A stretch of DNA of 58,172 nucleotides from a virus, in the IMG/VR virus record IMGVR_UViG_3300036766_000221, positions 1 to 58,172 of that record. One strand, written 5' to 3'. Shown one piece after another: positions 1 to 58,172 of the stretch (position 1 is its first letter; every line of letters starts with the position of its first letter). A program made the translations under genes and the position numbers. The notes beneath the pieces are model-generated. The model was given only the letters and a program-made list of their open reading frames with translations. It made no database searches and was not told where the DNA came from.

Positions 1-62
1 ACAGGACCATCGACAAGTAGATCCCAGTTCGTCTCGGCCAGACTTTTCCAGTTTCTCGTCAT
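1..62 (-). CDS. Partial small hypothetical protein, second copy of the 88-residue gene
   Basis: The ATG is at 60-62 and overlaps the stop of the VRR-NUC gene by the ATGA arrangement; the frame runs off the window at base 1. The visible DNA is identical to the first 62 bases of the complete gene at 56435-56701, so this is the same gene seen from the shorter allele, cut by the contig edge. Function unknown. Confidence 0.6.
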   Translation of the reverse strand, partial: MTRNWKSLAETNWDLLVDGP

Positions 63-76
63 AACCCAATCCCCGG
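1..76. repeat. Left copy of the allele seam (matches 56640-56715)
   Basis: Bases 1-76 are identical to 56640-56715. After one mismatch (G77 against C56716) another 20 bases match, and then the two copies diverge. The segment spans the start of the 88-residue gene and the end of the VRR-NUC gene. I read it as the downstream boundary of an alternative allele, not a repeat within one genome, because the upstream boundary is an exact 127-base overlap. Confidence 0.85.
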
Positions 77-556
77 GGCGTCGCCCGGCGAGCGCCCGAA
101 ATGCTGCCGCAGCCATGGCACGAATGAAGCCGAACCGCCAAAGTCAAAGTCATCAAACCAGGCCGCCAGGGTGCCAGTTCTCATCCGCGCGCCCAGCCAC
201 AACACCTGCTCCGGCCGCGGCTTCTTACCGGGCGCTTTCAGTTCGAAGAAAAAGAATTCCACGCGCCCAGCGTCTCTGAGCGGCCGGTACGCGAACCAGT
301 CTGCGGCGCCCTTCTCGCCGATCCGGATGCGGCTCTCCGGATCGTAAGGCCGCGCGAATAATCCAGAGTTCTGCCGCACCACGGTCCAGCCCAGCGCTTG
401 CAGGTACCGGACCACTTGCGCTGTGAGCTGGTTCTCCGGTAGATCCTCACGCTTGCGCTTTGGTCGCGGGAGTCTCGCGGGAGTCTCGCGGGAAGATTTT
501 TCACGGCTGCGCTCCATGAACGCAAACTGCTCGGTGGTGAGACGAATCCTACTCAC
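59..556 (-). CDS. VRR-NUC domain nuclease, short-allele version
   Basis: About 165 residues from a GTG at 554-556 that overlaps the upstream stop (GTGA). The core has the VRR-NUC pattern: a GEKGAADW segment, then FELKAPGKKPRPEQ, which supplies the acidic and E-x-K catalytic residues and the following glutamine. This family makes structure-specific or single-strand nucleases common in phages, probably acting in recombination or branch processing. The paralogue at 56698-57207 has the same SSRETPARLPRP linker and the same HFGRSPGDAPGIGL tail but a clearly diverged middle, so the two are recombined alleles. Here the nuclease directly follows the 47-residue gene, without the methyltransferase found in the other allele. 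Family call is firm; the cellular role is inferred. Confidence 0.8.
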   Translation of the reverse strand: MSRIRLTTEQFAFMERSREKSSRETPARLPRPKRKREDLPENQLTAQVVRYLQALGWTVVRQNSGLFARPYDPESRIRIGEKGAADWFAYRPLRDAGRVEFFFFELKAPGKKPRPEQVLWLGARMRTGTLAAWFDDFDFGGSASFVPWLRQHFGRSPGDAPGIGL

Positions 557-696
557 CGTTCGGCGGCCTCCAGGCGCTCCAGCACTTCCTCGGCAACCCA
601 ATCCTCGATCCCCTGCACCAGACCGCGTACATCTTCGTGCCCTGCTGCGAGCGCGGCCAGGCACTCCCGCTGCTCCTGAAGACAGCGCTCGATCAC
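553..696 (-). CDS. Small 47-residue hypothetical protein (short allele)
   Basis: The GTG start at 694-696 overlaps the TGA of the upstream gene and its own stop overlaps the next GTG, so it is embedded in a translationally coupled string. The product is acidic and helical (begins VIERCLQEQRECLAAL). Its first 33 residues are identical to the gene at 58006-58146 and the last dozen differ, because the allele junction at 595/596 falls inside the gene. No recognised domain. Confidence 0.55.
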   Translation of the reverse strand: MIERCLQEQRECLAALAAGHEDVRGLVQGIEDWVAEEVLERLEAAER

Positions 697-722
697 TTAA
701 CCTCACCGATGATTTCCCGCTT
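596..722. repeat. 127-base exact copy of the window's right end
   Basis: Identical to 58046-58172; the base before differs (A595 against G58045). A terminal identity of exactly 127 bases is what an assembler with k=127 leaves at a graph node, and indicates that 58172 is followed by 723. The genome is therefore most simply a circle of about 57,450 bp. Confidence 0.9.
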
Positions 723-1340
723 AAGCGCGCCTACTTTGTCGTTATCCGTCTGGACCTCACCGAACAGCGCCACAATCCACAAGCGCTTGCCCTTCCACTG
801 GTCTGGATTTAGTGTTGCGTGGAGAGCTCCCGGACCACACAGCCGAAGTGGTCCTTGGACTTCCTGCACTACTCCGGGCTGTGCGGGGACGCCATGCCCA
901 CCATTGGCCGGCGCACCGTCTTCGCACGATCTCCAAAAAGCCAGATAGGCATCGGAACGCCACAGCTCCCGAAAACGTTTTTGTTGCTGCTCGCCCCAAG
1001 CTTTGATCGCCGTCTGCGCGCAAGCCCACCAATAGCCGTCGCCGTCGCCGTCGCCGTAGCCGGAGCCGGAGCCGGAGCCGGAGCCGTAGCCGGAGCCGTA
1101 GCCGTCGCCGGAGCCGTAGCCGGAGCCGTAGCCGTCGCCGGAGCCGTAGCCGTCGCCGTAGCCGGAGCCGTAGCCGTCGCCGTCGCCGTCGCCGTAGCCG
1201 TCGCCGTAGCCGTAGCCGGAGTCGCAACCGGAGCCGTAACCGGAGCCGTCGCCGTAGCCGTAGCCGGAGCCGGAGCCGGAAAACTTTTCAACCCACCGAG
1301 GGATTACGCCGAATACTACGCCCACGGAGATTTTTCCCAT
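693..1340 (-). CDS. Phage protein with a long Gly-[Ser/Tyr/Asp] repeat
   Basis: About 215 residues from ATG 1340; a GTG at 1325 is possible. The gene overlaps the end of the upstream frame by 25 bases. A short N-terminus (MGKISVGVVFGVIPRWVEKF) leads into about 80 residues alternating glycine with Ser, Tyr or Asp, encoded by a degenerate hexamer array at 1036-1283. The C-terminal half is ordinary and conserved-looking: a Trp-rich WWACAQTAIKAW segment, then LRLCGPGALHATLNPDQWKGKRLWIVALFGEV and GALKREIIGEV at the end. I recognise the C-terminal style from phage hypothetical proteins but know no function. The repeat is likely length-variable and may be a flexible linker. Confidence 0.7.
   Translation of the reverse strand: MGKISVGVVFGVIPRWVEKFSGSGSGYGYGDGSGYGSGCDSGYGYGDGYGDGDGDGYGSGYGDGYGSGDGYGSGYGSGDGYGSGYGSGSGSGSGYGDGDGDGYWWACAQTAIKAWGEQQQKRFRELWRSDAYLAFWRSCEDGAPANGGHGVPAQPGVVQEVQGPLRLCGPGALHATLNPDQWKGKRLWIVALFGEVQTDNDKVGALKREIIGEVK
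1036..1283. repeat. Degenerate 6-nt tandem array inside a coding region
   Basis: On the plus strand the array reads GCC-GTC, GCC-GTA and GCC-GGA units in mixed order, and codes on the minus strand for Gly-Asp, Gly-Tyr and Gly-Ser. Unit length is 6, so copy-number change keeps the reading frame. It is not a CRISPR: no spacers and no 25-40 base repeats. Confidence 0.9.
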
Positions 1341-1597
1341 TTTTCGACGGCCCCAGGAGAGACCTCGCTCACGGAAGTTATTTCGCGCAGTTCGATATTC
1401 GCTGCGGGACCAATTCTGCAACTCTTGCTTGGGCCATGCGAAGCCAACCCCATGAAGCCGTGCAAATCCGTTGACCAGTAGACGCAGAGACGCGCCGCGC
1501 GCAAGTTTATTGTGGCACCGGCCGTTTCGGTAGCGTAGCCAAAAAACACGCCCTTGTGGGCTGTCGTCACTAATACCGCCCGTTCCTTCTGTTTCAT
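1316..1597 (-). CDS. Small conserved phage protein (DUF6948-like)
   Basis: 93 residues, beginning MKQKERAVLVTTAHKGVFFGYA and ending AWEK-type sequence (VEKWEKSPWA). The VTTxHRGVFFGYA start, the central ARLCVYWSTDLHG motif and the ELREITSVSE segment are the pattern of a small family seen in many phage accessory regions, which I remember as DUF6948; function unknown. A purine-rich AGGGG lies upstream of the ATG. The longer frame running over it on the same strand (up to 1616) is a shadow upstream of position 1340. Confidence 0.75.
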   Translation of the reverse strand: MKQKERAVLVTTAHKGVFFGYATETAGATINLRAARLCVYWSTDLHGFMGLASHGPSKSCRIGPAANIELREITSVSEVSPGAVEKWEKSPWA

Positions 1598-1612
1598 CCG
1601 TTTTTCCCCTTT

Positions 1613-1930
1613 TCAAAATTCAGCCGCCGTCGTTTCCTTCGGCGCCTCGAGCAACGAATACCGCTCCATGAACCGCCGGCACGCCGCGATGTGCTCCCCG
1701 TATTCGGCAATCTCCGTCTCGCTATAGCATTCTTTTTTGCCGATGCGCTTGTAGTGCTTCTCCCACCAGCCCAGAGCTTTCGTGTGGCAGCCTATTGAAA
1801 TTTCTCCGTAGCTCCAAACAATCACTGAATCGCGGGTCCCGAGGATTTGCAGCACCTTCGGCGTGATGCCTTTCACGCCGCTCAGGTTCGCGCCGCCCAG
1901 GTTCGCGCCGCTCAGGTTCGCGCGAATCAA
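1613..1930 (-). CDS. Pentapeptide-repeat-like protein with a lost N-terminus
   Basis: About 105 residues from a TTG at 1928-1930. It opens with three pentapeptide units (ANLSG, ANLGG, ANLSG) and continues with a conserved-looking tail containing ILGTRDSVIVWSYGEISIGCHTK and a helical C-terminus. The ATG coupled by ATGA to the upstream gene lies at 1983-1985 but is in a different frame, in which the pentapeptides read as Arg/Glu/Pro-rich nonsense. The gene has therefore probably lost the first repeats through a frameshift, or starts at TTG. A right-handed beta-helix fold is expected only for the short N-terminal part; function unknown. Confidence 0.55.
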   Translation of the reverse strand: MIRANLSGANLGGANLSGVKGITPKVLQILGTRDSVIVWSYGEISIGCHTKALGWWEKHYKRIGKKECYSETEIAEYGEHIAACRRFMERYSLLEAPKETTAAEF

Positions 1931-1981
1931 CTACCGGACTGAAACTGCGCTCGACGCTGTAACACGGGGGCACAGGCTCTC

Positions 1982-2233
1982 TCATTTCTTTTGCTTTCGG
2001 AACCTCTCGCGCTCAACGCAGCTTATGAAGTGATTGGCCCCATCGCCGTCATACGGGGTAGCGATCCCGTTCTTGTGGCGCACCCACGTGATCGGCGACG
2101 CGCAGCCCTTGCAGAGCCCGTGGTCTCCGATGTTGCCCAGCAGCCGCGTGATGCTGGCGCGCAGTACGATCTCCGCGCTGGGCGCCGGCGCTTCGGATGC
2201 TGGGCCCTCGTCGAACAATCCGGCATCGCTCAT
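1982..2233 (-). CDS. Small zinc-ribbon-like phage protein
   Basis: 83 residues from the ATG at 2233, which overlaps the previous stop as ATGA. A helical N-terminal half is followed by CKGCASPITWVRHKNG and FISC, giving a C-x2-C plus a later Cys, as in small metal-binding proteins of phage early regions. It is co-translated with the HerA-like ATPase group upstream. No specific function can be assigned. Confidence 0.65.
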   Translation of the reverse strand: MSDAGLFDEGPASEAPAPSAEIVLRASITRLLGNIGDHGLCKGCASPITWVRHKNGIATPYDGDGANHFISCVERERFRKQKK

Positions 2234-2457
2234 CTCAGCAATTCCCGCTGCCGAATCTCCCGGCACAAAGCCTCGATTTCACGCTCCGTGGTTTTGCTCA
2301 TCGGAGCATCCTCTGGCACCACTTCGATATCCACGGGGAACCGCCGCAGGCAGTCTAGGCAGATCACCTTGCCGTTGATCGGACGCTGCCAGCGGTGCCA
2401 CTGGCGGCACCAGAATGGGGGCTTGCGCACATCACGGTAGCTTGTGGGGTGGATCAT
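2230..2457 (-). CDS. Small hypothetical protein with a CxxC motif
   Basis: 75 residues from the ATG at 2457, overlapping the stop of the HerA-like gene (ATGA). It is rich in Trp and basic residues at the N-terminus (FWCRQWHRWQRP), with C-x2-C (CLDC) near residue 35 and a charged helical tail. Probably a small nucleic-acid or metal-binding accessory protein; this is inference from composition only. Confidence 0.6.
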   Translation of the reverse strand: MIHPTSYRDVRKPPFWCRQWHRWQRPINGKVICLDCLRRFPVDIEVVPEDAPMSKTTEREIEALCREIRQRELLR

Positions 2458-4223
2458 GAAAATAGCCTCTCGCTGGCCCGCACCTGCCCGCGGCACTCGC
2501 TGACCACAAGGCGGCGCGCAGCAAGACGGCTCAGGTATGCGTCCCGGCTAGAGCGTTTATAGCCGGTGCGTTCGTCCAGATCCTCTCGCGCTACGGGCTT
2601 TCCCGCGTGCTTAACCAGGATTTCCAGAATCTTGCGTTCGCCCTCCGGCAAACGCGCGAACCAATATTCCTGGAGAGCATCTCCGGTAGGCAATGGCTCA
2701 TAATCCGATCCAAGCGCTGCAAGGCCCTCTGCCGTGACCGCGATTGTCTGACCATTCACAGCGACATATCCGCGAGCCTGTAATCGCGCGATGTAAGCGT
2801 CCCGGCTTGATCTTTTGTAACCGGTTAACACCATGAGTTGGCCGCGCTCCACATCTCCAAACTGGCCCGCGGCTATCAAAACAGCGCGCTCGCCGGGAGG
2901 GAGATGGCCGTTGCTCTCCGCGGCTTCACGCGGCGCGCGCGGGATTACTACTTGTCGTGGGGGGATACGGGACACGGGCGGCGCTTGGATCGCCACCGAG
3001 GGCGCCCTCTTCACTTCTTCGATGATCCCGGCCAGGTTAGGCATCACGGGCGGCGCTTTAACGCCTTCGAGTTCCGTAATCCCCTTTTTGATAGCGGCGA
3101 GAGCGGTTTCCAATGCTCCATCCGCTGCCAATACGCATTTCCTGAAGGCCCGCTCATATTTCAGCATTTCCGTTGCCAGCGCAGCTTTCACCGACATCGC
3201 CCCGCGCTCGAACTCACGCTTCAGCCGGTCAGGATCAGGCGCGACTGCGGCTACCGGCTTGGCCTTCTCTATCTGAGCGATCTTCGCCCGGGCCTCTGCT
3301 AACTGCCGGCGCAGTTCGCGCGGGTCCTCCGCCTTGGCCTTTTCGATGGTCGCGGCCATGCTGGTGCGGAGCTGGTCCATGTCGATGGGCGCCAACTCGC
3401 GCACGGTCGCGCGCCGCCCAACCTCCGGGGTACTCGACGCGTTGAAAGTGCGCTTCGGATCGATGTGCACTTCTTTCGAGGTGCGAAGCCATTGCGGGCT
3501 CCAGACGTGTGCATGGCCGACTTGCAGGCGGGGGAGTAGTTCGCCGATGTCCTCGTTAACGCCCTTTTCCGCAACCCACTGCTCGATGGCCTTGCGCTCC
3601 TGCGGGCCCGTCATCTGGAAGGCGAACAGGCACTCGGTCTGATTGAGCGCTTTCTTGTTAACCTCCTGCGGGCGCTGCGAAATCAGGGATACGCCGATGC
3701 CAAAATTGCGCCCCAACTTCTCGATGCGTTGGAAGGCATGGAGCATGCGCTCCTCACCCTTCTGTGGGTTCTGCGGAACGAACTCCTGGCACTCTTCGAT
3801 GAAAACGTGGATAGCGGACGGCGCAGCCTTCTTCCGAAAAAAGAAACGATCCGCCCACTCCTGCCCGAAGCGGGCCTTCTGGCTGTCATGCTCGAACTGG
3901 CTGACATCGAGCACTACGGAGATCCCGCGGTCCACGATAAGATCGGCAACCAGCGTCCCGCCGGTCCACTCCAGCGGTATATCACCATGCAGGCCGCCGA
4001 ACACGGGAATGCTGATGCCCGGCTGTTTGCCATCGGACGCAAGACGCAAGCCGTACCACACGCCCACGCAGTCCAGGATTACCACTTGCGCGCCGGCATC
4101 GATCATTTCTTCGGCGAGCTTGGAAGCGCCATAGGTCTTTCCGCTCCCAGTTCGACCCAGCCACGCGAACTTCTGGGTGACGGCATCTTTAGGCAGCGAG
4201 AGGTTGGACGCTAGTTTCAGCAT
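2454..4223 (-). CDS. HerA/FtsK-like hexameric ATPase with duplicated winged-helix C-terminus
   Basis: 589 residues from the ATG at 4223, which overlaps the resolvase stop as TAATG. The Walker A is GRTGSGKT near residue 25 and the Walker B is HVFIEECQEF near 143, followed by a SLISQRPQEV sensor-like segment: the layout of DUF87/HerA-type DNA translocases. Residues about 280-350 are coiled coil. The C-terminus holds two copies of a winged-helix-like unit sharing TGYKRSSRDAY (near 475 and 555), probably DNA-binding. It lies beside a RusA-like resolvase and upstream recombination genes, so a role in phage DNA end processing or translocation is plausible. It lacks the terminase nuclease domain and is not the packaging motor. 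Confidence 0.75.
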   Translation of the reverse strand: MLKLASNLSLPKDAVTQKFAWLGRTGSGKTYGASKLAEEMIDAGAQVVILDCVGVWYGLRLASDGKQPGISIPVFGGLHGDIPLEWTGGTLVADLIVDRGISVVLDVSQFEHDSQKARFGQEWADRFFFRKKAAPSAIHVFIEECQEFVPQNPQKGEERMLHAFQRIEKLGRNFGIGVSLISQRPQEVNKKALNQTECLFAFQMTGPQERKAIEQWVAEKGVNEDIGELLPRLQVGHAHVWSPQWLRTSKEVHIDPKRTFNASSTPEVGRRATVRELAPIDMDQLRTSMAATIEKAKAEDPRELRRQLAEARAKIAQIEKAKPVAAVAPDPDRLKREFERGAMSVKAALATEMLKYERAFRKCVLAADGALETALAAIKKGITELEGVKAPPVMPNLAGIIEEVKRAPSVAIQAPPVSRIPPRQVVIPRAPREAAESNGHLPPGERAVLIAAGQFGDVERGQLMVLTGYKRSSRDAYIARLQARGYVAVNGQTIAVTAEGLAALGSDYEPLPTGDALQEYWFARLPEGERKILEILVKHAGKPVAREDLDERTGYKRSSRDAYLSRLAARRLVVSECRGQVRASERLFS

Positions 4224-4747
4224 TACCACGCATCCTCAAGCGCCAGGCCGATCTGCCCGACCTCGTACAGCTCCAGCGTGACCTCGATGCGCGGGTGCGC
4301 TGCGTCCTTGAGTAGGCGGCTGCCATCCCAGGAAGCGATCAAAGAATCGTCGGCAATTATTCCTGCGCCGTTGCGCGCGAGCTTGCCAGGATTCTTCTTC
4401 GATTGCTTCGGAGCCTGCAGAAAATCACCAAGCGCTTGGTAGTAGCCGCAGGCGTCGCCGGTTAACGCTTCCCGGTAGAAAAGCGCCCGCACGTTCATGG
4501 GCTGGCTGATGGGCAGACAGAATCCTTTGGGGATCATCCAAGCCTTTGCAAGCACCCTTCGTATTTCCGCCGCCTGTTTCATCGCGTCTTTAAACCAACG
4601 CGTGTACTGCGCACTCGGAATCAGCATCGCCCGTCCGAGATTGCGAATAATCCGGGAATGGGTTTTCTTCGTCCTCGGTGGACCCAGAATTGCGAACGTC
4701 GGGCAGACGGTGATGCGCGGTGACGGAATGGAGTGCAGGGCTGACAA
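4223..4747 (-). CDS. rusA: RusA-family Holliday junction resolvase
   Basis: 174 residues. Features of the RusA fold are visible: GPPRTKKTHSRI near the N-terminus, PSAQYTRWF, ALFYREALTGDACGYYQALGDFLQ and AGIIADDSLIASWDG, giving the conserved acidic residues in the D...D and ADD segments. The family cleaves four-way DNA junctions as a dimer, resolving recombination or replication intermediates before packaging. It is slightly longer than the classical 120-residue enzyme because of an insert after FLQ (residues about 110-120, Lys-rich). It is immediately followed by the HerA-like ATPase, with overlapping stop and start codons. Confidence 0.75.
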   Translation of the reverse strand: MSALHSIPSPRITVCPTFAILGPPRTKKTHSRIIRNLGRAMLIPSAQYTRWFKDAMKQAAEIRRVLAKAWMIPKGFCLPISQPMNVRALFYREALTGDACGYYQALGDFLQAPKQSKKNPGKLARNGAGIIADDSLIASWDGSRLLKDAAHPRIEVTLELYEVGQIGLALEDAW

Positions 4748-4753
4748 GGTTGG

Positions 4754-4879
4754 CTACGCTCCGACTGCGGCCTCACGGACGGGCTTGGTGTAGTTGGCAG
4801 TGACGTATAGCCGCCTGGTCATGCTCTTTTCCAGGTGCGCGTAACGGATTGTGGCTCCCGTGAACGTAATCGTGCTCAT
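4754..4879 (-). CDS. 41-residue hypothetical protein
   Basis: ATG at 4877-4879 overlaps the stop of the preceding gene (ATGA), with GGAAGGAACG upstream. The product begins MSTITFTGATIRYAHLEKS and ends REAAVGA; a small beta-strand-rich basic protein. The gene is supported only by coupling, ribosome-binding site and spacing; function unknown. Confidence 0.55.
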   Translation of the reverse strand: MSTITFTGATIRYAHLEKSMTRRLYVTANYTKPVREAAVGA

Positions 4880-5253
4880 GCTTTCGTTCCTTCCTTTTCT
4901 TGAATGTGTTCGCCGTACCGATCGCACTCAAACAGCACCGTGCCCTCCCGGAATGCGATCTTGTGTGGATATTCCGGTATGCAGCGCCAGGCGAATAGAT
5001 CGGCGGTGCGAATGGAAATCGCAACATAGCGGTCACCGGAGATAGTTCGGAATTCATCCGCCAAAAACGGCGCGGCGCAAGCGTGGAATTTGCCGGACCC
5101 ACATTCTTCGGTGTCGGGTGCCCAGCGCGGATGAGATACCGTGCTGCCCGGCTGCCAGCACGTCTCGTTCTCGCTGCCCTCTTGAGTCAGAAACTCCTTC
5201 GAAACGCGCTTGTAGAGCGTTACCTTTTTATGCACAATCTTGATCCCATTCAT
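4876..5253 (-). CDS. Hypothetical phage protein, 125 residues
   Basis: I chose the start at ATG 5253 (MNGIKIVHKKVTLYKRVS) because a beta-strand-like opening followed by K-VTL-KR is the usual start of this kind of phage protein; the frame is open further upstream but that part is hydrophobic and low quality. Later segments include ECGSGKFHACAAPFLADEF and DRYVAISIRTADLFA. The Cys/His content may suggest a metal site. No function recognised. Confidence 0.6.
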   Translation of the reverse strand: MNGIKIVHKKVTLYKRVSKEFLTQEGSENETCWQPGSTVSHPRWAPDTEECGSGKFHACAAPFLADEFRTISGDRYVAISIRTADLFAWRCIPEYPHKIAFREGTVLFECDRYGEHIQEKEGTKA

Positions 5254-5380
5254 CCCCAGCCAATCCTCATTACTCTCGATTCGCGCTCGCTCAATGACAC
5301 TCGCCTTAGCCGATTTGCAAATTATTTTGCATGCGGCCAGACGAAAACAAACGGCTATCCAGAACAGCACGACGGTAACG

Positions 5381-5536
5381 CTATCGCTGTGCGCATGGAC
5401 CGAAACGGACCCACAGGGCCTTACTTATAATCAGCGTGGCTTTTGCGTCTGATCGGATTTCGATGATCGTGTAACTCTCGAAATGATCGGGCAGCGCATC
5501 CAGTTCGGCCTGCGTGCGAACAACTATGGTTTTCAT
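5381..5536 (-). CDS. Short phage protein, probably truncated
   Basis: 51 residues starting MKTIVVRTQAELDALPDHFESYTIIEIRSD. This opening is typical of longer phage proteins that continue into repetitive beta-helix units; here the frame stops soon after IISKALWVRFGPCAQR, so it looks like a 3' truncated relative. Function unknown. Confidence 0.5.
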   Translation of the reverse strand: MKTIVVRTQAELDALPDHFESYTIIEIRSDAKATLIISKALWVRFGPCAQR

Positions 5537-5748
5537 TTTGTTTTGGCTCAATCGCTGCGACCCTTTCTCGTTTGGGATCCAGGTCCGGTTCACCGAAAAG
5601 GTGGGAGAGCCGCAGCGATTCAGTCAAAGGAGCAAGGCCATCTGTTCGGGTAACCTCCCGGCTTGCTCCAGTGAATGCTCTGGCTTCAGCGCATTCGCCC
5701 GTCCTTTCTCCGCCTGATGCCGGCGGCGCAATTTACAGGAGGAAACTG

Positions 5749-6033
5749 CTACGCGGGCATCGGCTGAATGGAGACGGCAACCACCTGGAAGGCACCCGCT
5801 TTCGTGTCCCAGTTCTCGAATCCCATATGCCCGCTCGCGCTAACCCCAACCGTCTTTTCGGGGCCGAATGTGTCAAGACATTGAGCGATCATCCCCTGAA
5901 CTCGCCGAACCGTCTCTCTCTCGCCTTCATCGCACAGACCGCCGGGTGTGGCCGCTAGCGGATACGAAAACTGCCGCTCAAGCTCGGTCTTAACATCGGC
6001 AACGGTTCCTTTTGTGCTTACGCTCCAACTCAT
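5749..6033 (-). CDS. Hypothetical phage protein, 94 residues
   Basis: Starts MSWSVSTKGTVADVKTELERQF with AAAGGAGCAAACG upstream, a good ribosome-binding site. Soluble alpha/beta composition, no Cys cluster. It follows the SbcC-like ATPase by about 30 bases and probably belongs to the same early transcript. No domain recognised. Confidence 0.65.
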   Translation of the reverse strand: MSWSVSTKGTVADVKTELERQFSYPLAATPGGLCDEGERETVRRVQGMIAQCLDTFGPEKTVGVSASGHMGFENWDTKAGAFQVVAVSIQPMPA

Positions 6034-6065
6034 CGTTTGCTCCTTTTTCTCTCTACTATTGGAAA

Positions 6066-7328
6066 CTACGCCATCGTCTCGACCTTCAATTGAGGATCGG
6101 CGCCCACGCGGGCGCTGACGATCTGGAACCCGCTCTGCTTCGCGGCTTCGATGAAATCCGCCATGGTTTGCTGGTCCAGGTGCTCCAGATTGTCAGCCAC
6201 CATCAACGGCAAAGAACCGGCCTTCAGCGAGGCGATCTGAAACGAAAGAAGAATCTTCCGCGCGGTGTTGATCTGCGTCTCGAACGACAGCCCGTTTATG
6301 AAAATCTCGCCCTCGCGGACCTCGACCCCAGCTATGGGCAGTTTGGCCAGGCGCTCGCGCTTGAGATTTTCCAGGTTTTCGAGAAACACCGTCATCCGAT
6401 CCGACTTGCCCGCCGTCTCGCGGTATTTGGCGCGCATCTGCTCAATAGTCTGTTTCATGCCGGCGACTTTGGCGGATTGCTCAAGATTCGCCCGGGCCAA
6501 TGCGATCTCCTGCTGGTGCTTAGATCGGGGCTCACAGAATCGTTCCGTGATTGCGTGAAGATTTCCCTCGGCTAGTAGGCGGGCGTCATCTTTGGCCCGT
6601 TCGGCCTGCTTGGTGATCTCCTCCAGCTCTTCGCTAAGGTTCTTGGCTACAATGGCGCGCTGCGTGGCTTCAGCCTCGCCCAGTTTCCCGAGTTCTGCTT
6701 CCTGCGCCGCCGCTTGCTCGCGCCAATCGATTTCTTCACCATCCGCCGGCAGATTGTGCGACAAATCCCGGATCGTTCCTTCGGCATCGCGTGCCTGGCG
6801 ATTCAGCGCGGCGCGCTCGTCGAACAGCCGCTTATGGACACCGTTGAATTGATCCAGTGTCAGAGGGTCGGGAAACCGCTCGCCCATCGCGGCCTGAACT
6901 TCCTCCACCGAAAAATGCACGGGCATGGCTTCCAGCAGAAATTTCGCACGGTCCTTCTTGTCCGCCATGATGAAGCTGAGCGGATCAAAGGCAAAGCTGG
7001 CGGCTAAGGAATCGACGAAGGCTTGAGGCTTTGGGACCTCTACACCATCGGGCGATACCACCTTCAGCGTGTACCCCGTTACCGTGGTAGTTCGCGTCAC
7101 GGTGAAGCCATTCGTCAGCGTCATCTGCACGACGCTCTTTTTTGTGCCCCTGCGGATGCGGTCCGGATGATATCCGCTCTCAAAGATTCCCTTGATGGCG
7201 TCCAGGCAGGAGCTCTTGCCGGATCCGTTCACCCCCGTGATAATCGTCAGCGCACCGGGCCGGATCACCAAGTGCTCGATACTGAAGGTGTCTGTGATTT
7301 CAAAGTCCTTCACGCGGATATCTGGCAT
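6066..7328 (-). CDS. SbcC/RecF-like SMC-type ATPase
   Basis: 420 residues. The N-terminal ABC-type ATPase half has Walker A GVNGSGKSS at residues 32-40 in the context IRPGALTIITG. A central coiled coil runs from about residue 165 to 320, and the C-terminal half carries ISTA-type signature remnants and LPLMVADNLEHLD as the Walker B (ADN/E). This arrangement matches small phage AAA_23/RecN-like proteins that work with a recombinase or exonuclease. It starts a few bases after the RecT-like gene, so the pair may act in recombination-dependent replication. Confidence 0.75.
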   Translation of the reverse strand: MPDIRVKDFEITDTFSIEHLVIRPGALTIITGVNGSGKSSCLDAIKGIFESGYHPDRIRRGTKKSVVQMTLTNGFTVTRTTTVTGYTLKVVSPDGVEVPKPQAFVDSLAASFAFDPLSFIMADKKDRAKFLLEAMPVHFSVEEVQAAMGERFPDPLTLDQFNGVHKRLFDERAALNRQARDAEGTIRDLSHNLPADGEEIDWREQAAAQEAELGKLGEAEATQRAIVAKNLSEELEEITKQAERAKDDARLLAEGNLHAITERFCEPRSKHQQEIALARANLEQSAKVAGMKQTIEQMRAKYRETAGKSDRMTVFLENLENLKRERLAKLPIAGVEVREGEIFINGLSFETQINTARKILLSFQIASLKAGSLPLMVADNLEHLDQQTMADFIEAAKQSGFQIVSARVGADPQLKVETMA

Positions 7329-7333
7329 CTGGA

Positions 7334-8659
7334 TTACTCCTTCCTTGGCTTGCGTCCGAATTCCCAGCGCTTGGCGGTGCTCGACGCAGTAGCGGTGCTT
7401 GGCGGCGCGGGGGCAGGCGTCGGCTTAGCCATCGCTTCGGCAGTCTCTACCACGGCCAGTAATTGACGGTACGCCGCCTCTCCGTTTTCCGTGGTGAGCG
7501 AAAACGGATCGCAGTCCTGCCCGGTCCCGAAACTCTGCATGAGGCGCGCGTACTCCTTTGGGCCGTTATCCATCGCCTCGACCAAGCGCTTGCGCAGGTC
7601 GAAGAATATGTTGTTGCGGCCCTCTTCGTTGTCCCAAGGGATCGCAGAGATGGGCTTTACGGACGGCTCTGCAGGCGCCGACTGCTCCTGCTGCATCTTG
7701 GCCAACTTTTCTTCCGCAACCTTCGCCGCGGCCTCAACTGAACCGGATGGGTTTTTCCCATCCAGGATCGATTGCCATGTCTCACCTTCCTTCACCGCCG
7801 TGTAGACGCCGCGCAATTCGTTCAGCTCCAGCGACGTGATCTTCGAGACCGAGTGGCCAAGATACATTTGCAGATCGGCGACCGTGATACTCTTCGCGTC
7901 AAACGCCTTCACAATGCGTTCGAGAGCGGCCTCGCTGCTCAGCCCCTTCAGCGTGGCCTGGATCTGCTCTTCGCACTTGTCCAGGATGTCGCCAGGCATG
8001 AATCGGAGCACGTTGCGGATGAATTTGGACCAGGCCGACGCCTGCTTCATTTGCAGCTCGTCTTCCGTCGAAGCCACGATGTAAACCGTGTCGCCATTGG
8101 AGTTTTTCCGCTCGTCCAAGACATCTTTTCCGGCCGGCGGCTCGACGCGCCCGTTTTTCACGTAGCCGCGGCGCTCGACGGTTTTGTTGAGCTGGATCTC
8201 CGAGCAGAGGGGGATGTTGTTTTCGAGGTCAATACACATGAAACGGACGATGCGCTTCCGCTCGTCTTCGTAGACGATCTTGGAATCGCAGAAGACATTC
8301 ATCCACCAGCGCATCGCGGCTTCGGCAAAGCGGATCGACCAGCCCTCGACGAACCCGTTTTCCCATTCATTGGTCTCAGCATTGCGATGGCGTTGCGGCT
8401 TCTTATAGCGCGCGACTTCCGCGAATCCAGGGCGTTCGCATTCCTTCAGAAGACCGGCCTCGAACCTGGAAAGGTTTCGCGGATGCCGTTCCGCCATGAT
8501 GAAGATGGCGCCGATAGTGGCCTTCTCGCGCTCCGCGGTCGCGCTGGCGGCGGTCTCGGCGATCTGCTGAACTTCGGTTGATCCGAAAGTCTGCCGGGTA
8601 ACTTCCTGGCCGAATTCTCGTTTCGCCAGCTCGTCGATGGTTGCGTTAGCAGTACTCAC
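7334..8659 (-). CDS. Phage recombination protein, possibly RecT-like annealase
   Basis: 441 residues from a GTG at 8659 overlapping the upstream stop (GTGA). The segment at about residues 245-300, ALERIVKAFDAK then LQMYLGH and ELNELRGVYTAVKEGETW, resembles the C-terminal module often attached to RecT/Bet-type proteins. The Trp-rich centre (WSIRFAEAAMRWW) and its position directly upstream of an SMC-type ATPase agree with a single-strand annealing role. A Pro/Ala-rich tail ends in a basic KRWEFGRKPRK. I hold the RecT assignment only moderately; a structural comparison would decide it. Confidence 0.5.
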   Translation of the reverse strand: MSTANATIDELAKREFGQEVTRQTFGSTEVQQIAETAASATAEREKATIGAIFIMAERHPRNLSRFEAGLLKECERPGFAEVARYKKPQRHRNAETNEWENGFVEGWSIRFAEAAMRWWMNVFCDSKIVYEDERKRIVRFMCIDLENNIPLCSEIQLNKTVERRGYVKNGRVEPPAGKDVLDERKNSNGDTVYIVASTEDELQMKQASAWSKFIRNVLRFMPGDILDKCEEQIQATLKGLSSEAALERIVKAFDAKSITVADLQMYLGHSVSKITSLELNELRGVYTAVKEGETWQSILDGKNPSGSVEAAAKVAEEKLAKMQQEQSAPAEPSVKPISAIPWDNEEGRNNIFFDLRKRLVEAMDNGPKEYARLMQSFGTGQDCDPFSLTTENGEAAYRQLLAVVETAEAMAKPTPAPAPPSTATASSTAKRWEFGRKPRKE

Positions 8660-8940
8660 GATTTTGAACCTCCAGTTGCCAATTGCTCAATGGCCTCAGC
8701 GAATGCGACCGCGTCGCAGGCCAAGCACGCCGTTCCTTCCGTCATGTGCTCCAGACACTTGAACTCCCGGCAGGATTCGCACTTGCGCGCGCAGCAATTC
8801 TGCCTGCCCGCAGGAGCCGCGCAATTGGAGCAGGGCTGCATCGGGCCGAATATCCACTCCAGGGCAGGCTCGACGGTGCCTTCCACGGTTCGGCTTTCGC
8901 CGCACTCGCAGATGACCGTGTATTGCCGCAGCAAACTCAT
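8656..8940 (-). CDS. Cysteine-rich zinc-ribbon protein
   Basis: 94 residues from the ATG at 8940. It contains about a dozen cysteines in pairs: CECG, CSNC, CC, CESC, C, CLAC, with one His (EHMTEG), so it probably binds two zinc ions. It begins MSLLRQYTVICECGESRTVEG. It is coupled by overlaps to the upstream membrane protein and the downstream RecT-like gene. Role unknown; single-strand DNA or protein-protein contact would be typical. Confidence 0.6.
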   Translation of the reverse strand: MSLLRQYTVICECGESRTVEGTVEPALEWIFGPMQPCSNCAAPAGRQNCCARKCESCREFKCLEHMTEGTACLACDAVAFAEAIEQLATGGSKS

Positions 8941-9089
8941 CACATCTCCATCCATCGAATGACGCCCGCGAACATCAGCACGCTCACGATGCAGATCAAA
9001 ATGGCCAGACACTCGTCGCGCTGATTACCCTTCGGCGCGGGTTGCTGGCGCGGCCCGAAAATGCGGGGCATGAAGACCAGCATCATCAT
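8940..9089 (-). CDS. 49-residue membrane protein
   Basis: Starts with three consecutive ATG codons (9081-9089), the first overlapping the previous stop (ATGA); ends with TGATG into the Cys-rich gene. A polar stretch (GPRQQPAPKGNQRDE) is followed by one transmembrane segment, LAILICIVSVLMFAGVI, with a C-terminal RWMEM. Too short for a family match. It forms a pair with the membrane protein just upstream. Confidence 0.55.
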   Translation of the reverse strand: MMMLVFMPRIFGPRQQPAPKGNQRDECLAILICIVSVLMFAGVIRWMEM

Positions 9090-9199
9090 CGGCTCACGAC
9101 GAGGGCCAGCAAAAGCAGAACAATAGCCGCTGCCTCTACGTAGACTCCAGCCATCAGCACGAACGCCAGGCGGAGATTCAGGGATTCACCCGAAGGCAC
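9086..9199 (-). CDS. 37-residue membrane protein
   Basis: GTG at 9197-9199 with GGGGGA directly upstream. After ten polar residues the protein is almost wholly hydrophobic (LAFVLMAGVYVEAAAIVLLL, then ALVVSR), a single long or two short transmembrane segments. It is coupled by ATGA to the next membrane protein. Such pairs in phages can be superinfection-exclusion or membrane-anchoring proteins, but nothing here proves that. Confidence 0.5.
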   Translation of the reverse strand: MPSGESLNLRLAFVLMAGVYVEAAAIVLLLLALVVSR

Positions 9200-9211
9200 T
9201 CCCCCATGGGC

Positions 9212-9391
9212 CTAGTCCGTTTCCTCGTCTTCGCCCTTCACGGAGGGCAGCTTGGCCATGACCAGCTCGGATACGATCTCGCCCATATCCACATTTCGGG
9301 AGGCAGCCGCCACCCGAACGCGGGTATGCGTGGCCGGAGTCACCAAAATGTTCATCCGTTTCGTGAATTGCTGTGATAGTGTTGATGCCAT
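9212..9391 (-). CDS. Ribbon-helix-helix transcriptional regulator
   Basis: 59 residues from ATG 9391. The segment KRMNILVTPATHTRVRVAAASRNVDMGEIVSELV has the beta strand, helix, turn and helix pattern of Arc/CopG/MetJ-type proteins. Such proteins bind short tandem or palindromic operators as dimers of dimers. It is transcribed divergently from the plus-strand operon at 9461, and the 70 bases between them contain palindromic GTGCAC elements. It is probably an autoregulator and switch factor controlling both directions. Confidence 0.75.
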   Translation of the reverse strand: MASTLSQQFTKRMNILVTPATHTRVRVAAASRNVDMGEIVSELVMAKLPSVKGEDEETD

Positions 9392-9408
9392 CGGTAGATG
9401 CAATGTAC

Positions 9409-9454
9409 TGCACTAGTGCACCAACAGTCAAGAGAAAAGTGCACCTGTGCACCT
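9409..9454. promoter_or_regulatory. Operator-like cluster between divergent regulators
   Basis: A perfect 12-base palindrome TGCACTAGTGCA lies at 9409-9420, and two direct tandem GTGCACCT units lie at 9439-9454, ending six bases before the ATG at 9461. All share the core GTGCAC. Tandem and inverted short sites are what ribbon-helix-helix dimers bind, so this is probably the operator of the regulator at 9212-9391, covering both divergent start regions. Promoter elements were not assigned. Confidence 0.6.
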
Positions 9455-9460
9455 AACCAT

Positions 9461-9880
9461 ATGGAAGAAAAGAGAAAAAAGTTTGGGATGGAGATATTGC
9501 CGAGCCTCCACAAGCAGGCAAAGCAAGCAGCCCTGGATCAAGGCATTCCATTGTGGATGGTAACTGAGAGGGCATTTAGGGGTCTGCTGCCCCCAAATGA
9601 GGGGTCCGTCACCGAGATTTCTCCCGATATTGCGGAGTCCCTGGTCCAGATACGCTATTCCCTGGGGGCAATCGCAAGCCAGGCCCAGAGCCTAACGCAG
9701 GAACTTTCTGCGCTCCTTGGGAGGCAAAAGCATGGCGGCTCTGTTGGTGATGCCCTCCGAGCATCCGAGAGTTCTATTGCAACGCTTAAGGAATCTGGAG
9801 AGCGAATTGTGCGCGACGCTGCGCCTATACGATCAGGCCGAAAGCGCCGTGTTGGCGGAGCTGGCAGCGGTCATGCGTGA
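9461..9880 (+). CDS. Small plus-strand protein, possible CopG-like regulator
   Basis: 139 residues from ATG 9461. The N-terminal 45 residues (KKFGMEILPSLHKQAKQAALDQGIPLWMVTERAFRGLL) look like a ribbon-helix-helix or related DNA-binding unit, followed by a helical region (IAESLVQIRYSLGAIASQAQSLTQELSALL) and a basic, low-quality tail. The last 149 bases overlap the next gene in another frame, so the real C-terminus may matter little. It is the first gene of the only plus-strand operon, directly downstream of the operator cluster, and may oppose the divergent regulator. Confidence 0.6.
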   Translation: MEEKRKKFGMEILPSLHKQAKQAALDQGIPLWMVTERAFRGLLPPNEGSVTEISPDIAESLVQIRYSLGAIASQAQSLTQELSALLGRQKHGGSVGDALRASESSIATLKESGERIVRDAAPIRSGRKRRVGGAGSGHA

Positions 9881-9980
9881 GGAACCTACGTTGATTCCGT
9901 TCATCGCGCGCCGGTTGCTTCGCTCGGATCGATCGCTGGTGGAACGGCTTCGGGCGGGCTGGAGGATTGGATGCAGATAG
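9732..9980 (+). CDS. Helical hypothetical protein in the plus-strand operon
   Basis: 82 residues from ATG 9732, preceded by GGGAGGC. Mostly leucine-rich amphipathic helix (LLQRLRNLESELCATLRLYDQAESAVLAELAAVM), then a basic end. It overlaps the previous frame by 149 bases and the next gene by 10, so translation is coupled. Composition is much more protein-like than the overlapping tail of the previous gene. Function unknown. Confidence 0.5.
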   Translation: MAALLVMPSEHPRVLLQRLRNLESELCATLRLYDQAESAVLAELAAVMREEPTLIPFIARRLLRSDRSLVERLRAGWRIGCR

Positions 9981-10861
9981 CGAAGCTCGTGATACTGGCG
10001 TCTCTGGCAACGGCAGCGCGGGCGGATTCCATCCATATCGAAAGCTGGGATGGAGCAGGAATCAACCCGCTAACGGTTGCTGATGGCCTCCTGACGTATT
10101 TAGGCGGTTTCAGCGCTGTGCGCTTTATGGGAGATCTAGGCACTGGGCATACTGCATTTTGCTTTGACCCGTGCCAGGCAGGCATTACCACAGGCCCCCT
10201 GATCGGCAAAATAGGGGATTCCTGGATTTTTGCCGATGGCGGGAATGTTCACATCGGCGGCATTACGAGCGTGCCCTTTCCACCAGGCACAAGCCCCATA
10301 CCGGATGTCACGACAGATCCTACGGCCTGCGTTGACGCTGGGTTGCTTGGTCTGAACCTCTTCGGCGGTCCGCCATGCCTTGCAGACGGGACCGTGACAG
10401 GCAGATTCATCGGGAACGTCACGGTGACGGTCCTGGGTCTTGTCGAGATAGCCCCTGACTTTTTCAACGGGACTGTACGCATTACCGGGCCAATTGCTTT
10501 CGATATCACGCCAACGCTGGCCTTGGGCCTGGGCATTGTTCCCGGAGATTATTCCGGAACGTATTCGGCATCTGGATTTTTCGATACCGACAAGCCGCTG
10601 GCTGATAATCTTGCAGGTTTTAACGGGGAGATCCCCCGCGCAGAACAAACCTTCTACGGCAGGTCCGTGCCCGAACCCTCAGCGCTCGTTCTTCTGCTCT
10701 CCACGGTCCTGTGCCTGGGATGGATTGCGCGCCGCTGGGGACTGCCTCAGCGTGCCGTCCCTGCCGCTTATACCGACCCATTTATTGAATCTTCACATCG
10801 ATTCCGTTTGTTCCAATCGTCCTCGGATTCGGTGATACCGGCGATCCCGATGCAATTGTGA
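9971..10861 (+). CDS. Exported PEP-CTERM protein
   Basis: 296 residues from ATG 9971, with GGAGG seven bases upstream. The N-terminal signal peptide is MQIAKLVILASLATAARA, followed by a secreted beta-rich domain. Near residue 235 is the sorting tag: VPEPSALVLLLSTVLCLGWIARRW, i.e. the PEP motif, a hydrophobic helix and an Arg cluster. PEP-CTERM tags are processed by exosortase in the host envelope of exopolysaccharide-producing Gram-negative bacteria. Unusually, about 37 extra residues follow the Arg cluster and the gene runs 80 bases into the convergent kelch/Ig gene. A phage has no virion use for this tag, so it is probably a lysogenic-conversion protein acting at the host surface. The protein's own function is unknown. 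Confidence 0.8.
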   Translation: MQIAKLVILASLATAARADSIHIESWDGAGINPLTVADGLLTYLGGFSAVRFMGDLGTGHTAFCFDPCQAGITTGPLIGKIGDSWIFADGGNVHIGGITSVPFPPGTSPIPDVTTDPTACVDAGLLGLNLFGGPPCLADGTVTGRFIGNVTVTVLGLVEIAPDFFNGTVRITGPIAFDITPTLALGLGIVPGDYSGTYSASGFFDTDKPLADNLAGFNGEIPRAEQTFYGRSVPEPSALVLLLSTVLCLGWIARRWGLPQRAVPAAYTDPFIESSHRFRLFQSSSDSVIPAIPMQL

Positions 10862-13800
10862 TTGCCAGTGCTTTGGAATTGCTTGCAGCGTTGGCGTCGT
10901 TCACCGCGACCGTGAAACTGTAAATCCCGGATAGACTTGGCGTCCCGGATATCTTACCGGTAGAAGCGGTCAGTGTCAGCCCGCTCGGGAGTGCCCCACC
11001 GGCTATGGACCAAGTTAACGGGTTCGTTCCGCCCGTCTCCGCCAGCGTCTGAGAATACGGTATTCTGACAGTCCCGGCGGCCATGGGGGTGCTCGTGGTA
11101 ACTGAAGGCGCTGCGTTGATCGTCAGACTGAACGCTTTGTTCGCCGTGGCGCTGAGCGAATCCGTAATCGTCGCAGTGAAGCTCGCTGTAGTCGCCGAAC
11201 TCGGCACGCCCACAATGACTCCTGTTGCGGACAGCAACGATAGACCAGCCGGTAAGCTGCCAACCGTTACCGCCCATGTGAAAGGGGCGGTCCCCCCACT
11301 AGAATTCAGCGTTGTCGAATAAGCCGTGCCCACGGTGCCCTGAGACAAAGGAGACGGCGTGGTGACGTTCAACCCGCTGATGAGGATGGACAGAGCGGCG
11401 GTTGCCTGATTTCCACCGGCGTCGGTAGCCCGAACGGTGAAGTTGGAAGTCCCGGAGGTGGTGGGCGTTCCTGAAATGGTCGCTCCTGAAAGCGTCAGGC
11501 CCGCTGGCAGCGTTCCCGCGGTTACCGCCCAGTTATATGCCCCGAAGCCCCCGGAAGCTGCCAGGGCCTGCGAATACGCGCTGCCTACGGTTCCACCAGG
11601 CAGAGAGGACGTGGTGACGCCGAGATTCGATGCAACGGTGATTGCCAGCGCTTTACTGGCGTTGGAGCCCGCGTTATCAGTGACGCGCATGGTGAAGTTC
11701 GACGTTCCGGCAGTATGCGGGCTCCCGCTAATCGTCGCTCCAGCAAGCGATAGCCCGGCCGGAAGTGCACCGGCGGTAATCGTCCAGGAGAACGGCGACG
11801 TGCCACCCGAGTTGGCGAGGGTTTGCGAATACGATATACCCGTGGTCCCCGCGGGCATCGGGGTCGAGCTAGTGACCGACGGAGCCGCGTTGATCGTGAG
11901 CGAGAATGCCTGGGGATCCGTGGCCGCGACTGAATCGGTAACCGTAGCGGTGAAAGTGCTTGTCGCTGCAACGGTAGGCGTGCCACTCACGATACCGGTC
12001 GAACTGGCGAGAGATAGACCGGTTGGCAAGCTGCCAGACGTAACCGCCCACGTGTATGGCGGCGTTCCACCGGAAGCCGCGAGCGTTTGCGAATAGACCA
12101 CATTGATAGTGTCGGCTGGCAAGGCCGGGGCGGTTACGATGTTAAGAGCATTGGAAACCCCAAGAGCATCCCAATCCGCTCCGTTCCAAACCTTCGCGTG
12201 GATCTGACGAAGTGTGCCATAGCGGACCTCACCCCAGGTGACGGTGGGAACGCCGGACAGCATAGCAATCGTGGGATGTTCTGCCGCTCCCGCAATGGTA
12301 TCGGCATTCAGCGAAGCTCCCAGTTTGCTCCAGGCCGAGCCATTCCATTGAGAGACGAAAACCTGCGGCCTTGCAGCCGTGGTCCCATATTGAGGTGGGA
12401 GAGCCGAGTAGCTGCTTGAAGTCCAGGTATTCCCGGATTCTTCCCATGTAACCAGGAGATTGGTCCCGTCATTGATGAGTTCCGGCCGGTAGGCCCAGCC
12501 ATTTACCGAATCACGATTTAACGGTCCAGCACCGACCGTGGACCATGCGGAACCGTTCCACGTCCGCACATACAGATTGGCGGCGCTAGTAGCGGTCCGC
12601 TCGGTGAACGCGATGTAAAGCTGCCCCATGAACGTCGCCGAGATTGCGAAGTCCCGATTTGAAGTGTTGACATTAGCCGCACCACCTTGGTTTACCCAGG
12701 CTGATCCACTCCAGCAGGAGGCGTAGGTTTTAGGGACAGTCGTGGTGATCTGATTGGTTCCAGTAAACTCGGTGTACTCCGTCCATGCTACGCAGGGCTG
12801 CGTGCCGTTGCTGACGATTGCAATGGAACCGGCCAGCGTCTTCGGTTGCCCAGACCCAGTAGCATCGTCGCGGTTTAGAGGGCCGCCAAGCTGCACCCAA
12901 GCCGAACCGCTCCACTGATAGACGACAACATAAACGCGCGCTGGGATTGTGGTGCGGGTGTCATACTGGCGCATCACGACGTAGGGAGTGCCTCCAATAC
13001 CCACCATTGCGCATTGGCCTTGCTGAACACCTGAAATCTGCGTGGTGATATATCCTAAACTCGTCCAACTGGAGCCGCCCCAGCTTTTGACAATTTCCTG
13101 ATCGAATGGTGCACCGTTGTTCCCCTGATGCCAACAAGCATGGGGAACGCCGGAAATATTGATGAGACTGATTTCTCCAGTATCGAACTGCGTCGCCTCA
13201 CTCGCCATGGCGGCATAGGTTGCACCCAAATTGGTGGGAGTTCCGCCCACCATCTGCTGGGCGTAAGGGTAGAAATAAGTCCCGTTCGAGCTGTCGGTCT
13301 TGGACCCGGACTCGATCCAGGCTTGATATAGCGTGGCGCCATTAACCGTTGCCGATGGATTACGCGCCCATGAATCGGAGTTACGATTCAAGCTGCCTGC
13401 CGAAGCTGAATAGGCGACAGATATCGCGCCTGCGTTACCTCCCGATTGGTAGCGGAACGCATACAGGCGATGCCCGGAAAGATCTAGATCTTCCATGAGA
13501 ACCACGTCATCTTCCGGCAGATAGACCAAACGCTCGAAAATGTTGGAGTTCCCGGCCGTCGGATTAACGCTCGGTGAGAGCTGCGTCCACGTGTTGGCCG
13601 CTGGATCGTAAATCCATGTGTCATTCCGGATATTGGTTGTCGGGTCGTCTCCGCCGCCGTACATGAGGAACTTATTCGACGCCTTCAAGTAAACAAACCC
13701 GGTTACCTGGCGCGCGGCTGGAGGGCCGCCAGGACTTTTCGCCGCCCATGACTTCGCCACCGGGTCATATGCCCAGACCCCGTTCTGCAGGCCGCCGGCT

Positions 13801-14525
13801 ATTCCAGAATATCCTCCGAACAGGTAGATTTTCCCGTCGTCGGTGTTGAAATCCATCGCACCCTGAAGCAGATCGGCAGGAGGACATTGCGTGGGATTGG
13901 CGGCGCAAAAAGCGTCGGCCACGCCTATGGACCAGGTATTTGTCAAGATGTTGAACTCGTTGGTTCCCGCCACGCCACCGCTTCCGGTACCGCCATGCAG
14001 AACGAGCTTATGGTGCTGGGAGTCGAACACACCGGTCATCAATTGATTGTTGAAATTTATGCCGGTCGCCGTCTGTTTGACGCGCCCCACCTGGCCATTG
14101 AAATCGAATTCATAAGTACCGCCGGGCCTTGTAGACTGATTGCTTCCTGAAAAGCAGCAGCCTCCGTAGACCTTCGCGGTAGTCGTGTCGATCCCCATCC
14201 CCGCTAACGCATGACCGCCTTCTGGGAGGTTTTCGCTGTCGAAGGTTGATCCCTGCGCCAGGACGTTCCAGCGGTTGGTCTTGAAATCGTAGCAAATCCA
14301 GGCGTGATTTCTCTCCGAGGAAACTTCCCGATACATGCCCCAGAAGCAGGCTCCATAGCCGGGAACGGGGAGAAACTTTTCCCATCCGACGATACGATGG
14401 TCATACCCGCCCGGCGAAAGAAGTGTCCAGCTATTTACAGGGAGAGCCGTGCCGCCCTGGTTGTTCAAAAGGTTGGCTCCGTAAGCCGCGCCGCATAATG
14501 CGAGAACAAGTAACAGTTTGCGCAT
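10782..14525 (-). CDS. Large exported kelch plus putative-Ig (He_PIG) protein
   Basis: 1247 residues. A signal peptide (MRKLLLVLALCGAAYGAN) is followed by about 400 residues of kelch-like blades (KIYLFGGYSG, KFLMYGGGDD, TWIYDPAANTWTQLSP). Then about 450 residues of a second beta-propeller-like region follow (SWGGSSWTSLGYI, VFVSQWNGSAWSKLGA, AKVWNGADWDALG repeats). The C-terminus has five tandem Ig-like units of about 85 residues, each with YSQTLAASGGTPPYTW, LPAGLSL, ISGTP and FTV-VTD motifs (He_PIG pattern). Such architecture is common in acidobacterial secreted adhesins, not in virions. It starts with TAATG overlap after the 44-residue gene and may be a surface adhesin expressed by the lysogen, or a fibre. 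Confidence 0.8.
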   Translation of the reverse strand: MRKLLLVLALCGAAYGANLLNNQGGTALPVNSWTLLSPGGYDHRIVGWEKFLPVPGYGACFWGMYREVSSERNHAWICYDFKTNRWNVLAQGSTFDSENLPEGGHALAGMGIDTTTAKVYGGCCFSGSNQSTRPGGTYEFDFNGQVGRVKQTATGINFNNQLMTGVFDSQHHKLVLHGGTGSGGVAGTNEFNILTNTWSIGVADAFCAANPTQCPPADLLQGAMDFNTDDGKIYLFGGYSGIAGGLQNGVWAYDPVAKSWAAKSPGGPPAARQVTGFVYLKASNKFLMYGGGDDPTTNIRNDTWIYDPAANTWTQLSPSVNPTAGNSNIFERLVYLPEDDVVLMEDLDLSGHRLYAFRYQSGGNAGAISVAYSASAGSLNRNSDSWARNPSATVNGATLYQAWIESGSKTDSSNGTYFYPYAQQMVGGTPTNLGATYAAMASEATQFDTGEISLINISGVPHACWHQGNNGAPFDQEIVKSWGGSSWTSLGYITTQISGVQQGQCAMVGIGGTPYVVMRQYDTRTTIPARVYVVVYQWSGSAWVQLGGPLNRDDATGSGQPKTLAGSIAIVSNGTQPCVAWTEYTEFTGTNQITTTVPKTYASCWSGSAWVNQGGAANVNTSNRDFAISATFMGQLYIAFTERTATSAANLYVRTWNGSAWSTVGAGPLNRDSVNGWAYRPELINDGTNLLVTWEESGNTWTSSSYSALPPQYGTTAARPQVFVSQWNGSAWSKLGASLNADTIAGAAEHPTIAMLSGVPTVTWGEVRYGTLRQIHAKVWNGADWDALGVSNALNIVTAPALPADTINVVYSQTLAASGGTPPYTWAVTSGSLPTGLSLASSTGIVSGTPTVAATSTFTATVTDSVAATDPQAFSLTINAAPSVTSSTPMPAGTTGISYSQTLANSGGTSPFSWTITAGALPAGLSLAGATISGSPHTAGTSNFTMRVTDNAGSNASKALAITVASNLGVTTSSLPGGTVGSAYSQALAASGGFGAYNWAVTAGTLPAGLTLSGATISGTPTTSGTSNFTVRATDAGGNQATAALSILISGLNVTTPSPLSQGTVGTAYSTTLNSSGGTAPFTWAVTVGSLPAGLSLLSATGVIVGVPSSATTASFTATITDSLSATANKAFSLTINAAPSVTTSTPMAAGTVRIPYSQTLAETGGTNPLTWSIAGGALPSGLTLTASTGKISGTPSLSGIYSFTVAVNDANAASNSKALAITIASGSPVSPNPRTIGTNGIDVKIQ

Positions 14526-14659
14526 TATCTGACCACCTGATGATTCATGTACTGGTAATAATGCACAGCGCAGCAGTTCGCACCACCCCCAGTAGCGCGT
14601 TGACTGTTCAGAATGTCGGTCGCGCTGCTCAAAATGAGAATGAGAAAGAGCTTGCGCAT
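14525..14659 (-). CDS. 44-residue exported or membrane-anchored peptide
   Basis: ATG at 14657-14659, one base after the stop of the lyase gene; the stop overlaps the next ATG (TAATG). It begins MRKLFLILILSSATDILNSQ, a signal-like start similar to the MRKLLLVLALC of the next gene, then GGG, a Cys pair and a Tyr/His-rich tail. It may have arisen by duplication of the neighbouring signal sequence. Function unknown. Confidence 0.55.
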   Translation of the reverse strand: MRKLFLILILSSATDILNSQRATGGGANCCAVHYYQYMNHQVVR

Positions 14660-14660
14660 T

Positions 14661-17222
14661 TTAATTCACCACTGTCGAACAACCGGCGCCTTGAATTGTC
14701 ACGGCGCCGCCTACCCCGTTCTTGGGCAGCGTCAGAGTGTAGGTGCAAGTGTTGCTGTTGTCCTTCCAGACGGTCACCCAATTGCCCGCGCCGTCATCGG
14801 CCGTCGCCGGGGCAGTGCTCACCGTGTTCCCGTCGCTCGCATTGCGCGCCAACGCGACGTTCAAGAACCAGTCCTGCCGGTGGGCCGCGCCGGCTTCTTC
14901 TTCAGTGCGCCAGGAACCCGGTTCCGAACTTCCGACGGTTGCGTCAGGATTGATGAAATCCACGACACCGCCCACGCCTTGCGTCGAGTCGCATTGGTTA
15001 ATCATGCACTCGTTGTAGTTGGTGCCGTACGTGGGAGTACACGAAGCGTCGGTTGTCGCGCCGATATCGAACTCGTGTCCCGATCCCCCGATGGGGCAAA
15101 GTTTGTTCGTGCCTCCGCCGCTATAGGGCGCGGTCCCGGCCACGGTCATCCACATGTCCATCTGGCCCGCGTAGACGTATTGGGTGGCCGAGGCGCAGGC
15201 GCCCACGCAATTCACAAGGCCATGAGGACCGCCGTGCCCCGCCGTGAACCACGTGACTGGCGCCGCACTGACGGTCCGATTGTGGTTGATCGTGACGTGG
15301 TTGCCGGAAATCGTTGGCTGCTCGATAGAATGCAACAGCCACTTCTTGGTCATCGCCGGGTTCGCAGAGTTGAGCTGGTCGTAGATGATGACGTAAGCGG
15401 CAGTGCCGCGCGGAATAAAGACTAGGCCCCGGACCGCATTTTGCACCCGGTAGGTGCGGTTTGTAGTGTTCGCCTGATCGTAGATACTGGAACTGGTGTG
15501 GGGATTGTGGCTGTAGGTGTTGTTGTAGGCTGCCGTCATGTCGATGAACGAGGCGGAGTAGCCTGCGCTCACGGCGAATCCTATATTAGTACAAGCGTGA
15601 AACTCCTCTCTATCCCGCCGCCATTCGTTGACATCGGCCGGAGCTTGCATCGCCGCCGATAAATTCCCGGTCTGCCATCCTGAGCCCACTCGTCTCTGGC
15701 CCCCATCGTTAGGCATCGGAACGTTCGAAGTCGTGCCATCCTTACGTAGTACGCCAACGGTTTCAGAAGCATAATAATCGTTGCCGGAATTCGCCGTTCC
15801 GTCTATGACCAAAGGGACGTTCTGGCTGATGGCCTGCTTCGCGTACAGGTAGTAATGCATCGAAGCGCTACCCGCGATGTAGGTACCGCTGCGAATTGCC
15901 AGCGCCCCCCGGCTGAAAATAGTAAATGCTCCGGCATCTTGAATATCGTGTGACCAGTAGTGTTCCCCGCAACGCAGGGTGGCGAAGGTGTCGTTCTCTC
16001 CCCATCCTGTACGGAATACGGTTCCCCAATTTGTGAAATTGCGGACCTTTTGCAAGTTGGCCCTGCTGGTCGCGGTGTTACTGGCGGAGTCGGGAGTTAA
16101 GAAGGGAAAGGCCGTTGGCTCAAAACCATACGGAGTGATCTGCGACCAATCCACCTCTCGCGCCCAGCCGCGCACAATCGACCCGTCGTCGTCGGCTTTG
16201 TACGCTTCGGCCAGAAGCTCCAGCGTGCCGAATTGAGCGGGTTGTCCTCCTGTGGCCGTGTACTCTGGGACCAACCATCCGCCATCCCGCGATCCATTGA
16301 TGCGCTCCAGGGTGAAATCCGGGCGCGCCATGTACATGGTCTGGTACATGATGTTCTTGAGCCACGGATAATCCGTCGTGAACAGGCCGGGGTAATTGTT
16401 GGTGGCTCGTGCCCAAGAAAGCATCACTGGCCCGATATGTTTCAACATGCCGAAACTGACGGCGCCAATGTATTCCCACGTCTCATGCCACATACCCGTT
16501 CCGTCAGTAGTGGCAAGAGTGCCCTTGGTTCCACGCGGACCGAACACTTGCTGCCACACCGGAACTTGCATGTTCAATACATAATCCATTGCATAACGGA
16601 GATGCGCCAGTGAGGCTGGGCTTTTCTCCGCGGTAATAGTACGAGAGTACGCTGCGAGAGCAACAGGCAGGCCGAGCATCGTGTCATCGATGTACTCCAC
16701 ATCGTTGTATGGGCTGGGGCCGATTGAAGCCAGACCATTCTCCCAATCTTGGGAGTAAGCGTTTAGATCGGCGAGAAAGCCAGTCCTTGTCGTCGTGTCC
16801 AGATCGTTGTAGAGCCAATCATAGGCGATGGCCGTGCAGAAGGAACCGGATAGGGAACCCACTCCCCAAGTGTTCGCGTTCCCGCCATTCCGGTTCCACG
16901 ACTTAATTAAAGTCAGATAGGTGGTATGGCTTGGACCGGAATTCAACGCATCCGCCATATAGGCGATCAGCAGGTAGCGGCAGTCCCAGTAAACCTTCCC
17001 GGAGGACTGAGTCCATGCATTTGCAGTGTCGAAGAAATATTTCGATCCTCCGGAGGTTTTCGAGACGGCCCTTTGCGCCCAGACGGCGTTCAGGTACGTG
17101 GTATCCGGCGCTCCCAGGCGCGGATGGCTATCCACGTAACCCGCCGGGATGGATGGCGCGTGATCTCCGATGGCGCCGAATGCGCTCACCGCAACGAGCA
17201 AGACAGAGAGAAGCTTCATCAT
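14661..17222 (-). CDS. Exported heparinase II/III-like polysaccharide lyase
   Basis: 853 residues with signal peptide MMKLLSVLLVAVSAFGAIG. The N-terminal half is an alpha/alpha-toroid-like helical domain (DCRYLLIAYMADALN, AIAYDWLYNDLD, DDTMLGLPVALAAYSR, WHETWEYIGAVSFG), and the C-terminal half is a beta-rich domain opening with TVFRTGWGENDTFATLRCGEHYWSHDIQDAGAFTIFSRG, the hallmark of heparinase II/III-type lyases that place a His at W-S-H. These enzymes eliminate uronic-acid-containing polysaccharides. In this gene cluster it could be a capsule depolymerase. The signal peptide is unexpected for a tail spike and suggests secretion by the host cell instead. Confidence 0.75.
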   Translation of the reverse strand: MMKLLSVLLVAVSAFGAIGDHAPSIPAGYVDSHPRLGAPDTTYLNAVWAQRAVSKTSGGSKYFFDTANAWTQSSGKVYWDCRYLLIAYMADALNSGPSHTTYLTLIKSWNRNGGNANTWGVGSLSGSFCTAIAYDWLYNDLDTTTRTGFLADLNAYSQDWENGLASIGPSPYNDVEYIDDTMLGLPVALAAYSRTITAEKSPASLAHLRYAMDYVLNMQVPVWQQVFGPRGTKGTLATTDGTGMWHETWEYIGAVSFGMLKHIGPVMLSWARATNNYPGLFTTDYPWLKNIMYQTMYMARPDFTLERINGSRDGGWLVPEYTATGGQPAQFGTLELLAEAYKADDDGSIVRGWAREVDWSQITPYGFEPTAFPFLTPDSASNTATSRANLQKVRNFTNWGTVFRTGWGENDTFATLRCGEHYWSHDIQDAGAFTIFSRGALAIRSGTYIAGSASMHYYLYAKQAISQNVPLVIDGTANSGNDYYASETVGVLRKDGTTSNVPMPNDGGQRRVGSGWQTGNLSAAMQAPADVNEWRRDREEFHACTNIGFAVSAGYSASFIDMTAAYNNTYSHNPHTSSSIYDQANTTNRTYRVQNAVRGLVFIPRGTAAYVIIYDQLNSANPAMTKKWLLHSIEQPTISGNHVTINHNRTVSAAPVTWFTAGHGGPHGLVNCVGACASATQYVYAGQMDMWMTVAGTAPYSGGGTNKLCPIGGSGHEFDIGATTDASCTPTYGTNYNECMINQCDSTQGVGGVVDFINPDATVGSSEPGSWRTEEEAGAAHRQDWFLNVALARNASDGNTVSTAPATADDGAGNWVTVWKDNSNTCTYTLTLPKNGVGGAVTIQGAGCSTVVN

Positions 17223-17223
17223 A

Positions 17224-19017
17224 TTATCGAGTCAAACTAAACTGAAGCGCCGCCGAGGCGCTAACCCAAGCTATACTGCTAAGGTCAGTGGTGATCCCTA
17301 CTGAAGCGCCACTCCCTGTGGCTATGGCGGAACTCGACTCACCAAAACGGTAGTTGAAAGTGGTTACACCATCAGCATCACCACTTATCTGGGAGAATCC
17401 ACGGGTATCTCCGTAATTCGCAATTTTGGTTAGCGCGCTGTCGCTTGAGTACATGAGAAGATAGGCGCCGGGCTGAAGAGTGCAAATACTTCCACTTACG
17501 CCAGAGCCGGAAGCCCATGTGAATGCCTTGATTCCAGTAGCGTTAATATTTAAGCTTGCTGTCGCATTGCCACTTGTTCCTACCGTGCTCAAACAGACCG
17601 GAGAAGTCAACGTAGCTTCCGCATATATCGCTATCTGCGCCCCGCAAGTTCCACCGCACGTTCCAGATGCTGTGGTGCCGATGTGAAATTTCACTTTTGA
17701 CGATGTGATTGGCGCGAATACCGTAAATCCTTGAGAATGACCGCGAAGAGTAGTGCTGATTGGTAAGGAATCTGCGGAAGAATAGGAATTTCCCCAAATC
17801 GCCCAGCCAAGAGGGTTGATGGCGGTGGCGGCGCTACTGCCTCCCCATGTTTGCGCGATGTAGTTGGTGCCGTCAGACCAGATCTGCATGCCGGTGGGCG
17901 CCGAAGAGGAGCCGGCCGGAATCGTCAAATTGGCCGCCGCTCCGTTGATGTTCTGACCGCTGCGGGCGACCGTCACCACCCCCGACCCGTAGTTGATGAT
18001 GCCGATGCTTTGGCCACTGGCGGGCTGTGAACCGGAGGCCACCAAGGTGATCGTGAACGTTCCGGATGCCACGGGAATCGTCTTATAGTTGGCGAAGTCC
18101 GCGGCAAGTACCTGGTAAGTTCCGGTCTGCGCATTGGTTGCAAAGAGAGCCAGCAGGGCATTCGCAAGTGGCGACTGCATCTCGAACTGCGTGCCGTCGT
18201 AAACCAGGTCCACCGCCTGGCCATTGCCGATGTCTCCGGGAGCCAGCGCCGCGGCGGTGATGCCGTTCTTGGTGATGCTCTTGGCCCCAAGTCCGCTCAC
18301 GTCGATCGTGGCGGCTCCGGTGTTCGCGAAGTTCGAGATCATGCGGATGAGCGTGCCACTCACATACGATGCGACCGCCGGCGACGGTGCACATACAAAG
18401 GCGTTCGCGCTCCCAGTGGTAGTGCATAGAACTGGGGCTGACATCGCTGTCGCTCCCGCCTGTGCTGAAATGTTATTCGATGTACGCGTCATCACGCCGT
18501 TTGCACCAGGATCGGCCATGCCGGAACCAGAGGGCGAGACCCCCTGAATCTCAGTGTTCATATCGATCAGCGAAACGCTGGCTGCGCCCGTAGAGGCCGT
18601 CTGAACTTTGCCAATGACAATATTAGCTGTAGGGAAAGACGTTGCGGCGCTATCATGACCATCACCGGCGACCGTAGGAGAGTTCCAGACATAATGATCC
18701 ACGGTAGTGGTCCCATCGACTACGAGGGGAACCAACCCGGCAAAGGCTATCAATGCCGAACCGGTCGTTGTGCAATTCTGCACGCAGATCCCGAGGAATC
18801 CGGCCGTAGCTCCGGTGCCGCAAACCACGGCCTTACCGGAACTCAAGCACGCCGTCTTGAACTGCGTGGTACCGGTGCTTGTATCGTTCGGGATCTGTTT
18901 GACCCAGGGGTAAGCATTCCAATTCTGAGCGGCGAGCCGCTGCACATTGGTCGGCCAAAATAGCGAGGCCACTATCAAAGCCAGCGCCAGTAGTGGGAGA
19001 ACGATATATTTCTTCAT
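17224..19017 (-). CDS. Exported beta-rich fibre-like protein
   Basis: 597 residues. The N-terminus MKKYIVLPLLALALIVASLFWPTNVQRLAAQ is a signal peptide or anchor. The body is Ser/Thr/Gly-rich beta sequence: a VVCGTGATAGFLGICVQNC segment, then IRMISNFANTGAATIDVSGLGAKSITKNG and YKTIPVASGTFTITLVASG, both typical of phage tail-fibre and side-tail modules. The C-terminal domain (about 400-597) looks like a lectin-type jelly roll. It may be a receptor-binding component carrying an export signal, or a secreted adhesin derived from a fibre. Confidence 0.6.
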   Translation of the reverse strand: MKKYIVLPLLALALIVASLFWPTNVQRLAAQNWNAYPWVKQIPNDTSTGTTQFKTACLSSGKAVVCGTGATAGFLGICVQNCTTTGSALIAFAGLVPLVVDGTTTVDHYVWNSPTVAGDGHDSAATSFPTANIVIGKVQTASTGAASVSLIDMNTEIQGVSPSGSGMADPGANGVMTRTSNNISAQAGATAMSAPVLCTTTGSANAFVCAPSPAVASYVSGTLIRMISNFANTGAATIDVSGLGAKSITKNGITAAALAPGDIGNGQAVDLVYDGTQFEMQSPLANALLALFATNAQTGTYQVLAADFANYKTIPVASGTFTITLVASGSQPASGQSIGIINYGSGVVTVARSGQNINGAAANLTIPAGSSSAPTGMQIWSDGTNYIAQTWGGSSAATAINPLGWAIWGNSYSSADSLPISTTLRGHSQGFTVFAPITSSKVKFHIGTTASGTCGGTCGAQIAIYAEATLTSPVCLSTVGTSGNATASLNINATGIKAFTWASGSGVSGSICTLQPGAYLLMYSSDSALTKIANYGDTRGFSQISGDADGVTTFNYRFGESSSAIATGSGASVGITTDLSSIAWVSASAALQFSLTR

Positions 19018-19033
19018 TTGAGTAAAGCTCCTT

Positions 19034-21166
19034 TTAACTGATTGGAGAAACCGAAAGGAATGCTGCGGTCAAAGTGTTGGCGGAATTAGCCGTTCCCCAA
19101 GTCACTTTCAGATCCAGTGCTTGATCTGCCGCGAAAGTGAGGCCCGTCGTCGTACCAGATGCGCAATTACCTATGGTTCCGGTTGATCCAAGGATCTGCA
19201 TACATCCCGCACCCGTGATGGCCGTCAAGGATGTTACCGTGAAGCGATAATCAATGATCCAACCCGCGCTCCCCTGGCTGAATGTGATCGATGGCGTGAA
19301 TGTCGCCACTGTGACTCCCCCAAGCGAAAGCGTCAAGGTCAGCGTCGGTGGATTAGTTGTGTCGGCCAGAGTACCGGATGAGCGGACAATGATGCTTCGG
19401 CCGGGCAACATGCAACCAGCGCAAATGACATTCGTCCCCCAGAAACCAGATCCTATAATTGAGGTAGCCGATACGGTATTGGAAACCGTCACAGGCGATG
19501 TGACAGAAAACCCGAATGCCTGCGCCGTGTTGGGAAGCTGTGCAATCGGATAGCTCAAATCTCCGACGGATTGTTGCACCCATCCATTTGTGCTCGGGCA
19601 ATAATATTTGTTCCGGCCAAGCGACACGTCGATGGCAAAATACTCTTCGCCTGGTGAGCAGGTAGCTGGTAAGTCAGATAATGCCCCCGTTTTCGAAGGT
19701 ATCGTATGGGCCGCTGTGCTCACATCCTGCGTGCCACCGCTAAAAGCATTCGATTTGTTCGTCTGTACTGCGGTGTTCGGCAATTGAGCGCCGCTGGCCT
19801 GCCCACCCAACATCGAAAAGAGAGGCTGCGCACAGCTCGGCGGAGCATCATTGTTATCTGCTGTCTCGAACAGACCGGATGCGCAAGCGCCTGTACCTCC
19901 GGCGTCATCGTAAAATTGCGTGGAAACTGGATAACTATTGCCGTTGATGGCCTGATTCGATGGCAGCCCCCAGCGCATGACCTGTCCCGCCGAAGGATCC
20001 CCGGATGGGACAAGGCCGACAAGCGATGTCGTGCGCGAATCTTGCCCAGCCAATCCCCAACCTGTTACACCATTAGTCAACAGTTCGGGCCAGAACAGAA
20101 GTGAGGTCTTCGTACCATCGCCTTGCACGCCACCAGGTGCCGTGGCCAGTCCGGTGTTATCTACGCAGAAGAGAGAATCCTGCAACAGTTGGCCATTCGT
20201 GCCGCTCCACCGGGGGACGCAGAGATTCGTGGAGCTATTTGGCCCGGCGACAGTTCCGCCGGAACCGTCAGTACCTTTTTGCGCGAGCAGGCTCCATTTG
20301 CTACCATCAGTCCCCGGTGTGATGTTTGTACTGCTGGCAACCGCGACGTAGCTCGAACCGCTGTAGATAACGCTGTCGTAGGCCGCATAGGCCGTGACAC
20401 TAGACCAAGTGCCGCGCCAGGTGTAGCCCTGACCCGTCGCGCCCGTCGATCCTGTGCTGCCCGTCGTGCCCGTCGGCCCAATGATCGAAGTCGCCGAACC
20501 CCAGACTCCGCCGGACTTCGGGCCGTAAATGGCGTGCGCCGTGTTATCGAGGTAGAAGTCGCCATTATTCCCCGTCCCGCTTGATGGAACTCCGGACCCG
20601 TTCAGAACACTAGTCCCGTTGGTGCCATTGCTTCCGGCTGCGCCGGTACTCCCCGTCGAACCCGTCGCACCTTTAATGTTCGCTATCGGGCTGCCCCAGA
20701 CACCGGAGCCCTTTTGATAAACGTCGCTCGTGTCACTCCGATAGAAGAAATCGCCGTTGGCTCCAGTGCCGTTGGATGGTGCGCCGGAACCCTGAAACCA
20801 AGTAGCGCCGTTATTCCCGGACGGACCTGTTAGACCAGTTTCCCCTGTCTGCCCTATGCCTCCGGTTCCATTGACATTGCATTGGATATTGGCAGTACTA
20901 GAAAAGTTCAAGGTGACCGCATTGACCGTCTGCGCCGACAGGCTAGTGATCGTCACCGGCGCTCCGCTCGTAGTCACAAAGCAGAACGGCACAATGTTCA
21001 GCGTATTCAGATTGTGCGCGATGGTGAGGGAGGTGACGGCAGAAACGGAAGTGGCGGATTGATTCGGCGGTACAGGCCCCCCGCCCCCGCCCCCGCCTTT
21101 CGGAAATTGTGCATAAGCGCACAGACAAACCACCAGCACGGCGGCTATCAATTGTGCCGTCCTCAT
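19034..21166 (-). CDS. Exported collagen-like fibre protein
   Basis: 710 residues from ATG 21166 (CAGGAG upstream; the frame upstream of it is not supported). Signal peptide MRTAQLIAAVLVVCLCAYAQ, then a poly-Gly stretch (KGGGGGGGP). Several Gly-X-Thr/Ser triplet blocks (TGPSGNNGATW, GATGSTGSTGAAGSNGTNG, GPTGTTGSTGSTGATG) alternate with GDFFYR/GDFYLDNTAHAIYGPK modules, and a beta-rich C-terminal head follows. Collagen-like triplets trimerise fibres in many phages, but virion fibres normally lack signal peptides. It sits directly after the SLT lysozyme gene. Confidence 0.7.
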   Translation of the reverse strand: MRTAQLIAAVLVVCLCAYAQFPKGGGGGGGPVPPNQSATSVSAVTSLTIAHNLNTLNIVPFCFVTTSGAPVTITSLSAQTVNAVTLNFSSTANIQCNVNGTGGIGQTGETGLTGPSGNNGATWFQGSGAPSNGTGANGDFFYRSDTSDVYQKGSGVWGSPIANIKGATGSTGSTGAAGSNGTNGTSVLNGSGVPSSGTGNNGDFYLDNTAHAIYGPKSGGVWGSATSIIGPTGTTGSTGSTGATGQGYTWRGTWSSVTAYAAYDSVIYSGSSYVAVASSTNITPGTDGSKWSLLAQKGTDGSGGTVAGPNSSTNLCVPRWSGTNGQLLQDSLFCVDNTGLATAPGGVQGDGTKTSLLFWPELLTNGVTGWGLAGQDSRTTSLVGLVPSGDPSAGQVMRWGLPSNQAINGNSYPVSTQFYDDAGGTGACASGLFETADNNDAPPSCAQPLFSMLGGQASGAQLPNTAVQTNKSNAFSGGTQDVSTAAHTIPSKTGALSDLPATCSPGEEYFAIDVSLGRNKYYCPSTNGWVQQSVGDLSYPIAQLPNTAQAFGFSVTSPVTVSNTVSATSIIGSGFWGTNVICAGCMLPGRSIIVRSSGTLADTTNPPTLTLTLSLGGVTVATFTPSITFSQGSAGWIIDYRFTVTSLTAITGAGCMQILGSTGTIGNCASGTTTGLTFAADQALDLKVTWGTANSANTLTAAFLSVSPIS

Positions 21167-21197
21167 GATGTTTTCTCCTGTTGGAATTCGAAGTGGT

Positions 21198-21596
21198 TCA
21201 GGCTTGGATGAATCCGATGTAAGCCTGCGTTTCTTGTGGAAGATGCTCTCGCCAGTCATCATCAGGCCCCACCGAAAGTAACAGCCGCTTCATGCGGCCG
21301 TAACCCCAGTTGTAGGCCGCCAGCGCTTTGCTGATGTCGCCACCGAAGTGAGCCAGCAGACACGCCATATACTTTCCCCAACCTTCAATCGCGGCCTGCG
21401 GGTCCATCGGATCGAATTCCAGCTCCGTGGCGGTGGCTGGCTCGAACTGAAATAGTCCGCATGCCCCACTTGCATGGTTCAGCGCCGCCGGATTGAAGCT
21501 CGATTCCTTTTCGCATTGCCGAATGCCTATTACCGGGTCGATGCCATGCTGTTGCGCGACCGCAGTGATCTGCGCTATGATTTCGTCTTTCGTCAT
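21198..21596 (-). CDS. SLT-type lytic transglycosylase (endolysin candidate)
   Basis: 132 residues, a complete SLT fold: CEKESSFNPAALNHASGACGLFQFEPATATEL (catalytic Glu31 in ES-FNP), then KYMACLLAHFGGDISKALAAYNWGYGRM and LPQETQAYIGFI, the usual ALAAYNxG and P-ET-Y motifs. It cleaves the MurNAc-GlcNAc bond of peptidoglycan with formation of 1,6-anhydro sugar. There is no signal peptide, so a holin or the tail must carry it across the membrane. It stands alone as a short enzyme, so it is more likely the endolysin than a tail protein. Confidence 0.8.
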   Translation of the reverse strand: MTKDEIIAQITAVAQQHGIDPVIGIRQCEKESSFNPAALNHASGACGLFQFEPATATELEFDPMDPQAAIEGWGKYMACLLAHFGGDISKALAAYNWGYGRMKRLLLSVGPDDDWREHLPQETQAYIGFIQA

Positions 21597-21598
21597 GG

Positions 21599-22186
21599 CT
21601 ATTTGGCCGCAGGGAGGATTGTTGCAGCCACGGGCTTCGGGCTAGGGAATGTGCTGGCGAATGCAGTAAACGTCGCACCCGCGCCGGCCTCAAGAGTCAC
21701 TGGAGCCATAAGAACCGTCCCGAACAATCCAGCAAGCGGAGGCTCCGTCTGATTGATGAGGGCCGCTACTTTGTGGAACACGGGAATCGCAGCCGTGATG
21801 CCAACCTGCCAGCCAGTCGAGGCAGCAATCACCTTACCGGCCATCATCACAGCTACCGCCCCAGCCGTGGCTTCGGCGTTATCCGCCCCGAAGGTCAACA
21901 GCCTTGCCACCTTGTTCCGCGGTTTGTTTTCATAACGATTCGTCAGAAGGAGCTGCGCGCGATTTGGCCCGAACCACGGAACGCCCGGAGCCGCCATATA
22001 CACTTTTTCAGCGGATAGAATCACGCGGGCGGCCCCTTCGTTGGAGAGCATCACGGTCCAAATCCCGACGCCTTTGCCCTTCCCGAAATTGGCAGCGGTG
22101 GCGGTCCCGCTCTCTGGAGTGAACAACACATTGACCTGAGCCTGAATGCTCAGGCAGAACAGAAACACTGAGATAATCGTTTTCAT
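21599..22186 (-). CDS. Exported hypothetical protein
   Basis: 195 residues with signal peptide MKTIISVFLFCLSIQAQ. The mature part has a beta-rich N-half (VLFTPESGTATAANFGKGKGVGIWTVMLSN), a basic centre and an Ala-rich hydrophobic stretch (ATAGAVAVMMAGKVIAAS, AGATFTAFASTFPSP). It lies immediately upstream of the transglycosylase, two bases apart, so it could assist lysis from the periplasm. That is inference only. Confidence 0.6.
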   Translation of the reverse strand: MKTIISVFLFCLSIQAQVNVLFTPESGTATAANFGKGKGVGIWTVMLSNEGAARVILSAEKVYMAAPGVPWFGPNRAQLLLTNRYENKPRNKVARLLTFGADNAEATAGAVAVMMAGKVIAASTGWQVGITAAIPVFHKVAALINQTEPPLAGLFGTVLMAPVTLEAGAGATFTAFASTFPSPKPVAATILPAAK

Positions 22187-22196
22187 TTCCCACTCC

Positions 22197-22397
22197 TTAG
22201 CGAATCCCGATGAGCCTCTGGCATGTCGCCGCCATCCGGCAACATTTCACGTCGAGCGCTTCGTAAATCTGAGGCATGGCGTTTACATCCCAATAGCTGC
22301 GGCCCAGTAATTCGCTGAGTTCTTGACGCAGTTCGGCGAAGCGTTGCTCGGGCGGCGTCTCAGAATGGTCCTGTTCGAGAGACGCGCCGCGCGACAT
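22197..22397 (-). CDS. Hypothetical protein, 66 residues
   Basis: Begins MSRGASLEQDHSETPPEQRFAELRQEL, continues as a charged helix, and has an adjacent Cys pair (VKCCRMAATC). No membrane segment. It lies in the short-gene run between the fibre gene and the lysozyme. Function unknown. Confidence 0.6.
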   Translation of the reverse strand: MSRGASLEQDHSETPPEQRFAELRQELSELLGRSYWDVNAMPQIYEALDVKCCRMAATCQRLIGIR

Positions 22398-22402
22398 GGT
22401 TG

Positions 22403-22861
22403 CTACTTCCCTTGCATGACCTGCGTGAGCGTCTTGCCAGGAGGGAGACTAGTCTTAATATCAGCGGTCAAGGCCGCTAGGTCCGCGTGCCACCCATAAA
22501 CGCTTACCAGAATGCGGTCAAGGTCAGCCGGGCCACCACGGTCTAAACGCCTCTTCAGCGCCGCCGCAAGTTCCACACCCCGATATATCGACTGATACGG
22601 AGTGGGTGGACCCTTCGCCCCGGTATCGCGGACCTTGATATAAGCGTTGATCTGGTCCACGTCGGGGTCTATGCCGGCGTCTATCAAGTCCTCCTCCATG
22701 TACACCCCGTTCATCGCAAACGGGAAAGTGGTGGGTTGCATCGGGCCAAACGCGATAATCAGCCCGCTCATTTTCAATTTGGCCATGCGGGCCTGTACGT
22801 CTCGCGCTTGCGCGAGCGTCACATTGTTGTCCGGGCTAGATCCGGCGAATGATACGTTCAT
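22403..22861 (-). CDS. Hypothetical protein, 152 residues
   Basis: Soluble alpha/beta protein starting MNVSFAGSSPDNNVTLAQARDVQARM, with AAGGGGGAAAGAA upstream of the ATG. Segments VYMEEDLIDAGIDPDVDQINAYIKVRD and YRGVELAAALKRRLD are conserved-looking. It follows the fibre and two small helical genes, so a fibre chaperone or attachment factor is possible, but I do not recognise the family. Confidence 0.6.
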   Translation of the reverse strand: MNVSFAGSSPDNNVTLAQARDVQARMAKLKMSGLIIAFGPMQPTTFPFAMNGVYMEEDLIDAGIDPDVDQINAYIKVRDTGAKGPPTPYQSIYRGVELAAALKRRLDRGGPADLDRILVSVYGWHADLAALTADIKTSLPPGKTLTQVMQGK

Positions 22862-22875
22862 TTCTTTCCCCCTTT

Positions 22876-23211
22876 TTAAGTTCCAGTGCGGTTACGACGT
22901 AGCGTCTTATAGAGCATAAGAACACCTCGGAAAAAATTGCCCTGCTGGTCATTCGTCAGGAATCCGTCCGTGGCAGTCCAAACTTTCATCAAGTCCGTCA
23001 TCCCCCCGCCATCTGTGAGATATGCTTTCAGGGATGCCCAATTCGCGGTTGTGAGTGCCGCCGGTAGCGGGGGATTTTTGGCAATCTCGGCAGTATTCGC
23101 ACGCTGTTGCGCTTCATCAAACAAAATGGCTGCTGCTGATCCTACGGCCTCTGCATTTGCGGCCAAGTAGGAATCCGCAGCCGTGCGCAGGTTCGTTTCT
23201 TCGATGGTCAT
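22876..23211 (-). CDS. Hypothetical helical protein, 111 residues
   Basis: ATG overlaps the previous stop (ATGA). Mostly alpha-helical (TIEETNLRTAADSYLAANAEAVGSAAAILFDEAQQ), with a Gly-rich turn (TDGGGMTDL) and a basic C-terminus. Found between the long fibre gene and the lysis genes. No function assigned. Confidence 0.6.
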   Translation of the reverse strand: MTIEETNLRTAADSYLAANAEAVGSAAAILFDEAQQRANTAEIAKNPPLPAALTTANWASLKAYLTDGGGMTDLMKVWTATDGFLTNDQQGNFFRGVLMLYKTLRRNRTGT

Positions 23212-23483
23212 GTTCTGGTCCGTTGGTCCAGCAGAGATCCAGCAGAAGAGGCAAGTCCATTCAGTTTGCTCGCCTCTCCAGCGGCCACCTCCATCTTCTC
23301 GGATAGATCAGACAACATCTGCATCGTATGGAGCGCCGTAAAACCAGAGCGATCCGCAGCAAGCGCCCAGATTCCCGGCACTCCATGGACATCTGCGATG
23401 GTCTGAAGGATCAGGCTCAACCGCGCCCATTCGCGTTCAACGATGACCCGCTCATTAGCCGTGAAGGTCAAAAGGTTTTCCAT
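23208..23483 (-). CDS. Hypothetical helical protein, 91 residues
   Basis: Starts MENLLTFTANERVIVEREWARLSLILQTIADVHGV a few bases after the fibre gene and is coupled by ATGA to the next gene. Entirely helical and soluble. Small genes here in other phages can be fibre-assembly or lysis helpers, but nothing in the sequence decides. Confidence 0.6.
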   Translation of the reverse strand: MENLLTFTANERVIVEREWARLSLILQTIADVHGVPGIWALAADRSGFTALHTMQMLSDLSEKMEVAAGEASKLNGLASSAGSLLDQRTRT

Positions 23484-23486
23484 AAT

Positions 23487-26114
23487 TTAGCTTTCTACCC
23501 AGCGATGCAGACCACTGAGGTTGTCCTTAAATGCCAAACACTGCTTTAAGAGCGTCGTGTCGAAATACTCAAACATTTCTCCAGGCAGCCATGTAGCTCC
23601 AAGCGACGTTGATAGAGCCGCAAGGCTGGCAAAGTTTCCTGGCTGGCGTGGCATCAGACCGCCATTTGCGTTGATTCGAGTAGTCCCGCCCACACGAAAA
23701 CCGCCGTAGGCGTCGATGTATCCACCAGAAAAAACGGTGATGTTGCCGCCGTTGTTGAGATGGATGTAGGAAGACGATCCGTACATGTCGAACGTCGCAC
23801 CGCTACCGTTGCCTGCTATTAAGGCTAGAGACGTTGATGCGCCGCCCGGCGGATAGAGCAAGAGGCTGCCTCCGGTGCCACCTGAATCATAGAGCAGCAC
23901 CGAGCTGGCGGCGACGGTGTTTAGAAACTGTAGGGCCTGCGCTGTTAGTTGACCTTTCTGGTTGCTCCCGTTTATGGCAACTTGAAGACCTGCCGGCCCA
24001 AGTCCTGAGGTCGCGTTGTTGATGGTGGTCGTGATCCCGTTGAGGTTTAGGACAAGAGTAATGCCATTGAAGGCACCCGCTGTCACCTGACCTGCCGTGA
24101 CCGTCCCCAGGTACGCGACTCCCGCCGCAATCGTTCCGGCAATGAGGTCCTGCGGATCGGTACCCTTGCTCCATACATTCGCCACATTCCGGTACAACTT
24201 TCCATCGCCCGTATTGAAGATGATGGCACCAACAGGGTAACTGGCATTCGGAAGCCCAGGATTTGAACTCACTACAACAACAGGACGCTTATCCGAAGCG
24301 TACTTCGACAAATCGCCAAGCGAGCCGGCGGCTAGATGCGTGGACTGAATCGTGCCCAGCATTACCGTGGCTTGCGAACCAGAGAGGCCAAGCGGGGAGC
24401 TTAGGTTCAGCGTGGCGGAATTCCCGCTAAACGTGATGCCATTGCCTGCGTCAAGCTGGAGTTTCGATGAAGCGACTTTGATACCAGCGCCCACCGTACT
24501 CAGATCGGCCTGATTCAGCCGCGCGCCAGTCGATGCTGTGAGCGCAAAACCGAACGTAACCGATGCGGAATAGTTTGGCTGGTCCAGCGCATTTACCGGC
24601 GTCGCTTTAGCGAGCACCCAGGAACCGAGCGAGCCTCTTACGTGCCAGCCAGTTTCTTCAGCAGGCGACGTAAGAACTGGATCGGCTACCAGGAAGTACA
24701 CAGCCCCAGCAGATGGCACATAACTTCCGCCATGGGTCGCCGGGTCATCGCAGAAAATCATCTCCACTCGAAGCCCGACGAAGTTCGGATCGCTCACCGG
24801 CGGCGTGAATGTGTACTTGAAATGAAATTGCGGAGTCGGGGAGTTAGGATCGTCGATGATCGTGACTGTAAATCCGGTGACTGCTCCAGGCGGATTATTA
24901 TCGGGAATACGCCCGCCGGTCGCTGGCGTGATCGTGAAATTGTATGTCACTGCCGCAGCGACGTTCTGCTGCCAGAGCTGATTGAGTGGAATCGCCCTTG
25001 CAATGAACCACCCCTGAAGAGAGCCACGAGGCCACCAACCGGACTGTTCGGCGGGCGATACTGTAGCCGATTCAACGACAAGAAAATAGGCAGCACCGGA
25101 AGCCGGAACATAGCTGCCGCCATGCAAGCTCGGGTTGTCGCATTGAATCATTTCGATTCGAAGGCCGGCCCAGTTCGGATCAGCCGGAGCCGTGAACAGA
25201 AACTTGAAATGCGCCTGCTGAACTGGAGAAGCGGAATCGCTGACAATCACTACCGAGAAGCCACTTACCGCTGAAGCTGGGCCATTGCCCGGAAGTGGAC
25301 CGCCGCCAGCCGCAGTCAGCGCAAACCCGTAGGTCACCGCACCAGCAGCATTCGGAATGTCCAGCTTGTTGACCGGCGTGGCTTTGGCCAGCACCCAGGA
25401 GCCTACCGACCCTCGCACATGCCAGCCGATCTCTTCGGCTGGAGAAACCGTCACCGGATCGGCTACGAGGAAGTAGGTAGCCCCCGCCGATGGAACATAG
25501 CTTCCGCCATGAGTCGCCGGATCATCGCAGAAAATCATCTCAATGCGCAGGCCGTAGAAATTCGGATCAGATGCCGGCGGAGTGAACGTGTACTTGAAAT
25601 GAAATTGCGGGACCGGAGAAGTGGCATCATTGACAATTGTCACTGTGAAGCCGGTGACGCCTCCCGATGCCCCGGTTCCGGGCGAATATCCAGTGACCGA
25701 AACGGAAACCTTGGTAGCCGCGATACTTTCATCTGGAGGATCAAAAGCGCCGTTGTCACCCCGCGTGGCGACCACGTAAACCCAGGTCTGAGTAATCAGA
25801 GGTCGCTCGGCAGTAACGACGAAGTCCTGCGTAGCAGGAACCAAGTTCGTATAGGGATAGAACCCCGTAATGGGAGTCAGGACTCCCGTCGCTTTGTCTA
25901 TCACGATGTCGAATCCGGCTACGTGAATATCGTTGGCTGGAGTGATTCGGATTGAAACATCAACATACTGACTGACACCGTCGTCGCCAACACGATACCG
26001 GGGATTCGACGCCCACCCTCCAGGTAATGGACTAAGCGCGACGGAGGTGGGGGCGCCAACGACTTCGGGCGTTGTGCCGGAACCAGGTCCGGTTAAAACA
26101 GTCCAGCGTCCCAT
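23487..26114 (-). CDS. Tail fibre or receptor-binding protein with a triplicated domain
   Basis: 875 residues starting MGRWTVLTGPGSGTTPEVVGAP. After an N-terminal beta domain of about 150 residues come three near-identical units of about 130 residues (152-281, 282-411, 412-540). Each contains VTGFTVTI, FHFKYTFTPP, GLRIEMIFCDDPATHGGSYVP, YFLVADPV and GWHVRGS-GSWVLAKATP. Then a triple-beta-helix-like shaft with short repetitive turns (LNLNGITTTINNATSGL, YIHLNNGGNITVFSGGYIDAYGG) leads to the tip. No signal peptide, unlike the fibres further downstream. It follows the tail-tip protein directly, the usual place for the host-recognition protein. Confidence 0.75.
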   Translation of the reverse strand: MGRWTVLTGPGSGTTPEVVGAPTSVALSPLPGGWASNPRYRVGDDGVSQYVDVSIRITPANDIHVAGFDIVIDKATGVLTPITGFYPYTNLVPATQDFVVTAERPLITQTWVYVVATRGDNGAFDPPDESIAATKVSVSVTGYSPGTGASGGVTGFTVTIVNDATSPVPQFHFKYTFTPPASDPNFYGLRIEMIFCDDPATHGGSYVPSAGATYFLVADPVTVSPAEEIGWHVRGSVGSWVLAKATPVNKLDIPNAAGAVTYGFALTAAGGGPLPGNGPASAVSGFSVVIVSDSASPVQQAHFKFLFTAPADPNWAGLRIEMIQCDNPSLHGGSYVPASGAAYFLVVESATVSPAEQSGWWPRGSLQGWFIARAIPLNQLWQQNVAAAVTYNFTITPATGGRIPDNNPPGAVTGFTVTIIDDPNSPTPQFHFKYTFTPPVSDPNFVGLRVEMIFCDDPATHGGSYVPSAGAVYFLVADPVLTSPAEETGWHVRGSLGSWVLAKATPVNALDQPNYSASVTFGFALTASTGARLNQADLSTVGAGIKVASSKLQLDAGNGITFSGNSATLNLSSPLGLSGSQATVMLGTIQSTHLAAGSLGDLSKYASDKRPVVVVSSNPGLPNASYPVGAIIFNTGDGKLYRNVANVWSKGTDPQDLIAGTIAAGVAYLGTVTAGQVTAGAFNGITLVLNLNGITTTINNATSGLGPAGLQVAINGSNQKGQLTAQALQFLNTVAASSVLLYDSGGTGGSLLLYPPGGASTSLALIAGNGSGATFDMYGSSSYIHLNNGGNITVFSGGYIDAYGGFRVGGTTRINANGGLMPRQPGNFASLAALSTSLGATWLPGEMFEYFDTTLLKQCLAFKDNLSGLHRWVES
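24495..25661. repeat. Three tandem copies of a ~390-base domain-coding unit
   Basis: The three units encode residues 152-281, 282-411 and 412-540 of the fibre. Units 1 and 3 are the most alike in protein (for example EMIFCDDPATHGGSYVPSAG in both) and in DNA; unit 2 is more diverged. Such tandem domains can expand or contract by homologous recombination. Confidence 0.8.
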
Positions 26115-26117
26115 CAG

Positions 26118-28634
26118 CTAACCATTTGAAAGAATTTCGGCCTCTTGTTGCGGCTCACTCAATATGAGGGTGGATAGTTCATTTATCGTGTCGCCTGCGG
26201 CGGCGGCAATCGTGACATGATTCGAAGTGTTATCCGTTTTTTGTATTGTGATCCTGTCCCCGATCTCAATCTCCGCCTTCAGCAGCGTGTAGACGATAGA
26301 GCCAGCAGTTGCATCGGCCAACACCAAAGAATCACCGGGCAACTGCGTACAACTTGCCGTTATCCGCCTCGGATTAGGATTGTTGAGAACATAGGAGACG
26401 GAACTCAGAACGAAAAGATTCTGCTGTTGCGCGCCGGTCTTATTGAAACTGGCGAACTTGAAATATCTGGTTTGCCCTATATCCGTCACGTCGAAGCGGT
26501 ACGCAAACATCGAAGCATCAAGCATGCAGAACGTGGAGCCAATTGTGTGCGCCGCTATCGGAGTTCCGAATACGCCGCGGCGAAGGTAAGTAATGTCGTA
26601 CTTGTCCGGTGCGGTGAGTGTCGCCGTTTCGTAGGCGATAATCTCTTCGTCCACCAGAACCAGGGACAGAAAGCCATCCGCCTGCGCTTGGGTGAACGAT
26701 GCCAGCTTCGCTCCGCTCATCGTCATGTCTACCAAAAGCGTGTGCGTCGTATCGGGGTCGGCGTTCGCCCCCAGCGATGCAGTCAAAACGCCCATGGCAG
26801 AAGGTCCATTCTGCATGCCGATGTTTTCGAAGGTGGCGTTATCGGTGGACATGAAGACGGAGCATCCGCCCCAATTCACAGCCCCGCTCAGGCCGATCCA
26901 AAGAGCGAATCCCTGCTTCTTTGTCATCTGATCCGGAGGCTCGAAAAATGTTGGAGCGTTGGTCATCCCAGGATCGGAAAAGAATCCTGGCCCGAATGAA
27001 GATGTGCCCTGTTTTGGGTGAAGCGTAGGCGTAGCCGTCCCCCATGGGAACTCTTCAGCCGTGATGCTCAGCGTGCCTTGCTCGTCTTCGTCGATTGACA
27101 GAATGCGAACAGGCTGCTTGTTGAGGCCCAAGTAGAGATCAGAAATCGTCACCAGATCCATCGGTTCCAAAAGGCAATATTGCCAACCCAGCCGGAACGT
27201 GTATTGATTGCGAACATAGACGGACTTGGCGAGTTCGGTGTTCGCGACCTTCGCGGCTACGTCATGCGTCGTGATCCCGTGGAGCTGGAGAACCGAGGCC
27301 GGCCGCAACCCGTAAACCGCGATGGCTGCATCGTCCTTTTCGTCTATCGTCTCTGCATTGTAGCCGTTGCCGCGATTCAGCCACTCGACAAGAACCTGGT
27401 TATAGGCATCCCGCACAGTCGGACGATTGACGATGACCGGGTCCTGCCCGGCTTGGTCTAGAAAATCATCGTCGCCGAGGTCGTAGATCGGCTGAGTATC
27501 GGGCGTAAAGGTCGCGCCGTTTCCGATTGCCGTGGTATCGCCATAGGGCCGAAACTTTAGCAACCCTTCAGAGAAAACCGGGACCGTATTCCCAACAAGG
27601 CACAGGTCGCCAATCCACTGCAAGGCTGAGCGCTGGGTGTCGATAAGGGGGGAAATAAAGAGGCTGTTGGCTTTGCAATAAGCGGAGAATTTGGAGAGAT
27701 CGCCAATTGAGGCGGACGGGAACCCAGCGCCATAATGCGGATTGCTGAGCAAATCGTAAACCGCCATCGACGGTTCAGCGTCAACGATTCCGCCACCGAA
27801 TTGCAAAAGTCCGGCAATCTCAAGAGACAGATTAGAGATTGCTCCAGAGGAGCCAAGGTCCATTGCTTCGTTGGCGATGTAGGCTAGTTCGCTGTAGCCG
27901 ATGGCCTGCTCGGGATGATGACTGCTCAGGTAGGGCCAAGGCGACTGTCCGAGCGCCCCGGTGAACAGAGAGAAGGCGAGATTGCCGAGCGGATTGTTCA
28001 GCGACCCGTCGGCATTAGGGATGACCCAAGAGTAGCTGATTTGGACTTGCAGACCAGCATCAGCCGCCGCAAAGTCGTAGGAGCCATCTAGATTCAGTTT
28101 GTATTGGCCGACTCCTGGTGTTCCGCTAGTAGGCACCAGGGGTATCTGCTGCGTCCCAGAAAGCGTAACCGACCCCGGCGATCCATAATCGTTCGCGCTC
28201 TGGCTGTAGGAATGCGCACCGGCTACGCCGTGATCGATGAGAAGGTTTGCTTCGTTCGCCGGGTGATACGTCCCGCCGCCACCGGGGATTGTATACGGCT
28301 CTGTCGATGTGCCAAGCGCAAGCCGGGTTCGGTTGTACCAGACGTTGCGGACGCCGAGGATTTGACCCTCGCATAGGCCGATGATGATGGCAGTTTTGTA
28401 GTCATACTGTTGGGAGGAACCTCCGCCACCTTTGCCTTTCCCGCCACTCCCGCCCTTTTTCCCACCGGAACTTATGGGTATCGCTTGCCAATCATTGACC
28501 CAAATCGTATTTCCGGCGAGCCTCGTCTGGCCATAAAGAATTGGGACAACTGTGCCGTAGAGAGAGGTCTGGACACGGTAGCCGACAAGTTTGTTGTTGA
28601 GCTGCGAGTTCGTGGCGTGTGAACCGAAAAGACT
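26118..28634 (-). CDS. Tail tip / host-specificity protein (Phage-tail_3, GTA gp15-like)
   Basis: About 838 residues from ATG 28634; an upstream GTG adds eight residues. The N-terminal part (NNKLVGYRVQTSLYGTVVPILYGQTRLAGNTIWVNDW), with a Gly/Lys linker, then IIGLCEGQILGVRNVWYNRTRL is the usual opening of the large tail-tip protein that follows the NlpC/P60 gene. The middle contains FSAYCKANSLFISPLIDTQRSALQWIGDL and YRPTVRDAYNQVLVEWLNR-type hub motifs. The C-terminal half is beta-rich and may bind fibres. Assignment rests on gene order as well as motifs. Confidence 0.75.
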   Translation of the reverse strand, partial: SLFGSHATNSQLNNKLVGYRVQTSLYGTVVPILYGQTRLAGNTIWVNDWQAIPISSGGKKGGSGGKGKGGGGSSQQYDYKTAIIIGLCEGQILGVRNVWYNRTRLALGTSTEPYTIPGGGGTYHPANEANLLIDHGVAGAHSYSQSANDYGSPGSVTLSGTQQIPLVPTSGTPGVGQYKLNLDGSYDFAAADAGLQVQISYSWVIPNADGSLNNPLGNLAFSLFTGALGQSPWPYLSSHHPEQAIGYSELAYIANEAMDLGSSGAISNLSLEIAGLLQFGGGIVDAEPSMAVYDLLSNPHYGAGFPSASIGDLSKFSAYCKANSLFISPLIDTQRSALQWIGDLCLVGNTVPVFSEGLLKFRPYGDTTAIGNGATFTPDTQPIYDLGDDDFLDQAGQDPVIVNRPTVRDAYNQVLVEWLNRGNGYNAETIDEKDDAAIAVYGLRPASVLQLHGITTHDVAAKVANTELAKSVYVRNQYTFRLGWQYCLLEPMDLVTISDLYLGLNKQPVRILSIDEDEQGTLSITAEEFPWGTATPTLHPKQGTSSFGPGFFSDPGMTNAPTFFEPPDQMTKKQGFALWIGLSGAVNWGGCSVFMSTDNATFENIGMQNGPSAMGVLTASLGANADPDTTHTLLVDMTMSGAKLASFTQAQADGFLSLVLVDEEIIAYETATLTAPDKYDITYLRRGVFGTPIAAHTIGSTFCMLDASMFAYRFDVTDIGQTRYFKFASFNKTGAQQQNLFVLSSVSYVLNNPNPRRITASCTQLPGDSLVLADATAGSIVYTLLKAEIEIGDRITIQKTDNTSNHVTIAAAAGDTINELSTLILSEPQQEAEILSNG

Positions 28635-28742
28635 CATGAGAAGTAGAAAAGTGACCACGGCATTTCGTCTGACAACATTAAAGGAAGGCGAAGCATCATA
28701 CTGTGCTCTGGCAGCCAGCCCCGCCTTCCCTTTCTCTGCGCC

Positions 28743-29084
28743 TCAAGTGGTAGACGCAGGGGCGGGAGCAGGCGGGGCTACTGGCGTATTCGCGGTGATG
28801 GCTGCGGATAGTGCCGTCGCGCTTGCCGATAAACTGTCGGCCAAGGTCTTCACCTGCACGGGATCTTCGGCGGCAGCGGCAAACTTCTCCGCCAAGCCCT
28901 GAATCAGTTGGACCGCCGACGCTTCAAGTTGCGTATTCTTCGTTACTTGATCTGTGAGTACTTGCAATTCCGGTGTCATAGATGCGAATTTAGCTCCTAT
29001 CAAAGTTGTCAGCGCCGCGAATCCGGCTTGGACTTCTGCTCGTAGCGCGGCAAGGTCTGAACTGCTGGCCCACCAAAAGCTCAT
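28743..29084 (-). CDS. Coiled-coil hypothetical protein next to the tail tip
   Basis: 113 residues from ATG 29084, overlapping the NlpC/P60 stop (ATGA). Begins MSFWWASSSDLAALRAEVQAGFAALT, then long amphipathic helices (LQVLTDQVTKNTQLEASAVQLIQGLAEKF) and an Ala/Pro tail. Possibly a small tail-tip or fibre-anchoring protein. No family recognised. Confidence 0.55.
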   Translation of the reverse strand: MSFWWASSSDLAALRAEVQAGFAALTTLIGAKFASMTPELQVLTDQVTKNTQLEASAVQLIQGLAEKFAAAAEDPVQVKTLADSLSASATALSAAITANTPVAPPAPAPASTT

Positions 29085-29530
29085 AGCCAATCGTTCGGAC
29101 GAAAGAAACGCGCGCCGCGCCTCTCTAATGGGGCCTTAGAAGCGTCGGCCAACTCTACCCCGCTGATCCAATGGGCATGGACGATCAGCGGCCAGGCGAT
29201 CACAATTCCCGAATGGCTGTAAAGCCTTCCGACGCGAAAGAGCACGATGTCTCCAGGCTCGGGAAACCCAGGAACTTCTCGCGCGAACTGGCCCAGCAAA
29301 TCGAGGTACCGCTCATCTCCTGCATGCAGATGCCAGTCATGTGGCCAGTGGCCGACTTCGGCCGGGACTGGAACACCAGCAGCGGCATAAACCGCACACA
29401 GTAGTTGGCCGCAATCTACCCCCGCTCCTAATACTCGTCCACCCTGGTGGAATGGCGTGCCGATCCACCGTCTGGCTTCCGCGAGGCATTTCTCACGCTG
29501 CTCAGCGATTGTAAGACTTTCCCATACCAT
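29081..29530 (-). CDS. NlpC/P60 tail-associated peptidase
   Basis: 149 residues from ATG 29530 (MVWESLTIAEQREKCLAEARRWIGTPF). It carries the Cys-His-His/Asp papain-like set: GRVLGAGVDCGQLL (Cys40), then FPEPGDIVLFRVGRLYSHSGIVIAW (His near 108). The family cuts peptide bonds in peptidoglycan stems (gamma-D-Glu-type linkage). Lying between the DUF2163 hub and the tip protein, it matches the gene-transfer-agent gp14 slot and probably opens the cell wall during DNA entry. Confidence 0.85.
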   Translation of the reverse strand: MVWESLTIAEQREKCLAEARRWIGTPFHQGGRVLGAGVDCGQLLCAVYAAAGVPVPAEVGHWPHDWHLHAGDERYLDLLGQFAREVPGFPEPGDIVLFRVGRLYSHSGIVIAWPLIVHAHWISGVELADASKAPLERRGARFFRPNDWL

Positions 29531-29532
29531 GT

Positions 29533-30744
29533 TTATGCCGCGGCTTCTGGCGTCGGAATCCATGGAGCACCGCCAAAATGGACATGATTTGCAAACTTGC
29601 TATCACATGTATTAAGAGCCTTATCGCACCCAGCCGTAGCTGTGAATGTGTCACCGGGTGCGGGTGCCTGCGGGAGAGCGTAAATCACGAGCGTGCCGTT
29701 TCCAAAATACTGCCGTACCACCCGGACGAGGCCGTTGTTGATGCCAGATGTGAATTTCACTGTCCCCTGCGCGAAATAACCTCCGGTTGCAATGGCCGGC
29801 GGTGGGACGCCCTGCTTTATGCCGGTTGCTGGCTCATCGAACGCGGTCGCAATGGCAATACCGCTCCCGTTCTGGCGCTGCTCGTCTCCAGGGGAGAATC
29901 CAACGTAGACATTCCATCCGTTCGCCCCTGACGCAGACGAAGGCGAGGCCACATGAAGCGTCTGGTTTGAGTTCAGCGCGATAGAAGCTTCCACAGAATA
30001 GCTCGACTCCCCAGCGGCCCCGTAATACGTCACCACGACGAAATAGCTCCGGATGCTTAGATTAACTCCCGAAGTATTTGTGACCGCGCTCAGGGTCGGA
30101 GCAGAAGATGGAGCCGCCAGTGGGCCGGGCTTCGTAAGATCGCTCGGGATCGTGATCGTGGTGGACCCGGAGCCTACCGTTCCATTAAACGTAAAAGCCG
30201 AAGCGGCGAGCGTGCAGCCGGCATCATAAAGCGTGTGGCGGCATCCCGGCGAGTACAGATTTCTCGGCAATTGAATATTCAGCAGTTCAATCAGGCTCTT
30301 GACAGTAATGCGTGCATGAGTTCGTCCGATCTCGCTGATGTCCGATACCGTACCAGCAAAGAGAACTACACTGCCCATGGAGACATCCCCAAGTGTTGGC
30401 ATGAATACCCGTTCTACCCGAACCGTCGCTCCATCGAAAGCTCCGGCTGCAATCTGAGCCAAGAGTGGCTGCGAATGAAGCTGATCCGACGCATTTGCGA
30501 TGATGTCGATATCGATGGAACTGACTTGCAAGCCGATCGTGTTTGATATATCTGAGCGCTTGATTTGGACGCCTGTCCCCGAGAATGTCTGCCCGCCAAA
30601 AGGGATATCCACCCCAAGGCTGTCGAGGCGAATCACAGTTGAATCCAGCAGTGTAAACGTGAAGAGGTCCGCCACAAAGAAGTTTTGGTTCGGCGATGGC
30701 ACGGCCAACAAGAAATTCTGGAGTGCTGTGCTGGCGGATTTCAC
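29533..30744 (-). CDS. DUF2163-type baseplate hub protein (GTA gp13-like)
   Basis: 403 residues. The N-terminal 190 residues carry the family pattern ending in LPRNLYSPGCRHTLYDAGC, and the C-terminus ends GCDKALNTCDSKFANHVHFGGAPWIP, the C-x6-C and F-G-P pattern of the family. In the Rhodobacter gene transfer agent the equivalent hub binds an iron-sulphur cluster through such cysteines. Residues about 205-320 are an inserted fibronectin-type domain (YFVVVTYYGAAGESSYSVEAS, NGWNVYV), not usual in the short family members. It is followed by the NlpC/P60 peptidase. Confidence 0.8.
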   Translation of the reverse strand: MKSASTALQNFLLAVPSPNQNFFVADLFTFTLLDSTVIRLDSLGVDIPFGGQTFSGTGVQIKRSDISNTIGLQVSSIDIDIIANASDQLHSQPLLAQIAAGAFDGATVRVERVFMPTLGDVSMGSVVLFAGTVSDISEIGRTHARITVKSLIELLNIQLPRNLYSPGCRHTLYDAGCTLAASAFTFNGTVGSGSTTITIPSDLTKPGPLAAPSSAPTLSAVTNTSGVNLSIRSYFVVVTYYGAAGESSYSVEASIALNSNQTLHVASPSSASGANGWNVYVGFSPGDEQRQNGSGIAIATAFDEPATGIKQGVPPPAIATGGYFAQGTVKFTSGINNGLVRVVRQYFGNGTLVIYALPQAPAPGDTFTATAGCDKALNTCDSKFANHVHFGGAPWIPTPEAAA

Positions 30745-31091
30745 TCGTTATCCCTTGTCTGCTTTCTGGCCCCGAATCGATACTGTCCGACCACTGTCAT
30801 GAACTGAAGAAAGGTCATTAAACCTCCGAAGCCAATCATGATTCCGCGCAAAAACGTGATGTCGTTAACCACCTGTTGCGTGACCGTGCGGTTCAGATCT
30901 AAGGCTCTCTCAAGTTCCTTGCTCTGTTTCTCCAGCGAAGAAATTTTCTCTTCGTTGATGAGCTGACGTTCCCGCGTCATCTGGTGCGCACGTATCAAAT
31001 CGTCAACGACCCGGGAATTGCTCTGACCCCAGACCCATAGCACGAAAACAGTGAGCAGCCAAACAGCCCCAGTTATGCGCAGTATCCACAT
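30741..31091 (-). CDS. Two-helix membrane protein with central coiled coil
   Basis: 116 residues. N-terminal membrane segment (ILRITGAVWLLTVFVLWVWG), a 55-residue charged coiled coil (EEKISSLEKQSKELERALDLN), and a second membrane segment (GIMIGFGGLMTFLQFMTVVG) with a basic tail. Topology fits a holin or spanin-like lysis protein. It stands between other small membrane genes and the hub gene, but no lytic enzyme is adjacent. Confidence 0.55.
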   Translation of the reverse strand: MWILRITGAVWLLTVFVLWVWGQSNSRVVDDLIRAHQMTRERQLINEEKISSLEKQSKELERALDLNRTVTQQVVNDITFLRGIMIGFGGLMTFLQFMTVVGQYRFGARKQTRDNE

Positions 31092-31158
31092 GGGATGGAG
31101 GTATTTCGATTAGTCATTGCGACATTGACTACGACATGACAATTTGGCACCCTAGCAC

Positions 31159-31470
31159 TTAAGCGATACCTTTTCCATCAGTTGATAACCCGGAAACAGG
31201 TGGGGGTAGTGATGGCGGCTTTACTGTATTCTGGTGGGCCAGATTCATCCCCATTCCGGTCAGCATGCCCAGCAGCGCACCGATCACACCGGCGGTTACC
31301 TCGCGGCTCCAATTCAGCATCTCCGCATCGTTTTCGTGGTGCGAAACGTGGAGGACGTAGAAGAGCATAAACACTACCCACGAAAACAGAAGGAGGATAT
31401 TGAAGTGTGAGGCTCCGAACTCCCATGCTTCGTCGATCCTTCTCCGGAACCACTGTCCCCAAGTCTCCAT
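31159..31470 (-). CDS. Two-helix membrane protein, holin candidate
   Basis: 103 residues: amphipathic start (METWGQWFRRRIDEAWEF), membrane segment FNILLLFSWVVFMLFYVLHV, a His-rich loop, a second segment TAGVIGALLGMLTGMGMNLA, and a Pro-rich tail. A pair of membrane helices with charged termini is a class II holin-like profile. The endolysin lies about 10 kb downstream, so the assignment is tentative. Confidence 0.5.
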   Translation of the reverse strand: METWGQWFRRRIDEAWEFGASHFNILLLFSWVVFMLFYVLHVSHHENDAEMLNWSREVTAGVIGALLGMLTGMGMNLAHQNTVKPPSLPPPVSGLSTDGKGIA

Positions 31471-31474
31471 GGTT

Positions 31475-31660
31475 TTACTTCCCGGCGGTCGTTATCCCGT
31501 GCCGCAGAGATCCGGCGCCTAGCGCGACGAAGATGATGTCGATGGCGTCGTTCTGGGGCAGCGTGCCCAGGACCAACCAGCCGTAGATCGCGTAAGCGAT
31601 GGCCAAGACGGCCAGGATGTAGGTTTTGTGGCCGTTTAAGCGTGATAGCATTTCAGTCAC
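31475..31660 (-). CDS. Small membrane protein, holin-like
   Basis: 61 residues: MTEMLSRLNGHKTYILAVLAIAYAIYGWLVLGTL, then IIFVALGAGSLRHGITTAGK. The form (N-terminal SRLNGHKTYI followed by two hydrophobic helices and a short basic end) resembles small phage membrane proteins often encoded near lysis genes. It lies four bases upstream of the second membrane gene. Confidence 0.55.
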   Translation of the reverse strand: MTEMLSRLNGHKTYILAVLAIAYAIYGWLVLGTLPQNDAIDIIFVALGAGSLRHGITTAGK

Positions 31661-31671
31661 CTCAGTTCGTG

Positions 31672-32283
31672 TTACGAGCGAACCTGGCGCAAGGGCACTC
31701 TCTTTAACTCGTAGAAGTGGCTTGCGAAACTCGAATATTCCAGAGCGTCATCGTTGAAGACCACGCGGTATTTGAACGAAAACGAAGCCGTAATTACAGC
31801 GCCATTCGCCGGCGCCGAGGTAAACGTGATGAGCGCTGTCGAACTGATTGTGTATGCCGACGTGGATGATCCATTGATCTTGACCGTGAGGCTCGTGACA
31901 TCGGTTAGCGGCTCCAGCACTCCGCCGCCGAGGTCACGTCCAACCTGGACGTTCTTGTTTGACCCGTTGCCGATCCCTATCTGCGCGTCGGTAGCGGAAT
32001 TGTCGTCGGGATCGAGATACAGGAATGAATCGAATCCGCCATAGCGAGCTTCAAAGAACCCACAGAGTGCTTGCAGAGTGAAGGCGAAGGCATCACCGTT
32101 CTTATGATAGTCGTTGTCATTGACGAACTCATATGGGACATCCCACTCTCGGAGCGGTGCAGCGTAGTTGGCGACGCGGACCTCACGTCCGGATAGCGAG
32201 CGTTGGATATTCGTCGAGAAGATGATGCGCCGAACTACCGGATATGTGAGGCCCGGCAGGGCTGGATACACTGCGTTACTCAC
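31672..32283 (-). CDS. DUF2460-type distal tail protein (GTA gp12-like)
   Basis: 203 residues; its ATG overlaps the tape-measure stop (ATGA). N-terminal YPALPGLTYPVVRRIIFSTNIQRSLSGREVRVAN with PLREWDVPYEF, the centre ALCGFFEARYGGFDSFLYLDPDDN, and a final FKYRVVFNDDALEYSSFASHFYELKRVPLRQVR are the family features of TIGR02217/DUF2460. It forms the ring between tail tube and hub. Position directly after the tape measure agrees. Confidence 0.8.
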   Translation of the reverse strand: MSNAVYPALPGLTYPVVRRIIFSTNIQRSLSGREVRVANYAAPLREWDVPYEFVNDNDYHKNGDAFAFTLQALCGFFEARYGGFDSFLYLDPDDNSATDAQIGIGNGSNKNVQVGRDLGGGVLEPLTDVTSLTVKINGSSTSAYTISSTALITFTSAPANGAVITASFSFKYRVVFNDDALEYSSFASHFYELKRVPLRQVRS

Positions 32284-35216
32284 GCGAACGCTCCGTTGCG
32301 AAATTGCTGTTTCACCATTCTCACGAATGATTTGGCATGTGTGTCGAGCATCCGGTCGATGCTGGGGCCATCGATGCCATTGACATTTGGAGCAAAGTGG
32401 AAGTGCATCTCCTGGCCGCCGCCACCTCCCGCCGCCATGGTTTGAATCATCTTCGATTCAGCGCGCGGCAGAACCATTTCATTCGCATGGAGTAGCGCTA
32501 AGCTATCCGAAGGAACAACCGCGCCCCGTTCCGCCGAGATCAGCGCCCCAAAGCCTTCCACGGCGACGAATGTTGCGGCAGCGACAACCGCACCTAGAGC
32601 AGGACCTATAACCGGTATACCGGCCATCGCTTGATAGGCTTTCGCGGCTGCTGCGGCAGCGGCATGGGTAACTTCCTTGATGCTCGATGCCGCACTGATT
32701 GCAATGGATTGTGCAGCCGCACTTGCATCAACCGCAACTTCCGCTTCTTTGGTGCCAGTGTGGAGTAACAACCCAATCGCCGCATGCTCAGCCTGCATCA
32801 ATAGCTTGCGCGCGAGCATCTGAATCCAGTCGAGCAGGATATCCTGACCGATCTTCGCCATGCCCTGTCGCAATGTCTCTTGGCCGCGAAGCATAGCCAT
32901 GACGTTCTGCTCCGTGGCTCTCGCAATCGGATCAAACACCTTGGCATAGGCCCCTTGCTGCAGCTTAAGTGTGTCCTGCGCAATCTTGGCTTGCTCCAGC
33001 GCGGCCCTGTCCTCAAGCGCCTGGATCTTGCTAAGTACGCCCTGTTTGCTTTGCAGATAGTTCTTGGCGCTGATATCCAGGCTCAACAATTCATCATTGA
33101 GGACGCGCAGTTGATGTGCCCTCTCCATCTTTTCCAGTTCCAGCAGCAGCGCGTCGTACTGTCGCTTCGTAAGCTGGTGAAGGATGAGTTGATTTTCCAG
33201 GTCTACTTTCTTCAGATTGGCCAGCGCTCCCTGGTGAGCTTCCTCTCCTCGGAGTTCGATCTCATGAGCGCGGGCGCGCTCCAGATTCAGCTCATTGGCC
33301 ACTTTCTGTGCGGCCAGCAGTTCCTTCTCGCGGAGTTTTTCCATTTCCTCCATGAGCTTATTGAGGTCTTTTTCTTCCTCTGCATTGATGCGCTTTTTCG
33401 CTTCGAGAATGGCCTCGGCGTTGCGCTGCGTTTTCAAGGTGTAGGCATCATCGAGCTCCAGGCGTTCATTCTGAATCCTCGCGCTGGCTGCGCCCTTATC
33501 GGGATCGGCCTGAGCGAGAGCCAGCTTGCGGCTATTGAGATCGCGCACAACCGCTATTTCCTGATCCGCGATGCGCTGGTCCAGCACGAACTTCTGATCT
33601 ACGGTAATCTGGCCGAGTTTCGCTTCGGCGTCAACGCGATCCCGCTGGAGTTCGAACAGCGCCTTCTGGTGGGCCTCCTGGCGAGACAGTTCAAGTTGAT
33701 TTAGCTGATAGCTGTTGTCTTTGCCCTTCTTGAGCAGCGCTTCGATTCGGCCTTGGTCTGCCGTGAGCTTGTCGTATTCCGATTGCTTGGCCTCGTAGGT
33801 TCCGGGGTCTATAATTGCGCCGGATTGCAGGACTGCCGCGAGCTTCCCGCGTTCTTCCTTGATTGATTTGAGTTGTGCCTCCAGACCCTCTTTGCTGGCA
33901 TCGAACGTGCGCTTGAATGCCGCGGCCAGTTCGGCCGTTTCAGCGATGGGCGCCAGCATTTCGGCCACGGCCTTTGCAGTGGCATCGATGATCTTGGCCC
34001 GGTGCTCAGCGGACATCTTCGCCATGGCTTCTGTGGTTGTGCGCAATTCGTTCGCGTAGGGATCAGGGACAACTGGATTTTTTGGATTGTCCGGAGCGGC
34101 ACCGCCCTTCAAACTCTGAGTAACTTCCATCAGAATAGGAACGACGATGGGCGCTATCTTCGCCGCGAGCGTGCGCTTTGTCTCTTCCCACGTCAGCCCA
34201 AGTTGTCTGGCCGCTTTATCGGCCCTCATAAGCGCCGCGGTCTCTTCCTCGTCCAGTCCGACGCCCAATTCCCGGACAATCTGCTTCAGATCCTGATGAT
34301 TCTTAATGAGCGGGATAATTTCTTTCGATGCCCGGCCGAGAATCACGTGTGCGATGGCGGCCCGCTCGGCTTCGTTGGTGATGCGTGACAGCGCTTCCAG
34401 CGTATCCAGGAGCACTGGGCCAAGTTCCCGGCTCTCTCCGGTTGCCGTGAACATCTGAACGCCGAGCTGGTGAAGGGCATCCGCCGCCTTCTTCCCCTCG
34501 CCCGTTGGTGACTCCAAAGCAGCGCCGAGCCGGAAGGAAGCCGTTGCCAGCGACGAAACCTCGACCCCAACGAGCTTTGCCTCCGCGGACAACTGAAGCG
34601 CCTGCGCCGTGGTGATACCCAGGCGATTCGCCAAATTCTCGGCCTGGCGCGTGGCTTCTCCGAATTCCCCCACGAGGTGGACTGCTTCGTATCCAGCCGC
34701 TACGAAAGCCCCGGTGATGCCTACCGCCGCAATGCCCACCGCTCCGAAGCTGGTAGCCCCCTCCTTAGCGATATCGCCCAGCGTCGCCATTGGGCGCTCG
34801 ACGAATTCTTTCAGCAGCTCGCCAAAGCGCGATGCCGCGCCGCCTCCCTTATTGGAAGCTTCCTCGATTGCCTTGTGAGCGTCGGCCAGTTGTTTGGCGG
34901 CCTCCGCAGCCCTTTGCTGCGCCACGGCGAGCACGGCAAGCGATGACCTCTCGTCGTCCTCGGCTTGCTTGGCGGCCCGTGACGCGGATCGGACTTGGTC
35001 CTTGGCTTTGCTTAGTTCTACCGAGGCACCAGCAGCAGTCACCCATCCGTTGCTTATTTTGGTTGTGGCCTCTTCTGATTCTGCGGCGAGTTGCTTGAAT
35101 GCATCCGACATGCCGGCCGCGGCAGTTTTTACAGAGGATACGGAGGACTCCATCCCCGCTTTTAGCGTGTCCACCGAAACTTCGGCGGCGATTTGGAGAA
35201 TGTTGCCGGTAGCCAT
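32280..35216 (-). CDS. Tail tape measure protein
   Basis: 978 residues. The N-terminal 130 residues are helical with a PTR-like MATLGDIAKEG segment; a hydrophobic pair at about 165-195 (AVGIAAVGITGAFVAAGYEAV) and more near 860-890 could insert in the membrane. Residues about 430-800 are continuous heptad coiled coil rich in Lys, Glu and Gln. The C-terminus carries GAVVPSDSLALLHANEMVLPRAESKMIQTM, typical of tape-measure ends. The gene follows the G/GT chaperones. By the usual rule of about 0.15 nm per residue, a tail near 150 nm is expected. Confidence 0.9.
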   Translation of the reverse strand: MATGNILQIAAEVSVDTLKAGMESSVSSVKTAAAGMSDAFKQLAAESEEATTKISNGWVTAAGASVELSKAKDQVRSASRAAKQAEDDERSSLAVLAVAQQRAAEAAKQLADAHKAIEEASNKGGGAASRFGELLKEFVERPMATLGDIAKEGATSFGAVGIAAVGITGAFVAAGYEAVHLVGEFGEATRQAENLANRLGITTAQALQLSAEAKLVGVEVSSLATASFRLGAALESPTGEGKKAADALHQLGVQMFTATGESRELGPVLLDTLEALSRITNEAERAAIAHVILGRASKEIIPLIKNHQDLKQIVRELGVGLDEEETAALMRADKAARQLGLTWEETKRTLAAKIAPIVVPILMEVTQSLKGGAAPDNPKNPVVPDPYANELRTTTEAMAKMSAEHRAKIIDATAKAVAEMLAPIAETAELAAAFKRTFDASKEGLEAQLKSIKEERGKLAAVLQSGAIIDPGTYEAKQSEYDKLTADQGRIEALLKKGKDNSYQLNQLELSRQEAHQKALFELQRDRVDAEAKLGQITVDQKFVLDQRIADQEIAVVRDLNSRKLALAQADPDKGAASARIQNERLELDDAYTLKTQRNAEAILEAKKRINAEEEKDLNKLMEEMEKLREKELLAAQKVANELNLERARAHEIELRGEEAHQGALANLKKVDLENQLILHQLTKRQYDALLLELEKMERAHQLRVLNDELLSLDISAKNYLQSKQGVLSKIQALEDRAALEQAKIAQDTLKLQQGAYAKVFDPIARATEQNVMAMLRGQETLRQGMAKIGQDILLDWIQMLARKLLMQAEHAAIGLLLHTGTKEAEVAVDASAAAQSIAISAASSIKEVTHAAAAAAAKAYQAMAGIPVIGPALGAVVAAATFVAVEGFGALISAERGAVVPSDSLALLHANEMVLPRAESKMIQTMAAGGGGGQEMHFHFAPNVNGIDGPSIDRMLDTHAKSFVRMVKQQFRNGAFA

Positions 35217-35221
35217 CAGAT

Positions 35222-35476
35222 TTAATTAACGACAGTTTGCAGCTTGTTCTGCTCGGACAATGCCCACTCAGCCATATTGCGTAGATGAGACGGAAGTTTC
35301 TCCGCCCCTTGGCCGAAAATAGCGGATACTTCCGCGAGTTGCGCCATCGACTCGGCTTCGGAGATTCGCTTCATAGGAACCTTGGACTGTTTGAGATGGA
35401 CCGCGCCCAGGATCATGTGTGCTGGAGGATGCAACTTCCAGTACTCGAACAGGTCAACAACATCCGGCCATAGCAT
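35222..35476 (-). CDS. Tail assembly chaperone T part (frameshift extension of G)
   Basis: 84 residues can be read from ATG 35476, but the frame is open upstream without a stop to about 35564, where it meets the G gene in the -1 frame. The joined sequence (GVAGVICQLVTALCWSFEQVRAMLWPDVVDLFEYW) has the LCW-x-x-G/F and W-P typical of GT extensions in siphophages. It is probably made as a GT fusion by -1 frameshifting, the long form binding the tape measure. The tape measure starts six bases after its stop. Confidence 0.75.
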   Translation of the reverse strand: MLWPDVVDLFEYWKLHPPAHMILGAVHLKQSKVPMKRISEAESMAQLAEVSAIFGQGAEKLPSHLRNMAEWALSEQNKLQTVVN

Positions 35477-35511
35477 CGCTCTGACCTGCTCAAAACTCCA
35501 ACACAGAGCGG

Positions 35512-35880
35512 TTACGAGTTGACAGATAACTCCGGCGACGCCTGGGCCGCCGCCATCGCTTCCCCCGGTGATTCCTCAACCTTGACAAGCTTCATCTTGG
35601 AGAATATGAGGATTTCCTCGAAAAGGCGCTCGACTGATATCAGATCGAGTTCCTTCCTGATCCGGTCCTTGTTCCAGACTGGCCCGTCACCGTTGATCGC
35701 AGGAGCAGCGTTGTTCAGTCCGGCGGCAACGAGATCGTACATCCCCACGGGAAGCAGTTTTCCCATCAGTGTGGCCCGGTCTTCTACGGTTCGTCCCAGA
35801 TAATCTTCGACCTGTTCCACGGTCAACGGGGCAATCATAAAGACCGCCCCGTCTATGTCGATACTTTTTCGCCTGGTCAT
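35512..35880 (-). CDS. Tail assembly chaperone G
   Basis: 122 residues starting MTRRKSIDIDGAVFMIAPLTVEQVEDYLG, a small soluble helical protein in the slot between major tail protein and tape measure. It ends EESPGEAMAAAQASPELSVNS; near SPGEA the frame can slip by -1 into the T frame. The family keeps the tape measure soluble during tail assembly. Confidence 0.8.
   Translation of the reverse strand: MTRRKSIDIDGAVFMIAPLTVEQVEDYLGRTVEDRATLMGKLLPVGMYDLVAAGLNNAAPAINGDGPVWNKDRIRKELDLISVERLFEEILIFSKMKLVKVEESPGEAMAAAQASPELSVNS
35562..35566 (-). other. Probable -1 ribosomal frameshift site between G and T
   Basis: On the minus strand the sequence is CCG GGG GAA, with a run of five G. Slipping back by one lets the ribosome read GGA AGC GAT and continue through 30 sense codons into the T frame. 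The heptamer G-GGG-GAA is not the strict XXXYYYZ form; only the P-site tRNA re-pairs perfectly. Its position near the end of G fits the known arrangement. Confidence 0.6.
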
Positions 35881-35888
35881 GCGAGTCC

Positions 35889-36644
35889 TTAGCTCAGATC
35901 AGAGAAGAGCTTGCCAAGCGTGTTGCTGGCATCGACCCCGGCGTCCCAGGAAATATCCGAAATCCAGAAATCTTCCTGTTTTGTCGGGATGGAGATTGCG
36001 CCCATGGTGCAGGAATACAATTCCAGCCCGAATAGCTTGTTGCGGAAATTGTTGAAGATGAACGCCCGAAATTCCGGAGCGTATCCGAGCAACTGGTTGG
36101 AGAGCGTAATCGAAGTGCCGCGCGAAGCGCTGGTATATGTGTAGCTGATGAGCACCGCCAACCCGGTATCGGCAGCGGCGAATGTGTAAATGCCGGTCGC
36201 GGCATCTACTTTGTACTGCCCGGTAGTCGGAGTACCGCTAGCAACCTTAGTCAGTTGCACGCCCGTAAGCGCAAACGATACGCCATAATCGGTGACAAAA
36301 AATGCCGCATTGGTGACGGTTACAGCGAATGGAGTGGTAGGGATAGAATCCGTTTCCTCAACCGCCAGAATGGTCATCCCGGCGGCTTGTGCCTGGCCGA
36401 AATAGAGTTGGTTGAGCATGGATGGATCGAGCGTCGCGAACTTCGCCTTGCCGCCAACTTCGATCTTGCCGCGCGCCTTTGCAACAGGGAACTGATATTG
36501 GCCGTATAGCTTCTTCAGATCCCCTTTGAAGTCGATTGCGATTTCCTGCAAGATGCCGAGCTTATACGGCGTAGGATTTGCAGCCATGTTCCCTGCGTTC
36601 GGTACCGCAAAAAGAACACCGGTTCCGAATTGGATAATGCTCAT
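35889..36644 (-). CDS. Major tail tube protein
   Basis: 251 residues starting MSIIQFGTGVLFAVPNAGNMAANPTPYKLGILQEIAIDFKGDLKKLYGQ, the form of the lambda V/HK97-type tail tube subunits with beta sandwich core. A middle part (TPTTGQYKVDAATGIYTFAAADTGLAVLISYTYT) resembles the Ig-like insertion found in tail tubes and recurs in the tip protein (residues about 180-205 there). Strong A/G-rich ribosome-binding site (AAAAGGAGAAAAAG). Confidence 0.85.
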   Translation of the reverse strand: MSIIQFGTGVLFAVPNAGNMAANPTPYKLGILQEIAIDFKGDLKKLYGQYQFPVAKARGKIEVGGKAKFATLDPSMLNQLYFGQAQAAGMTILAVEETDSIPTTPFAVTVTNAAFFVTDYGVSFALTGVQLTKVASGTPTTGQYKVDAATGIYTFAAADTGLAVLISYTYTSASRGTSITLSNQLLGYAPEFRAFIFNNFRNKLFGLELYSCTMGAISIPTKQEDFWISDISWDAGVDASNTLGKLFSDLS

Positions 36645-36679
36645 TTACTTTTTCTCCTTTTATGTGTGACATATCTGGT

Positions 36680-37132
36680 TTACGGAACCAGGATGTTGAG
36701 CGGGACGATCGCCACTGCCTGCTGTCCCAAGATGCCTTGATCGATTAATGTGTCTCCGGCTGTCCAACAATGAGAAACTAACCCGCCAAGAGTTTGAATA
36801 TTGGATGGAGTAGCCAGCGCGTCGTCAATCGCTTTCAATAGCCCGTTGAGCTGACTAGACGCTAAGAATGTTTCTGTTCCCGGTGCCTCATTTGTGGCCG
36901 GCTGGTAACAGTAAATGAACAGAGAGACCGAAAGACTTAACTTGCCACCCGTTCCGCGCGGTTGCGGAGCACTCGATTCCTTGTCCATGCATATGAAAAG
37001 CGCCGGCTGCTGAGCCGGGCTGAGATCCGGCGGCATGATGTGGCGCCTGCTGATCGTGACGAACGTTGATCCCAGTTTGGACAGAATGAGCGCGAACAAA
37101 GCCACATAGATGGCCTCGCGGTCGATGCTCAT
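36680..37132 (-). CDS. Tail terminator / tail completion protein
   Basis: 150 residues from ATG 37132, overlapping the previous stop (ATGA). Begins MSIDREAIYVALFALILSKLG and has the small alpha/beta fold pattern of minor tail proteins (FVTISRRHI, QQPALFICMDKES, LSVSLFIYCYQPA). Gene order (neck protein, terminator, tail tube) supports this; similarity is only structural in style. Confidence 0.65.
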   Translation of the reverse strand: MSIDREAIYVALFALILSKLGSTFVTISRRHIMPPDLSPAQQPALFICMDKESSAPQPRGTGGKLSLSVSLFIYCYQPATNEAPGTETFLASSQLNGLLKAIDDALATPSNIQTLGGLVSHCWTAGDTLIDQGILGQQAVAIVPLNILVP

Positions 37133-37596
37133 GCTGTTAATGCTTGGTTGACCCGACATTGGAGAAGCTGGAAAAACTCAGACTTAAAGCTGTCTGCCGT
37201 CTGAAAAAAGAACGGTCTAGCTGAAATATCGAATGCTTTATGCCCCATCCGATAGATGAGCTGACCGGCGATGTTCATGGCCATCAGCTTGTCGGCAACC
37301 GCCGGGACGTGCGCACCGTATTCCAGCCAGTAGTGAGGTTGCTTCCCCTGCGCACGCGGACGGTAGATCGCGGTGATCTTGTCTTCGGTTTCGATCACCC
37401 TTCCCGCGCGGCCTAGAATTTCTTCCAGGTAACCAGATTTGGTGCGTGAAGCAACCGCATCCGCTTCCGCCTGGGCAAGCGCTCGGATTCCGTCTCTCAT
37501 CCCCAGACGTATCCCAACCAGCACCCTCTCTTTGACGTGATCGATATTGGCCACCGTCGCATCGACGGAGCTTTGATCGATTGAGAAGAGGATCAT
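37129..37596 (-). CDS. HK97 gp10-like neck or head closure protein
   Basis: 155 residues. Features DHVKERVLVGIRLGMRDGIRALAQAEADAVASRTKSGYLEEILGRAGRVIE and HYWLEYGAHVPAV, with RPFFFQTADSFKSEFFQLL at the end, are those of the HK97-gp10 family: long helices, a G-T-R loop and an aromatic P-F motif. It joins the connector to the tail. Coupled by overlaps on both sides. Confidence 0.75.
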   Translation of the reverse strand: MILFSIDQSSVDATVANIDHVKERVLVGIRLGMRDGIRALAQAEADAVASRTKSGYLEEILGRAGRVIETEDKITAIYRPRAQGKQPHYWLEYGAHVPAVADKLMAMNIAGQLIYRMGHKAFDISARPFFFQTADSFKSEFFQLLQCRVNQALTA

Positions 37597-38432
37597 TTTC
37601 GTTTGTTGGTTGCCGTGGTAGCCATTTCTGGCGTTCTTTCAGGAGGAGATTGCAGCGGGTCATATCGGCGATAGCGCTCAATTACCCGCTTTACCGTGGC
37701 GGGCATATCCTCATCAGGCGTGGAAACCGTTTCGCCCTGCGCCATGTGCTTTGAGGTCTGTCCAATCCACTGACGAGACTTATACCGATACGCGGTCCAC
37801 TCGCCCACGGCTTGCGCGGCGTCGAGTGGCGGGGTTACATATCCAGCGTTATAGGTGACCTGTATGACCCCACCATCCGCGAAGACCTTCCCGCTCAGAT
37901 ACAACTCGAAGCGCCGCTCCGGGTCCAAGTCTGTGTCCACAAAAGCCGATGCCAGGAAAGAAGCCGAATTGACCAACACTGCCGACAGAGAATTGATAGG
38001 CCAATGCCTCATGACCATCCGATCTCCGCCGTCGCCCTCTCTGATCTCCGAGTAGACTCCGGCCGGATAGAAATCTGGGCGCCCGATCTCGCGTAGGAAG
38101 TCGAAGCTTACGGCCGACACGAGATTCTGAAGCAACGTATCTTCCGTTGTTTGCGTGATCGTCAGCCATGCCTTGACCTGCGCAAGAGTACAAAGATCAG
38201 GAGCAACGCTGGCAAGAGCCGTTGCGAGTGTCCCAGGACCTCCGAACGAGACAGAAGGAACCGAGACGTAGCCACTTCCGGGAGCCGTGATGACAACCGC
38301 TACGACCGCCCCGCCCGAAACCACCGCCGTTGCCGCCGCTCCGCTCCCTGGTCCACCAAACGAAACCGCAGGCGCAGACGAATAGCCCGAGCCTCCGGCA
38401 GTGACGCTGACGGAAACGACGGGATTGGCCAT
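37593..38432 (-). CDS. Head-tail connector with a Gly-rich N-terminal domain
   Basis: 279 residues. The first 75 residues are two glycine-rich beta repeats (SVTAGGSGYSSAPAVSFGGPGSG, VVITAPGSGYVSVPSVSFGGPG), as in structural adhesin-type modules. The rest is the gp6-like connector: LAQVKAWLTITQTTEDTLLQNLVSAVSFDFLREIGRP and VIQVTYNAGYVTPPLDAAQAVGEWTAYRYKSR. The N-terminal extension may be an exposed decoration. It is separated from the upstream connector by the transposable cassette. Confidence 0.7.
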   Translation of the reverse strand: MANPVVSVSVTAGGSGYSSAPAVSFGGPGSGAAATAVVSGGAVVAVVITAPGSGYVSVPSVSFGGPGTLATALASVAPDLCTLAQVKAWLTITQTTEDTLLQNLVSAVSFDFLREIGRPDFYPAGVYSEIREGDGGDRMVMRHWPINSLSAVLVNSASFLASAFVDTDLDPERRFELYLSGKVFADGGVIQVTYNAGYVTPPLDAAQAVGEWTAYRYKSRQWIGQTSKHMAQGETVSTPDEDMPATVKRVIERYRRYDPLQSPPERTPEMATTATNKRK

Positions 38433-38492
38433 TGTTTATTCGCTTAAAGTTGCCGGGCTTAGCGTTCGGGATACAGAACCGCAGTCCATAGC

Positions 38493-38500
38493 TTTCTTAG
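38493..38500. repeat. Target-site duplication TTTCTTAG, left copy
   Basis: Eight bases directly preceding the cassette at 38501. The identical sequence follows the cassette at 38955-38962. Eight-base duplications are the rule for IS1595-family insertion. Confidence 0.85.
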
Positions 38501-38954
38501 GGGACTTATATACTTAACTACAGTGCTCCATAGGAACTGCCCTCAAAGAACGCCTGAACAATGGAGCCGAAAACGTAGTCTTTCATCCGCTGATCCGCTG
38601 GCAGGCCGTCGTAGGGCATGAAACAGGGATGTAGTTTTCGCTCGGGATCTTTCACTGGCGCGTATTGCCAGCCCTCATTTCTCTTCTGCTCAAGCCATTT
38701 CTCATGAGAGGCTTCCGGGCGTGGCTTGCTACCAGCCTTGTGAGCTGAGAGGTGGAACTGAACGCCCTGAATCGCGGAATCTTTCTGCCATTGGGGTGCG
38801 TTAGCCCATTGCGGCTGAGACTGATCCCCGAGGGTTTCGCAGTACGCCCGATTGGCTTCGTGGCAGACTCGCGCTATCTGTTCCTCAAGTGGAATGTCCA
38901 TTGTTCTCCTTTGTTTTTGTTTTCAGTGCTGCTCTACTCATGTATATAATTCCC
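38501..38954. mobile_element. 454-bp mobile insertion cassette carrying a RyR gene
   Basis: Bounded by imperfect terminal inverted repeats of about 23 bases. Left (plus strand) begins GGGACTTATATACTTAACTA; right (minus strand) begins GGGAATTATATACATGAGTA. They agree at about 17 of 23 positions, and the perfect 8-base direct repeat TTTCTTAG flanks the whole. The right end shares its first 17 bases, GGGAATTATATACATGA, with both ends of the IS1595-type element at 53145-54291. No transposase is inside; the cargo is one RyR-domain gene. It sits exactly at the stop codon of the upstream connector gene, in the same direction. I read it as a non-autonomous cassette moved in trans by an IS1595-type transposase. 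Confidence 0.85.
38518..38901 (-). CDS. RyR-domain protein (cassette cargo)
   Basis: 127 residues from ATG 38901, with AAAGGAGAACA as ribosome-binding site. Residues about 64-118 match the RyR domain: SHEKWLEQKRNEGWQYAPVKDP, then ERKLHPCFMPYDGLPADQRMKDYVF, with the conserved H-x2-W, GW-Y, K-HP, L-P and D motifs. The N-terminal 60 residues are helical. RyR domains are known in eukaryotic ryanodine receptors and in many bacterial and phage proteins of unknown role; ligand binding is likely. The stop lies inside the left inverted repeat. It has no obvious virion role and behaves as a moron. Confidence 0.8.
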   Translation of the reverse strand: MDIPLEEQIARVCHEANRAYCETLGDQSQPQWANAPQWQKDSAIQGVQFHLSAHKAGSKPRPEASHEKWLEQKRNEGWQYAPVKDPERKLHPCFMPYDGLPADQRMKDYVFGSIVQAFFEGSSYGAL

Positions 38955-38962
38955 TTTCTTAG
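38955..38962. repeat. Target-site duplication TTTCTTAG, right copy
   Basis: Identical to 38493-38500. It includes the TAA stop of the connector gene (38959-38961), so the insertion did not break the protein. Confidence 0.85.
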
Positions 38963-39837
38963 CCTCGCGTCGGTGCCCAATCTTCGACTCGCTCGCTCCA
39001 CAGCAGTTTGTCAACCGCCTGGAGTTTCTGATTTTGCATAGTGACGTCTTTATTCCAGAGAGAAATCAACAGCCGCATGGCCACCTTAATCGCTCCAGGG
39101 ACCTTCGAGGCATCGCCGAATCCAGCGGTGAAGTGAATTTGGACAGCGCGCGGAACATATATGCATGGTGGCCAGTATTGACCCGCTCTCGGAAAAATGC
39201 GCCCGGGCTGATTAGAATTGTCCAGGATGTAATCCGGCTGAGGCGCGGCCGCCCCGCACATCCAGCCCACCGAACCGTCCGCCGTGGTAGCAGTTGGCGT
39301 CGTCGCCCAGATCGGGGCTGCCGCTCCGGTGACGCCCGCCGTTATGCAGATTTGCTGGTTACCATTGCCGTCGCGAATGATCGCATTCAGGGCATACGTC
39401 TCGAAAGCGAACCACATCGGATAACCGATTTGCAGCGATTTCACTTGGCCGGAATCACTAGCGACGTAATTGATGTGGTGCACGTCAATCACAGGCGACC
39501 TCAGAATCTTTATCATCTGCGAATAATTCCAAAGCGTCGTACTGTACCGCGGCAGGCTATAGTAGGCCGGCGGATAAGCCTGCTGGCTAATAATAGTGTC
39601 GGTGTAATACGGGAATGAATCCAGATACTGAACGTAGGATTTGGTAACGAAGCTCCGCCTGGTGAACGTCTCGCAATATTCCCGCGCTGCGATTATCAGT
39701 CCACGCAACCGGGTCGATTCAAGAGCCGATGTGATGTGGTCTGAATCATCCCAAGGTCCAAGACGCAGCTGCGCCTTCACATCGGCCAGAGAAAGCGGCT
39801 CGGACCCGGCCGCCACTTCGACGATGATAGAGGACAT
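38959..39837 (-). CDS. Head-tail connector protein (gp6-like)
   Basis: About 292 residues from ATG 39837; a TTG five codons upstream is an alternative. It starts MSSIIVEVAAGSEPLSLADVKAQLRLGPWDDSDHI with RGLIIAAREYCETFTRRSF, the classical phage_gp6/connector opening (SLADVKAQLR, AREYCE-T-R). A middle beta-rich insert of about 120 residues (GNGNQQICITAGVTGAAAPIW) is longer than usual. The C-terminus (VPGAIKVAMRLLISLWN) completes the family pattern. It occupies the ring below the portal. Confidence 0.75.
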   Translation of the reverse strand: MSSIIVEVAAGSEPLSLADVKAQLRLGPWDDSDHITSALESTRLRGLIIAAREYCETFTRRSFVTKSYVQYLDSFPYYTDTIISQQAYPPAYYSLPRYSTTLWNYSQMIKILRSPVIDVHHINYVASDSGQVKSLQIGYPMWFAFETYALNAIIRDGNGNQQICITAGVTGAAAPIWATTPTATTADGSVGWMCGAAAPQPDYILDNSNQPGRIFPRAGQYWPPCIYVPRAVQIHFTAGFGDASKVPGAIKVAMRLLISLWNKDVTMQNQKLQAVDKLLWSERVEDWAPTRG

Positions 39838-39912
39838 TTTGGGAGTTCGCAAAAATTCCGGGGAGGTTCGGAGGATGGCCTCCCCGGATCGCGCTATGGA
39901 CGCGGAAGAACG

Positions 39913-40296
39913 TTACGCTACGGTCGCGCCGATGCCCGCGAGGGTGTACCAATCGCCGTTATAGGCAATCAGGTCTGTGGCACTGCCTTTGTTTGCCGCG
40001 AATGTGATCGTTCCAGAGCTGCCCTTGCCATTGAAGCCACGAACCGAAGATGTGATTACATGCGCCGCCGCAGTGATTGAAACGATCTGCAGTATGCGGC
40101 CGTCATCGCCGCCTGCCGAAGGCAACCCGGCCGTAGGTGCCGCCAGGGCGATGGCGGCAGCAGAGCTTTTCGACAAAACTACTCTGCCTTTTTTGATCGC
40201 AATCGTTGCATCTCCGGCATCGACTTCCAGCGCCGAATCGAGGGCAGCGATTGAGGTCCCTGCGTCGGGAGACGTTGTTTTTAGTTCAAGAGCCAT
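39913..40296 (-). CDS. Hypothetical head protein, possible capsid decoration
   Basis: 127 residues, almost all beta and Ala/Gly/Thr-rich: MALELKTTSPDAGTSIAALDSALEVDAGDATIAIKKGRVVLSKSSAAA, later DDGRILQIVSITAAAHVITSSVRGFNG and FAANKGSATDLIAYNGDWYTLAGI. This last half resembles the small beta modules of phage fibres and decoration proteins. Position after the capsid gene suggests a head-decoration protein. No exact family recognised. Confidence 0.5.
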   Translation of the reverse strand: MALELKTTSPDAGTSIAALDSALEVDAGDATIAIKKGRVVLSKSSAAAIALAAPTAGLPSAGGDDGRILQIVSITAAAHVITSSVRGFNGKGSSGTITFAANKGSATDLIAYNGDWYTLAGIGATVA

Positions 40297-40308
40297 TGTA
40301 TTTTCCCC

Positions 40309-40518
40309 TTATCTCTTTTCGCGCATGTGCGCTTTGGTTTGGGCCGTTCCCGGCGCCGGTTGCCTTGCGGCCTGCTTGTCTTCCAACAGGTCGCCGATTC
40401 GTTTGAGTTCGCTGAGGATGTCCACCAGAACCGGAGCTTGCCGATCTTTCCCGGCACAAACGTGAATCGTGCCGAGAGGGATTTTACCTCCGCAAATGGT
40501 GCAGGTGTTTTGAGCCAT
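40309..40518 (-). CDS. Small zinc-binding protein between capsid and decoration genes
   Basis: 69 residues beginning MAQNTCTICGGKIPLGTIHVCAGKDRQAP, with C-x2-C and a third Cys, then an amphipathic helix VDILSELKRIGDLLEDKQAARQ and a basic tail. Conserved type of small gene in HK97-like head operons; role unknown. Confidence 0.6.
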   Translation of the reverse strand: MAQNTCTICGGKIPLGTIHVCAGKDRQAPVLVDILSELKRIGDLLEDKQAARQPAPGTAQTKAHMREKR

Positions 40519-40607
40519 ATTTGTTTCCAGATAGCCTGGGCCGCGGTTGCCGCGCGGCCCATTTTTCGCGTCGCGTCAGTTCGACGACAACGTGTCAGGC
40601 ATCGCGA

Positions 40608-41873
40608 TTAGGCGTGCTGAGTCAAGTATTTGACTGGATGCGTTGCGGGATCCAGGAGATTCCCGTCGTATCTCGCAAACCCGACAAATGCCACCTGACC
40701 TTGGTCCGCATAGCGCTCAATCAGGCGCAACACAGCCAGTTCGCGAACACGCCGGATCAGGTATTTGTCCAGCAGGCCGAAGGCCACGGTTTTTTTGCTG
40801 GCCGCCAATTGATCCATGTCGTTGTTGATCGAGTATGGATAGCCGTTGATCGTGTCGGGAGCATTGGTCGCCATGCCGGGCACCCAGAGCGGGCGACCGT
40901 ATTTGTCTTTGAGTTGCTTCAGGAACCGCAGTGTCGTGTCGTGGAACATGAACTTAGCACCACGGCGATAAAGGATGTCCACACTGTGCTCTAGGGCAAC
41001 GAGATCGAGGTAGCCGACTTCGACCGTGGGCGCCGGAGTAGTCGCGTTGTCGTCGCCAGTTACAGTCACGCCAGAAGACGCAGCCGCCGTGATGATGCCC
41101 TTTGGTTCCGCAGTGCCCGTGCCAACTGTAAACTTGGTGTTCAGGACGCGGCCCAGACGAATGGAGAACTGCTCTTTTAGGAAGCTTTCGATGTCAAATG
41201 CGCTGTCCTGAAGCAGTTCCATCGAGACCTTCACCATTTTGGTGGAGAACTTGTAGGCGCCAAACACGATGCTGCCCAGCGTTACATCACCAATTGTGAC
41301 CTGCACGTTTTCGCCAACGAGTTCACCAGTGGTCCCGGTATCGTCAGAGATCGGGTAAGGCAGTGGCTGCCCAGTTGCCGTGTTCATGATCTTGGCAACG
41401 TTGAGCATATCGCCGTAATACTTCATGCCTTGCTCAATCTCGTTCACGAATGCTACCGGGACGAAGTACCCGCCGCCGGAGCCCTGAAGGGCGTTGCCGC
41501 CGCCGGTTCCCATGTCGCGGTATTCGGACAGGACTTTGCGCTCTTCATCGGTGATCTCATCCTTGCCGTGGATGAGATAACTACGAAACGCCTTTTGATG
41601 CTTTTGCTTTCTCTCTTCCTGCTGCTCCGCTTCGGTTCCCTTCGCGCCGCCAGGCTGTTCGGTTTCGGGAGGTTTGCGGCTGGCCCGCAATTCCGTATCG
41701 AGCGCGTTTGACTTCTCTTCACGGACGATCTCTTCTTTCAGGGCTTCCTGTTCAACGTCCATGGCGTCGAATTTCGTTTGATTTTCGGCAGACATTCTGC
41801 CTTCTTTGGGGATGAGCGCTTGCATGTCGGCGGCAAGTTTTCCGCGCTGCTCACGCTTTTCTTTTAGCGTCAT
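40608..41873 (-). CDS. HK97-family major capsid protein
   Basis: 421 residues. Residues 1-110 form the helical scaffolding (delta) domain (MTLKEKREQRGKLAADMQALIP, then a charged stretch), removed by the prohead protease. From about 118 follows the mature fold: GNALQGSGGGYFVPVAFVNEIEQGMKYYGDM, LPYPISDDTGTTGELVGEN, KFSTKMVKVSMELLQDSAFDIESFLKEQFSIRLGRVLNTKFTVGTGTAEPKGI and LYRRGAKFMFHDTTLRFLKQLKDKYGRPLW. The family assembles icosahedral heads. It follows the protease, as in the HK97 order. Confidence 0.95.
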   Translation of the reverse strand: MTLKEKREQRGKLAADMQALIPKEGRMSAENQTKFDAMDVEQEALKEEIVREEKSNALDTELRASRKPPETEQPGGAKGTEAEQQEERKQKHQKAFRSYLIHGKDEITDEERKVLSEYRDMGTGGGNALQGSGGGYFVPVAFVNEIEQGMKYYGDMLNVAKIMNTATGQPLPYPISDDTGTTGELVGENVQVTIGDVTLGSIVFGAYKFSTKMVKVSMELLQDSAFDIESFLKEQFSIRLGRVLNTKFTVGTGTAEPKGIITAAASSGVTVTGDDNATTPAPTVEVGYLDLVALEHSVDILYRRGAKFMFHDTTLRFLKQLKDKYGRPLWVPGMATNAPDTINGYPYSINNDMDQLAASKKTVAFGLLDKYLIRRVRELAVLRLIERYADQGQVAFVGFARYDGNLLDPATHPVKYLTQHA

Positions 41874-41984
41874 AGCGATGTCTCCTGTGTGATTTGGGAT
41901 TCACTGCACGCACGCCAGTCAGCCGCCGGTTTGGCGAGGACTGCTACGCATCTGCCAGGAAGGCAGGGCACTACGAAACTGTTT

Positions 41985-43025
41985 TTAGAGAGAAGCGAGA
42001 ATGGCTCGCGCACGCAAACGGCGGCGCTCATCTTGACTTGAGTCCGGTTGAAATTCCGCAAACTGCTCAGCGGTCAACTTATATTTTGCGCTGTTCTCTT
42101 CGGTAACTTCGATATCGTGTTCTTTGCAGAGTGAGACGAGTTTGCTCCAGGATGCGGCCTTGCTCTCTTCGCTCACACCTTTCAGCTGCTTGAACCGCGC
42201 CAAGGCGTTTTGCAAGTGCGCTTTGGTTTTCTCGTCTGTCGAGAATTTCCACGGCAGCTTCCATGAGCGAATATCCGCGAGACCTCCGACGATCAGAAAT
42301 GCCGCCGCCGGCAGGTCTTCATCGTCCGCCCGTTTGGTCACGGCTTTGGGCTGCGCGCTTCGATCATGCCCTTCACAGTTAACGTCCTCACAGTCTTCGT
42401 TGGTGCAATTCTCGCAATCGCCGTCTTGGCACTCGGGGCACTCACACTCGCAGCTTGCATTGCGTAGCTGTTTAGACCGACGCTCAAGATCATCGGGCAT
42501 GCCATGGGGCCAGAGAGAACGCACGGAGCTGGACGTCGCTGTGCTTGCGGGGGATACGACAGGACTGACGTCATACAAATCGGCATCGAGAATCTTGCGG
42601 GTCGCGCTGACAAAGTTGCCCTTGTCGTCAAACTCGTCGGCCCACTCATCTTTGCGAGCAACGAAGCCAAATGAGGACCCATCGACGTCGCCGCGTTCAA
42701 TGGCGTCTACAACAAACTGGGACCGCTCGTTGGCCGCCGGCTGGCAGTCGTAAGCCAGTCCAATATTGTCTTCGCTCACGGAAAGCGTCTTGGGTGTGCG
42801 GCCAAGGATGAAATTGTCGTCGTGATTGAAAAAGCATCGAACGGCCGCGCCTTCAGCTAGTGTGCGCTTGAACGCGCCGGGTGCAACGACTTCCTTGAAC
42901 CAGCCGACATCGTAGACCACGTTGAACACGGAGGCGTAACCTTTGATGTGAGCCGCGGAGCCATCGGTGCCTCGAATCAATCGGACATCTCCCTTGATTT
43001 GGCGCCGCTCCAGTTTGTCTTTCAT
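41985..43025 (-). CDS. Prohead protease (HK97-type, U35) with C-terminal extension
   Basis: 346 residues; the ATG overlaps the portal stop (ATGA). Residues 1-165 have the protease fold: IKGYASVFNVVYDVGWFKEVVAPGAFKRTL, NHDDNFILGRT (His68), GDVDGSSFGF (Ser118). The protease cuts the capsid delta domain. Residues about 190-225 are a Cys/Asp/Glu-rich insert (CECECPEC, CENC, CEDVNC), and from about 240 a second helical domain follows (PAAAFLIVGGLADIRSWKLPWKF, then NALARFKQLKGVSEE). Typical proteases end near 200, so the extension, perhaps a metal site and an interaction domain, is unusual. Confidence 0.85.
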   Translation of the reverse strand: MKDKLERRQIKGDVRLIRGTDGSAAHIKGYASVFNVVYDVGWFKEVVAPGAFKRTLAEGAAVRCFFNHDDNFILGRTPKTLSVSEDNIGLAYDCQPAANERSQFVVDAIERGDVDGSSFGFVARKDEWADEFDDKGNFVSATRKILDADLYDVSPVVSPASTATSSSVRSLWPHGMPDDLERRSKQLRNASCECECPECQDGDCENCTNEDCEDVNCEGHDRSAQPKAVTKRADDEDLPAAAFLIVGGLADIRSWKLPWKFSTDEKTKAHLQNALARFKQLKGVSEESKAASWSKLVSLCKEHDIEVTEENSAKYKLTAEQFAEFQPDSSQDERRRLRARAILASL

Positions 43026-44958
43026 TGGATTGCCTCCTGGCTCGGCTTTGCCGTGCCGTTCTGACGCGCGGCCGCTCGGACCGCGTTGATTGCCATCCTG
43101 AATTCGTTATCGAGCACATCATCGCTGACCTTTGCGCCGGCGAGACGCTTGTGCATCCCGGAAATGTAGACGCCGATGCGGTCCTGAACCTCAGGCGGAG
43201 CCATAGCCTCTTCGGTCGATGCAAAAGCGGCATCCGCAATCGTCATAAGAATCGGCGCGAAAGCCCGGTGAAAGTCCCTTGCATCCGGCTTATTCAGTGC
43301 CTGAAGCCGATTAAAGGCATCGGTAAAGAGCCTTGAATAGCGCTGGGCTGCCTTGTCATCCGCTGCGGGAGAGTTGGGCTCAGCCGTCTGCCCGTCTCCC
43401 GGCTTAGCTGCAAGCGGATGCGCGGCGTCTTGCATGTTGACCGGCATCCAATAAGTTTCCCCAGCCGGACCTTTGATAGGATTCCAATCTAGGAAAAATT
43501 CCCGGATGTCATCCGAATTAGCTATGCCCCACTGTTTCAGAAGGGCAATCAACTTGCCTCGCGATTCCGCATCTGGCGTCAGCAGATCCTGGTAATAGAA
43601 ACCTGGAAAATACTTCCCAGCAGTCCGACCGGTCTTGGGGAATAGCTTGCGCTTTAGTTCCGGCTCCCAGGCTTTGATCCATGGACGCAGGGTATATTGA
43701 ACGAACTCAATCGCTTCCTGCTCCGCAGTCGCCCGATTCGACTTCCCGCCTTCGCCGAGCATACGCTCCGGGACATGAAAAATAGCGCCAATTTCCTGGC
43801 GCTGATGAACGCGCGTTTCCAAAAATTGCGCCTCGTTTGGCTTTACATCAGACTGATGCCAAGTCATCCCGGTTTCGAGCACCATCGGCGTCAGCATGTT
43901 TTCGCCACCTTGGGACTCACGAAGGGACTGTTTGAATGCCTGAATGGCTTCGGGCTTCATCGTGTTCGGTAATTCAACAACGCCGGTAGGCCGAATGCCA
44001 TTGGCGAAGAACTTGCCGGCAAACTTTTCAGTGGCGAGCGACAGACCCATGACCTGGCGCGACAGTTCAACGACGGATTTCGCCAGACGGCCATCGAGTG
44101 AAAGCCCCAGAACATGGAGCATGTTGTCGGCTGATATCAGCCGCTCGGGAGAAGTCCCAGCGCCTCCAAGCCCGGCGCCATCGGTTGTCGTATAAACCAG
44201 TGCTCCCCGTTCCAGCTTTTCATCCCCAACGGTTTGTGCCTCGGTCAAGCGTCGCGGACGTGTGGCATTCGGATCCCTCGGCCAAAGTCCCTTAATGCGA
44301 TTCGCTTGGTCTCTTTCGATTTCTGCATAAGCATTGCCCCACAGGAGCGCGTGGCATTGCAGCGTCTTCATGAACGTGAACCCGGTCATTTCCTTGTTGG
44401 GTTCGTCGTGGAGAATCCAATGAAGATCCTGATCAAAGGCGAGACGCTTGCCGCGCGGCTCCAGTTGCTCGTAGACGTTAAGGTCGAGAGACCCTATGCC
44501 GCCAGAGATCAGATCCACGCAGGTGTAGACCGTTGAAACTTGGAGCGCGGTGAGTTCGGAAACGCGGATACCGGCATCCGTCCGGCCACCGTTGAATCAC
44601 ATTGTTGCGCGGCGCCCGCATCCGACGACGCTCTGCATGTTCCCATGCAGATCAGACTATATCTTCAGTTCGTACACGAACCGCCGCGCGCTTCGGAGTC
44701 GCTGACTCCTACTCCCTCTCGGGATAGTCGTTACACCTTCCCCGGATTTTATCGGGGCTTGGCTCGGTATTGGCCGGTCTGGCGTTCCACCGAGTTCACG
44801 CGGTTACGACACATTCAACTGTTTTGGTTTATGTCGAGTAACCATTCTGCTGGGACATGATATTTATCGAATGGTCACTGCTGTCCCTCCCAGAATTGTT
44901 AGGACAGTGGAGTTGCAGGATTTTCCAAACTACTGCGGAACTGCTTTAAGAAGCCCGT
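43022..44958 (-). CDS. HK97-type portal protein, gene split by a group I intron
   Basis: The gene is read as join(44901-44958, 43022-44589), about 541 residues. Exon 1 (19 codons plus one base) encodes GFLKQFRSSLENPATPLS after an ACG at 44958; exon 2 continues GRTDAGIRVSELTALQVSTVYTCVDLISGG. An in-frame TGA just upstream of exon 2 and a TAA just after exon 1 show that removal of the intron is needed. AGGGAGG lies six bases upstream of the ACG and no ATG, GTG or TTG is suitably placed, so ACG is the likely start. Other portal motifs: FMKTLQCHALLWGNAYAEIERD, KFFANGIRPTGVVELP, FHVPERMLGEG, EFVQYTLRPWIKAWEPELKRKLF. It forms the 12-fold DNA gate of the head. The exact 3' splice site is uncertain by a few bases. 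Confidence 0.85.
44590..44900 (-). ncRNA. Group I self-splicing intron (type IA-like) in the portal gene
   Basis: About 311 bases without an ORF. P1: exon end CUGUCCU pairs with intron GGGACAG, with U-G at the splice site. P2: GUGACCAUUC with GAAUGGUUAC. P3: CCGCG with CGCGG. P4: CUCGGU with ACCGAG. P6: CCCCG with CGGGG. P7: GACUA with UAGUC, in the R and S elements (UAACGACUAUCCC and AAGAUAUAGUC). P7.1 and P7.2 hairpins (UCCC-GAGA-GGGA; GGAGUC-AGC-GACUCC), as in IA introns. P8: GUUCG-UGUA-CGAAC. P9: CUGCAUG-GGAA-CAUGCAG. The 3' end is drawn at the G of 44590, which gives a continuous reading frame; 44590-44597 is the uncertainty range. Confidence 0.93.
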
Positions 44959-45428
44959 ATTGTCCTCCCTTCTCCGCTCGCTTTCTTCAAGCGCATCGAA
45001 CGGTTCTTGCTCATTTTGCGCAGCGATTCTTCTGAATGCCGTTTACCTGCATGGCCTCGCGTGCCCGGCTTACCAAACATTGGATTACCAGCCCCACTAA
45101 ACTGCACGCGCAGCTTCTCGCGTCTCGCTTCCGAGATGCCGAACCCGCCCGGCTCCATGTTGTACCCGTGGAGATAATCACAGGACCGATGCACGGCAAT
45201 CAGCGCCGTCTCCTTAGCATTCAGTTCGACATCTGTTTCAGCGGCTTCGATCTGCTCAATCGTGAATGCGTCGGGTCCGTGCTTGCGGATTGCCTGATGA
45301 ATCCGCCACTCGCTGCCGTGGCGCGCAGAATAAACATGGTCGCTCCATCTCCCCTTCAGGCCATTCTTGGTCTGCCCGACATACACCTTGCCGTTCAGCG
45401 TGTTGCGGATCAGATAGATGATGCCCAT
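44946..45428 (-). CDS. Freestanding GIY-YIG homing endonuclease
   Basis: 160 residues. The catalytic module MGIIYLIRNTLNGKVYVGQTKNGLKGRWSDHVYSARHGS has GIIY and YVG motifs, then a catalytic ETALI Glu near residue 73. The C-terminus carries a NUMOD3-type GAGNPMFGKPG and a basic SEESLRKMSKNRS helix for DNA contact. It begins 11 bases after a small membrane gene and its last codons overlap the ribosome-binding site and start of the portal exon 1. It is therefore outside the intron, just upstream of it. It probably cuts intronless portal genes and helps spread itself and the neighbouring intron. Confidence 0.9.
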   Translation of the reverse strand: MGIIYLIRNTLNGKVYVGQTKNGLKGRWSDHVYSARHGSEWRIHQAIRKHGPDAFTIEQIEAAETDVELNAKETALIAVHRSCDYLHGYNMEPGGFGISEARREKLRVQFSGAGNPMFGKPGTRGHAGKRHSEESLRKMSKNRSMRLKKASGEGRTIRAS

Positions 45429-45438
45429 GTCTCTAGTT

Positions 45439-45597
45439 TTATTTCGCCGTCACGTACGCATACGCGAACAGCATCGCGCCCGTCAGCAGAATCGCCGCCG
45501 TCAGCGACATGCGAGACGTGCCGTAAACGATGAGTGCCAGGCCGATGGCTCCGACCGCATCTGAGGCCACCAGCGTGGAGCGTGGGAGCTTTTTCAC
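45439..45597 (-). CDS. 52-residue two-helix membrane protein
   Basis: GTG at 45597 overlaps the large terminase stop (GTGA). VKKLPRSTLVASDAVGAIGLALIVYG, then LTAAILLTGAMLFAYAYVTAK: two hydrophobic segments. Small membrane genes between terminase and portal occur in other HK97-like phages; function unknown. Confidence 0.6.
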   Translation of the reverse strand: MKKLPRSTLVASDAVGAIGLALIVYGTSRMSLTAAILLTGAMLFAYAYVTAK

Positions 45598-47198
45598 AGC
45601 ACCACCGGCCCGTGATCGAAGATGCTGGGCGTCCAAGTAGGCGGCGCCACAATTGCCCGGGACATAGCCATAATCAGCGCCACAATTCCGTCAATCCTCT
45701 TCCCGGACTTATTACGGTCTGGCTTGACCGGTCTGACATTGCCGTTCTCGTCCTGGCGGATTGACACACAGTCCGCCATCCAGCGCAATACGGGATTCCC
45801 GCCATGGCTGATTCGATGGCTCACTATGGCTGAAAGCAGTTCCTTGGTGGGCTCAGATAGGGTCCGGTAGCCCTGTCGTATCTCCACCATTTCAAAACCA
45901 TCTTCCTGAAGCTCCTGCGCGAGATGCGCAGCGTTCCATGGGTCAAATCCTACTTGTCCAATTCGCAACCCGCCCACGTCGCGTAGTTCGATCAGCCGTC
46001 GGCGAACGGAAGCGTAGTCTACTACGTTACCCTCGGTGAGCGTCAGCAAGCCTCGGTCCGCCCAGGCTCGATACTTCGTAAATTCCTGGTTTGGACGATC
46101 CCGCAGATTATCCGCAGGCAACCAGAACCATGGCCTAACGTGAAAACTTCCATTATCGTCGCGCGCCACTAGCACCAGCGCCGTAATATCCAGTTTCGTG
46201 GAAAGATCGATCGCCGCATACCAGGACAAATTCTTGACGTCGCGAATATCGACTACCTTGGCGCCGGCGTCCCAGTCCGTCATATCGATGGCCCTGGTTT
46301 CCTGGTTGACCCACTGATTGAGCCTCAGCCGGCGGAACGTGTTCTGCTGTTCTGGGCGTCTTCGCGCGTCGTCGAATTCCTTGCGGATGTCCTCGATCCG
46401 CATCAAACCGTTCTGCAGAAACGGATTGACGGCTGTCCAGACTTCCTCGCTCGTCCAATCGTCTTTCTCTTCGGCCGCGTACATCACCACGTAAAGATGG
46501 TCCGGGCAGGGAATGACGCCCCTCAAGATTTGATCCGCCTCGTCGTGGAGCATCTCCGCAACGGGAGCCTCTCCAGGAATTCCGGCCGTCGTGATGGCAA
46601 ACGTCAAGGGCTGCGACCTGGCCGCGCCAGCGCCGAACGTCAGCACATCCCAGAGGTCCATGTTTTTCTGCGCGTGGACCTCGTCGAAAATGACGCCGTG
46701 GGAGTTGAAACCATGCTTCCCAGCGACCTTGGAAGTCAGGGCACGGTAATAGCTCTCTGACCCCGGAACGACGATCCGCTTGGTGGAGTCCCATATTTTC
46801 GAACGCTTCAGCAGTTTTGGATTGTGCCGCACCATCGAAGCGGCGACCCCAAACACAATGCCGGCCTGGGTGATGTCCGCCGCAGCGCCGTAGATTTCCG
46901 CGCCCGCTTCTGAATCCGCGAATAGGAGCTTGAGAGCAATCCCGGCAGCCTCTTCGGATTTTCCATTTTTTTTAGGAATTTCCTTAAATACCTGTCGAAT
47001 GAGTCGGTTACCGTTCTCGTCCATCCGCCCAAATATTTCCCGGATGTCCAGCTCTTGGTCTTTTGTCGGGTTGAATGGCGCTCCGGCATATCGACCCTTC
47101 GTATGGCGCAGCTCATCTCGAAAGAAGGCGATGGCACGATCCGCGGCGCGCTCGTCAAATCGGCAACCGGCTGGACGTTCAAGTCTGACCTGTCGCAC
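45594..47198 (-). CDS. Terminase large subunit
   Basis: 534 residues from GTG 47198. ATPase: FKEIPKKNGKS (Walker A region, residues 71-81), HGVIFDEVHAQ (Walker B, 167-177), FAITTAGIPGEAP (coupling). Nuclease: YAAIDLSTKLDITALV, GQVGFDPWNA and RIDGIVALIMAMSRA supply the acidic residues. The type (Terminase_1, HK97/P27 group) usually cuts at cos sites giving 3' overhangs; this is an expectation, not seen. It packages DNA through the portal. It follows the small terminase by a few bases. Confidence 0.93.
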   Translation of the reverse strand: MRQVRLERPAGCRFDERAADRAIAFFRDELRHTKGRYAGAPFNPTKDQELDIREIFGRMDENGNRLIRQVFKEIPKKNGKSEEAAGIALKLLFADSEAGAEIYGAAADITQAGIVFGVAASMVRHNPKLLKRSKIWDSTKRIVVPGSESYYRALTSKVAGKHGFNSHGVIFDEVHAQKNMDLWDVLTFGAGAARSQPLTFAITTAGIPGEAPVAEMLHDEADQILRGVIPCPDHLYVVMYAAEEKDDWTSEEVWTAVNPFLQNGLMRIEDIRKEFDDARRRPEQQNTFRRLRLNQWVNQETRAIDMTDWDAGAKVVDIRDVKNLSWYAAIDLSTKLDITALVLVARDDNGSFHVRPWFWLPADNLRDRPNQEFTKYRAWADRGLLTLTEGNVVDYASVRRRLIELRDVGGLRIGQVGFDPWNAAHLAQELQEDGFEMVEIRQGYRTLSEPTKELLSAIVSHRISHGGNPVLRWMADCVSIRQDENGNVRPVKPDRNKSGKRIDGIVALIMAMSRAIVAPPTWTPSIFDHGPVVL

Positions 47199-47201
47199 AC
47201 G

Positions 47202-47681
47202 TTAATTCGGCCTCGCTGTCGGGCTGAGCGGGTACCAGTTTCCATCAAGGGTATCGGTTGGGGCATCGGAGGCTTTTGGCTTGCCACCAGCAAACAGCCT
47301 AGCTCTGTCGGCCTGCGTCATGCCAAACTTGGCAGCAATCTGGCCGAACATCGCCGCGTTATCCAACCACACCCGATCAGCCGGGTTGCGCTGCCCTTTT
47401 CGGACCGTCCCCTCGCGCTTCAGTCGTCCCAAAGCGCGCATCGCTATGCCCCAACTGGCACTCATAACCACGATCATGGGCTCATCAAGCACCGATGCTG
47501 ACCCGAGCAACCTGAGCCGAGGCACAAAGTCTCGATAAAACTCTGCGGCTTCCTTGGTCAGATACGCCGGCGTGGACCCGAGTTCTATCTTTGGAAGCTC
47601 TGGCTCATCCGGAATCGGGCGACGACCAGGATTTCCCTCAAGAATCCGCTGCGCGGTCGGTTTTCTAGGTCTGCCCGCCAT
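47202..47681 (-). CDS. Terminase small subunit, P27 family
   Basis: 159 residues opening MAGRPRKPTAQRILEGNPGRRPIPDEPELPKI, the diagnostic P27 start. The helical centre (EAAEFYRDFVPRLRLLGSASVLDEPMIVVMSASWGIAMRALGRL) and LDNAAMFGQIAAKFGMTQADRARLF complete the family. It recognises the cos region and loads the large subunit. It lies between the HNH gene and the large terminase, the usual order. Confidence 0.93.
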   Translation of the reverse strand: MAGRPRKPTAQRILEGNPGRRPIPDEPELPKIELGSTPAYLTKEAAEFYRDFVPRLRLLGSASVLDEPMIVVMSASWGIAMRALGRLKREGTVRKGQRNPADRVWLDNAAMFGQIAAKFGMTQADRARLFAGGKPKASDAPTDTLDGNWYPLSPTARPN

Positions 47682-47746
47682 AAGATTTACTAATAAGTCC
47701 CGATTTTGCGAACCCTACCATTTTGCGCCCTCGCGCGGAGCATTGG

Positions 47747-48139
47747 TTAACGGGCAAGGGAGTTGAACGGCTGAGCACCGCGAGACCCATATCCCCATGT
47801 CCGCCAGAACGCGGCTATTTCAGCGCGAGTTTTCTTTGAATGGCACGACTTGCAGAGCCCTTGCAGGTTGTCGAGTGACCACGCATCACCACCAGACCTA
47901 ATGGGCTTGACGTGGTCCACATCGGTACTGGCTTCTCTACCACACGCACGGCACAGCACGTCACGCCCGAGTACAATCGATCGCAGCCTAAGCCAGCGTG
48001 TGCTGCTGGTCTGCATCTTAAGTGGGTCATCACGTCTTGCCTGGTCATACTCTGCTCCATGCCTGTTGCTGTGGGTGGCGCAGTTGGAAAGGTTGGGGCA
48101 GCCATAGGTATGACAGGGAGACAGGGGACGAACGGGCAT
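47747..48139 (-). CDS. HNH endonuclease next to terminase
   Basis: 130 residues. The core is LGRDVLCRACGREASTDVDHVKPIRSGGDAWSLDNLQGLCKSCHSKKT, with C-x2-C pairs framing D-H, N and H residues (HNH). A helical N-terminus carries four more cysteines (CHTYGCPNLSNC). HNH genes in this position assist the terminase in cutting cos in HK97-type phages. The ATG is just after the stop of the exported gene. Confidence 0.9.
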   Translation of the reverse strand: MPVRPLSPCHTYGCPNLSNCATHSNRHGAEYDQARRDDPLKMQTSSTRWLRLRSIVLGRDVLCRACGREASTDVDHVKPIRSGGDAWSLDNLQGLCKSCHSKKTRAEIAAFWRTWGYGSRGAQPFNSLAR

Positions 48140-48140
48140 A

Positions 48141-48650
48141 TTACGGGTTCACCGTCTCGTTCCAAATCAACGTGATGCCATTGGTACCGGTCGCATTGTC
48201 CGTGCGCAGCGTGAAGCTCTGACGAACCGCTGCGTTCTTGGTCAGATGCGTCTGGCTCAGATCGAGGCCGAACACGACGCCAGCTTGGACTGTGTATGGA
48301 TGCGCTATCACGCCAGAAGAGGCGATGTTCGAGGCAGTGTAGGCCACTGCGGATGCAGAATCTGATTGACTTCGCAGCTTCGCAGGAGCAGTAACCGTCG
48401 TGGTCGCGGCGCTGGAATTCAATTCCTGCGTAACGTAACAACCCGCCGAACATGAGATTGCAGCGCCAACCAGATTGATATATTTCTCCGTGTTTGCCGG
48501 AGACGAGATTGTCACAATCGCCACAGCAGAGGTTACATTCTGGCTGACAATAAATGCAGGAGGCGTTTCGCGCGGCAACGTCTCCTGCCCAAGACAGAAG
48601 GCCAGGAAAGAGAACAGCAGGAAAACCAGTTTCAGCCTTGAGATTTTCAT
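48141..48650 (-). CDS. Exported hypothetical protein
   Basis: 169 residues from ATG 48650. Signal peptide MKISRLKLVFLLFSFLAFCLGQ, then a beta-rich Ser/Thr/Ala domain: PPAFIVSQNVTSAVAIVTISSPANTEKYINLVGAAISCSAGCYVTQELN, later FTLRTDNATGTNGITLIWNETVNP. The two cysteines C-x3-C may form a disulphide. It lies upstream of the HNH and terminase genes, an unusual place for a secreted protein. Function unknown. Confidence 0.65.
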   Translation of the reverse strand: MKISRLKLVFLLFSFLAFCLGQETLPRETPPAFIVSQNVTSAVAIVTISSPANTEKYINLVGAAISCSAGCYVTQELNSSAATTTVTAPAKLRSQSDSASAVAYTASNIASSGVIAHPYTVQAGVVFGLDLSQTHLTKNAAVRQSFTLRTDNATGTNGITLIWNETVNP

Positions 48651-48663
48651 TTCCAATTCACCT

Positions 48664-48771
48664 TCATCCCCTGTCGTAATACCAGCTTGCCACGATCAGC
48701 CACGCTACCAGCGCTACTCCTAAGAGCCACGCAACACTCTGTCCAAAGTATTCAGTCATTTCGGTTTTCAT
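48664..48771 (-). CDS. 35-residue membrane protein
   Basis: ATG at 48769-48771 overlaps the previous stop (ATGA). MKTEMTEYFGQSVAWLLGVALVAWLIVASWYYDRG: one transmembrane helix followed by YYDRG. Too short for a family. Confidence 0.55.
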   Translation of the reverse strand: MKTEMTEYFGQSVAWLLGVALVAWLIVASWYYDRG

Positions 48772-48959
48772 GCAGTAGCTTTTTGCCAGCGCCGGATTTC
48801 CAATTTCGTTGGTTCAGCGAAGTGTATGAGCGCGATAAGCGGGAAACGCCCCTGGATTATCGGTCGGTTCTCAGATGCCATTTCTTCCGGACCCGGCCGA
48901 TAGTCAGAGCGCTCGCCCGCTTCATGTTTTCCGCCCGCGCGGGTTTCAAGCGAGGTCAT
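48768..48959 (-). CDS. Hypothetical protein, 63 residues
   Basis: MTSLETRAGGKHEAGERSDYRPGPEEMASENRPII, then a hydrophobic FPLIALIHFAEPTKLEIRRWQK. Basic C-terminus. Supported by coupling to the next gene. Function unknown. Confidence 0.5.
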   Translation of the reverse strand: MTSLETRAGGKHEAGERSDYRPGPEEMASENRPIIQGRFPLIALIHFAEPTKLEIRRWQKATA

Positions 48960-48973
48960 GGACTACCCTGAAA

Positions 48974-49180
48974 TCAGGCGCCCGGTCCGAAACCATGCGG
49001 TCTCACCCGATGACTCGCGTGCGGCGAGGCAGAGCATGGGACCATCGAAGATTCGTGTTCCATCGGATCCCAGAAGAAGAAGTTTCCGGCACCACGGGGC
49101 TCAAGCATCGGAGGAGCAGGTGTCCTTCGTAAGCTCGAGCGGACCACATAGTGATGGGCGTTGGGATTGCGTCGTGCCAT
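48974..49180 (-). CDS. Hypothetical protein, 68 residues
   Basis: MARRNPNAHHYVVRSSLRRTPAPPMLEPRGAGNFFFWDPMEHESSMV. Its ATG is four bases after the previous stop. Basic, Pro-rich; no fold recognised, and a competing frame (49003-49191) exists, so confidence is low. Confidence 0.4.
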   Translation of the reverse strand: MARRNPNAHHYVVRSSLRRTPAPPMLEPRGAGNFFFWDPMEHESSMVPCSASPHASHRVRPHGFGPGA

Positions 49181-49183
49181 TGC

Positions 49184-49579
49184 TCAAGCACTCAGACAAT
49201 CGGTTACCGTCAACCGAAACAGCGGCGCGTCTTCCGGGTCAATCCTGCGAAACGCTACTGTGTGGCCGGAGATGGCTGGCATGTGGCCGCGGTCATCGCA
49301 AATCTCGCAGCCGGAGCCAGCGCACGCGACACATTGCGCAACTCCGCCCCAGATTTGTTCTCTGAACGAGTACCGCTGGCCGGCGAGTGGGGAAACTGAA
49401 GTCAATTTCCGCACTGGCAGTAAAGCTTCGTCTTCGAGACTGCAAGATGCTCGGATCGAGCGCTTGTCAATGCGCACAGCTTGTCCAGCGGCTTCCATGC
49501 GCGCAGCTTTCTCGGCATGGATCACGGCGATGACGCCACAACGTCCGACCAAGCGGACCTTTTCAACAAACCTTGCCAT
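49184..49579 (-). CDS. Zinc-ribbon hypothetical protein, first gene of the late operon
   Basis: 131 residues from ATG 49579. A beta/helix N-terminus (MARFVEKVRLVGRCGVIAVIHAEKAARMEAAGQAVRI) is followed by REQIWGGVAQCVACAGSGCEICDDRGHMP, a four-Cys C-x2-C...C-x2-C knuckle of the DnaJ-like type. It is the first gene downstream of the non-coding gap on the minus strand and may be a late-gene regulator or an accessory factor; this is inference. Confidence 0.6.
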   Translation of the reverse strand: MARFVEKVRLVGRCGVIAVIHAEKAARMEAAGQAVRIDKRSIRASCSLEDEALLPVRKLTSVSPLAGQRYSFREQIWGGVAQCVACAGSGCEICDDRGHMPAISGHTVAFRRIDPEDAPLFRLTVTDCLSA

Positions 49580-50049
49580 TGAGTTGGGAAATTGAGACGA
49601 AAAATCCCTGCGAAAATTATCGGAGAACTCGGGTGCTGCGTTCCGGCCCCGGAGACCGGTCCTACGAAATAGGTACACTCCGCTGAAGCCCTATTCGTGT
49701 AAAGCGTAGCACAACTTCTAGGTGCACGGAAACAGTTTTCGGGAGAAATGTTTAGGAAACCATGGGCGACTGTGGCGGTTTTTGTGACGGTCCAACTATC
49801 AGTTGGTGTCACAGCGCACCAAACAAACCCCATGAAATCGTTGGAAAACTGCGCATCATGGCACCTGCTGTACCCCCGTAATTACATTTGAAGTCCGGGC
49901 TGCGCACCGGCGCAGACTAGCTCCCGTGGCCTTAGAATCATGGCGTTAGCGGTTTTTGTGGCGGTTTTTGTGGCGGTTGCTCATAATTGCGGCTATGCGG
50001 AATCCAGCGTAGAATGACCGGAAGTCAGGCGCAAGAAAATAATTGCGGC
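49580..50049. other. 470-base gene-free region beside integrase (candidate attP)
   Basis: No convincing gene on either strand. It contains three copies of GCGGTTTTTGTG (49775-49786, 49949-49960, 49961-49972) plus a truncated fourth at 49973, and an imperfect dyad around CCAACT-ATC-AGTTGG (49783-49813). Repeats of this kind next to an integrase are typical arm sites and core sites. The promoter of the late operon is probably also here but I could not place it. Confidence 0.45.
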
Positions 50050-51117
50050 TCACGCCTTCTTCTCCTTCGGCTTCTTGCCCATAGCCTCCAGCTTTCGCCC
50101 CGCTTCGGCGATATCCTCGCTGGAAACAATCGAGTACCGCCGGTAGACCGCCTCGGTCTTGTGCCCACTGATCTTCATGGCCACCGACCGTGGGATCCCA
50201 GCCCGCTCCATATTGCGAACCGCAGACCTCCGCAAGTCATGGAAAAGCAAGGCAGGAAACCCCGCGCGAACGCATGCGCTACGCCATGACCGGTCGAACT
50301 GCCTGACTTGCCTGCCATCTTCGTGGATGCAGAGCCATGGCAACGGAAACTTGCCGCTGCGCTTGGCCTGAGTGGTCCGCTGGTGCAATCTGGCGGCGAT
50401 CATCTCCCGCACATCGCCGTAGATCGGCAACACCCGGCCTTCGTCGTTTTTCGTCTCTCCAGCATGCAGGCGTATCTGGTTGAGCTCCAAGTCCACCTGA
50501 TCGACCCGCAGGCCCAGGAGCTCACCCTTGCGCGCGCCGGTGCGGTACGCCAGAGCCGCCAGCAGGCGGATCGGCTTCGGGAGTTCCCGGAGGATTGCGG
50601 CATAGGTCCGATCTTCCACAAATCCTTTGCGTGGCGGGTTTTCCTTGAGGGCCGGAATATGCGGTATCCTCCCGATCAGTGGCGGGTCATGCTGCATCGC
50701 CAGGACCAGACTACGCTTTACTACAGCCAATTCTCTGTTGACTGTTGCCGCCTGGATCCCGGCCTTGGTGCGCTGCTCGATGTAGCACTGGATCGCTTCG
50801 CTGCCGAACTGCTCAACCCGGATGCGCCCTATCTTTGGCCGCAACTGGCGGTCAATACGCAACTTTAGGTCATAGATGGATTTTCGTTTGTGCCGGATGT
50901 AGTCCTGGAGCACCAGGTCCAGCAGTTGCGACATGCGCATGTGACGCGAAGCCAGTTTCCCCGCAATCGCTTCGCCCTGCCGCCGCTTCAGCAGTTTCAC
51001 TGCGTCATCCTTGCGCTCAGAATCGCTGGATTCCCGGTGCCGCTGCCCGTTGCGCCAATATTGAATCCACCAGAGATCACCGCGCAAATAGATTGTGCCG
51101 AGTCCGTATCGACTCAT
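50050..51117 (-). CDS. int: Tyrosine recombinase (phage integrase)
   Basis: 355 residues. N-terminal arm-binding beta sheet (MSRYGLGTIYLRGDLWWIQYWRNG), a SAM-like helical core-binding domain (LLDLVLQDYIRHKRKSIYDLKLRIDRQLRP), and the catalytic domain with R196 (TGARKGELLGL), K223 (GETKNDEGRVLP), H293 and R296 (FHDLRRSAVRN), H319 (ISGHKT) and nucleophile Y328 (YRRYS). It inserts and, with an excisionase, removes the phage from the host chromosome. A Lys-rich tail ends it. A pentamer leader (NGGCR) precedes the ATG. Confidence 0.95.
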   Translation of the reverse strand: MSRYGLGTIYLRGDLWWIQYWRNGQRHRESSDSERKDDAVKLLKRRQGEAIAGKLASRHMRMSQLLDLVLQDYIRHKRKSIYDLKLRIDRQLRPKIGRIRVEQFGSEAIQCYIEQRTKAGIQAATVNRELAVVKRSLVLAMQHDPPLIGRIPHIPALKENPPRKGFVEDRTYAAILRELPKPIRLLAALAYRTGARKGELLGLRVDQVDLELNQIRLHAGETKNDEGRVLPIYGDVREMIAARLHQRTTQAKRSGKFPLPWLCIHEDGRQVRQFDRSWRSACVRAGFPALLFHDLRRSAVRNMERAGIPRSVAMKISGHKTEAVYRRYSIVSSEDIAEAGRKLEAMGKKPKEKKA

Positions 51118-51118
51118 T

Positions 51119-51163
51119 GAGGTTCCTCGCCTTGCCGTGCCTTGCCGCGCCCAGCCGTGCCTA
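51119..51163 (-). repeat. Pentanucleotide leader array before the integrase
   Basis: On the minus strand: AGGCA CGGCT GGGCG CGGCA and continuing AGGCA CGGCA AGGCG AGGAA, then CCTCA and ATG. Period exactly 5 with core GGC; the last unit AGGCGAGGAA also supplies the Shine-Dalgarno sequence. Confidence 0.8.
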
Positions 51164-51270
51164 GACGAACAATATACCGCAACCGCCCCAGGATATTTTC
51201 AACTGCCCTTGTCTTGCAACGTCAAGTCTTGCGCAATCATTCGCGACAGCACGCCGAGCCGGGCACGGAA

Positions 51271-51795
51271 TCACTGAACCTTATCCACCTTGTCGGTTTT
51301 CCCGCTGAACAATGCCAACGTCTCGCTCGCAGGCAGAATGCGCGAAGCCGATTCCGTCGCCGCCGCGATTCTCTTCGTCGCGCTCGGCTTCATCATGTGG
51401 TTGATGATTCCCGCTTGTGAAAATAACGTTAGAAAACTGTTTTGCTCCACTTTCGTTAGTGCCTTTTGCTTTTCGATTGGAACGAGCGTCGCCAGCCCTC
51501 CCATCACACGTCGAGCACTTCGGCCTACATGCTTCATTCCTCGCACGCCCCAGTTAATGGTTCCGCGCGAGTTCAGCCGTTTGATTCCAACTTTGGGAAT
51601 CACCTCCAACACGCACTCCTTCTCGCGTTGGAATCGCTTACGTGCTGTATACACATAGCCGTAGCCGTCGCCTTGCGGGTCTTTGTCGATGACGCCCTTC
51701 AGTGACTCGTAAGGGCAGATATCGCCGTCCTGCAAGAGCTGCTTCTCGAATTCGCCGAATACCAGAATGCTTTCAATCGCTGCTTCGTGTTTCAT
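51271..51795 (-). CDS. Hypothetical protein, 174 residues
   Basis: Starts MKHEAAIESILVFGEFEKQLLQDGDICPYESLKGVIDKD from ATG 51795, with GGCGAGGAACAT upstream. Middle Arg-rich (RKRFQREKECVLEVIPKVGIKRLNSRGTINWGVRGMKHVGRSARRVMGGL), later all helical with KTDKVDKVQ at the end. The WGVRGMKHVGRSARRVMGG segment suggests DNA or RNA binding. It lies between integrase and the unknown gene behind the next leader. No family recognised. Confidence 0.6.
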   Translation of the reverse strand: MKHEAAIESILVFGEFEKQLLQDGDICPYESLKGVIDKDPQGDGYGYVYTARKRFQREKECVLEVIPKVGIKRLNSRGTINWGVRGMKHVGRSARRVMGGLATLVPIEKQKALTKVEQNSFLTLFSQAGIINHMMKPSATKRIAAATESASRILPASETLALFSGKTDKVDKVQ

Positions 51796-51796
51796 A

Positions 51797-51835
51797 TGTT
51801 CCTCGCCTTGCCTCGCCTCGCCTGGCCGTGCCATG
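51797..51835 (-). repeat. Pentanucleotide leader array before the 174-residue gene
   Basis: Minus strand: CGGCA TGGCA CGGCC AGGCG then AGGCG AGGCA AGGCG AGGAA, then CATATG. Same design and same final AGGCGAGGAA as the integrase leader. Confidence 0.8.
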
Positions 51836-51842
51836 CCGCAAA

Positions 51843-52400
51843 CTAACTCCATTTCACGTCATCGACCGAGAAGCGCCCATAGAACCCATTGTTCCGTGGA
51901 CGAAATCGCCCGATGCCGATGAACTTCCCGGCCTCTTCCAGATGCTTACGGAAAACGTCCAGCGTTATGGTGTCGTCGAGCACGTGGAACGTAACCTTGC
52001 CGGACCACTTCGGAATGACCGGGAAACATTTCCAGACTCGGCTCGTACCACCGCGCCGTCCATCAGACGGAACGTGCAACCATTCGCCTTGCACATCGTC
52101 TTTTCGCAGAGGCAATACCAGCGGCTCGACCACCAGCACGCCAGCCTCGAAATGCTTGGTATAGGTTGATTTTCCCTTGCCTGGAATCTGGATAGCCAGA
52201 AACTTCGCCACTTCCGCAATGCAATTTTTGAATGACATCGGCGGAATGAAAACCTGACCCTTGTCGTCGATGTGAAGGCGCTCCCGCCAAATCCGCGCCT
52301 CAAAATCCTTGTGAGTTTCTTTGTCCGGCTTTTCCGTCATAATCACTTTCGATTGACTATAAGCCGAAACGCTGCTGAGTACTGCCATCGCTACGTGCAT
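51843..52400 (-). CDS. Conserved hypothetical phage protein with a Gly/Arg C-terminal motif
   Basis: 185 residues starting MHVAMAVLSSVSAYSQSKVIMTEKPDKETHKDFEARIWRERLHID, then KGQVFIPPMSFKNCIAEVAKFL and, near the end, FRKHLEEAGKFIGIGRFRPRNNGFYGRFSVDDVKW. The last GIGRFRPR-NNGFYGRF is a glycine-rich beta-hairpin like those of RAMP-type RNA-binding folds (Cas7-like), but no cas genes are present, so I make only a structural remark. It may bind nucleic acid. Leader has weaker pentamer pattern (52410-52470). Confidence 0.6.
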   Translation of the reverse strand: MHVAMAVLSSVSAYSQSKVIMTEKPDKETHKDFEARIWRERLHIDDKGQVFIPPMSFKNCIAEVAKFLAIQIPGKGKSTYTKHFEAGVLVVEPLVLPLRKDDVQGEWLHVPSDGRRGGTSRVWKCFPVIPKWSGKVTFHVLDDTITLDVFRKHLEEAGKFIGIGRFRPRNNGFYGRFSVDDVKWS

Positions 52401-52409
52401 TCTGTTCCT

Positions 52410-52476
52410 TTCGTTGTTAAACTTTGCCTTGTCTTGCCGAATCTAGCCGCACTCAATCCTGCCATGCGAAGTCATG
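52410..52476 (-). repeat. Degenerate pentanucleotide leader array
   Basis: Minus strand: AGGCA TGACT TCGCA TGGCA, later CGGCT AGATT CGGCA AGACA AGGCA, then AAAG and the ATG region. The 5-base period and GGC core are kept with more mutations than in the two other leaders. Confidence 0.65.
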
Positions 52477-52499
52477 CCTAATCCGGGCCAAATCATCTT

Positions 52500-52751
52500 T
52501 CACTTACTCGCCTGAATCAACGCATCCAAATCTTTGATGTCAAACAGAAAGTTCCGGTGTAGTCTTACCCGTCGCAAGTCTCCGCTCGCCACGTGATTCT
52601 TCACCGTTTTCTCCGAGCACGAGAGATACAGCGCCGCATCCGCTAGGTTCAGCAGGCGCCGCGTGGCCGGCTGCTTCGTCTCCATCTCGGCCAGCACTTC
52701 GCGGACGATATCGCGTACTAGCGGCTGGAACGGGTTGGCGGATTGGGCCAT
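52500..52751 (-). CDS. Excisionase-like helix-turn-helix protein
   Basis: 83 residues. An N-terminal helix (PFQPLVRDIVREVLAEMETKQ) is followed by RLLNLADAALYLSCSEKTVKNHVASGDLRRVRLHRNFLFDIKDLDALIQ, a MerR/Xis-type winged helix (HTH_17-like). Position three genes upstream of integrase on the same strand suggests a recombination directionality factor or an AlpA-type regulator. Confidence 0.7.
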   Translation of the reverse strand: MAQSANPFQPLVRDIVREVLAEMETKQPATRRLLNLADAALYLSCSEKTVKNHVASGDLRRVRLHRNFLFDIKDLDALIQASK

Positions 52752-53033
52752 CTAGTTCAGCTTCTTCAGCTCTCCGCGCAGCCGGGCGATCTCGCGCTGC
52801 TCGAATTGAGCGCGACAGAAACCTCCACACTTATGCCAATCGTCCTCGGCTAGTGGTGACTTATGCCAGCATCCACCGCAATGCTTCGTCGCGCACGCCT
52901 CATACACGCCGATGGCGGTTTCGATGAGGGCACGAGCGATGCGCCGTTGTTCCAGGACATCAGTGCCGCTCATGATTGACTCTGCCACCTCGGCCAGCGT
53001 CGTCTCCGCGTTCAGGAGTTTGGGGTCAGTCAT
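52752..53033 (-). CDS. Cysteine-rich hypothetical protein
   Basis: 93 residues from ATG 53033 (MTDPKLLNAETTLAEVAESIMSG); an upstream ATG at 53081 adds 16 basic residues. Helical N-half (RRIARALIETAIGVYEA) then CATKHCGGCWHKSPLAEDDWHKCGGFC, six Cys and two His that could bind zinc, then a charged helix. Adjacent to the excisionase-like gene. Function unknown. Confidence 0.55.
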   Translation of the reverse strand: MTDPKLLNAETTLAEVAESIMSGTDVLEQRRIARALIETAIGVYEACATKHCGGCWHKSPLAEDDWHKCGGFCRAQFEQREIARLRGELKKLN

Positions 53034-53144
53034 ACCACTAATCTTGACTTTTCTAGTCTTAACTGTGCCAGTTTTGCACATGCGGAGCTTGTGTACCGGT
53101 CATAATGCCCAGGGCACCGCTCTGGCGGCTGCCCTTTTTCCTTG

Positions 53145-53171
53145 GGGAATTATATACATGACTCCCTTCGC
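53145..53171 (+). repeat. Left terminal inverted repeat of the IS1595-type element
   Basis: 27 bases identical to the reverse complement of 54265-54291. Outer end GGGAATTATATAC. It contains the region just downstream of the transposase stop. Confidence 0.88.
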
Positions 53172-53173
53172 TC

Positions 53174-53722
53174 TTAATTCTCAACAGGTTTCCGCTTGCG
53201 CGCTTTCTTCCGTTTCCGCGCCTTTTTGGCCTGAGACTTTGGGCGGTAGGCGAGCACCACGTCTGTTATCCGATCGTGTTTGTTGCCTTCCTTGCCGCCA
53301 AAGAACGCTTCGTCAACCTCAACGATGCCGCGCAGCTTGTCGATGCTGTCGGGAGCGCTGCAAGCCTCCCGGAGCCGGGAAAGCATGAACCATGCCGACT
53401 TCTGGGTGACGCCGATTTCTTTGGCCAATTGCATCGAGGAGATGCCCTTACGGGCGGTCACCAGCAGATACATGGCATAGACCCACTTGTGAAGTGGGAT
53501 GTGGCTGCGCCCAAAGATCGTTCCGGTACGCACGGTAAAGTCGAGTTGGCAGGCGTTACAGCGGTAGAATCCCGCTTTGCGCGGGGTAATTCGCTCGCTG
53601 GCTTTGCATGTTGGGCAAACCGTACCGTTAGGCCAGAGACGGCCCTCCAAATATTCGCGCGCCGCCTCTTCGTCCGGGAAGATCTCGAACAGTTTGAAAG
53701 TACTGATAGTGCTCTTGCTCAT
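53174..53722 (-). pseudogene. Truncated ISXO2-like (IS1595) transposase
   Basis: 182 residues. N-terminal zinc ribbon with two C-x2-C pairs (VCPTCKASERITPRKAGFYRCNAC), a helix-turn-helix region (ISSMQLAKEIGVTQKSAWFMLSRLREA), and the start of the catalytic domain VEVDEAFFGGKEGNKH with the first Asp. The remaining DDE residues are missing; instead the frame ends in a Lys/Arg-rich tail (RPKSQAKKARKRKKARKRKP). Full members are about 300 residues, and the left inverted repeat starts directly after the stop, so an internal deletion of about 400 bases or a fusion to a passenger gene happened. Not expected to be active alone. Confidence 0.8.
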
Positions 53723-53824
53723 TGTGAAATCCTTTGCCGAGTTACGTATCGGCCCCGATTTCCCTTCGGACGCCCCGCTTGTGCGGAGGATCGCTCGCGC
53801 GACCGAGGCACGCGGCGGAGGTCG

Positions 53825-54151
53825 TTAGCGTGTCACCGATCCGATAATGTCGCCATCGGTTGGGCATCGGCGTGCCAACACAGCAGCTTTCCATTCATCG
53901 AATTTTTGGGCTGCCTGCTCGCCGGTGAGTCCGGTCATTTTGCGCCCGACCCATGGCTTCGCGCGGCCACCCTTGAAGGGATGATAGGATGCGCTCAGAT
54001 AGTCGTCGTCGAAGCTCTCTTGCACGGCCCATCCGCATTCGACGCTATACGTGCCGTCCAGCCCGACCCGCAAAAAGTAGAAACATTGATCCAAGCCCGC
54101 ACCCCAGGTATTGCCGGGGGTGATTTGTTGCGTTGCTTCTATCGTCGTCAT
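53825..54151 (-). CDS. Passenger gene of the IS1595-type element, unknown function
   Basis: 108 residues beginning MTTIEATQQITPGNTWGAGLDQCFYFLRVGLDGTYSVECGWAVQE, then HPFKGGRAKPWVGRKMTGLTGEQAAQKFDEWKAAVLARRCP. Strong ribosome-binding site (GCAGGAGAAAGAAA). Two Cys and several Trp; a small alpha/beta protein. It lies between the transposase and the right inverted repeat and so travels with the element. I do not recognise the family. Confidence 0.6.
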   Translation of the reverse strand: MTTIEATQQITPGNTWGAGLDQCFYFLRVGLDGTYSVECGWAVQESFDDDYLSASYHPFKGGRAKPWVGRKMTGLTGEQAAQKFDEWKAAVLARRCPTDGDIIGSVTR

Positions 54152-54264
54152 TTTCTTTCTCCTGCCCGATGGATTCGGGCTTCTTGCTACTCTTTAATTG
54201 TACTTGACTCCCGCACAGGAAGCAAGGGGAAAATGCAATCGGATGTAAGATTTTTGAAGAAAAG

Positions 54265-54291
54265 GCGAAGGGAGTCATGTATATAATTCCC
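54265..54291 (-). repeat. Right terminal inverted repeat of the IS1595-type element
   Basis: Reverse complement of 53145-53171 with no mismatch. It contains an AT-rich TATATAC that could also act as an outward promoter element. Confidence 0.88.
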
Positions 54292-54295
54292 GAAA

Positions 54296-54520
54296 TTAAG
54301 GGCATCGTCTCCTCGATTCTCTCACGCGCGCCTTGACTGGGCAGGCACGCGCAGGGCGAACGCCAGATCGCGGCAAAACCGGCATTTCCTGATGTTTCGA
54401 CCATCCCCGCGCAGTTGGGGTGCCACGGTACAGATGGACAGGTTTTTCTTTGAATTTACGCGAAATCGTTTTCTTGCCACGTGCCGTCCTCGCCACTGCA
54501 TCGCTTCCACGTTTCCGCAT
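54296..54520 (-). CDS. Small basic protein, possible frameshifted gene
   Basis: 74 residues from ATG 54520 with CAGGAGAAGGAAGC upstream. The first 24 residues (MRKRGSDAVARTARGKKTISRKFK) look genuine. A second frame (54322-54510) gives a better C-terminal half, KKNLSICTVAPQLRGDGRNIRKCRFCRDL, with a C...C-x2-C motif. Both could be parts of one gene joined at a run of five A (about 54445). Either a sequence error, a pseudogene or +1 slippage. The IS1595-type element begins just after the stop. Confidence 0.4.
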   Translation of the reverse strand: MRKRGSDAVARTARGKKTISRKFKEKPVHLYRGTPTARGWSKHQEMPVLPRSGVRPARACPVKARVRESRRRCP

Positions 54521-54565
54521 GCTTCCTTCTCCTGGGTTATACAAACCTACTGGCGAGGACTACAC

Positions 54566-54757
54566 CTAGCAGCAATCGGCATTCCTGTGCTCGCCACTGC
54601 CACCGTTTTTTACTCCAGCGCTAAATCTTTCGTTCTTCGCCCGTTTGTGCCAGGACCACACTCGCTGATAAGCCACTTTCTCTCGGCGCACTTTGTCGCG
54701 TTTCGCCTGGCGATCAGCGAAGCCGGTGAGCGCGGCGCGCACGTAGTCGAGTTTCAT
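54566..54757 (-). CDS. Basic helical hypothetical protein, 63 residues
   Basis: ATG 54757 overlaps the previous stop (ATGA). MKLDYVRAALTGFADRQAKRDKVRREKVAYQRVWSWHKRAKNERF: one long basic helix, probably nucleic-acid binding. Function unknown. Confidence 0.55.
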   Translation of the reverse strand: MKLDYVRAALTGFADRQAKRDKVRREKVAYQRVWSWHKRAKNERFSAGVKNGGSGEHRNADCC

Positions 54758-55017
54758 CGGCGTCCCTGCTGGTGCGTTTGATATTCGGCTTCCAGCGCCC
54801 GCCCCAACGCACAGTTGCACCTGCCCGTGTAATCGTTGCGCACCATCATGTCGATCTCGGTATATGGCGCGTTTTCCCGGTTCGCCTTGTGTTGTGCCAG
54901 TTCATTTTTGCTCACCAGGTAGGGGTCGCGTTCGAGTTTTTGGTATGAACGCCACCCTCGCAGACAGAGTGCGCACGCCGGCGGGAATTTGGAGACATGC
55001 TCCCAGCTGTAATTCAT
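54754..55017 (-). CDS. Cysteine-containing hypothetical protein, 87 residues
   Basis: MNYSWEHVSKFPPACALCLRGWRSYQKLERDPYLVSKNELAQHKANRENAP, then NDYTGRCNCALGRALEAEY. C-x2-C and C-x-C pairs suggest a metal site. Overlaps both neighbours by ATGA. Function unknown. Confidence 0.55.
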   Translation of the reverse strand: MNYSWEHVSKFPPACALCLRGWRSYQKLERDPYLVSKNELAQHKANRENAPYTEIDMMVRNDYTGRCNCALGRALEAEYQTHQQGRR

Positions 55018-55529
55018 TTTCCCCTGGCTCCACGTTTGCCGCGGGCCTTGTCGGCCTCCAGCTCCGCTTCCAGTTCTGCGATGGTCTTGCGCCGCACCAC
55101 CAGCCCAGGCTCGCGTTTGCGTTCACGCGCCGCAGCTATTTTGATTTTCAGTTCTTCCAGCAGCGCCTGGTACTCTTTGTCCTCGGTGAGATCGGCTGCT
55201 TCGAGACGCGGCAATTCCCGAGGGGTCAACGCGGCCCAGTCGATGTGGGCGTCAGCCTCCGGGTTGCCGTCTTCGTCCTTCACTGTCTCGACCGGATAGA
55301 CGCCATCGGCAGGGTTGAACCGCGCGCAGAATATCGCCCGCATCTGCCCCGGTCCGGGCCACTCCGAGCGCCGCGCCATCTCCTGCGCTAGCCATTCGAG
55401 TTGCTCATCGTTGGCGCACATTTCGCGCAACAAACCGACCAGTGCCCCCCTAAAATCGGCATCGCTAGGGAAGAATTTCATCAGTGAAAGTGTCCCCATC
55501 GCCGATTTCATTACTCGCGCGGATATCAT
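55014..55529 (-). CDS. Hypothetical protein with C-terminal coiled coil
   Basis: 171 residues starting MISARVMKSAMGTLSLMKFFPSDADFRGALVGLLREMCANDEQLEWLAQEMARR, later RAIFCARFNPADGV and a coiled coil from about 115 (EYQALLEELKIKIAAARERKRE, then ELEAELEADKARGK). It comes directly after the replisome-organiser-like gene and may be its partner in loading a helicase. Inference from position only. Confidence 0.55.
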   Translation of the reverse strand: MISARVMKSAMGTLSLMKFFPSDADFRGALVGLLREMCANDEQLEWLAQEMARRSEWPGPGQMRAIFCARFNPADGVYPVETVKDEDGNPEADAHIDWAALTPRELPRLEAADLTEDKEYQALLEELKIKIAAARERKREPGLVVRRKTIAELEAELEADKARGKRGARGK

Positions 55530-56438
55530 TCAAACCTCCCGTTTTCTCGCTTGATTTGCCTTGAAACGCTGGTTTTCTTCATGGAGTTTTATAGCCTTGT
55601 CGTTTATCGATTCCTGGATGGGTTCGGCTGGCGGGCTCATTTTCCACGTTTCCTCTGCTATCGTCTCGGCCAGGTTCTGCTTGCAATAACGCCAGCCGGT
55701 CCGTTCCCAGTGGCTGATCCAGTTCGTTACCCCTCGGATTACGACATCGAGCGGAGAGCCCCGGTTAAGGGTTTCGATGAGGTACTGCTGGGCAATCTGT
55801 TTATGCCCTGGCTTTTTCCAGGCGTTATACAGATTCTCGAAGCCGTTCTGGAATTCCGCAGGCATCACGGCCGTGCTTTTCTCAGCCGGTTTTGTTGGTT
55901 CAACCCCCGGTGTTTTTGGGCTTGGCATTTCGGGGTTTTCCACAGATCTACGAACCGTAGAAACTGCCGGGGGTTCCGGCTCGGCTTGGTAAGGCTTGGT
56001 AAGGTAAGGCAAGGCAGGGGGGTATGTCACGGGGGGTGACACTATGGGTGGCACTACAGTCTCACTGGTATGCGACTCTAACCTCGTGCCTCTAACTTGC
56101 TGATTAGAAGAGATGAGCTTATCGATAGCCGCCACCTTGTTTTTCGTTCCTGTTGTGGCATGTTCTAGCCAATCGTGCACCACGAGCCGGTGCGATGGGT
56201 GTACGTCGATCCATCGAGCCTCGATCAATGCCCGTATCAGTTTGGTGCCACTCCGTTCATCACGGTCGAAAGCCGCCGCAATTCGGCTGTCGCTATGCTT
56301 TCCAATATCACCCTTTGGAGCGTACTCGGCAGTAAAGTGGAAGAGTTGTTCGAGGATGCCAACGGCATAGACCCGAGGGACTTTTAAAATCTTCGCCAGT
56401 TCGAGTGTTTTTGGGTGGTTCGGTGTGCCGCGCTTCAC
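55530..56438 (-). CDS. Replication initiation / replisome organiser-like protein
   Basis: 302 residues from a GTG at 56438 overlapping the previous stop (GTGA). The N-terminal 110 residues (TPNHPKTLELAKILKVPRVYAVGILEQLFHFTAEYAPKGDIGKHSDSRIAAAFDRD, then LIRALIEARWIDVHP-HRLVVHDWLEH) form the winged-helix unit seen at the start of many phage replication proteins. A Pro-rich linker (residues 130-190) and a C-terminal helical domain (FENLYNAWKKPGHKQIAQQYLIETL, VIRGVTNWISHWERTGWRYCKQNLAE) follow. It probably binds the phage origin and loads the host helicase. The linker is coded by a pentamer-periodic DNA stretch. Confidence 0.65.
   Translation of the reverse strand: MKRGTPNHPKTLELAKILKVPRVYAVGILEQLFHFTAEYAPKGDIGKHSDSRIAAAFDRDERSGTKLIRALIEARWIDVHPSHRLVVHDWLEHATTGTKNKVAAIDKLISSNQQVRGTRLESHTSETVVPPIVSPPVTYPPALPYLTKPYQAEPEPPAVSTVRRSVENPEMPSPKTPGVEPTKPAEKSTAVMPAEFQNGFENLYNAWKKPGHKQIAQQYLIETLNRGSPLDVVIRGVTNWISHWERTGWRYCKQNLAETIAEETWKMSPPAEPIQESINDKAIKLHEENQRFKANQARKREV
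55980..56025 (+). repeat. Pentamer-periodic stretch inside the replication gene
   Basis: Plus strand: GGCTC GGCTT GGTAA GGCTT then GGTAA GGTAA GGCAA GGCAG GGGGG, a 5-base period in a coding region (codes Pro-rich linker on the minus strand, with each pentamer shifting codon phase). The unit matches the NGGCR leader arrays near integrase but lies in the opposite orientation to its gene. Confidence 0.7.
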
Positions 56439-56701
56439 GTTTTTCCCGCCGCCTTTCGCCGGCCGGCGCCCGCCTTGGGTTTCGCTTTCGCCTTCGGCTT
56501 CTCCGTGTTCTTCCGGATCGCCCGGAGCGTCGCCGGAATCTGGATAAAATTCTTGCAACCCAGCAGCCGGTTCAGGGTGCACAGCTCTCTATAGATTCCG
56601 ATCAGGCAGGCCGTCTGAATCGTCTTTTTATCCACCTGGACAGGACCATCGACAAGTAGATCCCAGTTCGTCTCGGCCAGACTTTTCCAGTTTCTCGTCA
56701 T
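56435..56701 (-). CDS. Hypothetical helical protein, 88 residues
   Basis: ATG 56701 overlaps the VRR-NUC stop (ATGA). MTRNWKSLAETNWDLLVDGPVQVDKKTIQTACLIGIYRELCTLNRLLGCKNF, with a Lys/Ala-rich tail (KPKAKAKPKAGAGRRKAAG) suited to DNA binding. The first 62 bases recur exactly at the left window edge. Function unknown. Confidence 0.6.
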   Translation of the reverse strand: MTRNWKSLAETNWDLLVDGPVQVDKKTIQTACLIGIYRELCTLNRLLGCKNFIQIPATLRAIRKNTEKPKAKAKPKAGAGRRKAAGKT

Positions 56702-56715
56702 AACCCAATCCCCGG
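56640..56715. repeat. Right copy of the allele seam (matches 1-76)
   Basis: See the copy at 1-76. Right of it, toward 58045, the two alleles differ except for a 30-odd-base patch in the nuclease linker, where CGCGGGAGTCT is itself repeated (left about 462-492, right about 57083-57120). Confidence 0.85.
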
Positions 56716-57207
56716 CGCGTCGCCCGGCGAGCGCCCAAAGTGCCCCTTGTACCAGCGGCAGAATCCGTCGAGTGAGTCAACCCACGTCGCCTCCGCTCCA
56801 CTCACCCGCGCGCCAGCGAGCCAGTTGAGCTGATGCGGTTTCGGCTTCTGGCCTGGAGCCTTGACCTCGACAAACAGCAACTCGCAACGATCTACGCCCT
56901 TGCCTGCCCACTTCGGGCGCCAAGCCGCGTAATCCGCCACGCCGCGCTCGCCGAAGCTCACCCAGCCTCCATGCGCGTTCTGGCGGGCACCGGCGCTCAT
57001 TCGATACACCCGCCAGCCCAGAGCTTTCAGATAGCCCACGATCTGCTCTTCAACTTGATTTTCGGGAAGATTCTCGCGGCGCCGTGTTGGTCGCGGGAGT
57101 CTCGCGGGAGTCTCGCGGGAAGACTTTCGGCTTGACTCTGTGGTATAAGCGCCGCCTCGTTGCATGAACTCGAATTGCGCAGGGGACATCTTCACGCGGC
57201 CGCTCAC
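56698..57207 (-). CDS. VRR-NUC domain nuclease, long-allele version
   Basis: 169 residues from the GTG at 57207, which has GGAGG five bases upstream and aligns with the start of the short-allele copy. Starts at 57264 (GTG, overlapping the methyltransferase stop as GTGA) or 57288 (ATG) would add 19-27 residues. Motifs: ENQVEEQIVGYLKALGWRVY, FGERGVADY, LLFVEVKAPGQKPKPHQLNWL, matching VRR-NUC with acidic, E-x-K and Q residues. Linker SSRETPARLPRP and tail HFGRSPGDAPGIGL are the same as in the other allele. It may process branched DNA, or act with the adjacent methyltransferase. Confidence 0.8.
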   Translation of the reverse strand: MSGRVKMSPAQFEFMQRGGAYTTESSRKSSRETPARLPRPTRRRENLPENQVEEQIVGYLKALGWRVYRMSAGARQNAHGGWVSFGERGVADYAAWRPKWAGKGVDRCELLFVEVKAPGQKPKPHQLNWLAGARVSGAEATWVDSLDGFCRWYKGHFGRSPGDAPGIGL

Positions 57208-57260
57208 GCCACCTCCGGCTTGAACACCTGCGCCAATTTTTGGTGTGCTGGCTGGTGGTC

Positions 57261-58016
57261 TCACGGTTTGAAGCACCTCGCAATCCACTCCGATAGAGGT
57301 CTGGGGATTTTCGCGATCTGCGCGGAGGCGAGCTTGCGCGCTGCTGATTTAGAGCCAGCTTTCCGTATCAGATCGTTCGTGGAGTCGTGCCACCATCCGC
57401 CTCCGAACTTCAGCCCGTCGTCATTCTCGCGCTGGCTTGTAAGATGAACGCCGCGCCCGCCGTTTCTCCGTGGGTCTGAGTATCCAGATATTTTCTGGCC
57501 GTCTCTCGCACCGCGATTCTTTGAGTCCGCTATCTTGAACCACGAACCTTGCGGATGCGCCGTCCCGTCAGGATTGAATTTGTGTGCGCGCCGGGTGCTC
57601 GGCATCAAGGCCGGCACATCACCCCATAGGTAATAACTCCCGTAATTCCAAACGGCTCTACCTACCCACTTCTGAGCGCCGCGCACGTTCTCCACCACCA
57701 TCGGGATGTACCGCCCGGCCGCTTCGCAGGCTTCACGCTGGATTATGAAGCACGCCTCGAACAGAGAGTTATCCGGCGGCGGCAGAGCCTTGGCGCGCTT
57801 CCAGGGCATCGCGCGGTAACTGTAGGCTTGACAGGGCGGGCTGGCCACAATCACCGTGGCGTTGCGGAACTGCGAGCCTTGAAGTGTGAGCACGTCCTGC
57901 AAGACAAGCTGGCCGGGATATGGACGCCGCTCGATGTCGAAGCCGATCACGTCGTAGCCTTCAGCCAAGAATCCTTCCGCCCAGCCGCCAAGCCCGCAGA
58001 ATAGATCAATCGCCAT
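57261..58016 (-). CDS. C5 cytosine DNA methyltransferase
   Basis: 251 residues from the ATG at 58016. Motif I DLFCGLGG (4-11), motif IV ASPPCQAYSY with the PPC catalytic Cys (62), motif VI VVENVRG (108-113) are clear. The target-recognition half is short, and the usual Q-x-R-x-R is replaced by a STRRAHKF segment, as in compact phage enzymes. It methylates cytosine in a specific sequence, probably protecting phage DNA from host restriction. It lies between the small GTG gene and VRR-NUC only in this allele; the other allele lacks it. Confidence 0.85.
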   Translation of the reverse strand: MAIDLFCGLGGWAEGFLAEGYDVIGFDIERRPYPGQLVLQDVLTLQGSQFRNATVIVASPPCQAYSYRAMPWKRAKALPPPDNSLFEACFIIQREACEAAGRYIPMVVENVRGAQKWVGRAVWNYGSYYLWGDVPALMPSTRRAHKFNPDGTAHPQGSWFKIADSKNRGARDGQKISGYSDPRRNGGRGVHLTSQRENDDGLKFGGGWWHDSTNDLIRKAGSKSAARKLASAQIAKIPRPLSEWIARCFKP

Positions 58017-58146
58017 CACGCAGCAGCTCCAGAACCTCTTCCATGACCCAATCCTCGATCCCCTGCACCAGACCGCGTACATCTTCGTGCCCTGCTGCGA
58101 GCGCGGCCAGGCACTCCCGCTGCTCCTGAAGACAGCGCTCGATCAC
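58006..58146 (-). CDS. Small 46-residue hypothetical protein (long allele)
   Basis: GTG start at 58144-58146; begins VIERCLQEQRECLAAL and ends EEVLELLRDGD. It is the same gene as 553-696 up to codon 33, then differs, and its stop overlaps the start of the methyltransferase by 11 bases. Acidic helical protein, function unknown. Confidence 0.55.
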   Translation of the reverse strand: MIERCLQEQRECLAALAAGHEDVRGLVQGIEDWVMEEVLELLRDGD

Positions 58147-58172
58147 TTAACCTCACCGATGATTTCCCGCTT
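58046..58172. repeat. 127-base terminal overlap with 596-722
   Basis: The window ends inside this sequence; its continuation is position 723. It contains the first part of the 46-residue gene and the last codons of the Gly-repeat gene. Confidence 0.9.

What the first reader, a model, noticed from the sequence alone, without database searches (positions are those of the whole stretch)
44946..45428. Freestanding GIY-YIG endonuclease abuts an ORF-less intron: collaborative homing candidate
The endonuclease gene lies outside the intron and overlaps the portal start. In collaborative homing (known from the psbA intron of cyanophages and its freestanding endonuclease F-CphI) an unlinked endonuclease cuts the intronless allele at the insertion site and both elements spread. 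Here nuclease and intron are about 50 bases apart.
Basis: partly seen in the sequence, partly recalled or inferred. Interest (0 to 1): 0.75.

Follow-up and report, generated by a model that had tools for sequence, protein, structure and literature searches.

The report
Ribozyme-less mini-intron beside full intron
In this phage's portal gene a small intron that carries splice-site guides but no ribozyme of its own sits 25 bases upstream of a complete self-splicing intron, next to a homing-endonuclease gene; related phages suggest that one ribozyme may remove both introns, which would be a natural step from self-splicing introns towards shared splicing machinery.

Summary
[quoted passage not shown] The intron's edges were misplaced. 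Intronless relatives and the P1/P10 pairings put it at 44830-44598 (233 nt), 115 nt from the nuclease stop.

The surprise lies between them: a second, 45-nt interruption (44900-44856) with in-frame stops. It has what a group I intron needs to define its splice sites (P1 with U.G, contiguous P10 guide, terminal G) but no catalytic core, and a 25-nt micro-exon separates it from the full intron. Removing both restores the conserved portal sequence. Six further phages show the same in portal genes, at three sites in all, and five more in two other genes; guides differ in sequence yet match their own junctions. Such mini-introns were seen in 7 of 11 intron-bearing and 0 of 44 intronless portals. 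Best reading: one ribozyme serves two introns.

Collaborative homing is partly supported: the nuclease is present in 8 of 10 intron carriers and 0 of 38 intronless ones, plus one nuclease-only case. Cleavage is untested. No RNA data exist; splicing is inferred.

The parts
44946..45428 (-). Free-standing GIY-YIG/NUMOD3 homing endonuclease gene, 160 aa
   Evidence: Pfam GIY-YIG 2e-9; NUMOD3 3.9e-6
44901..44958 (-). Portal exon 1, coding (T)GFLKQFRSSLENPATPLS; begins with ACG after GGAGG, no standard start codon
   Evidence: homologues
44856..44900 (-). Core-less mini-intron a, 45 nt, in-frame TAA and TGA, ends in G
44881..44893 (-). Guide (IGS) of mini-intron a: CUGGGA (P10 strand) + GGGACAG (P1 strand), 13 contiguous pairs with the spliced junction CUGUCCU|UCCCAG
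   Evidence: p <= 0.0005 against 2000 shuffles with the junction fixed
44869..44879 (-). 5' strand of helix H2 (AGUGACCAUUC) inside mini-intron a, pairs with the micro-exon (44847-44837)
   Evidence: unconstrained MFE; p 0.007
44831..44855 (-). Micro-exon, 25 nt, codes for (F)PAEWLLD(I)
   Evidence: conserved in the intronless portals
44598..44830 (-). Full group I intron b, 233 nt, ORF-less; P1 CGACAU/GUGUCG, P10 GUUGAAU/AUUCAAC, ends in G
43022..44597 (-). Portal exon 2 (Phage_portal, E 3.9e-80)

Best explanation
The portal gene holds two group I-type introns and one ribozyme. Intron b is an ordinary ORF-less self-splicing group I intron. Intron a, 25 nt upstream, keeps only the substrate half of a group I intron: a guide that pairs with the end of exon 1 (P1, U.G at the cut) and, contiguously, with the start of the micro-exon (P10), plus a terminal G. 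It has lost, or never had, P3-P9. Most likely the core of intron b docks P1a first, cuts and ligates exon 1 to the micro-exon, and then splices itself out through P1b. Helix H2, between intron a and the micro-exon, stacks P1a next to P1b and would deliver it to the core. The upstream GIY-YIG enzyme most likely cuts intronless portal alleles in this conserved stretch and so spreads itself and the introns (collaborative homing). Shown: sequence anatomy, junctions, guides, distribution. Inferred: that splicing happens, that intron b's core does it, the order, and the nuclease target.
For: (1) Double splicing rebuilds SLENPxTPLS[FY]PAEWLLDIFNGGRTD (window FNGGRTDAG, L255 FQGGRTD) in 6 of 6 phages tested (window, L155, L157, L255, L318, L374), while the unspliced reading meets a stop in 6 of 6. 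(2) The guide spans the spliced junction with 10-15 contiguous pairs in 6 of the 7 portal mini-introns (p <= 0.0005 in five, 0.0015 in L374; L301, with a mismatch, 0.034). P10 and the exon change together (CUGGGA/UCCCAG against GCCGGA/UCCGGC). (3) A protein-first search that ignored guides found 8 of 149 segments; the 6 real interruptions all have guides of 13-15 pairs, the 2 false ones 7 and 10. (4) Lengths are 34-69 nt, 8 of 12 not a multiple of 3; 11 of 12 end in G. (5) Mini-introns occur in 7 of 11 intron-bearing portals and 0 of 44 intronless ones (Fisher with 39 intronless, p 3e-6). (6) Relatives have full introns at exactly the same point as a mini-intron: L278 against L318, L229 against L195, L389 and L433 against L434. 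(7) Portal genes of carriers are under purifying selection, dN/dS 0.07-0.08 in the 4 of 7 pairs where computable. (8) The second core type is a true group I core: 15 of 27 pairs with double changes, 99.4% of cells paired.
Against: No RNA or splicing data. L255's mini-intron ends in A, not G. L301 has a further 20-nt frame-breaking gap (between CTG and CTC) with no guide found. H2 is not significant at 0.05 in L155, L255, L318, L413 and L382. The window's portal frame starts with ACG, so this copy may be weakly expressed, decaying or hold a consensus error. Five of the 12 mini-introns were first found by the guide criterion itself, so they do not count as independent evidence for the guide. No core-less case was seen in the 6 cultured-phage introns inspected (8 regions fetched, of 148 matching records).
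Confidence: 0.72

Rival explanations
1. The mini-introns are dead scars: introns that lost their core by deletion and now break the portal gene in decaying prophages.
For: The window has an ACG start. L262 holds a 10-nt frame-breaking remnant at the site of L195's mini-intron, and L304 has a 1-nt insertion: such scars do exist.
Against: Guides of 13-15 pairs are kept, with different sequences, in different lineages. Exon 1 and the micro-exon stay intact in 6 of 6. Portal dN/dS is 0.07-0.08 where computable. Five L301-type contigs with identical portals from separate assemblies show that such an allele persists.
Confidence: 0.15
2. Ribosomes jump over the gap (translational bypass as in T4 gene 60), with an endonuclease nearby as in that system.
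For: Gap lengths 34-69 nt, a hairpin at the take-off, a stop codon right after it in several cases, a homing endonuclease next door (the T4 case is recalled).
Against: Take-off and landing codons match in 0 of the 7 cases that one search printed in the gene's frame. The Y/F codon between PLS and PAEW is restored by splicing but would be lost in a jump. A guide that pairs with both sides of the ligated junction is not explained. Within portals the gaps occur only beside a group I intron.
Confidence: 0.04
3. The mini-introns are removed, but by another activity: an excised intron acting in trans, another ribozyme of the phage, or a protein, not by the adjacent core in cis.
For: Engineered group I ribozymes remove 64- or 100-nt introns in trans (PMC4094466, abstract and design section). 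H2 is not significant everywhere.
Against: Within portals every mini-intron has a full intron 23-32 nt downstream (six cases measured), and 0 of 44 intronless portals has one.
Confidence: 0.1
4. Nuclease and introns are only neighbours: the GIY-YIG gene homes by itself into the terminase-portal junction and does not mobilise the introns. (This rivals only the homing part of the best explanation.)
For: Insertion points vary over about 60 bp; two core types; L318 has an intron without GIY-YIG, L304 the nuclease without an intron.
Against: 8 of 10 against 0 of 38 co-occurrence; nucleases at this place cluster in the tree (3 changes, shuffled mean 7.3, 0 of 500, bootstrap not settled).
Confidence: 0.3

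Closest known systems
Collaborative homing (F-CphI and the psbA intron of cyanophage S-PM2; MobE and the nrdB intron of T4)
   Same: Free-standing homing endonuclease beside a gene holding an ORF-less (or nuclease-defective) group I intron; strong co-occurrence here (PMC6083498, PMC3984707, PMC2988022, passages read)
   Different: GIY-YIG enzyme, portal gene, two core types and several insertion points; cleavage untested; a core-less intron is present as well
Twort orf142 introns and the Coxiella 23S introns: two group I introns flanking a 23- or 34-nt exon, with exon skipping
   Same: Tiny exon between two group I introns that may act together (as described in PMC10136302, passages read; the original papers not read)
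   Different: There both are group I introns in their own right; here the upstream one has no core, and exon skipping would break the frame in 4 of 6
Group I spliceozyme (engineered Tetrahymena ribozyme)
   Same: One group I core recognises both splice sites of an intron that has no core and removes it (PMC4094466, abstract and section 5 read)
   Different: Engineered and in trans; guide on the ribozyme, not in the intron; 3' site by P9.2 instead of P10
Group III introns of Euglena chloroplasts
   Same: Short introns that lost the catalytic part of a self-splicing intron and must borrow it (PMC4424553, passages read)
   Different: Derived from group II; borrowed machinery unknown; here group I, 34-69 nt, with a candidate donor next door

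Membership tests
Group I introns (intron b) | Conserved core with P3/P7 pseudoknot | tested here: met
   Rfam RF00028 72 bits over cut-off 50
Group I introns (intron b) | P1 with U.G at the 5' site, P10, terminal G | tested here: met
   CGACAU/GUGUCG, GUUGAAU/AUUCAAC...GUG|
Group I introns (mini-intron a) | P1 with U.G, contiguous P10 | tested here: met
   13 pairs, p <= 0.0005
Group I introns (mini-intron a) | Own catalytic core P3-P9 | tested here: not met
   Only 45 nt, of which 25 follow the guide
Group I introns (mini-introns in general) | Terminal G | tested here: met
   11 of 12; L255 ends in A
Group I introns (core II) | P3-P8 with covariation | tested here: met
   27 sequences, 99.4% of cells paired, 15 of 27 pairs with changes on both sides; not reported by Rfam at gathering in L278, L301, L318
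Collaborative homing | Free-standing endonuclease next to an ORF-less intron | tested here: met
Collaborative homing | Endonuclease cuts the intronless allele at or near the insertion site, intron blocks cutting | not testable with these tools
   Needs a cleavage assay
Collaborative homing | Co-distribution of nuclease and intron | tested here: met
   8 of 10 against 0 of 38, one nuclease-only
T4 gene 60-type translational bypass | Matched take-off and landing codons | tested here: not met
   0 of 7 cases printed in the gene's frame
GIY-YIG homing endonucleases (Seg-like) | GIY-YIG domain plus NUMOD3 DNA-binding motif | tested here: met
   catalytic residues Y5, Y16, R27, H31 read by eye against I-TevI from memory

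The most novel reading that the evidence does not exclude
These are the first natural group I introns without a ribozyme: 34-69-nt guide-only introns whose removal is carried out by the catalytic core of a neighbouring intron, in phage genes of three kinds. They would be the group I counterpart of group III introns and a natural spliceozyme, caught at several stages: tandem full introns (L229), full intron and core-less intron at the same site (L278 and L318), and remnant scars (L262).
Probability: 0.65. Interest if true: 0.93.

Novelty: new variant of a known kind. Interest (0 to 1): 0.85.

Why it matters
How self-splicing introns could give up their ribozymes and depend on a shared catalyst is the central step in models of the origin of spliceosomal introns, and the known natural parallel is degenerate group II introns whose helper is unidentified. 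Here the dependent intron, its guide and the candidate ribozyme lie within about 350 nt, in several phages, with different guide sequences. The idea can be tested with one in vitro transcript. It also means that gene finders will call such phage genes broken, and that group I surveys based on the core alone miss these introns.

Tried and rejected
Translational bypass: considered first because of the stop codon, hairpin and nearby endonuclease; rejected because take-off and landing codons do not match and the guide pairs with both sides of the ligated junction.

Rfam's own 5' boundary (44910) for the intron: rejected, because joining there gives no portal frame and its P1 in fact belongs to the mini-intron.

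Free scan for guides upstream of 147 introns without protein support: scores of 13 or more in 19 of 147 real against 44 of 441 shuffled segments, so not informative by itself; replaced by protein-supported junctions. Most hits were one-sided matches and were dropped by eye; 12 mini-introns were kept in all (L155, L301 and L318 were kept on the reading frames, since one search put forward other candidates there).

Exon skipping (5' site a to 3' site b): out of frame in 4 of 6, drops PAEWLLDI in the two in-frame cases.

Pattern GGGACAGCAGTGACCATTC in IMG/VR: no match; that stretch of the window's mini-intron was not found elsewhere.

Cultured phages: the second core type has no match in the phages collection; the first has 148 records; 8 regions were fetched and 6 of them inspected, with no convincing core-less intron.

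The 1999 Twort paper (PMC22036) is not held. No natural precedent for a core-less group I intron was seen in the listings of the searches; that covers only the open-licence library.

The GIY-YIG tree has weak support and an unsettled bootstrap; L155's nuclease was lost to the motif filter.

Full report
1. What was checked. The 160-aa ORF at 45428-44946 (minus) is a GIY-YIG/NUMOD3 protein. Downstream lie a group I intron and a phage portal gene (Phage_portal, 3.9e-80); upstream lies the large terminase.

2. Where the intron really is. The three frames of the minus strand show portal-like words that fit none of Rfam's edges: SLENPATPLS, then PAEWLLDI, then FNGGRTDAG. Intronless relatives found with the portal read SLENPxTPLS[YF]PAEWLLDIFNGGRTD without a break. 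This fixes intron b at 44830-44598: exon CGACAU pairs with the guide GUGUCG, and GUUGAAU just before it pairs with the start of exon 2, AUUCAAC. Rfam had taken another stem, CUGUCCU/GGGACAG, as P1.

3. The second interruption. That other stem belongs to a 45-nt gap (44900-44856) between PLS and PAEWLLDI, with stops in frame. Its stretch CUGGGA-GGGACAG pairs, without a break, with the junction that its removal would create, CUGUCCU|UCCCAG: 13 pairs, U.G at the cut, G as the last intron base. That is the anatomy of group I splice-site recognition, but there is no room for a core. RNA folding of the whole region, unconstrained, gives P1a, an 11-pair helix H2 between the gap and the micro-exon, and P1b, one after the other.

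4. Relatives. A pattern from the intron core and portal searches gave further carriers. Mini-introns in portal genes: window, L155, L157, L255 and L301 at PLS|F; L374 at QTP|L; L318 at ENP|Q. Removal of both introns rebuilds the portal in 6 of 6 tested (L301 left out because of an extra 20-nt gap). Gap lengths in that order were 45, 40, 44, 41, 44, 38 and 69 nt. Full introns without a mini-intron: L156, L093, L372, L278. The full introns are of two core types. The second (core II) is not reported by Rfam in L278, L301 and L318 at gathering, nor as a group I match in L374, L318, L278 or L301 at E up to 1, but it shows P3, P4, P5, P6, P7 and P8, with strong covariation in P3, P6 and P8, over 27 sequences.

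5. Statistics. With the junction fixed, 2000 dinucleotide shuffles of the gap reach the observed guide in p <= 0.0005 for window, L155, L157, L255 and L318, 0.0015 for L374 and 0.034 for L301. The exact junction was chosen with a freedom of a few bases, and window and L155 are related, so these are not independent exact probabilities. A protein-first search of 149 segments upstream of both core types, blind to guides, gave 8 candidates: L155, L157, L255, L374, L382 and L434 are real, with guides of 13-15 pairs; L385 (another intron's end) and L423 (low complexity) are false, with 7 and 10. The same search missed window, L301, L318, L195, L413 and the true gap of L385.

6. Other genes. Mini-introns also lie in a gene beginning MALLEAAVEAVELDAFAKEIPDLVFHGTTAYS (L195, L434, L413; no PHROG or Pfam match for relative L422) and in a gene whose relative L402 matches a major head protein family (L382, L385; phrog_1357, 1.8e-7), each followed by a core II intron. 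These five were first noticed through the guide scan; L382 and L434 were then recovered without it.

7. Origin. At ENP|Q, L318 has a mini-intron and L278 a full core II intron. At EA|AVEAV, L195 has a mini-intron, L229 a full intron, and L262 a 10-nt remnant; at IP|DLVF, L434 has a mini-intron, while L389 and L433 have an insertion whose 3' part codes for an endonuclease-like ORF. L229 also has two core II introns flanking a tiny exon. L318's mini-intron even keeps a P2-like hairpin. The simplest history is loss of P3-P9 from one of two neighbouring introns. The inference that the neighbour's core took over rests on the company they keep: in portals 7 of 11 intron carriers and 0 of 44 distinct intronless loci (43 continuous, L304 with one extra base) have a mini-intron (Fisher computed with 39 intronless loci, p 3.3e-6).

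8. Nuclease. Counting distinct portal loci with at least 900 nt upstream: GIY-YIG in window, L155, L156, L255 (as L276), L157 (as L376), L301 and L374 and L093 (it fell out of the table because its intron splits the signature); absent in L372 (deletion remnant) and L318. L278 has too little upstream. Intronless: 0 of 38; nuclease without intron: L304. The enzymes at this place cluster in a tree, but weakly, and core type and nuclease do not track each other. This fits collaborative homing as defined for F-CphI (PMC6083498, passages) and reviewed in PMC3984707 (passages), with a locus-bound rather than intron-bound enzyme.

9. Rivals and limits. Scar, bypass and trans-splicing are treated in the rival list. 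The greatest weakness is the absence of RNA evidence. The window itself is not the best test object because its portal frame opens with ACG; the other mini-intron carriers examined (L155, L157, L255, L301, L318, L374) show ATG in frame (sequences, read by eye). Purifying selection on exon 2 is clear where dS could be computed (dN/dS 0.066-0.081, 4 of 7 pairs; the other 3 saturated).

10. Hosts. Portal relatives in named genomes include Acidobacteriaceae, Terriglobia and uncultured Acidobacteriia contigs, and also a Methanoregulaceae bin, so the phage probably infects Acidobacteriota; this is inference.

Noticed in passing
window 44946-44970: Portal frame has ACG instead of ATG/GTG/TTG, well placed after GGAGG; either an unusual start, decay, or a consensus error.
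   Followed up: partly
L301:2700-2790 (same in L369, L370): A further 20-nt frame-breaking insert in W-L|L-D (CTG|CCCCAATAGGGGTCCAAGGA|CTC) besides mini-intron and full intron; no guide of its own found; H2 of this locus could act as a P1 for it.
   Followed up: partly
L374, L301, L278, L318, L229 and about 70 viral contig stretches: A family of small group I introns (TTGACTCGAACGCTGA...AATAGTC) that Rfam RF00028 does not report at gathering in the loci tested; no match in cultured phages.
   Followed up: yes
L262, reverse strand about 7173-7183: 10-nt frame-breaking remnant TAATAGTTAC at the place of L195's mini-intron: possible intron scar in the MALLEA gene.
   Followed up: no
L372:2433-2666: GIY-YIG gene with an internal deletion (FIYLIT fused to the NUMOD3 part) upstream of an intron-bearing portal.
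   Followed up: partly
L370 around 1933-1970: The nuclease's end is replaced by a sequence resembling an insertion element end (IS200/IS605-like, from memory).
   Followed up: no
window 47747-48139 minus; 50050-51117 minus: HNH endonuclease ORF upstream of the small terminase and a phage integrase: a temperate phage module.
   Followed up: no
window 44830-44598 against L093, L157, L155: Homologous introns of core type I sit at points a few to 10 bases apart in the same gene, with the guide adapted to each point: introns seem to slide.
   Followed up: partly
L301:5164-5308: Weak HEARO RNA match (32 bits, gathering 83) downstream of the portal.
   Followed up: no
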